Source of the DNA: Alphaproteobacteria bacterium
Lineage (GTDB): Bacteria; Pseudomonadota; Alphaproteobacteria; UBA9219; RGZA01
Length of the DNA: 45,489 nucleotides
Assembly (NCBI GenBank): GCA_033762625.1
Contig: JANRLI010000026.1
Span: 1 to 45,489, forward strand
Reading direction: 5' to 3'
This document shows positions 1 to 45,489 of the stretch, piece after piece. Below the pieces are notes generated by a model, which ran no database searches, was not told the DNA's origin, and saw nothing but the letters and a program-made list of their open reading frames with translations. A program made the position numbers and the translations under genes. The stretch's first letter is position 1. Each line of letters begins with the position of its first letter.

Positions 1-185
1 AGCACCTCAAGCACCGGGGTCAGCACATTTACCGCATTATCGCGCAGTGCCTCTAAGCGATCGCGGCGCGCCATTTGCAGCGCCAGGATGACAAACGCAA
101 TACCAAGTAGTACCAACAGCGACAAGCGCCGGAAGATACCGAGCAACGCAAGCCATGAGAATCCTCTGCTATGCGTAACGGGCAT
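1..185 (-). CDS. mreC: Rod shape-determining protein MreC, N-terminal part (cut by window start)
   Basis: The first 61 codons are present and the gene runs off the left edge. The reading begins MPVTHSRGFSWLALLGIFRR, then has one hydrophobic membrane segment (about residues 17-39) and a charged stretch RRDRLEALRDN entering a periplasmic coiled coil. This is the usual MreC N-terminus: a bitopic inner-membrane protein that links the cytoplasmic MreB filaments to periplasmic cell-wall synthases. AGAGGAA about 7 bases before the ATG is a good ribosome site. It lies downstream of mreB on the same strand, the classic mreBC order, but the two are separated by about 250 bases holding a large inverted repeat. 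Identification rests on the start, hydrophobic profile and position. Confidence 0.82.
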   Translation of the reverse strand, partial: MPVTHSRGFSWLALLGIFRRLSLLVLLGIAFVILALQMARRDRLEALRDNAVNVLTPVLEV

Positions 186-310
186 GAATTATTCCTCTTT
201 AAAAACAGACCTCTAGTACTTTTAGCAGGTAGTCGGCTGACTGCAAGCGCGCTTTCACAGAAACTTCTTAAAATATGAAACAATTGCACACAGCTTTTAA
301 GCGTAGCGGC

Positions 311-409
311 TTTGGCGATAAACGCGTGAAGCAAAAATCGTGGAAACGCAAGCGTACATATGCGTATGTGCGTCCCGCGAAAGTTTTGCTTCACGCGTTT
401 ATCGCCAAA
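311..409. repeat. 26-bp perfect inverted repeat between mreB and mreC
   Basis: The arms at 311-336 and 384-409 are exact reverse complements (26 bp) around a 47-base centre. The centre itself holds a near-palindrome at about 355-368. In mreBC mRNA this would fold into a very stable stem. No T-run follows on the minus strand, so it is not a simple intrinsic terminator. The remaining mreB-mreC gap (186-433) shows no gene beyond this element. Confidence 0.85.
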
Positions 410-433
410 AGAAAAGAATGTGTGCAGCTGTTT

Positions 434-1507
<1,074 letters not shown>

Positions 1508-1515
1508 TCAAAAGG

Positions 1516-1551
1516 TTAGAGGGGATAGGCAAGCCTTCTGATTCCCTCTAA
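1516..1551. repeat. Hairpin in the mreB / response-regulator divergent region
   Basis: Arms ttagaggg (1516-1523) and ccctctaa (1544-1551) are perfect reverse complements, and the loop holds a smaller palindrome aggcaagcct. The element is 42 bases before the mreB start and so probably lies in its leader or promoter. The rest of 1475-1624 shows no clear gene. Confidence 0.6.
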
Positions 1552-1624
1552 TCTAGCCCGAGTTCAGGAAAATTTCAGTATGAAAAAGACGCCTTTTTTA
1601 CCCCTCGTTTTTAGCGAGTTTTGA

Positions 1625-2326
1625 TTGCTTAGTTGGCAACCCCATATTCTGGTCGTGGATGATGACAAACGATTGCGCGAGCTATTGCGCAAATACCTTA
1701 TCGATCATGGCTATCTGGTTACCACGGCACATGACGCTATGGATGCTGCGCAAAAACTGGAAACGGTTGAAGTCAATTTGATGGTCGTTGATGTGATGAT
1801 GCCGGGCGAAGATGGGTTCAGTTTCACGCGTAAAATCCGCCAGCACAAATTTTTGAAGCACTTGCCTATTCTCCTTTTAACTGCGCGCGGTGAAAAGGAA
1901 GACCGCATTTCAGGACTGGAAGCTGGCAGTGATGATTATCTGGTTAAACCATTTGAACCGCGCGAATTGGTATTGCGGGTTGATGCTATTTTACGCCGTG
2001 TTCCCAAGGAAAAAGACGGACAAAAAGAAATCTGGATTGGTAAATGGCAGTTTGATGTGGAACGTGGTGAACTGCGCGGCGATAGCGGCACCCAACGTCT
2101 GACAGATGTGGAAGCCAGCCTTTTGAAAGTATTGGCCCGTACGCCCGGCGAAACCATCAGCCGCGAGGACATGGCTCTGCGCAGCACATTGCCCATAAAC
2201 GACCGGACAATTGATGTGCAGGTTACACGTCTTCGCCGTAAAATCGAGCCAGACCCCAAACAACCACGCTATCTTGTCACCGTGCGTGGAGAGGGCTATA
2301 TGCTATTACCAGAACGGGACAAATAA
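1625..2326 (+). CDS. ompR: OmpR/PhoB-family response regulator
   Basis: A 233-residue DNA-binding response regulator. The receiver domain (about 6-120) has the acidic pair D12-D13, phospho-acceptor D56 in VVDVMMPGEDG, the switch threonine in LLLTARG and K108 in YLVKPFEP. The C-terminal winged helix ends VTRLRRKIEPDPKQPRYLVTVRGEGYMLL, typical of OmpR. The start is TTG at 1625: an in-frame stop lies just upstream and no ATG fits the receiver N-terminus. No strong ribosome site is visible. It is 2 bases from its kinase partner, so they are co-transcribed. In alphaproteobacteria this pair is usually labelled OmpR/EnvZ; the signal and targets cannot be read here. Confidence 0.9.
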   Translation: MLSWQPHILVVDDDKRLRELLRKYLIDHGYLVTTAHDAMDAAQKLETVEVNLMVVDVMMPGEDGFSFTRKIRQHKFLKHLPILLLTARGEKEDRISGLEAGSDDYLVKPFEPRELVLRVDAILRRVPKEKDGQKEIWIGKWQFDVERGELRGDSGTQRLTDVEASLLKVLARTPGETISREDMALRSTLPINDRTIDVQVTRLRRKIEPDPKQPRYLVTVRGEGYMLLPERDK

Positions 2327-2328
2327 GC

Positions 2329-3693
2329 ATGCCCAAAACATCTTTTTTCAGCCGCCTGCGACTTGATTTGGCATTCTTGCGCATGATTAAGCGGATATTG
2401 CCACGTGGTCTTTATGGGCGCGCGTTGCTGATTTTGGTGGTGCCGGTTGTACTTTCACAGGCATTGGCGATTTATGTATTTTATGACCGCCATTGGCAAA
2501 CCGTTGCCAACCGCCTTGCGTTTGCATTGGCTGGAGAAATTGCCGTTATAGCTGAACGTATGCAGCAAGAAGACCCGCATGAGGTTATTGAACGTGTACA
2601 GCAAAGCGTTGAAAATAATCTTTATCTCACGCTGGATTATTTGCCGGGTAAAACGATTAGAGATTACCCTATGCGCGGGGATTATTCGACAATCCTGAGC
2701 CAAATGTTGCTCAAAGCCTTGCGCGAAAAAATCGGTTACCGATTTGCGCTTGATTTACGCTATGCGCAAGAGAAAATTTCGATTTACGTACAATTGGATG
2801 AGGGCGTGCTATCGGTTGTTTTTCCTGAACGCCGAGTTTATACCCCGACCACATCATTTTTTGTGCTATGGATGATTGGCACATCGTTATTGCTTTCGGT
2901 TATCGCCATATTGTTTTTACGCAATCAAATCCGTCCAATTACGCGCCTTGCTGTAGCTGCTGAAAAAATGGGTAAAAGCGAAGAAACGCCGGATTTCAGG
3001 CCAGAAGGCGCGACTGAAGTGCGCCAAGCGGCGATTAACCTGATGATTATGCGTGACCGTTTACGCAGGCAAGTGGCACAGCGCACCGCGATGCTTAATG
3101 GCGTATCGCATGATTTGCGCACCCCCCTTACCCGTATGAAACTGCAATTGGAATTGATGCCTAATAGCCCCGATATTGATGAATTGAAGACCGATGTTGA
3201 AGAAATGTCGCAGATGATTGAAGCCTATTTATCCTTTGCCCGTGGGGATGACACCGAAGAGACAACACCTATTTTACTTGAACAATTACTAACCGATGTC
3301 GTTAGTTCCGCGCGTCGTGCCAATGTTGAAATCCATTTGGATGCGCCCGATGACGTCACTGTATTTGTGCGTACCACTGCGATTAAACGTGCGATAAATA
3401 ACCTGATTGGCAATGCAGCGCGTTATGGCAAGGAAGTATGGATAGAAACGGAAAAAGGCAAGAAATTCGTTAACATCATGATTGATGATAACGGCCCCGG
3501 CATCCCGAAAGACCAGCGCGAAGAAGTATTCAAACCATTCACCCGCCTTGAAACATCGCGTAATCCTGAAACCGGTGGCGTCGGGCTTGGCCTGACCATT
3601 GCGCGGGATATCGCGCATCACCATGGCGGTGACGTGATGCTGGATGACAGCCCACACGGTGGCCTTCGTGCCATTCTTCGTTTACCCTTATAG
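2329..3693 (+). CDS. envZ: EnvZ-like sensor histidine kinase
   Basis: A 454-residue membrane kinase. Order: TM1 (about 31-52), periplasmic sensor (53-175), TM2 (176-198), HAMP linker, then HisKA with phospho-acceptor H261 in NGVSHDLRTPLTRMKLQLEL, and the ATPase domain with the N box NLIGNAARYGKEV, the G1 box DDNGPGIP and the G2 box GGVGLGLTIARD. The GVSHDLRTPLTR sequence is the EnvZ type. It autophosphorylates and passes phosphate to the regulator encoded just upstream. It ends 7 bases before folB, so folB may share the transcript. Confidence 0.92.
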   Translation: MPKTSFFSRLRLDLAFLRMIKRILPRGLYGRALLILVVPVVLSQALAIYVFYDRHWQTVANRLAFALAGEIAVIAERMQQEDPHEVIERVQQSVENNLYLTLDYLPGKTIRDYPMRGDYSTILSQMLLKALREKIGYRFALDLRYAQEKISIYVQLDEGVLSVVFPERRVYTPTTSFFVLWMIGTSLLLSVIAILFLRNQIRPITRLAVAAEKMGKSEETPDFRPEGATEVRQAAINLMIMRDRLRRQVAQRTAMLNGVSHDLRTPLTRMKLQLELMPNSPDIDELKTDVEEMSQMIEAYLSFARGDDTEETTPILLEQLLTDVVSSARRANVEIHLDAPDDVTVFVRTTAIKRAINNLIGNAARYGKEVWIETEKGKKFVNIMIDDNGPGIPKDQREEVFKPFTRLETSRNPETGGVGLGLTIARDIAHHHGGDVMLDDSPHGGLRAILRLPL

Positions 3694-3700
3694 GAAAGTC

Positions 3701-4069
3701 ATGTCACGCGAGCGTACGATTTATATCAAGAACTGGGTTGTCGATGCCGCTATTGGCATTCACCCGCATGAGCAAAACAAGAAGCAAAAAATCCGCCTGA
3801 ACATCACATTGTATCAACATGATACGATTGGCTTTTCATCCAAGAAGGTGGCGGATGTCGTGGATTACGAAGCACATAAGAATAACCTTCAGGCGCTGAT
3901 TGATATCAAGCATGAAGCATTAATCGAAACGCTGGCAGACCGTATTGCACAGAATTGCTTGCAGGATAAGAAAGTAACCCGCGTGATTGTTGAATTGGAA
4001 AAGCTGGGCATTTTACCAGGCACAGAAAGCTGCGGCGTGATTATCGAGCGCAAAACCGGCGATTACTAA
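3701..4069 (+). CDS. folB: Dihydroneopterin aldolase
   Basis: A 122-residue FolB family enzyme of folate synthesis, converting 7,8-dihydroneopterin to 6-hydroxymethyl-dihydropterin and glycolaldehyde. Visible marks are the N-terminal IYIKNWVVDAAIGIHPHEQ with the substrate-binding Glu, DYEAHKNNLQALI, and the C-terminal VELEKLGILPGTESCGVIIER holding the conserved Lys. An open frame extends 57 bases upstream into the kinase gene, but the ATG at 3701 has TAGGAAAG just before it and gives the normal family length. Convergent with csaA, with only 11 bases between the stops. Confidence 0.9.
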   Translation: MSRERTIYIKNWVVDAAIGIHPHEQNKKQKIRLNITLYQHDTIGFSSKKVADVVDYEAHKNNLQALIDIKHEALIETLADRIAQNCLQDKKVTRVIVELEKLGILPGTESCGVIIERKTGDY

Positions 4070-4080
4070 AACATAAACAT

Positions 4081-4422
4081 TTAAAACATTCGGCCGCCAT
4101 TGGGGACTTTTTTATCGATTCCAAGTAATACAACTTCGCCTTTTTCATCGGGCGCACCAAGCGTAAGCGCTTCCGACATGAACGGGCCTATTTGTTTCTT
4201 GGAAAAATTGACAACCGCCATAACCTGCCGCCCAATCAACTCTTCCATTTTATAATGAGCGGTGATTTGCGCAGATGATTTTTTAATGCCAATCGCTTCA
4301 CCAAAATCGAGGGTGAGTTTATAGGCAGGCTTTCGCGCTTCGGGAAACGGTTCAACGGCGATAATGGTCGCGGCGCGGATATCCACCTTCATGAAATCAT
4401 CATAGCTAATTACGCCGGTCAT
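4081..4422 (-). CDS. csaA: CsaA-type tRNA-binding-domain chaperone
   Basis: A 113-residue stand-alone tRNA-binding OB-fold protein. Family marks are DFMKVDIRAATI at the start, KPAYKLTLDFG, SSAQITAHY and the C-terminal LGAPDEKGEVVLLGIDKKVPNGGRMF. CsaA was described as a chaperone-like protein with export-related activity in Bacillus; in proteobacteria the role is less certain, so the name is by family. GGAGATAT lies 5 bases before the ATG. It is downstream of phasin 1 but beyond that gene's terminator. Confidence 0.9.
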   Translation of the reverse strand: MTGVISYDDFMKVDIRAATIIAVEPFPEARKPAYKLTLDFGEAIGIKKSSAQITAHYKMEELIGRQVMAVVNFSKKQIGPFMSEALTLGAPDEKGEVVLLGIDKKVPNGGRMF

Positions 4423-4438
4423 TTAGATATCTCCATAA

Positions 4439-4468
4439 AAAAAGCGCGGGTATTACACCGCGCTTTTT
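4439..4468 (-). terminator. Intrinsic terminator after phasin 1
   Basis: A perfect 11-bp stem (4439-4449 with 4458-4468), GC-rich at the loop side and A/T-rich at the base, with an 8-base loop. Read on the minus strand the stem runs into a T-run. It lies 20 bases past the phasin 1 stop and 17 bases before the csaA start, separating the two genes. Confidence 0.85.
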
Positions 4469-4487
4469 AAATTGGTTTTCGCTTGCA

Positions 4488-4952
4488 TTACTTGCGTGAG
4501 CAAGCGGTACGTACAGTATCCATTGCTTCAGTAAAGCAGCTGGTTAAGGCTTCAGCGGTTTCCATGTTGGATTTGGTAAGCATTTCGGTCAGCTCACGGC
4601 TGTTTGAAACAGCTTTTTCGATGGATGCCTTGGTCACTTCGGTTTGCTTGGCGAGTTTTTCTTCAGGTGTGCCTGAAGACATGATTTGTGCAGCGGCAGT
4701 CGATGTTTCCTGCCAGCCTTCACGTGCCATTTCATTGCTACGTTGCATGATAGCCTGAATGTTTTGTAACGCGCGCTGACCAGCTTGTGTAAATGCTTCC
4801 GCGTTACGGCGTTGTGCCTGCATGAGGGCTTCCATGTCAAACCCGGGAATGGCTGTCATATTCGGCATAAACTTTGAAAAATCCATGATGTTTGTAAACC
4901 CATTTGCTGAAGGTTGTTCGTTGTTCGAATTAGTTGCGTTTGGCTTTGCCAT
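4488..4952 (-). CDS. Phasin family protein (phasin 1)
   Basis: A 154-residue, mostly helical, low-complexity protein. The N-terminus is Asn/Ser-rich and disordered. Then comes NIMDFSKFMPNMTAIPGFDMEALMQAQRRNAEAFTQ split over two helices, the pattern of the alphaproteobacterial phasin domain, followed by amphipathic helices with LTKSNMETAEAL. Phasins coat polyhydroxyalkanoate granules, and some act as general stress or chaperone-like proteins. No PHA synthase or regulator gene is in the window. AAGGAG sits about 12 bases before the ATG, and a strong terminator follows. Confidence 0.85.
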   Translation of the reverse strand: MAKPNATNSNNEQPSANGFTNIMDFSKFMPNMTAIPGFDMEALMQAQRRNAEAFTQAGQRALQNIQAIMQRSNEMAREGWQETSTAAAQIMSSGTPEEKLAKQTEVTKASIEKAVSNSRELTEMLTKSNMETAEALTSCFTEAMDTVRTACSRK

Positions 4953-5048
4953 AGGAATAGTGCTCCTTAAGGTGTGTTAGCTGACCCATTTTATGCCCGA
5001 AAACACATAAAAAGTCACGGTCTTTCTGGGGATGCACAATAACGCAAG

Positions 5049-5639
5049 CTATCTATCAAAACGCAACATGGATACCAGGCGGGTAAGACCGCGATCAAGC
5101 GTTGCCATAGTCGCCGAAAGGTCGGCGCTATCATCATACTTCCATGTGCGTAATGTTGATAAATATACGATTTTCAGCCCTACAACCCCAAAAACCGCAC
5201 GCGGATTTGTTGTTGATATACCCGCTATTTCAAACATCAAGGCCATAGAACGGGTAAAGCCACATACTGTTTCAAGACATAGCACCACCGCACTAATCGG
5301 GTGCGATTGCATATCTTCAACTAGTCGAATCAAACCTGCGCGGTATGGCGCAAGCGCATCAAACCGTTGCATCACCACATCGAATAATTTGTCTTTCAAT
5401 GGCTCGTCACTGCTGACGGCAGTGTGCGCAAGCTGCACATCAAGTTTTTTGCCGAACTGCGTGAGGATTTCGGATTTATCGCCATACGTTTCCAAAAGCT
5501 GCGAAAGACTAACGCCGGTTGCTTTTGCGATTTCTGGAAGCGTTAGAGCAAACCAACCACGCTTTTCTACCAATGCAAAAAAGCGCGCATAAAAATCCGG
5601 CGCATTTTTTTTTGCTGTTTTGGTTTTTTTGGTAGCCAT
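5049..5639 (-). CDS. TetR-type HTH protein with COQ9-like C-terminus
   Basis: A 196-residue protein. A Lys-rich start (MATKKTKTAKKN) is followed by a TetR-like helix-turn-helix, FALTLPEIAKATGVSLSQLLETYGDKSEIL (about 32-61 in two parts). The C-terminal half, with VFGVVGLKIVYLSTLRTW and DDSADLSATMATLDRGLTRL, resembles the region of COQ9-family proteins that binds lipid in the ubiquinone pathway. It could be a transcription factor or a COQ9-like accessory protein; the sequence alone does not decide. It starts 2 bases after the proC stop, so they share an operon. Confidence 0.68.
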   Translation of the reverse strand: MATKKTKTAKKNAPDFYARFFALVEKRGWFALTLPEIAKATGVSLSQLLETYGDKSEILTQFGKKLDVQLAHTAVSSDEPLKDKLFDVVMQRFDALAPYRAGLIRLVEDMQSHPISAVVLCLETVCGFTRSMALMFEIAGISTTNPRAVFGVVGLKIVYLSTLRTWKYDDSADLSATMATLDRGLTRLVSMLRFDR

Positions 5640-5641
5640 GC

Positions 5642-6448
5642 TTAATCCGATAGTTTTTTGCCGCGTTCGCTGGCTGCGATCAATGCCTTGCGCATCAGTG
5701 ATTTTAGCTCATCTTGTTGCATCAGTTCCTGCAAAGCTGCTTCGGTCAATCCGCCTTTTACCGCGATATTCTGATGCATCGTATGCGCTGGAAGCATTTC
5801 CTGTTTCCACAATCCCGCACTGCCAATCATGGTTTGCTTTGCAAGCGCGGTTGACAATTCCTTGGGCAGTCCCATTTCTGCCCCGAGCTCACCTAAAATA
5901 TCGCTGAGTAAATAAAAATAGGCAGGGCCACACCCGGATAATGCCGTTGCGACATCCATCAGGCTTTCGTCTTTCAGCCATGCAGTGGTGCCAAGCATAC
6001 CCAATAATTTTTCGGTGTTTTTGATATCGACCATCGTGACTTGCGAATTGGCAACCAGAAGGGTTGCAGCCTCCCCCACTTTGGCAGGCAAGTTGGGCAT
6101 GACGCGAACAATCCGCGCCGCTGGGCTTAGTTTGCGTTCATAGACATCAAGCTTTTTACCAGCAGCAACTGAAAGGAAAAGGCTATGCCGGTAAGCGGTA
6201 TATTCAGCAATCACCTCTTCAAGAATCTGCGGTTTTACCGCAAACACAATTACATCTGGATTTACATCGGATGGCAGCGTATTGGGATAGGCCACATGGC
6301 GCACCCCTTCTTTTTCCTGCATGCCACGCAGCGATGCAGCATCAGGGGTAACAACCCAGATATTTTCAGCGGCATGTTTATTGACCCAGGGCTGTAGCAT
6401 TGCAAAGCCCATGTGACCACAACCGACAAGTACAAGATTCTTTATCAT
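5642..6448 (-). CDS. proC: Pyrroline-5-carboxylate reductase
   Basis: A 268-residue NAD(P)H-dependent reductase making L-proline from pyrroline-5-carboxylate. The dinucleotide fold starts at residue 5 with LVLVGCGHMGFAML; VFAVKPQ and RVMPNLPAKVGEAATLL follow. The C-terminal dimer domain carries ALSGCGPAYFYLLSDILGELGAEMGLP and the proline-binding VKGGLTEAAL. Full length. Around the ATG is a short inverted repeat, gcctat-tt-ataggc (about 6448-6462), which overlaps the translation start. First gene of a proC-tetR operon. Confidence 0.95.
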   Translation of the reverse strand: MIKNLVLVGCGHMGFAMLQPWVNKHAAENIWVVTPDAASLRGMQEKEGVRHVAYPNTLPSDVNPDVIVFAVKPQILEEVIAEYTAYRHSLFLSVAAGKKLDVYERKLSPAARIVRVMPNLPAKVGEAATLLVANSQVTMVDIKNTEKLLGMLGTTAWLKDESLMDVATALSGCGPAYFYLLSDILGELGAEMGLPKELSTALAKQTMIGSAGLWKQEMLPAHTMHQNIAVKGGLTEAALQELMQQDELKSLMRKALIAASERGKKLSD

Positions 6449-6519
6449 GCCTATTTATAGGCGCACTAACCCACTGAAGGGAAGAGGATTAGGAAATCAG
6501 GAGGATTAAGGTGAGCCCC

Positions 6520-7023
6520 TTATGCCCTACCAACGGGATCGAGCATTGCGGCGGTCATCGCTTCTTCAGGGTTTTTACCGCCCCAAATCACATATTGGAA
6601 TGCGGGGTAGAAGCGTTCGCTTTCGGTAATGGCGATTTCCACCATATCTTCAAGCTGTTCCAGCGCCGGACCGTGCGAGCCACGGTAAAGGCTGGTATAG
6701 CGGAATAACGGGGTTTTTTCTTCGGCGCATAAATCGAAATGGCCAAACCATAAGCGATTGTTGATAAGGCCAACGAGTTCATAGGTGGACTGAACGCGTG
6801 GATCTTGCACCTTCATATCAAACTGGCAGGTGAATTGCAGCGCCGAGATGTCGCGTTGCCAATGAAAATACAAACGGTAATTGCACCATGCGCCATTCAT
6901 TTCGACGACTAGCTCGTCATCATGGGCACGTTCGAAGTGCCATTGATTGGCAAGAACGATTTCCTCCACCATATCGAGTGGGTTGGGGTGATGCGGCTGT
7001 TTTTCCTGCAACTGCATGGACAT
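6520..7023 (-). CDS. YbjN domain-containing protein
   Basis: A 167-residue soluble protein with the YbjN (DUF1790) pattern. It begins NPLDMVEEIVLANQWHFERA, followed by DDELVVEMNGAWCNYRLYFHW and QFTCQFDMKV, then VGLINNRLWFGHFDL and a helical C-terminus. The fold resembles type III secretion chaperones. YbjN in E. coli affects motility and stress responses, but the molecular role is unknown. AGGAG is about 11 bases before the first ATG; a second ATG two codons on is less well placed. It lies upstream of proC on the same strand with a 71-base gap. Confidence 0.85.
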   Translation of the reverse strand: MSMQLQEKQPHHPNPLDMVEEIVLANQWHFERAHDDELVVEMNGAWCNYRLYFHWQRDISALQFTCQFDMKVQDPRVQSTYELVGLINNRLWFGHFDLCAEEKTPLFRYTSLYRGSHGPALEQLEDMVEIAITESERFYPAFQYVIWGGKNPEEAMTAAMLDPVGRA

Positions 7024-7260
7024 TAATTTACTGCTCCTAAAAACCAGCCCTGAACATCGGCGATTTATTTTGATTTTTTGTTCGGGTCACCGCGACGCGA
7101 CGCACCAAACTGAGAGCCAAGGTGACATAAGCTGAATCTGCGCCGCAAGGGATGTGAACAATATTTTTTCACGGTATTCGCGAAGCGTGTCTATTGAATC
7201 ACACTTCGCCGAGCCGCTGTGACTCTTTTGACTCGTATGCTCACTAATTTCGCAAAAGAT
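7024..7260. other. Intergenic region between ubiK and the YbjN gene
   Basis: These 237 bases contain no supported gene. They hold five GANTC sites (7134, 7196, 7221, 7230, 7258) and an imperfect hairpin at about 7180-7209 (cgaag-tgt arms) that lacks a T-run. The promoter for the YbjN gene must lie here, but no confident -35/-10 pair stands out. Confidence 0.5.
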
Positions 7261-7620
7261 TCATTTGGCGACGCGATTTTTGCCTGAGTTGGCACGCGAT
7301 TTGACCGGCGATTTGCCTGATGATTTTTTAGATGTTGATTTGTTTCTTAATGAACTGTTAATACCTGCGGCGCGCTCCAATACATCGAGCCGTGTGCGGA
7401 TTTCTTCCTGCACATTGCGCATCTCCTTGACCATGGCTTGTAGCGATTCAAATTCATTGCGTTTCGCGAGATTTAAATTGCGCGCCAGGCGCTCGAGACG
7501 TTCGATGCTGAGCGATTCAATTTCCTGACGCAATGCTGTTGCCGATGTAAAAACCTGACTACCCATTTTTCCCAGTTTTGCGCTAAGGGGGGCTATGCGG
7601 CCTAATAGTCGTTCTTTCAT
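7261..7620 (-). CDS. ubiK: UbiK-family accessory factor (YqiC/BMFP)
   Basis: A protein of about 119 residues with a coiled-coil core, RQEIESLSIERLERLARNLN then EFESLQAMVKEMRN and EEIRTRLDVLER, matching the membrane fusogenic YqiC/UbiK family that assists ubiquinone biosynthesis. The tail is very basic (Lys/Ser/Arg-rich, about the last 28 residues), possibly for membrane or nucleic-acid contact. I chose the ATG at 7620: AAGGAG is 11 bases upstream of it, whereas the GTG at 7632 overlaps that site and the ATG at 7629 is only 2 bases from it. Divergent from lgt. Confidence 0.8.
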   Translation of the reverse strand: MKERLLGRIAPLSAKLGKMGSQVFTSATALRQEIESLSIERLERLARNLNLAKRNEFESLQAMVKEMRNVQEEIRTRLDVLERAAGINSSLRNKSTSKKSSGKSPVKSRANSGKNRVAK

Positions 7621-7660
7621 GCTGGTCATCACTCCTTTTTGAATCGCTCTTTGTATTATC

Positions 7661-7703
7661 GCATTTTCTCAGGAAAACCGGTATCCACTTTTCCGGAAAA
7701 TGC
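7661..7703. repeat. Palindromic element in the ubiK-lgt divergent region
   Basis: A 43-base imperfect inverted repeat. The outer arms gcatttt / aaaatgc and inner arms ggaaaa / ttttcc flank ccggtatccac, and the right side contains the perfect 12-bp palindrome ttttccggaaaa (7689-7700). From memory it resembles intergenic palindromes common in Rhizobiales genomes. It sits just upstream of the lgt -10-like sequence. Confidence 0.65.
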
Positions 7704-7704
7704 T

Positions 7705-7710
7705 GTATAT
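7705..7710 (+). promoter_or_regulatory. Putative -10 element for lgt
   Basis: A perfect TATAAT lies 8-13 bases before the lgt ATG. No good -35 hexamer is found 17 bases upstream, where the palindromic element sits. If used, the transcript would be leaderless or nearly so, which fits the lack of a ribosome site before lgt. Confidence 0.4.
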
Positions 7711-7718
7711 AATACACA

Positions 7719-8507
7719 ATGCTTACATTTCCTAACATCGATCCTGTTGCCCTGCAAATCGGCCCTTTGGCTATTCGTTGGTACGCCCTTGCCTATATCG
7801 CGGGGGTTGTTTTTGGCTGGCGCTATGCCCAGAAATTGGCAGCGCAAGCGCAAACTGGCCCCACTCCTGCGCATTTCACCGATTTTATCAGTTGGCTTGT
7901 GCTGGGCATTTTGCTGGGCGGGCGCGCTGGCTATGTGCTGTTTTATAATTCCGATTTTTATTTAACCCATCCGCTCGACGCGCTGATGATTTGGCATGGC
8001 GGCATGTCATTCCACGGCGGATTGCTTGGCGTGATTATCGCAACGCTTTTATTCTGCCGTGTGAATAAGCTACGGTTCTTTGCCATGACCGATATCATGG
8101 CATGCGTTACGCCGATTGGATTGTTCTTCGGACGAATTGCGAATTTTATTAATGGTGAGCTGTATGGGCGCACTACTGATGTGGAATGGGGAATGGTATT
8201 CCCGCGTGGCGGTGATTTGCCGCGCCACCCCAGCCAATTATACGAAGCGGCATTAGAAGGCATTGTATTACTAGTTATTCTGGGCATCCTCACGCAAAAC
8301 AAGACATTACGCGAACGGGAAGGGTTTCTGTCCGGTATGTTTTTAATTTTATACGGCATTTTCCGCTCCTTTGTTGAATGCTTCCGCGAACCGGATGTGC
8401 AAATCGGCTTTTTAGCGGGCGGCACGACCATGGGACAATTGCTATGCATTCCCATGATTGCCTTTGGCATATGGCTGGTATGGAAAAGCCGATTAAAAGC
8501 TGCATAA
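7719..8507 (+). CDS. lgt: Prolipoprotein diacylglyceryl transferase
   Basis: A 262-residue inner-membrane enzyme that moves diacylglycerol from phosphatidylglycerol to the lipobox Cys of prolipoproteins, the first step of lipoprotein maturation. About seven membrane segments are seen. Key motifs are IRWYALAYIAG (19-29), HGGMSFHGG (93-101) and the signature GRIANFINGELYGR (138-151), with RHPSQLYEA later. Full length. It begins a tight plus-strand operon: the methyltransferase starts 1 base after its stop. Confidence 0.96.
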   Translation: MLTFPNIDPVALQIGPLAIRWYALAYIAGVVFGWRYAQKLAAQAQTGPTPAHFTDFISWLVLGILLGGRAGYVLFYNSDFYLTHPLDALMIWHGGMSFHGGLLGVIIATLLFCRVNKLRFFAMTDIMACVTPIGLFFGRIANFINGELYGRTTDVEWGMVFPRGGDLPRHPSQLYEAALEGIVLLVILGILTQNKTLREREGFLSGMFLILYGIFRSFVECFREPDVQIGFLAGGTTMGQLLCIPMIAFGIWLVWKSRLKAA

Positions 8508-8508
8508 C

Positions 8509-9582
8509 ATGAATGATCTTGAATCGCTGCTTCGTGATGACATCAACACCCATGGCGCGATGCCGTTTGCCCGTTTTATGGAAACATGCTTATTCCACCC
8601 TACGCTTGGCTATTACAATACCCATGACCCATTGCAAGATTTTGCAACCGCACCGGAAATCAGCCAGCTATTCGGAGAGATGATCACGCTGTGGTGCATT
8701 GATGTGTGGCTAAAGCTTGGCTCACCTGATCGTTTTACCTTATTGGAATGTGGCCCGGGACGCGGGACATTGATGGCCGATGTGTTGCGCACGGCAAGAG
8801 TCGCGCCAGAATTTTTAAGCGCGGCGCAATGCTATATGCTTGAAAAAAGCCCGTATTTAAAGGCAAAGCAACAGGCAACGCTGTATGGGCAAAATGCCAA
8901 CTGGGTAGCCGATTTACGTGATTTTCCGAACGGCCCCGTGATTATGTTTTGCAATGAATTCTTTGATGCGTTTGCGGTGCAGCCTTTTGTAAAGACCGTG
9001 AATGGCTGGGGCATGCGTGCAGTTGGATTGGTGGAAAACAATTTTGCCTATGCGGTGCTTCCAGCCAAAAAAGAACACCAATCATTATTTAGCGATACTG
9101 TATTCCAAGAAGCACCTGTGGGCGCCATTGCAGAAATCAATACTTGCGCGAATGAATGGATTGAAGCATTTGACAGCCAATTGAATATACAAGGTGGTGC
9201 TGCGCTGATTATTGATTATGGGTATGCAGGGCCTGAACTTGCCAATACCGTGCAGGCAATTTTTGATAAAAAAATGTCACCGGTCTTTAAGCATATTGGC
9301 GATACTGATATTACAGCGCATGTGGATTTCACACCGTTCGAAACAATTGCATTGCGCACGGGTATTCATTGTTCTGCGCTGCAACCCATGGGGGATTTTT
9401 TGCAAACGCTTGGCATACAGACAAGGGCAGAGCGTTTAAAAGCCAACGCAACGCAGGTACAGCAGGAACAGATTGATGCTGCCCTGCACCGCCTTACCGC
9501 ATCGGAGCAAATGGGGCATTTATTTAAAGTGATGTGTCATTATCATAAAACCATGGCCCCGCCAATTGGATGCGAAGCATGA
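8509..9582 (+). CDS. SAM-dependent methyltransferase, MidA/NDUFAF7 family
   Basis: A 357-residue class I methyltransferase of the DUF185 family. Marks are the N-terminal INTHGAMPFARFMETCLFHP, GYY, DFATAPEISQLFGEMI, the SAM-binding LLECGPGRGTLMADVLR, and FCNEFFDAFAVQPF. Eukaryotic members methylate an arginine of complex I subunit NDUFS2; the bacterial substrate is inferred, not shown. It sits between lgt and pgeF, starts 1 base after lgt and overlaps pgeF by 4 bases, so the three are translationally linked. Confidence 0.9.
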   Translation: MNDLESLLRDDINTHGAMPFARFMETCLFHPTLGYYNTHDPLQDFATAPEISQLFGEMITLWCIDVWLKLGSPDRFTLLECGPGRGTLMADVLRTARVAPEFLSAAQCYMLEKSPYLKAKQQATLYGQNANWVADLRDFPNGPVIMFCNEFFDAFAVQPFVKTVNGWGMRAVGLVENNFAYAVLPAKKEHQSLFSDTVFQEAPVGAIAEINTCANEWIEAFDSQLNIQGGAALIIDYGYAGPELANTVQAIFDKKMSPVFKHIGDTDITAHVDFTPFETIALRTGIHCSALQPMGDFLQTLGIQTRAERLKANATQVQQEQIDAALHRLTASEQMGHLFKVMCHYHKTMAPPIGCEA

Positions 9583-10352
9583 GTACTCCCTTTCTAACAA
9601 CCCCTGCTTTTTCTCCTGCGGCTGCGAGCTATGGCTTCTTTACGCGCGTAGGTGGCATAAGCCATGGCTATTTTGAAGGATTGAATTGCGGAATAGGTAG
9701 TGGCGACTTACTGGATAATGTATATGAAAACCAACGCCGGATTGCAGATGAGTTTTCCCAGCCATTAGAAAAACTTTTATTCTGCAAACAAATCCATTCC
9801 AATAAAGTTATCACCGTTACAGAAATCTGGCAGCGCCATGCGCGGCCCGAAGCAGATGCGATGGTAACTGCGCAAAAAGGGATTATTCTGGCAGTAATGT
9901 CTGCCGATTGCGCTCCGGTTTTATTTTATGAACCGGAAAAACACATTATTGGCGCGGCGCATTGCGGCTGGAAAGGTGCAATCAGCGGCGTTTTAGAAGC
10001 AACGATAGAGGCCATAGAAGCATTAGGGGGTAACCGCGATGCAATTAATAGCTGCATCGGCCCATGTATTCAGCAAGGTTCATACGAGGTTGGCCCAGAA
10101 TTTATCGAACCATTCTTGACGCAAGACCAAACAAATCGTTCATTGTTCAAGCCCGCCGCACGGGAAGGGCATTATATGTTCAACTTACCAGGTTATGCTG
10201 CTAAACGTCTGGCATTAGCGGGCATTACCTATAATCACTCGATCGCGCTGGATACGGTGAGCGATGAAAAACGCTTCTTCAGCTATCGTCGCAGAACGCT
10301 ACTTGATGATTTGCAAAACGGCGTGCAGATGAGCGCGATTTGCTTAAGCTAA
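9579..10352 (+). CDS. pgeF: Peptidoglycan editing factor PgeF (laccase-domain, YfiH)
   Basis: A 257-residue protein of the YfiH/multicopper polyphenol oxidase domain family. The metal-site residues H73 (KQIHSN), C111 (SADCAPV) and H128 (AAHCGWKG) are all present, along with CIGPCIQQGSYEVG. Family members have purine nucleoside hydrolase/phosphorylase-like activity, and E. coli YfiH corrects mis-made UDP-MurNAc-peptides. An ATG at 9570 is possible, but 9579 makes the usual ATGA overlap with the upstream gene. Convergent with trpS; the stop codons overlap by 3 bases. Confidence 0.92.
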   Translation: MSTPFLTTPAFSPAAASYGFFTRVGGISHGYFEGLNCGIGSGDLLDNVYENQRRIADEFSQPLEKLLFCKQIHSNKVITVTEIWQRHARPEADAMVTAQKGIILAVMSADCAPVLFYEPEKHIIGAAHCGWKGAISGVLEATIEAIEALGGNRDAINSCIGPCIQQGSYEVGPEFIEPFLTQDQTNRSLFKPAAREGHYMFNLPGYAAKRLALAGITYNHSIALDTVSDEKRFFSYRRRTLLDDLQNGVQMSAICLS

Positions 10353-11350
10353 TCGGCTGCCCACAGCCCAACAATTTGCTTAATTTCTTTTAAATTCTTT
10401 TCAGCAACTTCGCGCGCGCGGAACAATGATTTCAAAATCATCCGGTCGATTTCTGCAGGATCCGCCATATAATCCGCCATACGCTTGGTAATTGGCGCCA
10501 AATTCGCAACTGCCACTTCAATCAGGCTGGTTTTAAATTCAGAGAACGTCTTACCTGCAAAACGGTTGACCACTACTTCCTTGGTTTCGTTATTGAGCGT
10601 TGCATAGATGGTCACAAGGTTATCCGCTTCCGCACGGGTCTTTAATTCATCCAGTGTTGCCGGGAAAGGCAAAGTATCTGTTTTTGCCTTTTTGATTTTG
10701 GTTGCGATGGCATCGGCATTATCAACCAAATTGATGCGTGAATAATCGCTTTCATCCGATTTGCTCATTTTCTTGGTGCCATCACGCAGGCTCATCACAC
10801 GCGTTGCTTCGCCCATGATTTGGGGTTCGGGCAATGGAAAATACTCAACACCGTAATGGCGATTAAACGCACCAGCGATATCACGTGACAATTCCAGATG
10901 TTGCTTTTGGTCTTCGCCCACTGGAACATGGGTTGCCTTGTAAATCAGAATATCTGCCGCCATGAGAACAGGATATGCATATAGCCCCAATACTTCCTGG
11001 TCTTTATTCTTCGATGCCTTTTCCTTGAACTGCGTCATGCGGTTCAACCAACCAAGAGGCGTATGGTTCGCCAAAATCCAGTTCAAATAGGTGTGTTCGG
11101 GCACAGCGCTTTGCGGATAAACAGCGCATTTCTTAGGGTCAATGCCAGCTGCATAAAAAGCCGCCGCAACTTCACGCGTATTTTGTGCAAGCTTTTGGGG
11201 ATCTTGCGGAACGGTAATCGCATGCAAATCCATCACGCCATAAAAGCATTCATAATCCTGCTGCAACTTTACCCAATTACGCAGGGCTCCAAGGTAATTG
11301 CCGAGGTGCAATTGTCCGGTGGATTGCATGCCAGAAAAAATACGCTTCAT
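10349..11350 (-). CDS. trpS: Tryptophanyl-tRNA synthetase
   Basis: A 333-residue class I synthetase charging tRNA-Trp. The HIGH-like motif is TGQLHLGNYLGAL (11-23) and the KMSKS loop is exact at 194-198 (GTKKMSKSDESD). VLMAADILIYKATHVPVGED is typical of bacterial TrpRS. Full length. Its ATG directly abuts the murJ stop with no gap, so it is the second gene of a murJ-trpS operon. The murJ-trpS pairing is common in alphaproteobacteria. Confidence 0.97.
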   Translation of the reverse strand: MKRIFSGMQSTGQLHLGNYLGALRNWVKLQQDYECFYGVMDLHAITVPQDPQKLAQNTREVAAAFYAAGIDPKKCAVYPQSAVPEHTYLNWILANHTPLGWLNRMTQFKEKASKNKDQEVLGLYAYPVLMAADILIYKATHVPVGEDQKQHLELSRDIAGAFNRHYGVEYFPLPEPQIMGEATRVMSLRDGTKKMSKSDESDYSRINLVDNADAIATKIKKAKTDTLPFPATLDELKTRAEADNLVTIYATLNNETKEVVVNRFAGKTFSEFKTSLIEVAVANLAPITKRMADYMADPAEIDRMILKSLFRAREVAEKNLKEIKQIVGLWAAD

Positions 11351-12901
11351 TTAATTCTCTCTTTTAATCATCTTCATAACGTCTTTTAACGTCATTGCGC
11401 CTGTTAGCTGTAATGCCACAACATAGACAAGGCAAGCGCTCGTCAGATAAGCCCCTAATAGCGTGACATCCAGCCATTTGCCGCCAGTCATTAAATGCGT
11501 ATCAAGCATGGGTCCAGCGCCCCATAGGAACAGCGCCATACAGCCCGCGCATAGCGCGATTTTTAGCATATGCGGCATGAAACTGGCATCCAGCCGCAAC
11601 AGTTTAGAGCGCTGCAAGGCAAAAACCAGCATCAGCACATTTGCCCATGATGCAATGGATGTTGCCAGCGCAACACCCACATGCCCCATAATTTTTAACA
11701 GGCCCATTGCGAAAAGAATATTCAAAACCACAGAAATAATTGCGGTCTTGACCGGCGTTTTTGTATCGTGATGCGCAAAGAAAATCGTACTCAGAATTTT
11801 AATAAGAATGAATGGCAAAATACCAAATACATAAGCGCTAAGCGCAGCAGATGTATTGAGTGTGTCTTGGCCCGTAAAAGCACCATGTTGGAACAACACC
11901 TGCACAATTTCCTTGGCAGCCAAACCAAGCCCGATAGCAGCCGGCAAACCCAATATCATTCCAAATTCCAATGCGCGCGTCGTGTAATGGCGCGCACCAT
12001 CACTGTCTTTTGACTGCACGCGTGATGACAAAATGGGCAACAACGTCGTTGCAATCGCAATACCGATGATACCTAGCGGTAATTGATTAAGACGGTCAGC
12101 ATAAAACAGCCATGAAACGCTACCCGTTGGCAACAGCGATGCAAGTATGGTGGACATGGCAAGATTGATTTGCGCAGCACCTGCGCCAATTGCACCAGGA
12201 CCAATACGCACAAATAATTCCTTCACGCGCGTGGTTAGTTTGGGCATCAGATTGCTTGGTGATATGCCCATTTTCTTACAATGCCCCGCTAGCCACACCC
12301 ATTGCACAAGCGCGGATAATGGCACGGCATAGGCCATGGCAAGACCTGGTTCCATATGAATAATCGGACTTAATATTAGCGCGGCAATCATCAACACATT
12401 AAACGCAATTGGAGCAGCAGCGCCGGGGCCAAATTTGTGATTGGAATTTAAAACGCTGGCAAGCAATGCAACAACCGACACGAGCATCAGGTAAGGAAAT
12501 GTGATACGCGCATAATTTACAGCCAAATCATACACCTCTGGCCGAGAATGAAACCCGGGAGCGAGCACAAGCATTGCCCATGGCATCAATATAATCATCA
12601 GCACAGTGAACGGTAACAGTACCGCCATGAGCACCGATAAGGCTTGGCCCGCGAATAAATTGGCTTCAGCCTGCCCGCCTTCGGCTTTTGCTTTAGAATA
12701 GAGGGGTACAAAAGCTGCGCTAAATGCGCCTTCAGCAAAAAGGGAACGGAACAGGTTCGGGATGCGCAACGCAACAAAAAATGCATCTGACACCGGGCCA
12801 GCGCCGATGATGTTAGCTGCCATCGTATCACGAATGAAACCCGTTAAGCGACTTAGCATGGTCATGCCGCTAACGGTGAGAATGGATTTAATAAAGCTCA
12901 T
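11351..12901 (-). CDS. murJ: Lipid II flippase MurJ
   Basis: A 516-residue polytopic membrane protein of the MOP superfamily, with about 14 membrane helices. The N-terminal signature is ISR-type: SGMTMLSRLTGFIRDTMAAN, then SDAFFVALRIPNLFRSLFAEGAFSAAF split over the first helices. It flips lipid II across the inner membrane for peptidoglycan synthesis and is essential in most bacteria. Full length. It is 2 bases from the upstream dehydrogenase gene and abuts trpS. Confidence 0.96.
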   Translation of the reverse strand: MSFIKSILTVSGMTMLSRLTGFIRDTMAANIIGAGPVSDAFFVALRIPNLFRSLFAEGAFSAAFVPLYSKAKAEGGQAEANLFAGQALSVLMAVLLPFTVLMIILMPWAMLVLAPGFHSRPEVYDLAVNYARITFPYLMLVSVVALLASVLNSNHKFGPGAAAPIAFNVLMIAALILSPIIHMEPGLAMAYAVPLSALVQWVWLAGHCKKMGISPSNLMPKLTTRVKELFVRIGPGAIGAGAAQINLAMSTILASLLPTGSVSWLFYADRLNQLPLGIIGIAIATTLLPILSSRVQSKDSDGARHYTTRALEFGMILGLPAAIGLGLAAKEIVQVLFQHGAFTGQDTLNTSAALSAYVFGILPFILIKILSTIFFAHHDTKTPVKTAIISVVLNILFAMGLLKIMGHVGVALATSIASWANVLMLVFALQRSKLLRLDASFMPHMLKIALCAGCMALFLWGAGPMLDTHLMTGGKWLDVTLLGAYLTSACLVYVVALQLTGAMTLKDVMKMIKREN

Positions 12902-12903
12902 CC

Positions 12904-13860
12904 CTAATATCCTTTTTTTGGATCAATCGGGTTAGCAAGGGGTTTGCCAGCTACAAATGCTTCTGCATTCTGCTGTAACAGTTTAGCAGCCTTTGCATAA
13001 AAGCGTTGCCCACCACCAGCGATGTGCGGTGAAATAATCAAATTCTTGCAATCCCATAACGGGGATTCTTTCGGCAACGGTTCTTGCATGGTTACATCTA
13101 AAGCTGCGCCAGCAATACGCTTTTCATTCAATGCCAGAACCAACGCCGCTTCATCAAGCGCACTGCCGCGACCAATATTCACGAGCCACGCATGAGGTTG
13201 CATTTTATAAATCAATTCACGCGATAGAATACCCTGTGTTTCAGGTGTTTCGGGAAGCACGGAAATGATCGCATCTGCGGTTGGTACAATTTTCAAAAGA
13301 TCTGTTACGGCATGGGTTGTAAAGCCATCACGCACACCTGCAGTGCTTGCGACACCTTCCACAATCGCACCAAATGATTTGAGGCGATGCGCCATTTCCA
13401 AGCCAATCGTTCCCATTCCCAAAATAACTACGCGGCTGTCTTCCAGCGTATTAAGCGACTTTCCTTCCAATTGCATATTATAGGCAGCCTTGTCCCACAC
13501 ATGCTCATGCTGTAAATCACGCCAGCGATGTAATTGGCGAACTGCAGACAAAAGTAAGGTTACGCCAAGTTCAGCCGTTGGCGTGGAATGCAAATTGCTT
13601 CCGTTTGACAATAAAAAATCGTTTGGTAAGTGCGGAGCGGACAATACCGTATCAACACCTGCAGTCATGGTTTGTATCCAGCGCAGCTTTGGCATTTGTG
13701 CAATTAGCGGATGTAGTACGGTGGTGCCAATACGCCATACAACTAATGCTTCGGCATCCAACCCATCTGTTACTGGACCGCGCGCCTGAAAGCGCACGAC
13801 ATCGAATGGTAATGGCGGAATTGGGGCAATAAAACTATCAGGGATGAGAATTTTGGGCAT
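12904..13860 (-). CDS. D-2-hydroxyacid dehydrogenase (glyoxylate/hydroxypyruvate reductase-like)
   Basis: A 318-residue NAD(P)-dependent oxidoreductase. The nucleotide fold has VVILGMGTIGLEMAHRL (144-160). The catalytic triad is in place: R231 (NIGRGSALDE), E260 (MQEPLP) and H279 (ISPHIAG). The substrate side has TAGVD (66-70) and NGSNLHSTPTAE. The overall layout resembles the GhrA/phosphoglycerate-dehydrogenase branch; the exact substrate cannot be told. First gene of the minus-strand dehydrogenase-murJ-trpS operon, divergent from the HerA-like gene across 101 bases. Confidence 0.88.
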   Translation of the reverse strand: MPKILIPDSFIAPIPPLPFDVVRFQARGPVTDGLDAEALVVWRIGTTVLHPLIAQMPKLRWIQTMTAGVDTVLSAPHLPNDFLLSNGSNLHSTPTAELGVTLLLSAVRQLHRWRDLQHEHVWDKAAYNMQLEGKSLNTLEDSRVVILGMGTIGLEMAHRLKSFGAIVEGVASTAGVRDGFTTHAVTDLLKIVPTADAIISVLPETPETQGILSRELIYKMQPHAWLVNIGRGSALDEAALVLALNEKRIAGAALDVTMQEPLPKESPLWDCKNLIISPHIAGGGQRFYAKAAKLLQQNAEAFVAGKPLANPIDPKKGY

Positions 13861-13961
13861 AAAACTCGTTTGTCGTCACTTGTGGGAATGGGACTGATTT
13901 TCTATGATGCAGCCAGAATTATCCAGTCCTTATTACACATTCGGTCACAGGGGTTATAAAC

Positions 13962-15473
13962 ATGGGTGTTTTTGATTCAACAAGTGGTTCTACTGCCGCG
14001 CCAAACGCAACAGTAACGGGGAGCGCTGTGCTGATTGCCGATGGCGCTTCGGGTGCCATCTCCCTACCCCTTAAAATGGCGAACCGCCACGGGTTAATCG
14101 CAGGTGCAACCGGCACTGGGAAAACGGTGAGCTTACAACGCGTCGCCGAACAAATGGCGCGCGCGGGCGTTCCTGTTTTATGCGTAGATGTTAAGGGCGA
14201 CTTATCCGGCATCGTTGCCCCGAATTCAGGTACTGGACCCGCGCCCGTATTCTGGGACGTATATGGCAAGGAAGGCCACCCGGTTCGCACAACCGTGAGC
14301 GAGTTTGGCCCAATGCTGTTTTGCCGCTTGTTGAATTTAAGCGATGCGCAGGCAGGTGTTCTGCAAATTGCATTCAAGATTGCTGATGATCAGCAGTTAC
14401 TGTTGCTTGATTTGAAAGATTTGAAAGCAATGCTTTCTTATATGAGTGAGCATACTGCAGAAATCGGCAAGCACTATGGGTTGGTCAGCCCGACATCCAT
14501 TTCGGGTATTCAGCGTGAAATTTTGACATTTGAAAATGAAAGCGGCGCGCTGTTCTTTGGTGAGCCCGCCCTTGATGTTACTGAATTATTGATGAATGAT
14601 TCAGGTGGCAATGGATGCTTGCATGTATTAATGGCAAATCAACTCATGCGCCAGCCGCGCTTATACGCAACAATTATGTTGTGGTTGTTGGCTGAATTAT
14701 TTGAAAAACTGCCAGAAGTAGGCGATCAACCAAAGCCAAAACTTGCCCTGTTTATTGATGAGGCGCATTTGTTGTTTAACGATGCGCCGCAGGTGCTGGT
14801 TGAAAAACTGGAACAGGTCATTCGTCTTATCCGTTCCAAAGGCGTTGGTATTTATTTCATCACACAAAACCCGCTGGATTTACCGGAAACGATTTTGGGT
14901 CAACTGGGTCACCGCATTCAACACGCGCTTCGCGCATTTACACCAAAGGATCAGAAATCGGTTCGCGCAGCTGCTGAAACCTTCCGTGCTAATCCTGCGT
15001 TTAATACCGAAGAAGTGATTACACAGTTAGGTGTTGGTGAAGCGTTGATTTCATTCTTGGATGAAAAAGGAACGCCAAGCGTCGTTGAAAAAGCCAAGGT
15101 CAAACTACCTCTAAGCAAACTTGGTCCCATCAGTACAGCAGATCGCAGCACGGTAATTGCAGCCTCACCTTTTGCCGGAACTTATGACCAAGTAGTTGAC
15201 CGTGAAAGTGCTTATGAACGGCTAACAGGCCGCGTTGGACAAGCTCAACAAAACGTACAACAGCAGCAACAAATGCCACAGCAAGCTACGGGTACAGATG
15301 GCGGCATTTTAGGCGGTTTACTTGGCGCAGCAGGTGGCCTATTTACTGGTGGCGGAAACAGTCGGCGCCAAGGTGTTGGCGAAGCGCTTGTTAAAAGCGT
15401 GGTGCGTTCCGTTGGCAGCCAAGTTGGCCGCGAGATTATGCGCGGCATTATGGGTTCCATTCGTAGTCGCTAA
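13962..15473 (+). CDS. HerA-like helicase/ATPase, DUF853 family
   Basis: A 503-residue P-loop protein. Walker A is GATGTGKT (48-55); LCVDVKGDLSGI follows; Walker B is LALFIDEAHL (261-270); and FITQNPLDLPETILGQLGHRIQHALRAFTP gives the sensor and arginine-finger region in pieces. This is the bacterial DUF853 (YjgR-like) family, related to HerA/FtsK hexameric motors; function is unknown. The C-terminal part is odd: a Gln-rich stretch (about 425-440), then a Gly/Ala-rich segment with GGILGGLLGAAGGLF. It lies 18 bases before the phosphohexomutase gene. Confidence 0.9.
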   Translation: MGVFDSTSGSTAAPNATVTGSAVLIADGASGAISLPLKMANRHGLIAGATGTGKTVSLQRVAEQMARAGVPVLCVDVKGDLSGIVAPNSGTGPAPVFWDVYGKEGHPVRTTVSEFGPMLFCRLLNLSDAQAGVLQIAFKIADDQQLLLLDLKDLKAMLSYMSEHTAEIGKHYGLVSPTSISGIQREILTFENESGALFFGEPALDVTELLMNDSGGNGCLHVLMANQLMRQPRLYATIMLWLLAELFEKLPEVGDQPKPKLALFIDEAHLLFNDAPQVLVEKLEQVIRLIRSKGVGIYFITQNPLDLPETILGQLGHRIQHALRAFTPKDQKSVRAAAETFRANPAFNTEEVITQLGVGEALISFLDEKGTPSVVEKAKVKLPLSKLGPISTADRSTVIAASPFAGTYDQVVDRESAYERLTGRVGQAQQNVQQQQQMPQQATGTDGGILGGLLGAAGGLFTGGGNSRRQGVGEALVKSVVRSVGSQVGREIMRGIMGSIRSR

Positions 15474-15491
15474 CCAAATCAAGGAAATTAA

Positions 15492-16877
15492 ATGCAAGCA
15501 CACCAATTCGATAAAACACTGCTGCGCGAATATGATGTGCGCGGCGTTGTTGGTAAAACTCTTTTCCCGGCAGATGCAAAAGCGCTGGGCGCCGCTTACG
15601 CAACCTATATCGGTAAATTATTTAATACCAAAACACCAAGCATCGCCATTGGCTATGATGGCCGCTTAAGCTCAACAACACTGGAAGCAGCATTGCTGGA
15701 AGGATTGTTATCAGCAGGCGCAAAAGTGACGCGCGTAGGTCTTGGCCCAACGCCCATGCTGTATTTTGCGGTAAAACATTTTGGCCTTGATGCAGGAATA
15801 ATGATTACGGGTTCGCATAATCCGCCAGATTATAATGGTTTTAAAATGCTCACCAAAATCGGGCCGATTTACGGGGCCATGATTAAGGATATTGGTGCAA
15901 TCGCTGAAAAAGGCGAATACATATCAGGCGCTGGTACGCAGGAAACCAAGGATGTCCGTGAATTATTCGTTGCGCGCCTCTTGAAAGATTATGACGGTAT
16001 AAAGCATTTAAAAATTGTGTGGGATGCCGGCAATGGTTCGGCTGGTGAAATCTTGCGTATGATGACTGCGAAGATGCCGGGTGAACATATTTTATTATTC
16101 GATGATATTGATGGCACCTTCCCCAATCATCACCCCGACCCGACGGTTGAAGAAAACCTGCACGATTTGCGCAAGCATGTCGCAAAACACAAAGCGCATA
16201 TCGGTATTGGTTTTGATGGCGATGGCGACCGCATCGGCGCGATTGATGAACATGGACGTGTGGTTGCTGGCGACCAATTGCTGGCCCTTTATGCAGGTGA
16301 TGTACTTAGAAAACATCCCGGTGCAACGATTATTGCAGACGTAAAAGCCAGCGAAACCATTTTCGATGATATCCGTGCGAATGGCGGCAATGCATTGATG
16401 TGGAAGACAGGCCATTCATTATTGAAAGCAAAGATGGCGGAAACCAAATCGCCACTTGCTGGCGAAATGAGCGGGCATATTTTCTTTGCCGATAAATATT
16501 ATGGATATGATGATGCGTTGTATGCAGGTATTCGTTTGGCAGGACTTGTCAGCCGCGAAGGCGGTTCGCTGGGTAAAATGCGTGACCGTTTACCAGCCGT
16601 GTTCAATACCCCTGAAATCCGTGTGAACAGCAGCGAAGAACGCAAGTTCAAGGTTGTTGAGGAAGTCAAAGCGCGGTTGAAGCAAGCAGGTGCCAATGTG
16701 AATGATATCGATGGCGTACGCGTTAAAACCAAAGATGGCTGGTGGTTATTACGCGCATCCAATACCCAAGATGTGCTGGTGGCACGTGCAGAAGCGTTAA
16801 CCCAAAAAGGGCTTGATAACCTGAAGGCCGAGCTTATAGAACAATTAAAACTAAGCGGTATTACCGAAACACTATAA
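15492..16877 (+). CDS. Phosphomannomutase/phosphoglucomutase
   Basis: A 461-residue alpha-D-phosphohexomutase. The active-site serine is S108 in [18 protein letters not shown], the metal loop is DGDGDR (242-247), the sugar loop is GEMSGH (324-329) and the phosphate loop is RASNTQD near the C-terminus. The layout matches the dual-specific AlgC/ManB branch, which makes mannose-1-P or glucose-1-P for LPS, capsule or exopolysaccharide. An AAGGAAA ribosome site lies about 5 bases before the ATG. It is followed at 12 bases by yebC. Confidence 0.93.
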
Positions 16878-16889
16878 GGCAAGACGAAT

Positions 16890-17642
16890 ATGGCAGGACA
16901 TTCACAGTTTAAAAACATCATGCACCGTAAAGGCCGTCAAGATGCGGTGCGCGCCAAGCAATTCAACAAGATTGCACGGGAAATTACCGTGGCTGCAAAA
17001 TCCGGCTTGCCTGACCCAGCGGCAAACCCGCGCCTGCGCGCTGCGATGCAAGCGGCACGCGCAGTAAACATGCCGCGCGACCGAATTGACCGTGCGATTA
17101 AATCCGCGCAACCCGGCGCAGCTGATTCAGCCAATTACGAAGAAATGCGTTATGAAGGATATGGTCCGGGCGGTGTTGCCATTATTGTTGAAGCACTCAC
17201 CGATAACCGGCAGCGCACCGCGCCAGATATGCGCATGATTTTTTCAAAAAATGGCGGCACGCTTGGTGACACTAACTCTGTGAGTTTCATGTTCAACCGT
17301 TATGGTCTTATTCAATATCCAGCGGCCACTGCAACGATTGATGCGATGCTCGAAGCAGTGATTGAAGCAGGTGGTAATGATGTGGAAAGTAATGATGAAA
17401 CGCACAATATCACCACCGAAACCGATGAATTGGGTGCAGTGCGCACCATATTAGAAGAAAAATTTGGCACACCGCAGGCAGCACGTTTAACATGGGTTCC
17501 GCAAACGCTTATCCCCGTTGGTGGTGAAGCAGCGGAAAGTCTGATTAAAATGCTGGATGCGTTGGAAGAGCATGATGACGTGCAGAACGTCATCGGCAAT
17601 TATGATATTGATGAATCTGTCCTGCAAAAAATGGCCAGCTAG
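16890..17642 (+). CDS. yebC: YebC/PmpR family protein
   Basis: A 250-residue TACO1/YebC protein with the invariant start [19 protein letters not shown], followed by [29 protein letters not shown] and [19 protein letters not shown]. Earlier work called it a transcription regulator; more recent work on YebC/TACO1 proteins supports a role in translation of difficult peptide motifs. Usually it neighbours ruvC, but ruvC is not in this window. Its TAG stop directly abuts the stop codon of the opposing gene at 17643. Confidence 0.95.
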
Positions 17643-18125
17643 TCACTTTTTGGTAATTTCGTCTTTTATTCGTTGTTTGTCCTTGGCCGGATCATAATCT
17701 ACAACCTTATATTCCACATCAGTTATCGGTTGTTTTACGTATTCCGGCGGGTTTGATTTAGGAACCGGCGCACTTTCCGCCCACTCCTCCAATCCGAACT
17801 CCTTGATGAAATGCGCGCGGGCATAGGCTTCAGGACTGACGGCATCTTCAGGCACAACAATAAACCGCTGATCTTGAATAACAAAGCCGGGCTGGAATGA
17901 TGCATCGGCCTTAAACGCCGGACCGACCACCTGCCGCACACCAACTGTACCTTTCATGCGGTTAAATTCGGGTTCCGGCAACATGATGATATCAAACACC
18001 AGATTGCCACCATCCTTACCGCGCTGATGCTTGCTGCCGATGACGCAGCTAAATGGGATATGACCAAGGCGGGACTGGCGCAAGCTGCGCGGAACAGAAC
18101 CGGCCATGAACCGTCGTCCAGCCAT
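17643..18125 (-). CDS. Unrecognised protein between clpA and yebC
   Basis: Up to 160 residues, no family recognised. It is soluble, with no signal peptide or membrane segment. The N-terminus is basic (RRFMAGSVPRSLRQSR). A central beta-rich part has FSCVIGSKHQRGKDGGNLVF and FVIQDQRFIVVPEDAVS. The C-terminus is Pro/charged (PVPKSNPPEYVKQPITD, ending DEITKK). The start at 18125 lies 2 bases after the clpA stop, so it reads as the last gene of the clpS-clpA transcript. An ATG at 18107 is an alternative. No overlapping better frame exists, and the tight spacing supports a real gene. Confidence 0.65.
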   Translation of the reverse strand: MAGRRFMAGSVPRSLRQSRLGHIPFSCVIGSKHQRGKDGGNLVFDIIMLPEPEFNRMKGTVGVRQVVGPAFKADASFQPGFVIQDQRFIVVPEDAVSPEAYARAHFIKEFGLEEWAESAPVPKSNPPEYVKQPITDVEYKVVDYDPAKDKQRIKDEITKK

Positions 18126-18127
18126 GG

Positions 18128-20437
18128 CTAAACTGTCTCTTTTTCAGGTGCAGCCTTCTTACTTTCTTCTTTTTTATCGGGATAGGTAAATGTCAGCTTA
18201 TCGCCCGCGACATCCACCAATACTGCGCCGCCTTTGGCCAATTTGCCAAACAGCAATTCATCAGCCAGCGGCTTCTTGATATTTTCCTGAATGACACGCG
18301 CTAATGGACGCGCACCGTATAACGGGTCATAGCCCTTATCGCCGAGCCAGTTACGTGCAGCATCAGAAAGGCTGATGGTAACCTGACGATCGGAAAGCTG
18401 GGCTTCGAGTTGCAGCACAAACTTCTCGACCACACGGCCTATCGTTTCCTTGCCCAATGCTTTAAACGGCACAATAGCATCAAGGCGATTGCGGAATTCC
18501 GGCGTGAACAGGCGATTAATCGCTTCCATATCCTCGCCTTCTCTCACCTCGCGGTTAAAGCCGATGGTATGTTTGACCATATCTGCCGCGCCTGCATTGG
18601 TGGTCATAATCAGAATAACATTACGGAAATCAACGGCCTTGCCGTTGTTATCGGTCAGCTTTCCATAATCCATCACCTGTAAAAGGATATTGAATAAATC
18701 AGGATGCGCTTTTTCAACTTCATCAAGCAGCAGGACGCAGTGCGGATGCTGTTCTACTGCATCGGTTAGCAAACCGCCTTGATCAAACCCAACATATCCG
18801 GGAGGAGCGCCGATCAAGCGTGATACGCTATGGCGTTCCATGTATTCGGACATATCAAAACGCTTCAGCTCGATACCAAGGGAACGTGATAACTGGCGTG
18901 CAACTTCGGTTTTGCCAACCCCTGTTGGACCAGCAAATAAATAGGAGCCAATCGGTTTCTCAGCATCACGAAGACCAGCGCGTGATAATTTAATCGCGGT
19001 AACCAGACCATCAATCGCCTGATCTTGGCCATAGACCATGGTTTTCAAATCGCGGTCGAGATTGCGAAGGACTTCGCGGTCATCTTGCGTAACATTCTTG
19101 GGCGGGATACGCGCCATAGTCGCAACCACGCCTTCAATATCTTTCACCTGAATGTTCTTTTTGCGTTTGGCCGCTGGCAAAAGTTTCTGTGCAGCCCCCA
19201 CTTCATCAAGGACATCAATTGCCTTATCCGGCAATTTACGATCACCAATGTAGCGTGCGGAGAGCTCAACCGCGCTGCGTATCGCTTGTTCAGAATACTT
19301 CACATCATGATGTTTTTCATAATAAGGCTTTAGACCCATGAGGATTTTAACCGAATCCTCCACGCTTGGTTCGGTTACATCAATTTTCTGGAAACGGCGC
19401 ACGAGCGCTCGGTCTTTTTCAAAATAGCTGCGGTATTCCTTGTAAGTCGTTGAACCAATGCAGCGCAACTCGCCGCTCGACAACGCAGGCTTCAGCAAAT
19501 TCGACGCATCCATCGACCCGCCAGATGTAGCGCCAGCACCAATCACCGTATGGATCTCATCAATAAATAAAATCGCACCGGGCATTTCCTTGATTTCATG
19601 CAGAACATTTTTGAGGCGTTCTTCAAAATCCCCGCGGTAACGGGTTCCCGCAAGCAACGCACCCATATCAAGTGCAAAAATAACCGCGCCATTCAAAACT
19701 TCAGGCACTTCGTTTTTAATGATGCGGCGCGCCAATCCTTCGGCAATTGCAGTTTTACCAACACCCGGATCACCCACGTATAGCGGATTGTTTTTGGAAC
19801 GACGGCAAAGGATTTGAATGGTTCTATCCACTTCTTTTTCCCGGCCAATGAGCGGATCAATCTTACCTTGATTGGCTTTTTCATTGAGGTTGATGCAATA
19901 AGCCGATAGCGCATCCTTACCCGTTTTGACCTTCTGGTCAGCGCTTGCATCTTCATCCGTGCCAGACGGCGTTGCGCCAGCTTTTGCAGAGCCTTGGCCC
20001 GATTTGGTGATGCCGTGCGAGATATAATTCACTGCATCAAAGCGTGTCATATCCTGACTTTGCAGGAAGAAAACCGAATGGCTTTCACGCTCGGAAAAAA
20101 GCGAAACGAGCACATTTGCACCAGTTACTTCTTCACGGCCTGCCGACTGAACATGAATGGCAGCGCGCTGCAATACGCGCTGAAAGCCTGCCGTTGGTTT
20201 GGCTTCAGAAACACCGGGGTTAATCAACCCTGATAATTCTTCTTCCATATATAAATTTAAATCCTGGCGGATTTTATCAAGGTTCACACCGCATGCACGC
20301 ATTACGGCAACAGCATCCTGATCTTCGGTAAGCGCCAGAAGTAAATGTTCAAGGGTTGCAAATTCATGATGGTTCTGGTTTGCCAAAGCGATGGCACGAT
20401 GCAATGTCTGTTCAAGGCGCGGCGATAACATTCCCAT
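18128..20437 (-). CDS. clpA: ATP-dependent Clp protease ATP-binding subunit ClpA
   Basis: A 769-residue AAA+ unfoldase. The Clp N-domain (1-145) is followed by D1 with Walker A GDPGVGKT (222-229) and Walker B ILFIDEIHT, and D2 with Walker A GPTGVGKT (503-510). A ClpP-docking IGF loop (HTIGFNRE) is present. The linker at about 145-172 is Gly/Ala/Asp-rich and looks flexible. It threads substrates into ClpP, which is not in the window. GGAG inside the last codons of clpS serves as ribosome site, and the gap to clpS is 7 bases. Confidence 0.97.
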   Translation of the reverse strand: MGMLSPRLEQTLHRAIALANQNHHEFATLEHLLLALTEDQDAVAVMRACGVNLDKIRQDLNLYMEEELSGLINPGVSEAKPTAGFQRVLQRAAIHVQSAGREEVTGANVLVSLFSERESHSVFFLQSQDMTRFDAVNYISHGITKSGQGSAKAGATPSGTDEDASADQKVKTGKDALSAYCINLNEKANQGKIDPLIGREKEVDRTIQILCRRSKNNPLYVGDPGVGKTAIAEGLARRIIKNEVPEVLNGAVIFALDMGALLAGTRYRGDFEERLKNVLHEIKEMPGAILFIDEIHTVIGAGATSGGSMDASNLLKPALSSGELRCIGSTTYKEYRSYFEKDRALVRRFQKIDVTEPSVEDSVKILMGLKPYYEKHHDVKYSEQAIRSAVELSARYIGDRKLPDKAIDVLDEVGAAQKLLPAAKRKKNIQVKDIEGVVATMARIPPKNVTQDDREVLRNLDRDLKTMVYGQDQAIDGLVTAIKLSRAGLRDAEKPIGSYLFAGPTGVGKTEVARQLSRSLGIELKRFDMSEYMERHSVSRLIGAPPGYVGFDQGGLLTDAVEQHPHCVLLLDEVEKAHPDLFNILLQVMDYGKLTDNNGKAVDFRNVILIMTTNAGAADMVKHTIGFNREVREGEDMEAINRLFTPEFRNRLDAIVPFKALGKETIGRVVEKFVLQLEAQLSDRQVTISLSDAARNWLGDKGYDPLYGARPLARVIQENIKKPLADELLFGKLAKGGAVLVDVAGDKLTFTYPDKKEESKKAAPEKETV

Positions 20438-20444
20438 ACGGCGG

Positions 20445-20795
20445 TTACTCCTTTTCCATAATACATTGCAGCGGGTACTGGTTACGCTTTGCGTAATCCA
20501 TCACCAGCATCACTTTGGTTTCGGCAATTTCAAAGGTAAACACACCACATAGTCCCACACCACGGCGGTGAACATGCAGCATGATTCGCGTCGCCTCTTC
20601 TTGCGATTTATTGAAAAACTGTTCGAGTACCTGCACCACGAATTCCATGGGCGTGTAGTCGTCATTGAGCAGCATTACTTTGTAAAGAGCTGGCTTTTTG
20701 GTTTTTGGCTTTGTTTTGACGGCAATACCGGTCTGAAAGCCGGCATCACCGCCGCCTTCTTTTTCGTCATTTGCTGTAATACGAGCTACTGTCAT
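20445..20795 (-). CDS. clpS: ClpS, N-end-rule adaptor for ClpAP
   Basis: About 116 residues. The ClpS core is clear: [20 protein letters not shown] (N-degron binding pocket), [20 protein letters not shown] and EIAETKV. It hands proteins with bulky N-terminal residues to ClpA. The open frame extends to 20882, but that part would cross a terminator hairpin and a hydrophobic non-family sequence; the ATG at 20795 ([15 protein letters not shown]) gives the normal length. No strong ribosome site is seen. It forms an operon with clpA. Confidence 0.93.
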
Positions 20796-20851
20796 CTTAT
20801 TAGTGATATAGGGTAAACCTAAATAAAAGCTAACCGATAATGCACTAATAA

Positions 20852-20879
20852 AAAACCCCAGTATTTCTACCGGGGTTTT
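20852..20879 (-). terminator. Intrinsic terminator between phasin 2 and clpS
   Basis: Stem aaaacccc / ggggtttt (20852-20859 with 20872-20879), with further pairing possible inside. Read on the minus strand it continues into TTATTAG after a T-rich 3' arm. It is 39 bases past the phasin 2 stop. Confidence 0.8.
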
Positions 20880-20917
20880 CAATGTAGTTTTTGGTAAATA
20901 ATTAGGAAATAAGCAAA

Positions 20918-21469
20918 TTATGCGGCGCGGTTTGCACGGCTGCTTACTTTTTCCACAACTTCTGAAACGCGGGCGCTGATTGGCTCAGCAGCTTGACTGC
21001 TGCAACGCACTGCGATTTCGGAGATCTTGGTGGTATCCGCCATAATGCTATCGAAAGAGGTACGCATGAACTGGGTTTGCAATTCCATCAGGTCGCGAAG
21101 GTTTTTAACGCCCATCATGGCCTTACCGGTGCTCATTGCGGTTTGTAGGGATTGCTGGATCGAGTTGATAACAGTTTCGTTTACATCCTTGATACCTTCA
21201 GCAATAACGCTGACAGCCTGCACGGTTGCATCAAGGTTGTTGCGGTTGAAATGAGCCGCTTCTTCAAGGCGGGTAGAAAGTTCACGGTTGGCTTTTTCAA
21301 TATGTTCGGCTGCGTTCTGCATTTTAGTCTCCATTGTTCTGGCCATTGTTGTGACCATGGTATCGGTCATATTATTGGCAACGTTACGTCTAACTTTATC
21401 AAATGTTGCTGCATTACTTGCTGGCAGCACTGATTTAATCGTTTTCTTTGTAGATGTTTTGGATGACAT
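20918..21469 (-). CDS. Phasin family protein (phasin 2)
   Basis: A 183-residue helical protein. After a Lys/Ser/Thr-rich start come long amphipathic helices ([20 protein letters not shown]) and the phasin-domain pattern [20 protein letters not shown], then [20 protein letters not shown], which matches the phasin_2 domain end. It is expected on polyhydroxyalkanoate granules. It differs from phasin 1 in sequence and length, so the two are not recent duplicates. GAGG is 9 bases before the ATG. Its upstream region carries a clear promoter with a palindrome at the start site, and a terminator follows. Confidence 0.85.
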
Positions 21470-21535
21470 TCAATTAATCCTCAATAAAACGGCAAATCAT
21501 CAAATATGTGCAAATAACAGGCATTTACCAGTTTT

Positions 21536-21546
21536 TTGCACTGCAA
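21536..21546. promoter_or_regulatory. TTGCACTGCAA palindrome, candidate PhaR-type operator
   Basis: A perfect 11-base palindrome containing TGC-N3-GCA. It lies 4-14 bases downstream of the -10 of the phasin 2 promoter, exactly over the expected transcription start. PhaR repressors of PHA granule genes in Paracoccus and Rhodobacter recognise related TGC/GCA palindromes; the link is inferred. Confidence 0.45.
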
Positions 21547-21549
21547 CAT

Positions 21550-21578
21550 ATTTAGTCCCCTTAACCATACTAAGTCAA
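21550..21578 (-). promoter_or_regulatory. Sigma-70-type promoter for phasin 2
   Basis: On the minus strand, TTGACT (21573-21578) and CTAAAT (21550-21555) are separated by exactly 17 bases. The octamer TTAACCAT (21561-21568, plus strand) lies within the spacer. The predicted start is near 21543, giving a leader of about 74 bases. Confidence 0.55.
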
Positions 21579-21618
21579 CTGAAATATGGTTTAATGAGCA
21601 TTTAGCCGCAATCAAAGG

Positions 21619-21651
21619 TTAAAGCAAAATTAACCATAATCACCAGATACT
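21619..21651 (+). promoter_or_regulatory. CtrA-like box and -10 upstream of the D-Ala-D-Ala carboxypeptidase gene
   Basis: TTAA-N7-TTAAC at 21619-21634 matches the CtrA consensus. GATACT at 21646-21651 could be the -10, which puts the box over the -35 region, as in CtrA-activated promoters. TTAACCAT occurs at 21630 and again at 21561. The rest of 21470-21752 is A/T-rich with no gene. Confidence 0.5.
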
Positions 21652-21752
21652 TAAGGCGGTTTCAGGAAACAAATCATTTGCAAGGCCGCTGATTTGCTCC
21701 GTATTTTAACGATAGAAAAAAGCACAAAAACCAACGCAAGCGAGTATACGAA

Positions 21753-23006
21753 GTGCGGAATCGTCCATTTCAGAAACATAACATTCTATCAGTTTGCTTA
21801 TTTGCATTCGCACTTTTATTCAGCCACCAATCAATCGCAGCACCCGGCGCAGACTTAATTGCTGAAGCAGATACCGGCAGAATTTTGTACGGCGATAATA
21901 TTTATAGCCTTCGTCATCCTGCATCGCTGACAAAAATCATGACGTTGTACATGGTATTTGCCGCGCTTGATCAAGGACGGTTGAGTTTAAGCGATACGCT
22001 TCCTGTTTCGGATTACGCAAGCACCATGCCGCCATCCAAATTGGGTTTAAAGCCTGGTGAACGCATTCGTGTGCGCGATGCCATTTTGGGATTGGTTACG
22101 CAATCTGCAAATGATGTTGCTGTTGTGCTTGGTGAAGCAATTGGTGGAAGCGAATGGCGTTTTGGTGAAATGATGACACAGCAAGCGCGTGCATTAGGTA
22201 TGAAGCGCACGATATATCGCAATGCATCAGGCCTGCATGATGATGAACAAGTTACCACCGCGTTTGATCAAGCGATTTTAGCGCGCGCGATGCTGTACCA
22301 CTTTCCAAAATATTACAGTTTTTTCAAAACACGCGCCTACACATGGGAAGGTGTAACGCATAAGAACCATAACCATTTGATGGGTCGTTATGAAGGCATG
22401 GATGGCATTAAAACCGGCTTCATACGTCAGTCCGGATTTAATCTTGTGGCTTCCGCCCGTCGCTATGGCAAGCGCCTGATCGGTGTTGTGTTTGGCGGCA
22501 AAACCGCGAAGCTACGCGATAACCGTATGGCACAATTACTGGATAATGGATTTCAACGAGTCCTTGCCGAAGGCCGTGTGAACACCCGTATGGCGGCCAT
22601 TCCTGTTATTCAAAATGATGCGGATGCAGCGGATGTGAGCACCGATGGCTCAGGTTCCGCAACACCCATCGCACAAGGCGATGATGAAAGCGATGATGGT
22701 GCAACAGATACAGCGGCGCCATCCACATCCGCACTAATTAAACAAACACAAACCGTGATTGCACAAAAGACATGGGCCATTCAGGTCGGTGCATATGATA
22801 GCAAAAAAAAAGGCTCGGCAGCCCTTAGCGCTGCAAAAAGCAAAGCGCCTAGCTCCCTTAAACAATCAAAACCTTTAATTGTTAGCGCGAAAAACGGGCG
22901 CAAAACCATTTACCGCGCACGTCTAACGGGTTTATCAGAACAAGCCGCGCGGTCAGCATGCGCCACGCTTGGCAAAACCTGCATCGCATTGCCGCCACGC
23001 AGTTAA
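21753..23006 (+). CDS. D-alanyl-D-alanine carboxypeptidase with C-terminal SPOR domain
   Basis: A 417-residue penicillin-binding protein of the DacA/PBP5 type that trims the terminal D-Ala from peptidoglycan stem peptides. A signal peptide (about 1-30, ending HQSIAAPGA) exports it. The three active-site motifs are SLTK (58-61), SAN (118-120) and KTG (220-222). After an Asp/Ser/Ala-rich linker (about 285-330) a SPOR domain follows (TWAIQVGAYDSKKKGSAAL to the end), which binds denuded glycan at division sites. The start is GTG at 21753 with no strong ribosome site; no ATG fits the signal peptide. Convergent with tlyA; the stops overlap. Confidence 0.93.
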   Translation: MRNRPFQKHNILSVCLFAFALLFSHQSIAAPGADLIAEADTGRILYGDNIYSLRHPASLTKIMTLYMVFAALDQGRLSLSDTLPVSDYASTMPPSKLGLKPGERIRVRDAILGLVTQSANDVAVVLGEAIGGSEWRFGEMMTQQARALGMKRTIYRNASGLHDDEQVTTAFDQAILARAMLYHFPKYYSFFKTRAYTWEGVTHKNHNHLMGRYEGMDGIKTGFIRQSGFNLVASARRYGKRLIGVVFGGKTAKLRDNRMAQLLDNGFQRVLAEGRVNTRMAAIPVIQNDADAADVSTDGSGSATPIAQGDDESDDGATDTAAPSTSALIKQTQTVIAQKTWAIQVGAYDSKKKGSAALSAAKSKAPSSLKQSKPLIVSAKNGRKTIYRARLTGLSEQAARSACATLGKTCIALPPRS

Positions 23007-23749
23007 ATCTGCTTATCATTTTTCTTGGCACAGACCAAAAATTCTTTATTGCCTTCTGCACCCGTGATAGGGCTTTCAATCACGCCCCGCACGTTCCATT
23101 TCATTTCTGTACTTAGCCAGTTTTGAATATCTGCGCAGACTTCTTCGTGTAGTAGCGGGTCACGCACAATCCCCCCCTTGCCTACACGTTCCTTACCAAC
23201 TTCAAACTGCGGCTTAATCAGTGCAACCAATAGTGCATGTGGTTTTGCAAGATTAAGCGCCGCAGGCAAAACGGTTTTCAAACTGATAAAACTGGCGTCA
23301 CATACGATGAAATCAGGAGCATCGGGAATGTGCTCTGCATTAAGCGTGCGTGCATTTGTTTTCTCCATGACAATAACGGATGGATTTTCGCGCAAGCTGT
23401 ATGCCAGCTGATTATGCCCAACATCTACCGCATAAATTTTTGCTGCACCATTGCGCAACAACACATCGGTAAAGCCGCCTGTGGATGCACCCACATCCAC
23501 GCATATCCACCCTGCAGGATTGATATTGAAATGCGTTAGTGCCGCAGCAAGCTTTACCCCGCCACGTGATACATAGGGATGATCTTTGCCTTTCACTTCG
23601 ATAACCGCATCATCATCAAAGGCCGCACTGGATTTATCGATACGTTTGGTTCCAACGTAAACAAGTCCCGCCATCACAAAGGCCTGCGCCTTGCTGCGTG
23701 TTTCCGCCAATCCCCTTTCAACAAGCAACTGGTCGATGCGTTTTTTCAT
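23003..23749 (-). CDS. tlyA: TlyA-type rRNA 2'-O-methyltransferase/hemolysin-like protein
   Basis: A 248-residue protein: an N-terminal S4 RNA-binding domain (MKKRIDQLLVERGLAETRSK) and an FtsJ-type methyltransferase with VDVGASTGGFTDVLLRNGA, then VCDASFISL and LIKPQFEVG. In Mycobacterium, TlyA methylates riboses in 16S and 23S rRNA. The open frame continues upstream to 23803, but family members begin at MKKR, so 23749 is chosen. Normally dxs lies between ispA and tlyA in alphaproteobacteria; it is missing here. Confidence 0.93.
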   Translation of the reverse strand: MKKRIDQLLVERGLAETRSKAQAFVMAGLVYVGTKRIDKSSAAFDDDAVIEVKGKDHPYVSRGGVKLAAALTHFNINPAGWICVDVGASTGGFTDVLLRNGAAKIYAVDVGHNQLAYSLRENPSVIVMEKTNARTLNAEHIPDAPDFIVCDASFISLKTVLPAALNLAKPHALLVALIKPQFEVGKERVGKGGIVRDPLLHEEVCADIQNWLSTEMKWNVRGVIESPITGAEGNKEFLVCAKKNDKQI

Positions 23750-23775
23750 GGAGCACGACTTCTTTAGAGCGATAA

Positions 23776-23803
23776 GTGTGCCCATAATTTTTAATGGGCG
23801 CAC
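23776..23803. repeat. Hairpin between ispA and tlyA
   Basis: Arms gtgtgcccat (23776-23785) and atgggcgcac (23794-23803) pair with one mismatch around an 8-base A/T loop. There is no T-run after the stem on either strand, so it is not a clear terminator. It is the only structure in the short ispA-tlyA gap. Confidence 0.5.
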
Positions 23804-23832
23804 CGCGAGCTTATGCGCGCGTTAAATAAAAA

Positions 23833-24732
23833 CTAGAATTCGCGCTCAACAACGAAGCGTGCCACTTGTTCGAGATGCTTTGCTCGGCCTTCAAAAATGC
23901 CAAGGTGACGGGCAGCTTGATCGGACAACAAATTGGCTTGTGCGCGTGCGCGTTCTGCGCCCAAGATGGACACAAAGGTTGCCTTGCCAGCCTTTTCATC
24001 GCGCTGAACAGGCTTGCCTGTTTTGGCTTCATTGCCTTCGGCATCAAGCAAATCATCGATAATCTGGAACGCAAGCCCCAAATCATGCGCATAAGCACGT
24101 AGCGCATTGCGTTGTGGCGGTGATGCCTTCCCCAAAATCGCGCCCATTTCGCATGACACGGCAATCAGTTCGCCAGTTTTCATACGTTGCAAACGTGTAA
24201 TCGCGCCGATATCCAGCGATGTGGTTTCAGCGATCAGATCCAGCATCTGCCCGCCCACCATACCGTTTGCGCCAGAAGCCTTAGCTAATGCCGTCACCAA
24301 TGAACAACGCACATTTGGATCTTCGTGCGTTTCAGGATTAGATAAAATTTCGAATGCGTAGGTCAACAATGCGTCGCCAGCCAAAATGGCCGTCGCATCA
24401 TCAAACTTTTTGTGCACGGTAGGATAGCCACGGCGCAAATCGGAATTATCCATCGCTGGCAAATCATCATGGATAAGCGAATAGCAGTGAACGAATTCAA
24501 CGGCGGATGCTGCACGCAGTGCAGAACGGTCATTCACGCCAAACAGATAAGCCGAACAAGTCAATAAAAACGGGCGTAAGCGCTTACCCCCGTTTAATGA
24601 GCCATAACGCATGGCATCGAATAATTTGCGTTCAGCTATGCCTGCCTCCGGCAGCAAAAACGCCATCATTTTTTCTGTTTCGCTGGCTGCATCGGCCATG
24701 GCGTTTTTTAAATCTTGGCTTAACGAAGGCAT
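23833..24732 (-). CDS. ispA: Farnesyl/geranyl diphosphate synthase
   Basis: A 299-residue short-chain trans-prenyltransferase joining isopentenyl diphosphate to allylic diphosphates for ubiquinone and undecaprenyl precursors. Motifs are LNGGKRLRPFLL (47-57), the first Asp-rich motif LIHDDLPAMDNSDLRRG (with D89, D90, D95) and the second FQIIDDLLDAEG. GNEAKTGKP and KATFVS are also typical of IspA. The ATG at 24732 has AGGAAA 6 bases upstream; an earlier ATG at 24789 would overlap xseB and is less likely. It forms an operon with xseB. Confidence 0.95.
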   Translation of the reverse strand: MPSLSQDLKNAMADAASETEKMMAFLLPEAGIAERKLFDAMRYGSLNGGKRLRPFLLTCSAYLFGVNDRSALRAASAVEFVHCYSLIHDDLPAMDNSDLRRGYPTVHKKFDDATAILAGDALLTYAFEILSNPETHEDPNVRCSLVTALAKASGANGMVGGQMLDLIAETTSLDIGAITRLQRMKTGELIAVSCEMGAILGKASPPQRNALRAYAHDLGLAFQIIDDLLDAEGNEAKTGKPVQRDEKAGKATFVSILGAERARAQANLLSDQAARHLGIFEGRAKHLEQVARFVVEREF

Positions 24733-24766
24733 GAAGGTTTCCTGTTTGTGTTGATTTTCAAAAGGT

Positions 24767-25069
24767 TTAATCGAGTTTGGCGGGTTCACGCTTCAGACTG
24801 CCATCATCAGCGATACTGATTTTTTCAACGGTCAGTTGTGCCTCTTTCAATTTGTTTTCGCAGTGGCGGCGAAGCGCTGCGCCGCGTTCATATGCAGCGA
24901 CAGATTCATCCAGTTTGGTTTTTCCATCTTCCAGATTGCGGACGATTTTTTCCAACTCCAGCATGGCATCTTCAAAGCTTAGCTCTGAAATTCCATCGGC
25001 GTTGGCAGGTTGTTTGGCGGAAGCAGTCATGAAGTTGCGGACTTTAGGTTTTTGTTGAGCAGCGAACAT
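24767..25069 (-). CDS. xseB: Exodeoxyribonuclease VII small subunit
   Basis: A protein of up to 100 residues. The XseB core is exact in pattern: LSFEDAMLELEKIVRNLEDG, then LDESVAAYERGAALRRHCE and KLKEAQLTVEKI. With XseA (not here) it forms the ssDNA exonuclease ExoVII. The ATG at 25069 has AGAAG about 9 bases upstream; an internal ATG at 25030 lacks a ribosome site. The gene is 34 bases before ispA, as in most proteobacteria. Confidence 0.93.
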   Translation of the reverse strand: MFAAQQKPKVRNFMTASAKQPANADGISELSFEDAMLELEKIVRNLEDGKTKLDESVAAYERGAALRRHCENKLKEAQLTVEKISIADDGSLKREPAKLD

Positions 25070-25242
25070 AAACTAAAACTTCTGCTTGCCGCAATTTTTT
25101 AAAGCATGGCAGTGGCTAAATGGGTGCTATTTCTTATGTGATTCCAGTAGTTTAAACCCAATAAACACCTATTTTGGCTCAAAATGACCAAAAAGCTTTG
25201 ATTTTAGAAGGACATTATATATAGGTACCCGCCATTAGTTGC

Positions 25243-25271
25243 TTGTATGAAGTGTACTAATTTGGTACACA
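25243..25271 (+). promoter_or_regulatory. rrf2-suf promoter with overlapping palindromic operator
   Basis: GTGTAC (25252-25257) and GTACAC (25265-25270) form a perfect inverted repeat with a 7-base spacer. It lies between a -35-like TTGTAT (about 25243-25248) and a -10-like TACACA with 17-base spacing, 8 bases before the ATG. This is where an autoregulating Rrf2 repressor would bind. The rest of 25070-25278 is A/T-rich without a gene. Confidence 0.5.
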
Positions 25272-25278
25272 TTAAGCC

Positions 25279-25755
25279 ATGGTTCGTCTCAGCAAACTCA
25301 CTGATTACGCTGTAGTCCTGCTTACCCAGATAGTGCGCAGGGATGGGAAAATTGCAACTACTGCAAACTTGTCTGCGAGCACCGGGCTGCCCCACCCGAC
25401 GGTCTCAAAAGTTTTGAAGCGTTTGACCAAAACAGGTTTGCTGACTGCGCAACGCGGTGCAACAGGCGGTTATTCACTTGCAAGGGCAGCAGAGCATATT
25501 TCAATCGCAGACGTTGTTACAGCACTGGATGGCCCTATTGCGATGACCGATTGCGCAGAAGGTTCGCACCATTCGTGCCAAATGGAAAAAAATTGTCCCA
25601 TCAACGGGAATTGGAACCGCGTAAATTTGGCAATACGTAATGCATTGCAAAGCGTAAGCTTGGCGGAGATGGCAAATGACATCCGCCCTTTTGTGAAGAC
25701 CTATGAAAAGCGTCCGGCAGAAAAATTAAATTCCGCACAAACGAAGTATCAATGA
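25279..25755 (+). CDS. Rrf2-family Fe-S regulator of the SUF operon (IscR/SufR-like)
   Basis: A 158-residue Rrf2 transcription factor. The winged helix covers about 1-80 ([17 protein letters not shown], then [19 protein letters not shown] and [17 protein letters not shown]). Three cysteines, C92, C100 and C106, are arranged like the [2Fe-2S] ligands of IscR. It probably senses Fe-S status and controls the suf genes that follow 7 bases later. No ribosome site is visible; the transcript may be nearly leaderless. A palindrome covers the likely promoter. Confidence 0.92.
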
Positions 25756-25762
25756 GAACAGC

Positions 25763-27262
25763 ATGACCATGTTAAAAGAATCTGGAGCAGAAGAATTATC
25801 GGGCAAAGCCCGAACCTTGTCCGAATTAAAGCCACTGACCGATAAGGGTTACAGCCAAGGCTTTGTCACGGATATTGAACAAGAATTCTCGCCAAAAGGT
25901 CTCAGCGAAGATACGGTGCGCTTTATTTCCGCGAAAAAAGAAGAACCTGAATGGTTGTTGGAATGGCGCTTAAAGGCCTATCGCCATTGGCTTACCATGG
26001 AAGAGCCTGATTGGGCGAAGTTGAACCACCCGCCGATTGATTATCAGGCTGCATATTATTACGCCGCGCCCAAGAAGAAAGATAAGTTGAAAAGCCTTGA
26101 TGAGGTAGACCCGCAGCTTTTGGAAACCTATAAAAAACTGGGCATCCCATTACATGAACAGGAATTGCTCGCGGGCGTGGAACCCACTATTGCCGTTGAT
26201 GCGGTGTTTGACTCGGTATCAGTTGCAACTACCTTCAAGAAAAAGCTGGAAGATATCGGCGTTATATTCTGCGCAATTAGCGAAGCAGTTCAAAAGTATC
26301 CTGATCTGGTAAAAGAATATCTGGGCAGTGTTGTTCCTTATTCCGATAATTATTTTGCTACATTGAATTGCGCGGTATTTACCGATGGTTCCTTTGTCTA
26401 TATCCCAAAGGGCGTGCGTTGCCCGATGGAACTTTCCACCTATTTCCGCATCAACGCCGAAAACACCGGACAGTTTGAACGAACATTGATTATCGCAGAT
26501 GAAGGTTCATATGTATCGTATCTGGAAGGATGCACCGCGCCAAAACGCGATGAAAATCAATTGCATGCTGCTGTAGTTGAACTCGTTGCACACGATAATG
26601 CACAGATCAAATATTCCACCGTACAGAACTGGTACCCCGGCGATGAAAACGGCAAGGGCGGCATTTACAATTTCGTGACCAAACGCGGCGCTTGCCGCGG
26701 CCACCATTCCAAAATTTCATGGACGCAGGTGGAAACCGGAAGTGCTATCACATGGAAATACCCAAGCTGCATATTGCAAGGCGACCACTCCGTTGGTGAG
26801 TTTTACTCGGTTGCGATGACTAATCATTATCAGCAGGCCGATACCGGCACAAAAATGATTCATATTGGTAAAAATACACGCTCCACCATCGTGTCAAAAG
26901 GCATTTCGGCTGGCAAAGGCCAAAATACCTATCGTGGGCTTGTTAAAATCATGCCAAAGGCAAATGGCGCACGCAACCACACACAATGCGATAGTTTGCT
27001 GATTGGCAATACATGCGGCGCACACACTATTCCGTATATCGAAAGCAAGAACCGTTCTGCGCGACTGGAACATGAAGCAACAACATCAAAAATATCCGAA
27101 GATCAGCTCTTTTATTGTCGTCAACGCGGTCTATCTCAGGAAGATGCGGTGGGCATGATTGTGAACGGATTTTGCAAGGAAGTATTAAACGAACTGCCGA
27201 TGGAATTTGCCGTAGAAGCACAAAAATTATTGAGTATCAGTTTAGAAGGAAGCGTTGGATGA
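25763..27262 (+). CDS. sufB: Fe-S cluster assembly scaffold SufB
   Basis: A 499-residue SufB, the scaffold on which SufBC2D builds clusters. Visible: [73 protein letters not shown] and the conserved Cys region [18 protein letters not shown] near the C-terminus. Full length. The ATG at 25763 has GAGAA upstream; an ATG two codons later is possible. Its last bases overlap the sufC start (ATGA). Confidence 0.97.
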
Positions 27263-28029
27263 GTACTGCTATATTAGAAATTAAAAATTTGCATGCATGC
27301 GTTGACAACAACGGCGTGAAGAAAGAAATTTTGAAAGGCATCAACCTGACCATTAATGCCGGTGAGGTGCACGCGATTATGGGCCCTAATGGTTCAGGGA
27401 AAAGCACACTTTCATATATCCTTGCAGGACGTGACGGATATGAAATTACCCAAGGCGAGGTTTCATTCAAAGGTAAGGATTTATTGAACCTAGAACCTGA
27501 GGAACGTGCAGCAGCCGGTGTATTCCTTGGCTTTCAATATCCTGTGGAAATTCCGGGCGTATCGAACATTGTATTCTTAAAAACCTGTGTTAACTCGGTG
27601 CGTAAAGCGCGCGGCCTTGATGAGTATGATGCGATTAAATTTTTGCGCATCGTTCGTGAAAAAGCAAAAACACTGAACATGGATGAGGCGATGCTAAAGC
27701 GCAGCGTGAATGTTGGCTTCTCCGGCGGCGAAAAGAAGCGCGCAGAAATTTTGCAGATGGCATTGTTTGAGCCAAGTCTTGCGGTTCTTGATGAAACAGA
27801 TAGCGGTTTAGATATCGACGCACTCAAAGTTGTATCGGACGGCGTTAATGCACTTCGTGCGCCTGACCGCGCGATGCTGGTCATCACCCATTACCAGCGT
27901 TTGCTGAACCATATTGTTCCGGATGTAGTGCATGTAATGGCAGCAGGAAAAATTCAAGAATCCGGTGGCAAAGAACTGGCGCAAAAACTGGAAACCACCG
28001 GTTATGCCGAATATATCAAGGCCGCATAG
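27259..28029 (+). CDS. sufC: Fe-S assembly ATPase SufC
   Basis: A 256-residue ABC-type ATPase. Walker A is [18 protein letters not shown], the signature is [14 protein letters not shown] and Walker B is [17 protein letters not shown]. It drives conformational change in the SufBC2D complex. The frame is open far upstream inside sufB, but the ATG at 27259 ([13 protein letters not shown]) forms a 4-base overlap with the sufB stop and gives the family length. Confidence 0.97.
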
Positions 28030-28037
28030 GATATCCG

Positions 28038-29345
28038 ATGCTCGCAGTTCAAAAAATACCTGTGTTTTTATCTAATCGGACACCGAACGGTATTTTGCCG
28101 CAGGATTTGCCTGGGCTCCATCACCCATGGCTGTTGCAAAAACGTGGCGCAGCACTGAAACGCTTTTTAAAAGCAGGCATGCCCACCCAGAACGATGAAG
28201 ACTGGCGACACACCAACCTTGCTATTTTTGATACCCAACCTATTCAGCGTGCAGATGGCACGACACCTGTTCAATCTAAAATAAACTTGAGCGATACCTC
28301 ATGTGGCCGCGTTGTATTTGTGAACGGCATTTTAAATACTGAATTATCCGAACTGGGTCATCTACCTAAAGGCTTGTCAGTTGTATCGATGCGACAAAAG
28401 CTTGAAGACAAGCATGCCATCCTGCACGACTTCTTTCCAGAGGTGAAAGGCAGCGATGCATGGCATGATTTGAATATGGCGCTGTTCGATGATGGCGCCT
28501 GTATTGAAGTGGCCGAAGGCACAGTGATTGAACAGCCGCTGGAAGTGATTTGTCTTGCTACCGCGCAGGAACAAGCAACTGCATACCATGCACGCAATAT
28601 CATCCACCTGCACGAAGGAGCATCGCTCAAAATCTACAAATCAAAAGCAGCATATGCGACAACCATCAATTTCGCGACACATATGACCAGCATTATACTT
28701 GAAAAGAATGCTACTTTTGAACGTGTCGTGCTAAGCCAGCACGCCCCCAAAGGCATTGCCTTTACACATGACGATGTGACCTTGCACGAAGGTGCTGTAT
28801 TCAAAAAAACCGCCATCAATCTTGGTGGCAAAATTACGCGGCAAAAAACGACACTCTGCATTGATGGTGAAAACGCATTCGCATCGGTTGGCGCCCTTAC
28901 CCACGTATCCGGTGAAGGTACCACCGATGTTATGGTGGATATGCGCCATAACGTGCCCCATACCCAAAGCAAGCAGCTTATCCGCTCCCTTGCTAAGGAT
29001 AAAGGACGCGCAGTATTCCAAGGGAAAATCACCGTCGCGCAAATCGCGCAAAAGACCGATGCGGCGCAAAACCATCAGGGCATGTTGCTTTCTGAAACCG
29101 CGGAAATCAACGCAAAGCCATCACTTGAAATTTATGCAGATGATGTGAAATGCAGCCATGGCAATACGTGCGGTGCACTGGATGAGGATGCGTTGTTCTA
29201 TCTGCAATCCCGTGGCATACCCCGCACAGAAGCAGCCCAATTACTGCAACAAGCGTTCATCGCAGAATTATTTGAAGAATGCGATGAACCGTTGCGCGAA
29301 ACTTTGATAACACGTATCGCCCAAACCTTGCAGGCTGGTGGCTAA
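28038..29345 (+). CDS. sufD: Fe-S assembly scaffold partner SufD
   Basis: A 435-residue SufD. It starts with a helical region containing GMPTQNDEDWRHTNL and then the right-handed beta-helix. The C-terminal signature KCSHGNTCGALDEDALFYLQ holds the His that, in E. coli SufD, takes part in the SufB-SufD interface cluster site. AGGATATCCG precedes the ATG. Its TAA stop shares one base with the sufS ATG. Confidence 0.95.
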   Translation: MLAVQKIPVFLSNRTPNGILPQDLPGLHHPWLLQKRGAALKRFLKAGMPTQNDEDWRHTNLAIFDTQPIQRADGTTPVQSKINLSDTSCGRVVFVNGILNTELSELGHLPKGLSVVSMRQKLEDKHAILHDFFPEVKGSDAWHDLNMALFDDGACIEVAEGTVIEQPLEVICLATAQEQATAYHARNIIHLHEGASLKIYKSKAAYATTINFATHMTSIILEKNATFERVVLSQHAPKGIAFTHDDVTLHEGAVFKKTAINLGGKITRQKTTLCIDGENAFASVGALTHVSGEGTTDVMVDMRHNVPHTQSKQLIRSLAKDKGRAVFQGKITVAQIAQKTDAAQNHQGMLLSETAEINAKPSLEIYADDVKCSHGNTCGALDEDALFYLQSRGIPRTEAAQLLQQAFIAELFEECDEPLRETLITRIAQTLQAGG

Positions 29346-30586
29346 TGTTTGCTTGCACTAAACCGAAAAGCTTTGATGCTGAAAAATACCGCGCCGATTT
29401 CCCCGCGCTGCACCAGAATATCAACGGTGTACCATTGGTATTCCTTGATAATGCTGCCAGCGCGCAAAAGCCAACACAGGTTCTGGAAAGCCTGACGCGG
29501 TTATATTCGAATAATTACGCTAATATCCATCGCGGTGTTTATACGCTCAGCCAACGCGCAACCGATGCGTTTGAACATGCGCGTGAAACGGTACGCCGGT
29601 TTATTAACGCCAAAAGCAGTGATGAAATTGTATTTACGCGCGGCGCAACCGAAAGCATCAATCTTGTTGCTCATTCATGGGGCCGCACATTTCTGAAAAG
29701 CGGTGATGAAGTATTAGTAACCGAGCTTGAACATCACGCCAATATTGTACCCTGGCAAATACTAGAAAAAGAAGTCGGTATTGTATTAAAGCCAGTGCGT
29801 ATTGAGGACAATGGCGACGTTAAAATTGAAAATGTGAAAGCCGCTATTTCGCCGCGCACAAAGTTGATTAGCGTTGCGCATGTTTCAAATGCGCTCGGCA
29901 CAATTTTACCTGTGGAAGCTATTATCGCTGAAGCCAAGTCAAAAAACATCCCTGTATTGCTGGATGGTTGCCAAGCAATTTCGCATATGCCCGTGGATGT
30001 TCAGGCGTTGGGATGTGATTTTTATGTATTCTCTAGCCACAAGTTATATGGGCCAACGGGCGTTGGCGTATTGTGGGGCAAGAAAGATATTTTGAATAAA
30101 ATGCCGCCCTATCAAACAGGTGGTGATATGATTGACGTGGTCAGTTTTAAGGGCACTACCTTCAGAAACACACCGCATCGCTTTGAAGCTGGAACCCCTG
30201 CGATTGCAGAAGTGGTAGGGTTAGGTTCCGCGATTGAATATGTGTCAACGATTGGCTTATCGCGTATTGCAGAATACGAGAACGAATTGCTGGAATATGC
30301 AACATCACAATTATCCAAAATTAATTCGCTGCGTATTATCGGAACAGCGCCAAATAAAGCATCCATCATTTCATTTGTGATGCAGAACGCACATCCGCAT
30401 GATATTGGAACCATTTTAGATGGCAGCGGCATTGCTGTTCGAGTAGGGCATCATTGCGCACAACCGGTTATGGAACGCCTTGGTATTCCGGCAACCACCC
30501 GCGCATCCTTTGCATTTTATAATACGTTTGCGGAAGTAGATGCGCTGGTTATTGGCATCAAAAAAGTTCAGGAGATTTTCGGATGA
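29345..30586 (+). CDS. sufS: Cysteine desulfurase SufS
   Basis: A 413-residue PLP enzyme of the group II desulfurases that takes sulfur from L-cysteine. K233 in FSSHKLYGPTG binds PLP. C371 in VRVGHHCAQPVMERLG is the persulfide Cys, followed by TTRASFAFYNT. The PLP-contact loop reads DGCQAISH with Cys at 209, where many SufS proteins have Ala. Its partner is likely the downstream SufU; no sufE gene is present. It overlaps sufU by 4 bases. Confidence 0.96.
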   Translation: MFACTKPKSFDAEKYRADFPALHQNINGVPLVFLDNAASAQKPTQVLESLTRLYSNNYANIHRGVYTLSQRATDAFEHARETVRRFINAKSSDEIVFTRGATESINLVAHSWGRTFLKSGDEVLVTELEHHANIVPWQILEKEVGIVLKPVRIEDNGDVKIENVKAAISPRTKLISVAHVSNALGTILPVEAIIAEAKSKNIPVLLDGCQAISHMPVDVQALGCDFYVFSSHKLYGPTGVGVLWGKKDILNKMPPYQTGGDMIDVVSFKGTTFRNTPHRFEAGTPAIAEVVGLGSAIEYVSTIGLSRIAEYENELLEYATSQLSKINSLRIIGTAPNKASIISFVMQNAHPHDIGTILDGSGIAVRVGHHCAQPVMERLGIPATTRASFAFYNTFAEVDALVIGIKKVQEIFG

Positions 30587-31086
30587 GTAGCAACGCAGCT
30601 GAGCTCCGCGACTTATATCAGGAACTCATCCTTGATCATGGACGCACACCACGCAACCGCCGCAAACCTGATGACGCAAATCGCGAAGCATTGGGCCACA
30701 ACCCGATGTGCGGCGATAAGATGACCATTTACTTAAAATTGGGCGAGCATGACGGGCTAATAGAAGATGTGGCGTTTGAAGGCCAGGGCTGCGCCATTTC
30801 AACTGCATCAGCTTCCATGATGACCGAAATTTTAAAAGACAAGACGGCAGCTCAGGCACAGGAGATTTTTGATTATTTCCATACCCTTTGCACCACCGAT
30901 AATGCAACGCCGCCAAAACATTTGAACGATGATGATTTGGATAGATTGGATGCGTTATCAGGCGTGCGCCAATTTCCTATCCGCGTAAAATGTGCGACTT
31001 TGGCGTGGCATGCCATGCAAGCCGCACTGTGCCCCGCAGGCATGCGCCAGAATGAAGTGAATTCGGAAAGCGATGAACGCAAATGA
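30583..31086 (+). CDS. sufU: SufU-type sulfur acceptor (NifU-like)
   Basis: A 167-residue IscU-fold protein of the SufU class. The Zn-site residues known from Bacillus SufU are present: C43 and D45 (NPMCGDKM), C70 (GQGCAIS) and C137 (RVKCATLAW), with the SufU-specific insert before the third Cys. In Firmicutes SufU receives persulfide from SufS by a Zn-ligand swap. Here it replaces SufE. It overlaps both neighbours by ATGA, so translation is coupled. Confidence 0.93.
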   Translation: MSSNAAELRDLYQELILDHGRTPRNRRKPDDANREALGHNPMCGDKMTIYLKLGEHDGLIEDVAFEGQGCAISTASASMMTEILKDKTAAQAQEIFDYFHTLCTTDNATPPKHLNDDDLDRLDALSGVRQFPIRVKCATLAWHAMQAALCPAGMRQNEVNSESDERK

Positions 31087-31439
31087 GTGAAGCAGCAAAA
31101 GTGGAAGCACCGCAAACCAAAGAAGATGAAATCCGCGCAGACATTGTGCGCGTGATTAAAACCGTGTTCGACCCAGAAATTCCCGTTGATATTTACGAGC
31201 TTGGTTTGATTTACGGGATTGATTTGGAACCGCAGGATGATGGCCAGTTCAAAGCCCATATCCGAATGACACTAACAACGCCGAATTGCCCATCCGCCGC
31301 CGAATTGCCCGCAGCCGTGCAACATGTGACTGATACGGTTGAAGGCGTAAAGGAAGCCAGCGTTGAGCTGGTATGGGAACCCGCATGGGACCGCGAAAGA
31401 ATGAGCGAAGATGCAAGGTTAAGCCTTGGCTTTTTCTAA
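31083..31439 (+). CDS. sufT: SufT/MIP18-family (DUF59) Fe-S maturation protein
   Basis: A 118-residue DUF59 protein. After a short Ala/Lys/Glu-rich lead come IVRVIKTVFDPEIPVDIYEL, GLIYGIDL, IRMTLTTPNCPSAAELP with the conserved Cys, and VELVWEPAWDRERMSEDARL. SufT proteins help mature Fe-S enzymes when demand is high. It overlaps sufU by 4 bases and is 30 bases from sufA. Confidence 0.93.
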   Translation: MSEAAKVEAPQTKEDEIRADIVRVIKTVFDPEIPVDIYELGLIYGIDLEPQDDGQFKAHIRMTLTTPNCPSAAELPAAVQHVTDTVEGVKEASVELVWEPAWDRERMSEDARLSLGFF

Positions 31440-31469
31440 AACTGCGCTATTTCAATAGTTGAGGATATG

Positions 31470-31820
31470 ATGAGCAAACAAGCATTCACAATTACCGAAA
31501 CGGCAGCGGCACGGATCAAAGCGTTGCTTGAGCAAAATCAGGCCACTGGAAAAACATTGCTGGTAGGCGTGAAGACCAAGGGTTGCTCTGGCCTTAGCTA
31601 CGATATGCGTTTTGCGGATAAATCAGAAATTCCAATGCTTGCTGAAACGGTCAGCCAGCACGGGGTCAGCGTTGCGGTTGACCCGCAGGCAGCCATGTTC
31701 CTCTTCGGCACGACGATGGATTACACCGAAACACCACTCAAATCCGGCTTTGAATTCATCAACCCCAATGAAACAGGGCGTTGCGGTTGCGGCGAAAGCT
31801 TTACCGTTAAAGAACACTAA
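31470..31820 (+). CDS. sufA: A-type Fe-S carrier SufA (HesB/IscA family)
   Basis: A 116-residue A-type carrier that passes clusters to target proteins. The three ligand cysteines are present: C39 in TKGCSGLSY, and C105 and C107 in GRCGCGESF. GAGG is 5 bases before the ATG at 31470; the preceding ATG at 31467 is too close to it. It is the last gene of the suf operon. No intrinsic terminator is seen before the next gene. Confidence 0.94.
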   Translation: MSKQAFTITETAAARIKALLEQNQATGKTLLVGVKTKGCSGLSYDMRFADKSEIPMLAETVSQHGVSVAVDPQAAMFLFGTTMDYTETPLKSGFEFINPNETGRCGCGESFTVKEH

Positions 31821-31894
31821 TCCCAAATCAGTATTGAGCTTAAGTGCAAGGGGTGAGATTATCTCGTCTTCTGTCCTTTCTGCACTTCCGGCTC

Positions 31895-32866
31895 ATGCGC
31901 ATCGTCCTTTTCCGTATTGATAAAATTGGTGATCTAATTGTCTCTTCCCCCGTGATTGCGGCGATTAAGGCAAAGCATCCATCTGCACAAATCATGTTGG
32001 TGGTCGCGCCATATAATGCCGTAGCGGCAAAGGGTCTGCCGGGCGTCGATGAATTGGTTTTATATGAAAAAGAACGCGAAGCTGTGGTCTTGGAAAAAAT
32101 CCGCGCCTTCAAACCCACGCACACTATTGTCATGAGCCCCAAGGATGCCTGTTACACCCTTTCGCGCAAGAGTGGCGCAAACGAACAGGGCTGGATCATC
32201 ATGGAATACCGTCCATGGGTGAGGTTACTTGGCGCGCTTATTATTCCCAAAAAAAATCGCGAGATGATACCGCGTACACAGCGCAGCCTGCATCACAGTG
32301 AACATATTATGAATTTAGCACAGCGTATGGGGTTAGCCGCGCAAGGACAATTTCCATATCTTATCCCCCGCGATAAAGCGGCGGCAGATAAAATAAAAAT
32401 CATGTTGAAGGATAAAGGCATTACTAAACCATATATCGTCGTGCATCTGGTTGATAAATGGGTTGAAGAAAACTGGACCGCGCAAGACGTTAAAAACCTC
32501 CTATTCATGCTGCGTGATAAACTGAAGGTGGATATCGTGGCAAGCGCTGGCCCTGCCGATAAAATCCTTTCATCCGCACTAGAAAAAGACATTCTTGTAT
32601 TAAAAGGATTAAGTTTCGGGGAATGGGTGGCATTATTTGACCAAAGCAGACTCGTTTTAACGCCCGATTGCGCAGCAGTGCATATTGCGTGCGCACTTCA
32701 AAAGCCGCTTTTGGCGCTTTATCAACCTTCCAGATTTGAAACGGCTATGACAGAATATGGCCCGCGCCTGACCGATTACCGCGCCCATGCGTTACTGGAG
32801 CCAAAAAAAATCAACCCGTTTCTATTCCGCGATATTTGCGAACTCTTAAGTATGAATCATTTTTAG
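31895..32866 (+). CDS. Glycosyltransferase family 9 (heptosyltransferase-like)
   Basis: A 323-residue GT9 enzyme. It begins MRIVLFRIDKIGDLIVSSPV, the typical heptosyltransferase N-terminus, and has IVVHLVDKWVEENW in the middle and the sugar-nucleotide site LVLTPDCAAVHIACALQKPLLALYQ near the C-terminus. GT9 members add heptose or related sugars to the LPS core. The frame is open to a GTG at 31844, but the family start is the ATG at 31895, though no clear ribosome site precedes it. It is 8 bases from pepN. Confidence 0.85.
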   Translation: MRIVLFRIDKIGDLIVSSPVIAAIKAKHPSAQIMLVVAPYNAVAAKGLPGVDELVLYEKEREAVVLEKIRAFKPTHTIVMSPKDACYTLSRKSGANEQGWIIMEYRPWVRLLGALIIPKKNREMIPRTQRSLHHSEHIMNLAQRMGLAAQGQFPYLIPRDKAAADKIKIMLKDKGITKPYIVVHLVDKWVEENWTAQDVKNLLFMLRDKLKVDIVASAGPADKILSSALEKDILVLKGLSFGEWVALFDQSRLVLTPDCAAVHIACALQKPLLALYQPSRFETAMTEYGPRLTDYRAHALLEPKKINPFLFRDICELLSMNHF

Positions 32867-32874
32867 GATAACAA

Positions 32875-35565
32875 ATGACTGAAGCCGCAACACAAAACCC
32901 ACCCCGCATTTTCCTGAAAGATTATCAGGTACCTGACTATTTAGTGGATAGCATCAACCTGTTTTTTGATATTCAGGATGAAAAAACCATCGTCATTGCA
33001 ACATCCACCTATCGCCGCAATCCTGCTGGCAAATTAAAGAAGCCGCTAATCCTTAATGGCGAAGATTTAAAGCTGGTAAGCGTATCGCTGGATAGTCGCC
33101 AGCTTAGCGATAAGGAATATTCAGTAGCCAACGGACTTCTTACTATTCCAGCTGTGCCAGATGAATTCATGGTATCCATTGAAACAGAAATTAATCCTGC
33201 CACTAACACCCATCTGGAAGGACTTTATGCATCCGGCCCTATGCTGTGCACGCAATGCGAAGCAGAAGGTTTCCGCCGCATTACCTATTACCCTGACCGC
33301 CCTGATGTCATGGCAAAATTCACAACCACAATTGAGGCCGATAAAGCAAAATACCCTGTGCTATTATCCAACGGCAATTTGATGCTGACCGAACAAGTGG
33401 AAGGCGGACGCCACCGCTTGACCTGGCAAGACCCGTTTCCGAAACCATGTTACCTGTTTGCGCTTGTTGCAGGAAACCTTGTAAAAATATCCGATAAATT
33501 TGTAACGGCATCTGGCCGCAACGTATTGCTGGAAATCTATTGCGAAGCAGGTAAGGAAGACCAATTAGGCCACGCCATGGAAAGCCTAAAAAAATCCATG
33601 AAGTGGGATGAAGTTCGATTTGGCCGCGAATACGATCTTGACCGGTTTATGATTGTTGCTACGCCGTATTTCAATGCAGGCGCGATGGAAAACAAAGGCC
33701 TGAACATTTTCAATGACGCGTATGTGCTAGGCAAACCCGAAACCGCAACCGACCGTGATCTTTATAATATTGAATCGGTTGTCGCACATGAATATTTCCA
33801 TAACTGGAGCGGTGATCGCGTTACGTGTCGCGACTGGTTCCAGTTAAGCCTGAAGGAAGGTTTCACTGTCTTTCGCGATCAGGAATTTTCATCCGATATG
33901 CATTCACCGGCAACTGAACGCATCAGCAATGTGCGTGCATTGCGCAGCAGTCAGTTCAGCGAAGATGCAGGACCCATGGCGCATCCTGTGCGCCCGGATA
34001 GTTATATTACCATCGATAATTTCTACACCATGACAGTTTATGAAAAAGGCAGCGAAGTGGTGCGTATGCTGCAAACCATTTTCGGGCGCGAAGGGTTCCG
34101 CAAAGGGTGTGATTTGTATTTTTCACGTCATGACGGGCAAGCTGTAACATGCGATGATTTTGCGGCAGCCATTTTCGATGCCAATCCGGAGCGTGCGAAA
34201 TCAGTTGATATCAATCATTTCAAACTGTGGTATTCGCAAGCCGGAACACCGCGTGTAACGGCCACCACTGATTACAATGAAAAGGAAAAAACCTATCGGA
34301 TCACGTTCAAGCAAACCATGCCGCCCACACCGCGCCAGGCAGAAAAAAAACCAATGATGATTCCGGTGCTGGTCGGCTTGCTTGATAAAAACGGGGCAGA
34401 TATTCCCGTCAAATTTGCGGGGAGCAGCACCCCGGCAAGCAAACAAAAAATATGCTTGTTGAAACATGCCGAACAAAGCTTTGTATTTGAAAATATTCCG
34501 GAGCGTCCTGTACCATCCATCCTTCGTGATTTCTCGGCACCCGTTATACTTGATTACAATTATACCGATGCAGAATTAGCATTTCTGGCAGCAAATGATA
34601 CCAACCAGTTTAACCGCTGGGATGCGTTGCAAAAATTTGCCACCAATGAATTAGCCAAACTGGTTGTAGATGCACAAGCAGGCAAACCACTTCAAGGTTC
34701 TAAACCGTTCCTTGCGGCTATTGGCAAAGTGATTTACGCAGCGCATGAAGATGCGGAATTTGCTGCGCTTTGCCTACAATTGCCGGGCGAAACGGAAATG
34801 GGCCAGCATTTGTTGCGTAATGGTAAAAAGATTGATGTTGATGCTATTCATGCCGCGCGCGAGGCATTACGCATCGCAATAGCCAACGAATACCGCGAAC
34901 CGATCATGCAACTTTATCTAGAGGGTATGAAAATCAGCCCTACCGCGTTTGATGGCAAGACAATGGGTGAGCGTCAGCTAAAAAATATCTGCCTTGCTTA
35001 TCTTGGCATCTTGAATGATAGCGGTTTTGATGACATGGCATTTGCACAAGCAACCAATGCCAAAAATATGACCGACGCAACCGCAGCGCTGGGCGTACTT
35101 ACCCACCGTGATACGCCGCTGCGCACGCAAGCCTTCGAAGCATTTTATACTAAATGGAAAGATCACAAGCTGGTGCTTGATAAGTGGTTTGCATTGCAAG
35201 CAAGCGCAGATCGCAAAGACATTTTGCAGCAAGTGAAGGGATTGATGGAACATCCGGCTTTTGTGATTACTAACCCAAATATGGTCTATGCGGTAATCCG
35301 CACATTTGCAGCTAATCTTGTTCATTTTCATGCTAAAGATGGGTCTGGCTACCGGCTGCTGGCAGATGCGGTTCTGAAGCTGGATGGTCTTAATGCGCAG
35401 ATTGCTGGGCGTATCCTTCCCCCGCTTATCCGGTTTAACGATTATGATTCTGTCCGCGGCGGTCTTATGAAGAACGAAATCACCCGCATTTTGGCTAAGC
35501 CAGATCTTTCCAAAAACGTGCGGGAAGTCGCAGAAGCGGGCATAAATACAACAAAGGCTGCCTAA
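32875..35565 (+). CDS. pepN: Aminopeptidase N (M1 family, alanyl aminopeptidase)
   Basis: An 896-residue zinc aminopeptidase of the E. coli PepN type. The exopeptidase motif is GAMEN (269-273). The zinc motif is H305-E306-x3-H309 with E328 as third ligand (VVAHEYFHNW and SLKEGF). FRDQEFSSD and the long helical C-terminal domain match the family. It degrades peptides in the cytoplasm. AGGATAAC precedes the ATG. Full length. Confidence 0.97.
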   Translation: MTEAATQNPPRIFLKDYQVPDYLVDSINLFFDIQDEKTIVIATSTYRRNPAGKLKKPLILNGEDLKLVSVSLDSRQLSDKEYSVANGLLTIPAVPDEFMVSIETEINPATNTHLEGLYASGPMLCTQCEAEGFRRITYYPDRPDVMAKFTTTIEADKAKYPVLLSNGNLMLTEQVEGGRHRLTWQDPFPKPCYLFALVAGNLVKISDKFVTASGRNVLLEIYCEAGKEDQLGHAMESLKKSMKWDEVRFGREYDLDRFMIVATPYFNAGAMENKGLNIFNDAYVLGKPETATDRDLYNIESVVAHEYFHNWSGDRVTCRDWFQLSLKEGFTVFRDQEFSSDMHSPATERISNVRALRSSQFSEDAGPMAHPVRPDSYITIDNFYTMTVYEKGSEVVRMLQTIFGREGFRKGCDLYFSRHDGQAVTCDDFAAAIFDANPERAKSVDINHFKLWYSQAGTPRVTATTDYNEKEKTYRITFKQTMPPTPRQAEKKPMMIPVLVGLLDKNGADIPVKFAGSSTPASKQKICLLKHAEQSFVFENIPERPVPSILRDFSAPVILDYNYTDAELAFLAANDTNQFNRWDALQKFATNELAKLVVDAQAGKPLQGSKPFLAAIGKVIYAAHEDAEFAALCLQLPGETEMGQHLLRNGKKIDVDAIHAAREALRIAIANEYREPIMQLYLEGMKISPTAFDGKTMGERQLKNICLAYLGILNDSGFDDMAFAQATNAKNMTDATAALGVLTHRDTPLRTQAFEAFYTKWKDHKLVLDKWFALQASADRKDILQQVKGLMEHPAFVITNPNMVYAVIRTFAANLVHFHAKDGSGYRLLADAVLKLDGLNAQIAGRILPPLIRFNDYDSVRGGLMKNEITRILAKPDLSKNVREVAEAGINTTKAA

Positions 35566-35653
35566 AAAATGAGCACTCGTAAATAGTCTTAGACACGAGG
35601 CCGCCACAATTGATACAAGTTCTATCCTAACCTTCTTTTGAAAGAATCCTTAC

Positions 35654-36211
35654 ATGCGCTTTACCAAAATTGCCGCCCTTGCTGTATCGCTGGCTACCCT
35701 TTCCGCTCCTGCGTTTGCTGCAAGCACCCCTGTGTTGAACGAACCCGCAACCTTGGGCTTTGGTGTTGGATATTACGATGTACTAGAAAACAGCCCTCGC
35801 AAAGAAGCCGCTGATTTCCGCTTGGAATACCGTTCGGCGTTCGACATGCTGGGTTTTGCAAACGCACATAACAGCGTAATCGCAATTCGTCCATTTGGCG
35901 GTCTTGAAACCACCAGCGACGGCGCACTTTACGGTCTTGGCGGGTTCATTTTTGACATGCCAATCGGAAAGCATTTTGTATTCTCGCCTAGCCTTGCAAC
36001 TGGTTTGTATTTTGATGGCGATGGCAAGCGCCTTGGCTCCGTTATTGAATTCCGTTCAACCGTCGAGCTCGGTTACAAGTTTGACAACGGCACCCGCATC
36101 ACCACCTCGTTCGGTCACATTTCGAATGCAGGGATTGGTGACATCAACAGCGGCGTTGAAATTCTCAATGCCTATGTGCATGTGCCAGTTGATAAAATAT
36201 TCAGCAAATAA
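35654..36211 (+). CDS. pagL: Lipid A 3-O-deacylase PagL-like outer-membrane protein
   Basis: A 185-residue outer-membrane beta-barrel with a signal peptide (about 1-23, cut after APAFAAS). The C-terminal TSFGHISNAGIGDINSGVEI carries the PagL triad: H155, S157 and E169, with the spacing of Pseudomonas PagL (S to E is 12 residues), and N165 at the oxyanion position. PagL removes the 3-O-linked acyl chain of lipid A and softens the host or stress response. It stands alone between pepN and a strong terminator. Confidence 0.87.
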   Translation: MRFTKIAALAVSLATLSAPAFAASTPVLNEPATLGFGVGYYDVLENSPRKEAADFRLEYRSAFDMLGFANAHNSVIAIRPFGGLETTSDGALYGLGGFIFDMPIGKHFVFSPSLATGLYFDGDGKRLGSVIEFRSTVELGYKFDNGTRITTSFGHISNAGIGDINSGVEILNAYVHVPVDKIFSK

Positions 36212-36237
36212 CGCTTAAATAAACATATTATCGGTTT

Positions 36238-36274
36238 ATTATGCCCGCCTAACTGGCGGGCATAATTTTTTTTA
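36238..36274 (+). terminator. Strong intrinsic terminator after pagL
   Basis: A perfect 12-bp stem (attatgcccgcc / ggcgggcataat) with a 5-base loop, followed by a run of T. It is 27 bases past the pagL stop and ends just before the transporter start, so the transporter needs its own promoter or read-through. Confidence 0.92.
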
Positions 36275-36285
36275 AGGTTAATCTC

Positions 36286-37191
36286 TTGTTATTAATCGAT
36301 AAGTACATTCCAAAAGACGCAAAACGCAGAGGTATTCTATTTGCGTTGATTGCGATGATGCTGTTCTCCTGCATGGCAGCTATCGCCAAACATTTTGCAG
36401 ATCATTATTCCGCATTTCAAATTGCATTTTTTCGTTTCTTCTTTGCGCTGTTCCCACTCTTCCCGTTGATTGTCAGTTCTGGCGGAGTTGAGGTATTTAA
36501 GACGAAACGGTTCTTTGGGCATGTATGGCGTTCGCTGGTTGGCACCGCATCTCTCATTACCTATTTTTATTCATTGCAGCATTTACCACTTGCCGATGCC
36601 GTTGCGGTTTCATTTACCAACCCGATTTTCATTACGTTACTTTCGATGGTGCTTTTGAAAGAAAAGGTTGGCCGCAACCGCTGGATAGCAATTGTGCTGG
36701 GCTTTGTCGGGGTTATCATAATTGCCAAACCCGATGGATTAAACCTGAACATCGGAGTGTTTTTTGGCCTTGCTAGCTCGCTGTTTTATGCTCTTGCCAT
36801 GATTAGCCTTCGTACCCTTGGCGGTACAGAAAAAGTGCTTACCACCACCAGTTATTTCACCGTACTTGCCAGTTTGATGCTCGCGCTTCCTGCTGCCTTC
36901 AGCTGGACAGCGCCGCCCTTCCTGGATTTGATGATATTCATCATCTGCGGATTGTTGGCCGGAATCGGGCAGCTATTTCTGACCAGCGCGTATCAGAATG
37001 CGCCGCCATCAGTCATCAGCCCGTTTAATTACAGCTCCATCCTTTGGGCGGTTGTTATCGGATTTATCGTATGGGGTCAGATCCCGGCTTTGCATGTATG
37101 GATAGGTGCAACGATAGTGATCGCGACGGGTGTCTATATTTTGCAACAGAACACCGTTATCAAAAAAGACCAGCCTATCCAACCATTGTAA
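36286..37191 (+). CDS. EamA/DMT-family transporter
   Basis: A 301-residue inner-membrane protein with ten predicted helices in two EamA repeats (about 15-150 and 155-290). The first has FSCMAAIAKHFAD and LQHLPLADAVAVSFTNPIF, the second YQNAPPSVISPFNYSSILW, both typical of the RhaT/SAM-transporter-like DMT group. The substrate is not predictable. The start is TTG at 36286, with AAGG 7 bases upstream; no ATG fits. It begins immediately after the pagL terminator. Confidence 0.88.
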   Translation: MLLIDKYIPKDAKRRGILFALIAMMLFSCMAAIAKHFADHYSAFQIAFFRFFFALFPLFPLIVSSGGVEVFKTKRFFGHVWRSLVGTASLITYFYSLQHLPLADAVAVSFTNPIFITLLSMVLLKEKVGRNRWIAIVLGFVGVIIIAKPDGLNLNIGVFFGLASSLFYALAMISLRTLGGTEKVLTTTSYFTVLASLMLALPAAFSWTAPPFLDLMIFIICGLLAGIGQLFLTSAYQNAPPSVISPFNYSSILWAVVIGFIVWGQIPALHVWIGATIVIATGVYILQQNTVIKKDQPIQPL

Positions 37192-37303
37192 TATACTAGC
37201 GATTTATGCGCACGCAGATGATATGCATTCGTTGATGAGGCAATTTCCGACCGCCGGTGGGAAAAACTCGCGCATTCACGCAGCATCTGATTGCTGAACT
37301 ATC

Positions 37304-37324
37304 CACACAGACAGTGTGTTTTTT
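37304..37324 (+). terminator. Possible weak terminator after the EamA gene
   Basis: Arms CACAC (37304-37308) and GTGTG (37314-37318) with a 5-base loop are followed by six T. The stem is short, so it is weak at best. It lies just upstream of the flgE promoter, which fits insulation of the flagellar operon. Confidence 0.35.
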
Positions 37325-37357
37325 ATAAAAATCCAATAAAATCAGCATTTTATGTTT

Positions 37358-37374
37358 TTGGCATGCGCCTTGCT
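37358..37374 (+). promoter_or_regulatory. Sigma-54 (RpoN) promoter of the flgE operon
   Basis: TTGGCATG-N4-TTGCT matches the sigma-54 consensus (YTGGCAYG-N4-TTGCW) at every defined position, with the GG and GC ten bases apart. The predicted start is near 37385, leaving a 34-base leader with GAGGAG before the flgE ATG. An inverted repeat TTTCC-N11-GGAAA at 37244-37264 could be the upstream activator site, more speculatively. Confidence 0.8.
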
Positions 37375-37418
37375 TTTACAGCTTCAAGGTTTGTTGTTTT
37401 TATTTTGAGGAGTCTCAC

Positions 37419-38777
37419 ATGTCATTGTTCAGCGCCCTTACTGTAGCCGTCGGTGGTCTTAATGCCCAATCGCGCTCAATCGGTCACATTTCAGATAACA
37501 TTGCGAACGCCTCTACCACCGGCTACAAGCGTATTGATACGCAATTTCAAACACTGGTTACACAATCATCCGCTAGCCTTAGCGATCCAGGCGGTGTACG
37601 TGCAACGCCATCCTATCAAAACAATATTGCGGGTAACCTCATTCAATCCCAAAGCCCGCTGGATTTGGCAATCTCCGGGAACGGCTTTTTTGTTGTTAAA
37701 CAACCTGTTGCACAGACCAATGGTTCGGTAGCGTTCACAGGACAAGAATTATATACCCGCCGCGGTGACTTTTCTCTGGATAAATCAGGCTATATGACCA
37801 ATGGCGCAGGCTATGTGCTTGAAGCACATCCGATTAACTCAACCACTAATGTTGTTGATACATCGCAGGTTACACCCGTACTGATTTCAGCAGCGCAAGA
37901 CAACCCTGTTGCAACGACGACGGTGACGTATTCGGCCAACTTACCAGCCAGCGCCACAACCACAACGACATTTTCGCCATCTGATATCCAGATTTATGAT
38001 GCTTTGGGAACCAAACATACGGTTACGTTTGACTGGGTAAAACTGGCAACTAACTCATGGCGTTTAAGCGTTACGCCCTCCGGTGGTACAGCAACCGCTG
38101 GCTTTACGGATAACTCAGGTGCCGCAGTTGCAGCAGGTGCAAGCGTGGCAACCCAGACGCTGGATTTCACATTCCAGACCACAACTCCAGCTGGTACGAT
38201 TGCTACGATTGCTAATAGTGGTCCTGGTACTTTCTTTACGGTAAACACACCAACAACTGCGGGCAACCCTGCAACGGTAACATTCCCTGTAACATTCGCC
38301 GGTGCAGGCAGCCAAAACGTAACGCTGAACTTTGGTTCATACCAGACAGCAGATGGCGTAACCCAGTTTGACGCAACCGACTTGAACGTAAGTTCGATTG
38401 AACAAAACGGTGTACCACAAGGTGCCTTCCGTGACTTATCGATTGATAATAATGGGTTCTTGTCACTGAACTACGATAACGGTCGTTCACGTACCCTCTA
38501 TCAAATTCCTATCACCACCTTTAATAGCCCAAATAACCTGGAACGCAAGGATGGTGGCGTGTTTGGCAGTACGACTGAAAGCGGCACCGCAAGCAGACAT
38601 CTGCCCAACAATAACGGCGCAGGTAAAATCGTAGCGAACTCGCTTGAAGGCTCCAACGTGGATATTGCAGATGAATTCACGAAGATGATTCAGGCACAGC
38701 GCATATATTCCGCGAATGCCAAAACCATCACTACGTCAGATAGCATGTTACAGGAAGTGATTAACATCATCCGTTAA
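37419..38777 (+). CDS. flgE: Flagellar hook protein FlgE
   Basis: A 452-residue hook subunit. The D0 N-terminus has AVGGLNAQSRSIGHISDNIA then NASTTGYKRIDTQF; FlgE/F/G family marks follow (PLDLAISGNGFFVV, YTRRGDFSLDKSGYMTN). The variable middle is Thr/Ala-rich with a FlgE D2-like part (DIQIYDALGTKHTVTFDW). The C-terminal D0 helix is NVDIADEFTKMIQAQRIYSA, ending MLQEVINIIR. First gene after a sigma-54 promoter, followed by flgK and flgL. Confidence 0.95.
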   Translation: MSLFSALTVAVGGLNAQSRSIGHISDNIANASTTGYKRIDTQFQTLVTQSSASLSDPGGVRATPSYQNNIAGNLIQSQSPLDLAISGNGFFVVKQPVAQTNGSVAFTGQELYTRRGDFSLDKSGYMTNGAGYVLEAHPINSTTNVVDTSQVTPVLISAAQDNPVATTTVTYSANLPASATTTTTFSPSDIQIYDALGTKHTVTFDWVKLATNSWRLSVTPSGGTATAGFTDNSGAAVAAGASVATQTLDFTFQTTTPAGTIATIANSGPGTFFTVNTPTTAGNPATVTFPVTFAGAGSQNVTLNFGSYQTADGVTQFDATDLNVSSIEQNGVPQGAFRDLSIDNNGFLSLNYDNGRSRTLYQIPITTFNSPNNLERKDGGVFGSTTESGTASRHLPNNNGAGKIVANSLEGSNVDIADEFTKMIQAQRIYSANAKTITTSDSMLQEVINIIR

Positions 38778-38810
38778 AGCATGGTTACAAACGACAGGTA
38801 GAGAAATAGT

Positions 38811-40193
38811 ATGTCACTTATTTCTGCGATGAACAATGCAACGTCCAGCATGCGGACAATTCAAACCGACATGCAAGTTATCTCCGGCAATGTCAGTAAT
38901 GCTGGGGTTGAAGGCTATACACGTAAAAAGTTGAATCTAAGTCCGGATGTCAACGGCTTGGACGGCGGCGCAGGCGTACGTATTATCGGGTATCAGCGAT
39001 CGACGTCTGACGCAGTTAGCAAACTGCTAAGCGAAGCGCTTTCAAACGATGGATTATATAACACCCAAAAAGATTATCTGAGCAGCATACAAAATTTGCT
39101 CGGCTCCACTCAAAGCAGCCCAGGCCTTAGCCAGACATTGAGCGACTTCTCAGCTGCATGGAAAAGTCTCGCTGCTTCCCCTGAAGATACGACCGCGAAG
39201 CAGGAAGTAATATACAAGGCGCAGAATCTGACCCGCGAAGTTGCCCGGCTTGCCAACGGTCTTGATAAAATCATCGCCGATGCAAAGATTGATATGACGG
39301 CATCAGTAAATGATTTAAACGTATCGCTTGCTCGCATCCAAGAACTGAATAACGAAATTAGTGCCGCTGATGCTGCCAATCAGAACTCGGGCAATATGCA
39401 GGATGAACGCGACGAGGAAATTCAGAAGATCTCCGCGCTTCTCAAGATCACTGTGGTTGTGCGCCCCAATAATCAGGTGGCTATTTTTACACCTGGTGGT
39501 TCTTCGTTACTGGACAATTCACCCAACACTTACACATGGAATGGTACAGCCATTCTATCGAACGGCGTTGACGTAACAGCCGTATTAAAAGGCGGCAAGA
39601 TTGAAGGACTGGTAGGTGTGCTTGATCAAGGATCCTCAGCGGCAGTGCTGAACGATCCTGGGAAGGCTACGGTTTATAAAATTAACGAGCAGTTGGACAT
39701 GATCGTTGATCTGCTTGCGAATGCGGCGAATTCCTTTGCAACCGCATATGACTCAGCAACCACTGGTGCGGGCGAGCTAGCATCATCATTCTTCACTGGC
39801 ACTACGCGATATAATTTTGCGCTTAATACTGCGCTCGCGAATGGCACCAGCGCAATAAAAATTGCAGCCGCAACGCCAGTAGCGGATGACCTTAACCTAG
39901 CTAACCGCAGCATCAGCGCAGGCAATCTTTCAACAACGAATGTCAGCTATGAAACATTTGCCAATGCAATGATTTCTGCCCAAAACCAGAATGCAAAGCA
40001 GGTTGGAGATCAGGCAGATATCTTCTCATCACTTAAGGACAATTATGATAAGCGTCTTAAGGATGATACAGGCGTCAATGTAGATGAAGAAATCGTAAGA
40101 CTGACCCAATTACAGAATAACTATGCTGCCAGCGCCCGCGTTATCAGCACGGTCAAGCAAATGTTTGATATCATCAACTCATTATTCGGATAG
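38811..40193 (+). CDS. flgK: Flagellar hook-associated protein 1 FlgK
   Basis: A 460-residue junction protein between hook and filament. The N-terminus (MSLISAMNNATSSMRTIQTD, then GNVSNAGVEGYTRKK) and C-terminus (GVNVDEEIVRLTQLQNNYAA, then MFDIINSLFG) are the FlgK D0/D1 ends; RDEEIQKISALL and NNQVAIFTPGG are typical of the D1-D2 part. It starts 33 bases after flgE and is followed at 12 bases by flgL. Full length for the compact alphaproteobacterial forms. Confidence 0.94.
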   Translation: MSLISAMNNATSSMRTIQTDMQVISGNVSNAGVEGYTRKKLNLSPDVNGLDGGAGVRIIGYQRSTSDAVSKLLSEALSNDGLYNTQKDYLSSIQNLLGSTQSSPGLSQTLSDFSAAWKSLAASPEDTTAKQEVIYKAQNLTREVARLANGLDKIIADAKIDMTASVNDLNVSLARIQELNNEISAADAANQNSGNMQDERDEEIQKISALLKITVVVRPNNQVAIFTPGGSSLLDNSPNTYTWNGTAILSNGVDVTAVLKGGKIEGLVGVLDQGSSAAVLNDPGKATVYKINEQLDMIVDLLANAANSFATAYDSATTGAGELASSFFTGTTRYNFALNTALANGTSAIKIAAATPVADDLNLANRSISAGNLSTTNVSYETFANAMISAQNQNAKQVGDQADIFSSLKDNYDKRLKDDTGVNVDEEIVRLTQLQNNYAASARVISTVKQMFDIINSLFG

Positions 40194-40205
40194 TTTGAGG
40201 ATTTT

Positions 40206-41165
40206 ATGGTTAGTATCAGCACATCCGGTTTAATAGCGCAAAGCATATTGCAAATACGCGACGCACAAGCAACATTGAGCGACCTATCGAACCAGTTATC
40301 TACCGGAAAAAAATCCATCGATTTTACTGACTTCACCCTGACGGAAACTAGTACACTGCTAGATGTCAACACCAGCGTTGACAAAAGCAATTCCTATTTA
40401 AATGTTATCAATGTCATATCGCCACGCTTAAAGCTGTATGAAACATCGCTGACCAAGCTCAGCAGCATCGCAAGTGACGCCCTTGCAAGTGTAAACACAA
40501 ACGATTTCAACTCTGCCACCAATGCAGCGCTCGGCCAGCAGCTATCAAGCTATCTCAGTGATGTCGGGTATTATTTAAACCAGAAAGTTGGCGAACGATT
40601 CATTTTCGCTGGAACCGGTACACGCCTTACAACAGCGCCCGTAGTTGATTTGACAACGCTCCCTGTACCGCCAGTTGCGCCCGACACAGCCCCTGTTACA
40701 TCACCGACCCTGCCAACATCCGATACGGCGGCGCCTGGTTCCGACGTTCAGGCCTATACCCATGATTCAACAAATATTGATGATGGATATAACATCACTT
40801 ACGGTGTAACGAGCACCGACACTGGTATGCAGAACCTTATTCTTGGGCTGCGCTGGGCCTATGCAGCCACCCAAAGCTCTGCCAACTTCACAACTTATAT
40901 GGCAACGGCACGTACGCTTTTGACCAATGCAGTTCCACAACTGCGTGATATACAGGCACAGATCGCATCGAACCAAAACCGTCTTTCCGACGTAACAACC
41001 ACCCACAAAACTCTGATAAATGACCTGACCAATCGGGCTGCTGATATTCAAGGCATCGACTCGGCAGAGGTGGCAGCAAAAATCTCTTTTACCCAGTCTA
41101 AATTAGAGGCAAGTTATTCGGTAACTGCTAAAATTGCGCAGCTATCGATAACAAAGTACCTATAG
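40206..41165 (+). CDS. flgL: Flagellar hook-associated protein 3 FlgL (flagellin-like)
   Basis: A 319-residue flagellin-fold protein. The N-terminal helix has LQIRDAQATLSDLSNQLSTG; DVGYYLNQKVGERFIFAGTG is the FlgL hallmark; the C-terminal helix is AAKISFTQSKLEASYSVTAK. A Pro/Thr-rich insert (about 150-180) sits in the variable domain. It completes the flgE-flgK-flgL set. GAGGATTTT precedes the ATG. Confidence 0.9.
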   Translation: MVSISTSGLIAQSILQIRDAQATLSDLSNQLSTGKKSIDFTDFTLTETSTLLDVNTSVDKSNSYLNVINVISPRLKLYETSLTKLSSIASDALASVNTNDFNSATNAALGQQLSSYLSDVGYYLNQKVGERFIFAGTGTRLTTAPVVDLTTLPVPPVAPDTAPVTSPTLPTSDTAAPGSDVQAYTHDSTNIDDGYNITYGVTSTDTGMQNLILGLRWAYAATQSSANFTTYMATARTLLTNAVPQLRDIQAQIASNQNRLSDVTTTHKTLINDLTNRAADIQGIDSAEVAAKISFTQSKLEASYSVTAKIAQLSITKYL

Positions 41166-41218
41166 GACCGCTTGATACCTATTTTTCTAAACCACCTTAA
41201 TTAAGAAAGAGGTTCGCC

Positions 41219-42739
41219 ATGTTTGCGGCGAGTTCATTGTTGCGTTTACCATTTGACCCCGTCACGCTTAGCTATGTTATGGCATTGCGGGGTGTTAAGC
41301 CCAGGCTTCCTAAAGAAGGGTTCACTTATGCCGAGCTAGGCTGTGGTACAGGAGAACGCATCGTATTATTGGCGGCATGCAACCCTGAAGGTGTGTTTTT
41401 TGGTTTTGATTCAAATCTCGACAAACTTAATGTCGCCGCACAAAAAGCCGAAGAGCTTGGGGTTGAGAACATCACCTTTAGCCAGGCCAGTGCCGCCGAG
41501 TTAAAGGAAGCAATTGATAATGGAGTTATAGCCAATAAGAGCTTCAATTATCTTGTGTATAATGAGCCCGACAATCCGCAGCAAGAGTCGATTGCAACAT
41601 TAGGTGAGCTAGCCAAAGCCCTTTTGCAGGAAAACGGCGTTTTTGCCTATCGATATGCAACGTATAACGCTGCGAATGCGGATGAATTGTTATTCAAGAG
41701 CCTAACCCGCCATATTATTGCCGAACAACCGGATAAAGGAGAAACGCTTGCAAAAGAATGGCGAGCGTTATGTGAAAGTTATTTTGCCAAGCACCCTGCC
41801 AAAGCACAGGAATTCGACAAGGCATTGGCTGAAGGCAAAGGTTTCCAATGGCTGCGCAATTCATCTGACGGCGAAACATCAACAAGCAAGACCTTGCAGG
41901 TTTCGCAGATATTTTCCGGTCGCGATTTGACCTATTTGGGCAGCGCCAATCTCTCTGCCAACTATATGGAACTATCAGCCCCAGAAGCATCACATAAAGC
42001 GCTGGAAGCAAAGCGCCTGCACCCGCTTTACGAATCGCTTAAGGATTTAGCAACTGGCACTACACAACGTATTGATTTATGGGGCCGCGAAAAGTTGCAA
42101 CGGATTGATAACCTTGTCCCTCTGTTCAGCAGCTTTACATTTGGTGTCACAGAGCCGGCAGAACAAGTGGCGCGTACGGCTACATTCCAAGGCAAGACCA
42201 TCTCCTTCGATGGACCGCTTTATGATGGCGTTATTTCAATGGCCAGCATTATGCCCATCACAATGGGTGATTTGGTGCATAATGAGCGTCTGTCGGAAGT
42301 TGATGCCGTTACCATACTAAACACCGTTCAACTGTTGGTTGCATGCGGCATTTTATCGCCGATGCGGGCATCTTTTGAAGGCGGTATTGATTTAAGCAAT
42401 CCAAAATTGGTGGGCAGCTATAACCAGTCTTTACGCAAAATGCGCGCCGATATGCAGGACTATGCGTTTGCTTCTGTTGTTACAGGTCGCCCTGTATTCT
42501 TTTCGGGCATCGGAACGCTGGTTCTGCAAAACCTTGATAAAGGCGGCATGGAAGGCATTGCCGGTTTCATGAGTGATGATTTGATGCGTCTTTCGCAACA
42601 TCCATTTTTGCAGCCGCTTAACCTGAATAATCCGCAGCGTGCAGCCGAAGAGGCGTATAATCAGATCGAGATTATGTTCCAGCAATCTATGGTACGTTGG
42701 TTCAGCCTTGGCGTTATCGATACACAAAAAATTGCTTAA
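41219..42739 (+). CDS. PKMT-like SAM methyltransferase with methyltransferase regulatory domain
   Basis: A 506-residue protein. The N-terminal class I fold has motif I YAELGCGTGERIVLLAACNP (37-56) and acidic D64. The middle part has YRYATYN (144-150) and the block VSQIFSGRDLTYLGSANL (228-245), which matches the MethyTransf_Reg domain. Rickettsia protein-lysine methyltransferases PKMT1/2, which modify the surface protein OmpB, share this layout. Placed between flgL and flagellin genes, it is a candidate flagellin methyltransferase; that is inference. AAGAGG lies 7 bases before the ATG. The TPR/GT9 gene follows at 33 bases. Confidence 0.82.
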   Translation: MFAASSLLRLPFDPVTLSYVMALRGVKPRLPKEGFTYAELGCGTGERIVLLAACNPEGVFFGFDSNLDKLNVAAQKAEELGVENITFSQASAAELKEAIDNGVIANKSFNYLVYNEPDNPQQESIATLGELAKALLQENGVFAYRYATYNAANADELLFKSLTRHIIAEQPDKGETLAKEWRALCESYFAKHPAKAQEFDKALAEGKGFQWLRNSSDGETSTSKTLQVSQIFSGRDLTYLGSANLSANYMELSAPEASHKALEAKRLHPLYESLKDLATGTTQRIDLWGREKLQRIDNLVPLFSSFTFGVTEPAEQVARTATFQGKTISFDGPLYDGVISMASIMPITMGDLVHNERLSEVDAVTILNTVQLLVACGILSPMRASFEGGIDLSNPKLVGSYNQSLRKMRADMQDYAFASVVTGRPVFFSGIGTLVLQNLDKGGMEGIAGFMSDDLMRLSQHPFLQPLNLNNPQRAAEEAYNQIEIMFQQSMVRWFSLGVIDTQKIA

Positions 42740-42772
42740 AAATTTAAAGTCCCAGTAAATTAAAGCCATACC

Positions 42773-44341
42773 TTGGAAACTGCGCAGGAAAAATTCGACA
42801 AGGCCGTCGCACTGCATCAAGCCGGAAAGATAGGCGAAGCAGCTGCTATTTATCGTGATATTTTAATGGCTGACCCGAATAACGTGATGGTTATTCATCT
42901 GTTGTGCTTGGTTGCCATGCAGTTTGATAACGCACAAATGGTTTTGGGGTTATCGGAACAAGGCCTGCGCGTTGAACCCAAATTCGCTGTGTTGCATCAA
43001 GACCGAGCAACTGCCTTGCGCCGCATGGGGTTGAAGGAACAAGCATTGGAAGCGATTGATACCGCATTAAGGCTTGAAAAAAACGCTGATTTTTATGATA
43101 CACGCGCATCCATCTTGCGGGATATGCGCCGCTATGCTGAATCCGTCACATGCCTTGAAACGGCCATACGTATCGAAACAGGAAATCCGAAATTCTATAA
43201 TAATCTGGGGATTGTGCTTGGCCGTATGGGTCGTAATGAGGAAGCAATTTGTTACTTTGATGCCTTCATCACGATGCGCCCTACTGCCGCTGAAGGCTAT
43301 AACAACAAGGCCAATGTTCTTAAAGCGATGGCACGATATAAGGATGCGATTGAGTTTTATGATAAAGCGTTAGCCATCGATCCAAATATTTTTATGGGCA
43401 AGGCCAATAAAGCCATTTCACATTTGGTTCTGGGTGAATGGGAAGCTGGCTGGGAAAACTTCGAGGATAGAAAGCCCGGTAATAGGCCACCTGAGGGCGA
43501 TCGTTTTAATTCCGGCAAGCGCTGGCAAGGGCAAACCGATAATGCTGCCACCATTATCATCTATAACGAACAGGGTCTTGGCGACAGCATTCAATTCATG
43601 CGTTACATCGCACACGTGCAAGAGCGCGTGGGCCGCGTTATTTTGCAAATCCAGCCAGCATTAAAAAAACTGGTATCAATCAACTGGCCATGGCTTGAAA
43701 CAATTGCACCAGAAGATGAACTACCTGCACATGATTACCAATGCCCGTTGATGAGCCTTCCTTACGTCTTTAAAACACGGATTGATAATGTGCCATTAGC
43801 CTCAGGATACATAAAGGCGCCGGAAGCCAGCATATCCGAATGGAAAGAAAAGCTTGGTAACAGCCACAAGAAAAAAATTGGGCTTGTATGGGCAGGAAAC
43901 CCCGATCATTTGAATGACCATATTCGTTCCATTCCCTTAAAGCTGCTTGAACCAATTTTATCAATGAATGAATTCCAGTTTTACTCCCTGCAAAAAGGTG
44001 ATGCCGCAGCAGCTCAACTTGCAGAACTTCCCAAAACCATTCCTGTAAAAGCCCTTGGCGATCAGCTGAATGATTTCACCGATACTGCCGGATTATTAAT
44101 GAATCTGGATTTACTGATTTGCGTAGATACCAGTGTATTGCATCTTGCTGGCGCATTGGGCGTACCAGTATGGGGATTATTCCAATACGACCCTGATTGG
44201 CGCTGGCTACTAGAACGTCGAGATACGCCATGGTATGCCAGCATGCGGTTGTTCCGCCAGCAGAGTTATGGCAACTGGCCAGATGTTGTCAAAGAATTGC
44301 GCGGAGCACTAAAATCGTTTTTATCCTCCGAACAGATTTAA
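42773..44341 (+). CDS. TPR protein with GT9-like C-terminal domain, candidate flagellin glycosylation factor
   Basis: A 522-residue protein. About six tetratricopeptide repeats fill residues 1-215 (for example KFYNNLGIVLGRMGRNEEAI, EGYNNKANVLKAMARYKDAI). The C-terminal part (about 240-515) resembles GT9 heptosyltransferases: IGLVWAGNPDHLNDHIRSIP, then LLICVDTSVLHLAGALGVPV. TPR proteins such as Caulobacter FlbA take part in flagellin modification, so the location suggests the same; the donor sugar is unknown. The start is TTG at 42773 with no clear ribosome site; an in-frame stop lies 9 bases upstream and TPR 1 begins at once. Its end overlaps the flagellin gene by 21 bases. Confidence 0.82.
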   Translation: METAQEKFDKAVALHQAGKIGEAAAIYRDILMADPNNVMVIHLLCLVAMQFDNAQMVLGLSEQGLRVEPKFAVLHQDRATALRRMGLKEQALEAIDTALRLEKNADFYDTRASILRDMRRYAESVTCLETAIRIETGNPKFYNNLGIVLGRMGRNEEAICYFDAFITMRPTAAEGYNNKANVLKAMARYKDAIEFYDKALAIDPNIFMGKANKAISHLVLGEWEAGWENFEDRKPGNRPPEGDRFNSGKRWQGQTDNAATIIIYNEQGLGDSIQFMRYIAHVQERVGRVILQIQPALKKLVSINWPWLETIAPEDELPAHDYQCPLMSLPYVFKTRIDNVPLASGYIKAPEASISEWKEKLGNSHKKKIGLVWAGNPDHLNDHIRSIPLKLLEPILSMNEFQFYSLQKGDAAAAQLAELPKTIPVKALGDQLNDFTDTAGLLMNLDLLICVDTSVLHLAGALGVPVWGLFQYDPDWRWLLERRDTPWYASMRLFRQQSYGNWPDVVKELRGALKSFLSSEQI

Positions 44342-45157
44342 AATGGATTTCTGAATTTCTCCTGAAATATTTAGTGTAGTAATAGCAAGCTCGTTGCGCG
44401 TTTGAAGGGCAAGCAATTTCGCGCTTTCTTCATTTGTATCGGCAAGAACAAGTGCATCTGACCCTTCTTGCAGTGTCGTAATCAAATTATTGGTAAAATC
44501 CTGACGGGTTGTAATAATCGAGGTATTATTACCAAAGCTGGAGGAAGTTACTCGTAATTTAGTTAGCGCGGTGGTTAATTGAGATACAGCGGTATTTATA
44601 TTACTATCGGAAACAAACCCTGCCGATGCAACAGCAACGCTTAACCCCCCGCCGGTATTGATTGAGAGATTTGTATTGGTAATCGTCAACTTGGAGGTAT
44701 TTTTTTCGTTGAAGTATACAACCAGACTGACGGATGTTTGACCAATCAAGTTCGTACCGTTGAACGTCGCATCGTTTACGAGCGAGTTAACTTGTACGAG
44801 CAAGTCATTGAACTGAACAGCAAGACCGGAACGGGTATCACTATCGGCTGTCTGCAAAGCAGAAGTCGTGAGACCCTGGGCTTGTTGAATAATTTTGGTG
44901 ATACTGTCAATCGCACCGGAAGCTGCTTTTACTGTCTGTAAGGAAGTGGACAGGCTATCTTTGATGTTTGATAAATCATTAGCACGGTTTAAAAAACCAA
45001 CGCTTGTAAAATACGCGTTTGAATTATCAAGAGAAGATGCAACCTTCAGGCCAGTAGCAAGCCGTGCTTGGGTTGTAGCGATTTGGCTCGAAATCTGTTG
45101 CAACGAGTATAAATTTACACGAGTTGCCGCAGTCAGCGACACGCTTGAAATAGCCAT
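44321..45157 (-). CDS. Flagellin (short, 278 residues)
   Basis: A filament subunit. The N-terminal helix ISSQIATTQARLATGLKVAS and the following SLDNSNAYFTSVGFLNRAND replace the more common RLSSGLRINSA-DDAAG pattern; this variant occurs in other alphaproteobacteria. The C-terminal helix is KLLALQTRNELAITTLNISG, ending ILNLFGG. The central variable domain is small (about 140-200). No Cys. AAAAGG is 8 bases before the ATG. It converges on the TPR/GT9 gene, sharing 21 bases. A CtrA-like box and TATAAT lie about 110-135 bases upstream. Confidence 0.92.
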   Translation of the reverse strand: MAISSVSLTAATRVNLYSLQQISSQIATTQARLATGLKVASSLDNSNAYFTSVGFLNRANDLSNIKDSLSTSLQTVKAASGAIDSITKIIQQAQGLTTSALQTADSDTRSGLAVQFNDLLVQVNSLVNDATFNGTNLIGQTSVSLVVYFNEKNTSKLTITNTNLSINTGGGLSVAVASAGFVSDSNINTAVSQLTTALTKLRVTSSSFGNNTSIITTRQDFTNNLITTLQEGSDALVLADTNEESAKLLALQTRNELAITTLNISGEIQKSILNLFGG

Positions 45158-45266
45158 GATAAATACCTTTTAAAAAACTTTTTGCGCAGGTTTTCACCCG
45201 CTAATATTGAAAGAATTAAAATTGAATATTTTCGAGTAGTACCACCGTATGTTTAACAAAGGCTTT

Positions 45267-45292
45267 ATTATACGGTATTAATTGAATGTTAA
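45267..45292 (-). promoter_or_regulatory. CtrA-like box and -10 upstream of the flagellin gene
   Basis: TTAA-N7-TTAA at 45278-45292 lies 5 bases upstream (minus-strand sense) of a perfect TATAAT (45267-45272). No -35 hexamer is present, as expected for an activator-dependent promoter. The predicted leader is about 100 bases. The remaining 45158-45359 is A/T-rich with no gene. Confidence 0.45.
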
Positions 45293-45359
45293 TTCGTTTC
45301 AATAATGTAAAAATATTCTTGCAATAAGATCGCTCTACTCAAAAAAACCCAATAAAAAA

Positions 45360-45381
45360 GGGGCGCTATTTCTAGCGCCCC
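45360..45381 (-). terminator. Intrinsic terminator after the second flagellin gene
   Basis: A perfect 9-bp stem (ggggcgcta / tagcgcccc) with a 4-base loop, followed on the minus strand by a T-rich run. It is 23 bases past the stop of the flagellin gene that enters from the right edge. Confidence 0.9.
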
Positions 45382-45404
45382 TGATCTTATTAAGTATCCA
45401 ACAA

Positions 45405-45489
45405 TTAGAACAATTTGAGAATTGCCTGTTGGAGCTGACCCGAGATGCCCAGCGAGGTGATACCCAAGGAGTTACGTGCTTGCAGAGCC
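45405..45489 (-). CDS. Second flagellin, C-terminal end only (cut by window end)
   Basis: The last 28 codons are present. ALQARNSLGITSLGISGQLQ followed by QAILKLF is clearly related to the C-terminal helix of the neighbouring flagellin (ALQTRNELAITTLNISG, ending ILNLFGG). The two are therefore tandem, diverged flagellin genes on the same strand. A strong terminator separates them, so each has its own promoter. Confidence 0.85.
   Translation of the reverse strand, partial: ALQARNSLGITSLGISGQLQQAILKLF

Follow-up and report, generated by a model that had tools for sequence, protein, structure and literature searches.

The lysine methyltransferases PKMT1 and PKMT2 of Rickettsia (PDB 5dnk, 5doo) and KmtA of Acinetobacter sp. 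Tol 5 belong to one wider family that acts on surface proteins: OmpB is methylated in Rickettsia and AtaA in Acinetobacter, where the target of KmtA is a surface fibre protein, an autotransporter adhesin and not a flagellar protein (PMC11784438). Asp102 and His146 of PKMT1 make critical hydrogen bonds with AdoMet, and KmtA retains both AdoMet-binding residues (PMC11784438). Lysine methylation of flagellin is known from FliB of Salmonella, whose gene is also linked to flagellin, but FliB is a radical-SAM [4Fe-4S] enzyme from an unrelated family (PMC8598068, PMC7181671). In the glycosyltransferase FlmG of Caulobacter crescentus, a TPR part binds flagellin and a GT-B part transfers pseudaminic acid, the synthesis of which depends on NeuB (PMC7591256). 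Methylation and glycosylation of one and the same flagellin are known in Aeromonas caviae (PMC9290775); the general idea of combining the two modifications has a precedent there, but the enzymes differ from those described here. We found no paper in the open-licence literature on a PF10119 protein of a flagellar operon.

The window that we analysed, i.e., the whole stretch of 45,489 nucleotides, is a contig from an alphaproteobacterial genome (G000; 2.23 Mb, 26 contigs, 100% complete, four flagellin genes). The initial annotation had described two genes between flgL and the flagellins as a candidate flagellin modification module. Both open reading frames are present at these positions (Table 1), and neither is a member of the standard flagellar set, as had been claimed. 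The stop of the flagellin gene, on the minus strand, overlaps the 3' end of the gene that joins TPR repeats to a GT9-like domain (TPR-GT gene). A G+C-rich inverted repeat at 45354-45382, between the two flagellin genes, looks terminator-like by eye. A stand-alone GT9 protein (31844-32866) and a PagL-type lipid A deacylase (35654-36211) are encoded a few kilobases upstream of flgE.

Table 1. Features of the flagellar region of the window, with coordinates in the window.
Feature	Position	Strand	Basis or remark
flgE	37419..38777	+	ORF call and profile match
flgK	38811..40193	+	ORF call and profile match
flgL, hook-filament junction protein	40206..41165	+	constant upstream partner of the methyltransferase-like gene
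PKMT-fold methyltransferase-like gene, 506 aa	41219..42739	+	directly 3' of flgL
SAM motif I, E39-L-G-C-G-T-G45	41333..41353	+	alignment; intact in the window's genus only
D64, equivalent of PKMT1 AdoMet-binding Asp102 (putative)	41408..41410	+	alignment
N115-P120, at the canonical HGxxSW site (PKMT1 His146; putative)	41561..41578	+	alignment
PF10119 methyltransferase regulatory domain, residues 227-289	41897..42085	+	profile match
C-terminal part, residues 301-506	42119..42736	+	most constrained part between sister species
TPR-GT9 gene, 522 aa, TTG start	42773..44341	+	TPR and Glyco_transf_9 matches
TPR repeat part, about residues 1-228	42773..43456	+	profile matches
GT9-like glycosyltransferase domain	43475..44338	+	profile and relatives' alignment
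Flagellin, 278 aa, convergent	44321..45157	-	ORF call and profile match
Second flagellin, C-terminal end, cut by contig edge	45405..45489	-	sequence reading

The methyltransferase-like protein matches Methyltransf_31 (E 5.7e-15) and PF10119 (E 6.3e-7) in a profile search, both above the curated cut-offs. An AlphaFold model built on 31 relatives (mean pLDDT 89.8) resembles PKMT1 most closely among PDB structures (Z 25.0, rmsd 3.8, 393 residues aligned over model residues 5-501), followed by PKMT2 (Z 23.4), with the next family at Z 17.6. The family profile likewise has PKMT1 (3.6e-12) and PKMT2 (6.9e-9) as its top matches among the PDB sequences. The comparison with the Rickettsia enzymes made in the initial annotation is therefore correct for domain layout and for a nearly full-length fold. 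The window protein is about 15-18% identical to PKMT1 and PKMT2, and in a search with this single sequence the similarity to PKMT1 is weak (E 0.033). No sequence match to PF21782, the PKMT C-terminal winged helix, was found in the window protein, nor in the members of its clade at E 0.01, but the structural match to PKMT does extend through the equivalent part. PF10119 is matched by 29 of 31 clade members and the general methyltransferase domain by 7 of 31.

Of the 33 genomes of the order, 31 contain the gene according to a profile made from six relatives, with all listed matches at E 4e-118 or better; completeness is 89% and 80% in the two genomes that lack a match. Outside the order, the gene occurs in one genome, G100. 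In each of the 32 loci it comes immediately 3' of flgL in the same orientation, with a gap of at most 55 bases or with an overlap that results from mechanical start choice. Across the class, the profile matches outside this set drop sharply, from 5.6e-147 to 2.0e-46. Flagellin is encoded by all good-quality genomes of the order. When 38 loci of canonical PF10119 proteins, some of them without full flanks, were scanned for FlgE, FlgK, FlgL and flagellin, flagellar genes were nearby in a single one (G271). The adjacency to flgL in 32 of 32 flagellar loci is thus not due to chance, and the suspected flagellar linkage is borne out by the neighbourhood survey; a general habit of PF10119 genes to adjoin flagella can be rejected. 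The methyltransferase-like gene is a fixed gene of the flgE-flgK-flgL operon in this order.

The G271 locus itself (L190:704-10282) has a canonical PF10119 methyltransferase with an intact SAM loop adjoining FlgE, FlgL and FlgK, in a different gene order and with FlgE and FlgL proteins that are unusually long (1103 aa and 688 aa, respectively), and possibly represents an independent link with flagella. The possibility that the gene behind flgL replaces FlaF or FlbT was rejected, as both are present between the flagellins of a sister species.

In a quick tree search the flagellar clade is separated from the canonical members (SH-aLRT 99), and the families f1, f2 and f3 each form one group, which fits vertical descent; the position of G100, on a long branch, is unsure. 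The proteins encoded behind flgL form a branch of their own within the PKMT/PF10119 family, passed on vertically. The median pairwise protein identity within the clade (0.38) is like that of FlgK (0.38) and FlgL (0.37), and the position behind flgL holds throughout the order at identities of about 30%. When the window is compared with its sister species G308, the gene has a dN of 0.026 and a dS of 1.21 (ratio 0.022), the lowest ratio of the five operon genes measured (flgE 0.037, flgK 0.054, flgL 0.067, TPR-GT 0.046); these values come from the simple Nei-Gojobori method, at dS close to or above 1, and rank the genes only roughly. On the same scale, the C-terminal part has a ratio of about 0.009 (dN 0.0084, dS 0.97), and the N-terminal part, at about 0.027, is also under purifying selection. 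With such low ratios, and with open frames free of stops in all 31 listed matches of the order, a pseudogene can be rejected.

In the canonical relatives, the loop E-x-G-C-G-x-G is near invariant (G41 in 34, G43 in 34 and G45 in 35 of 36 sequences), and residue 64 is acidic in all 36. Of the 32 members of the flagellar clade, three have the glycine loop intact, namely the window protein and its two congeners; G389, also of the window's family, has a partial loop (NCGTA), and none of the other 28 members has G at position 45. D64 is retained in all four members of the window's family and in none of these 28, where residue 64 is mostly V, I or L. Furthermore, every one of the 32 flagellar members has other residues in place of the HGxxSW motif, of which 35 of 36 canonical sequences have the G, 35 the W and 28 the H; the window's copy is no exception and reads NEPDNP at this site. 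By profile alignment, in which a one-residue offset between chain index and published numbering has to be allowed, Asp102 and His146 of PKMT1 would correspond to D64 and N115 of the window protein. Relative to PKMT1 and PKMT2, the clade has thus lost the His146 motif throughout, and the glycine loop and the Asp102 equivalent outside the window's family, while becoming fixed in a flagellar operon.

The loop is not simply degraded: 27 members outside the window's family share a new consensus, for example with P or A at 45, E at 46 and C at 50, and with LAASNPEG at 51-58. The idea that the motif only seems lost because of misalignment was rejected, since Y37 and the block A52/N55/P56/F60 are invariant on both sides. 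On the tree, at least two or three changes of motif state are required, and the motif may therefore have been lost more than once. A member without the motifs, L126, still has the PKMT fold in its model (pLDDT 90.0), with PKMT1 as the top match (Z 22.3 over 396 residues). Given the loss of the SAM motifs in most members, lysine methylation is unlikely as the shared function of the clade. As a role for the whole clade, the active methylation proposed in the initial annotation was therefore rejected, and it is left for the window's genus only; the window's copy, under strong purifying selection, has both the loop and the counterpart of Asp102, as would be expected of a live SAM site. The protein was also said to be distinct from FliB, and in agreement with this it has no FliB-family match in an NCBIfam hmmscan; the FliB model NF038110 had no match in the source genome, nor in any control genome.

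The second gene has the architecture first ascribed to it: its product matches TPR families (down to 4e-22) and Glyco_transf_9 (PF01075; E 2.2e-6, above the cut-off). The GT9 donor-site motif, DTSVLHLAGALG at 44126-44161, is kept in relatives, and a motif near D(T/S)xxxHxAGALG occurs with few variants in all flagellar-locus relatives with a full domain. The TTG start is at the same place in a close relative (L037). Among PDB sequences, the profile of the GT9-like domain found no relative. With its N-terminal TPR part, its C-terminal part of GT-B type and its place next to flagellin, the protein resembles FlmG in domain layout. By analogy, it would be a FlmG-like cytoplasmic O-glycosyltransferase, the TPR part of which would bind flagellin, and flagellin glycosylation by this protein is plausible. 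However, the source genome, although 100% complete, has no match to NeuB (PF03102), whereas control genomes including Caulobacter do; within the order NeuB is matched in 2 of 33 genomes, strongly in G405 and weakly in G219. If the TPR-GT protein glycosylates flagellin, then the donor is probably another sugar, and the GT9-like part would transfer something other than a nonulosonic acid. Maf (PF01973) had no match in the source genome, and among the controls only archaeal genomes matched. The source organism would have a FlmG-like enzyme but lack the route to nonulosonic acids, which makes the donor sugar a testable question.

In 18 of the 32 loci the gene that comes after the methyltransferase-like one is the TPR-GT gene, with a phosphoesterase or unrelated genes in its place in the others; in one group of the order (L090, L139, L140 and L142) the gene found there encodes a calcineurin-like phosphoesterase. 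The pairing is common but not fixed, and the two genes are therefore not an obligate module for methylation plus glycosylation. The family of the TPR-GT protein is large and paralogous, with members in 123 of 367 genomes of the class and four copies in the source genome; as a specific flagellar marker it was rejected.

We consider it an even bet that the protein behind flgL is a PKMT-derived flagellar protein, a pseudoenzyme in most lineages, that is kept to bind filament or junction subunits before their export, and that may still methylate in the window's family. It would descend from a methyltransferase to which surface subunits of the flagellum were bound while still in the cytoplasm. PKMT-type enzymes presumably bind surface proteins that are exported unfolded, and the branch tied to flgL could bind filament and junction subunits. 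This branch would have retained the subunit-binding scaffold, that is, the PKMT-type peptide cleft and the C-terminal domains, and would have dropped catalysis in most lineages. With the scaffold kept and catalysis dropped, the common role would be the binding of flagellin and/or FlgL/FlgK before export, as a chaperone, a holding factor or a quality-control adaptor. The loss of the methyl-donor motif in most members likewise suggests that the shared job is probably the handling of flagellar proteins and not methylation. Members of the window's own family would still bind SAM and perhaps methylate. The substrate could be flagellin, FlgL, FlgK or something else. More tentatively, with chances that we put somewhat below even, a lysine methyltransferase of surface proteins was drawn into the flagellar operon of the order and became a conserved assembly factor of the flagellum that no longer catalyses; the window's genus would then represent an intermediate that still bears the SAM site.

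An alternative explanation is that the window copy is an active lysine methyltransferase of flagellin, or of FlgL or FlgK, and that the motif loss elsewhere is secondary. The loop is intact in three species of the genus, D64 is present throughout the family, the model has the PKMT fold, the N-terminal part is constrained, the flagellin offers nine lysines, and the known relatives methylate OmpB and AtaA. However, NEPDNP stands where the His146 equivalent would be, and the sister families without a SAM loop still keep both the gene and its position, which argues for a conserved role that is independent of the loop. We regard this alternative as rather unlikely. If, on the other hand, the site had been rebuilt and all members still used it to bind SAM or a different cofactor and to modify a flagellar protein, then one would understand why the loop is rewritten to a new consensus and not randomised, and why the L126 model keeps the fold; the loss of the motifs is a sequence-based reading, and SAM could indeed be bound in another way by the motif-less members. 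Yet the glycine loop, the acidic ribose-binding residue and HGxxSW were lost together, which makes such a site improbable.

The protein might also methylate a sugar that the neighbouring TPR-GT protein adds to flagellin. The glycosyltransferase does adjoin the gene in over half of the loci, but the gene is present without it in the others, the fold is that of a protein lysine methyltransferase and not of a sugar methyltransferase, and the loss of the SAM motif counts against this idea as well, so that we give it very little credence. Equally remote is the notion that the gene merely shares the operon and that its product acts elsewhere, for example on outer-membrane proteins. The canonical relatives do target outer-membrane or secreted proteins (PMC11784438), and one canonical member is encoded in a type I secretion locus (L183:268-14733), together with large repeat proteins and a glycosyltransferase, a setting that suits the methylation of secreted surface proteins. 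However, the place behind flgL is kept across the divergence of the order, and the source genome has a separate canonical PKMT-type gene on contig C7 (L057:2671-4149, minus strand), which matches PF10119 (1e-21) and PF21782 PKMT_2nd (1.2e-11), has intact motifs and keeps HGxxSW. This paralogue is a better candidate for an outer-membrane lysine methyltransferase of this genome than the flagellar copy.

The flgE-flgK-flgL operon gains a lineage-wide, uncharacterised component, and the PKMT family, known from OmpB and AtaA, is extended to flagella. Because the sister families differ in whether they retain the SAM site, the group also offers a natural comparison for the passage from an enzyme that handles secreted surface proteins to a pseudoenzyme.

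On contig C21 of the source genome (L060:499-3664) the genes flanking a further flagellin encode a family 2 glycosyltransferase with a TPR and a fragment of a DXD sugar-binding protein. Contig C24 carries a second TPR-GT gene in the vicinity of flagellins, as does the sister species. Beside flagellins in two species, a second TPR-GT comes after a small protein of about 117 aa (L058:911-2860 and L037:16796-18749).
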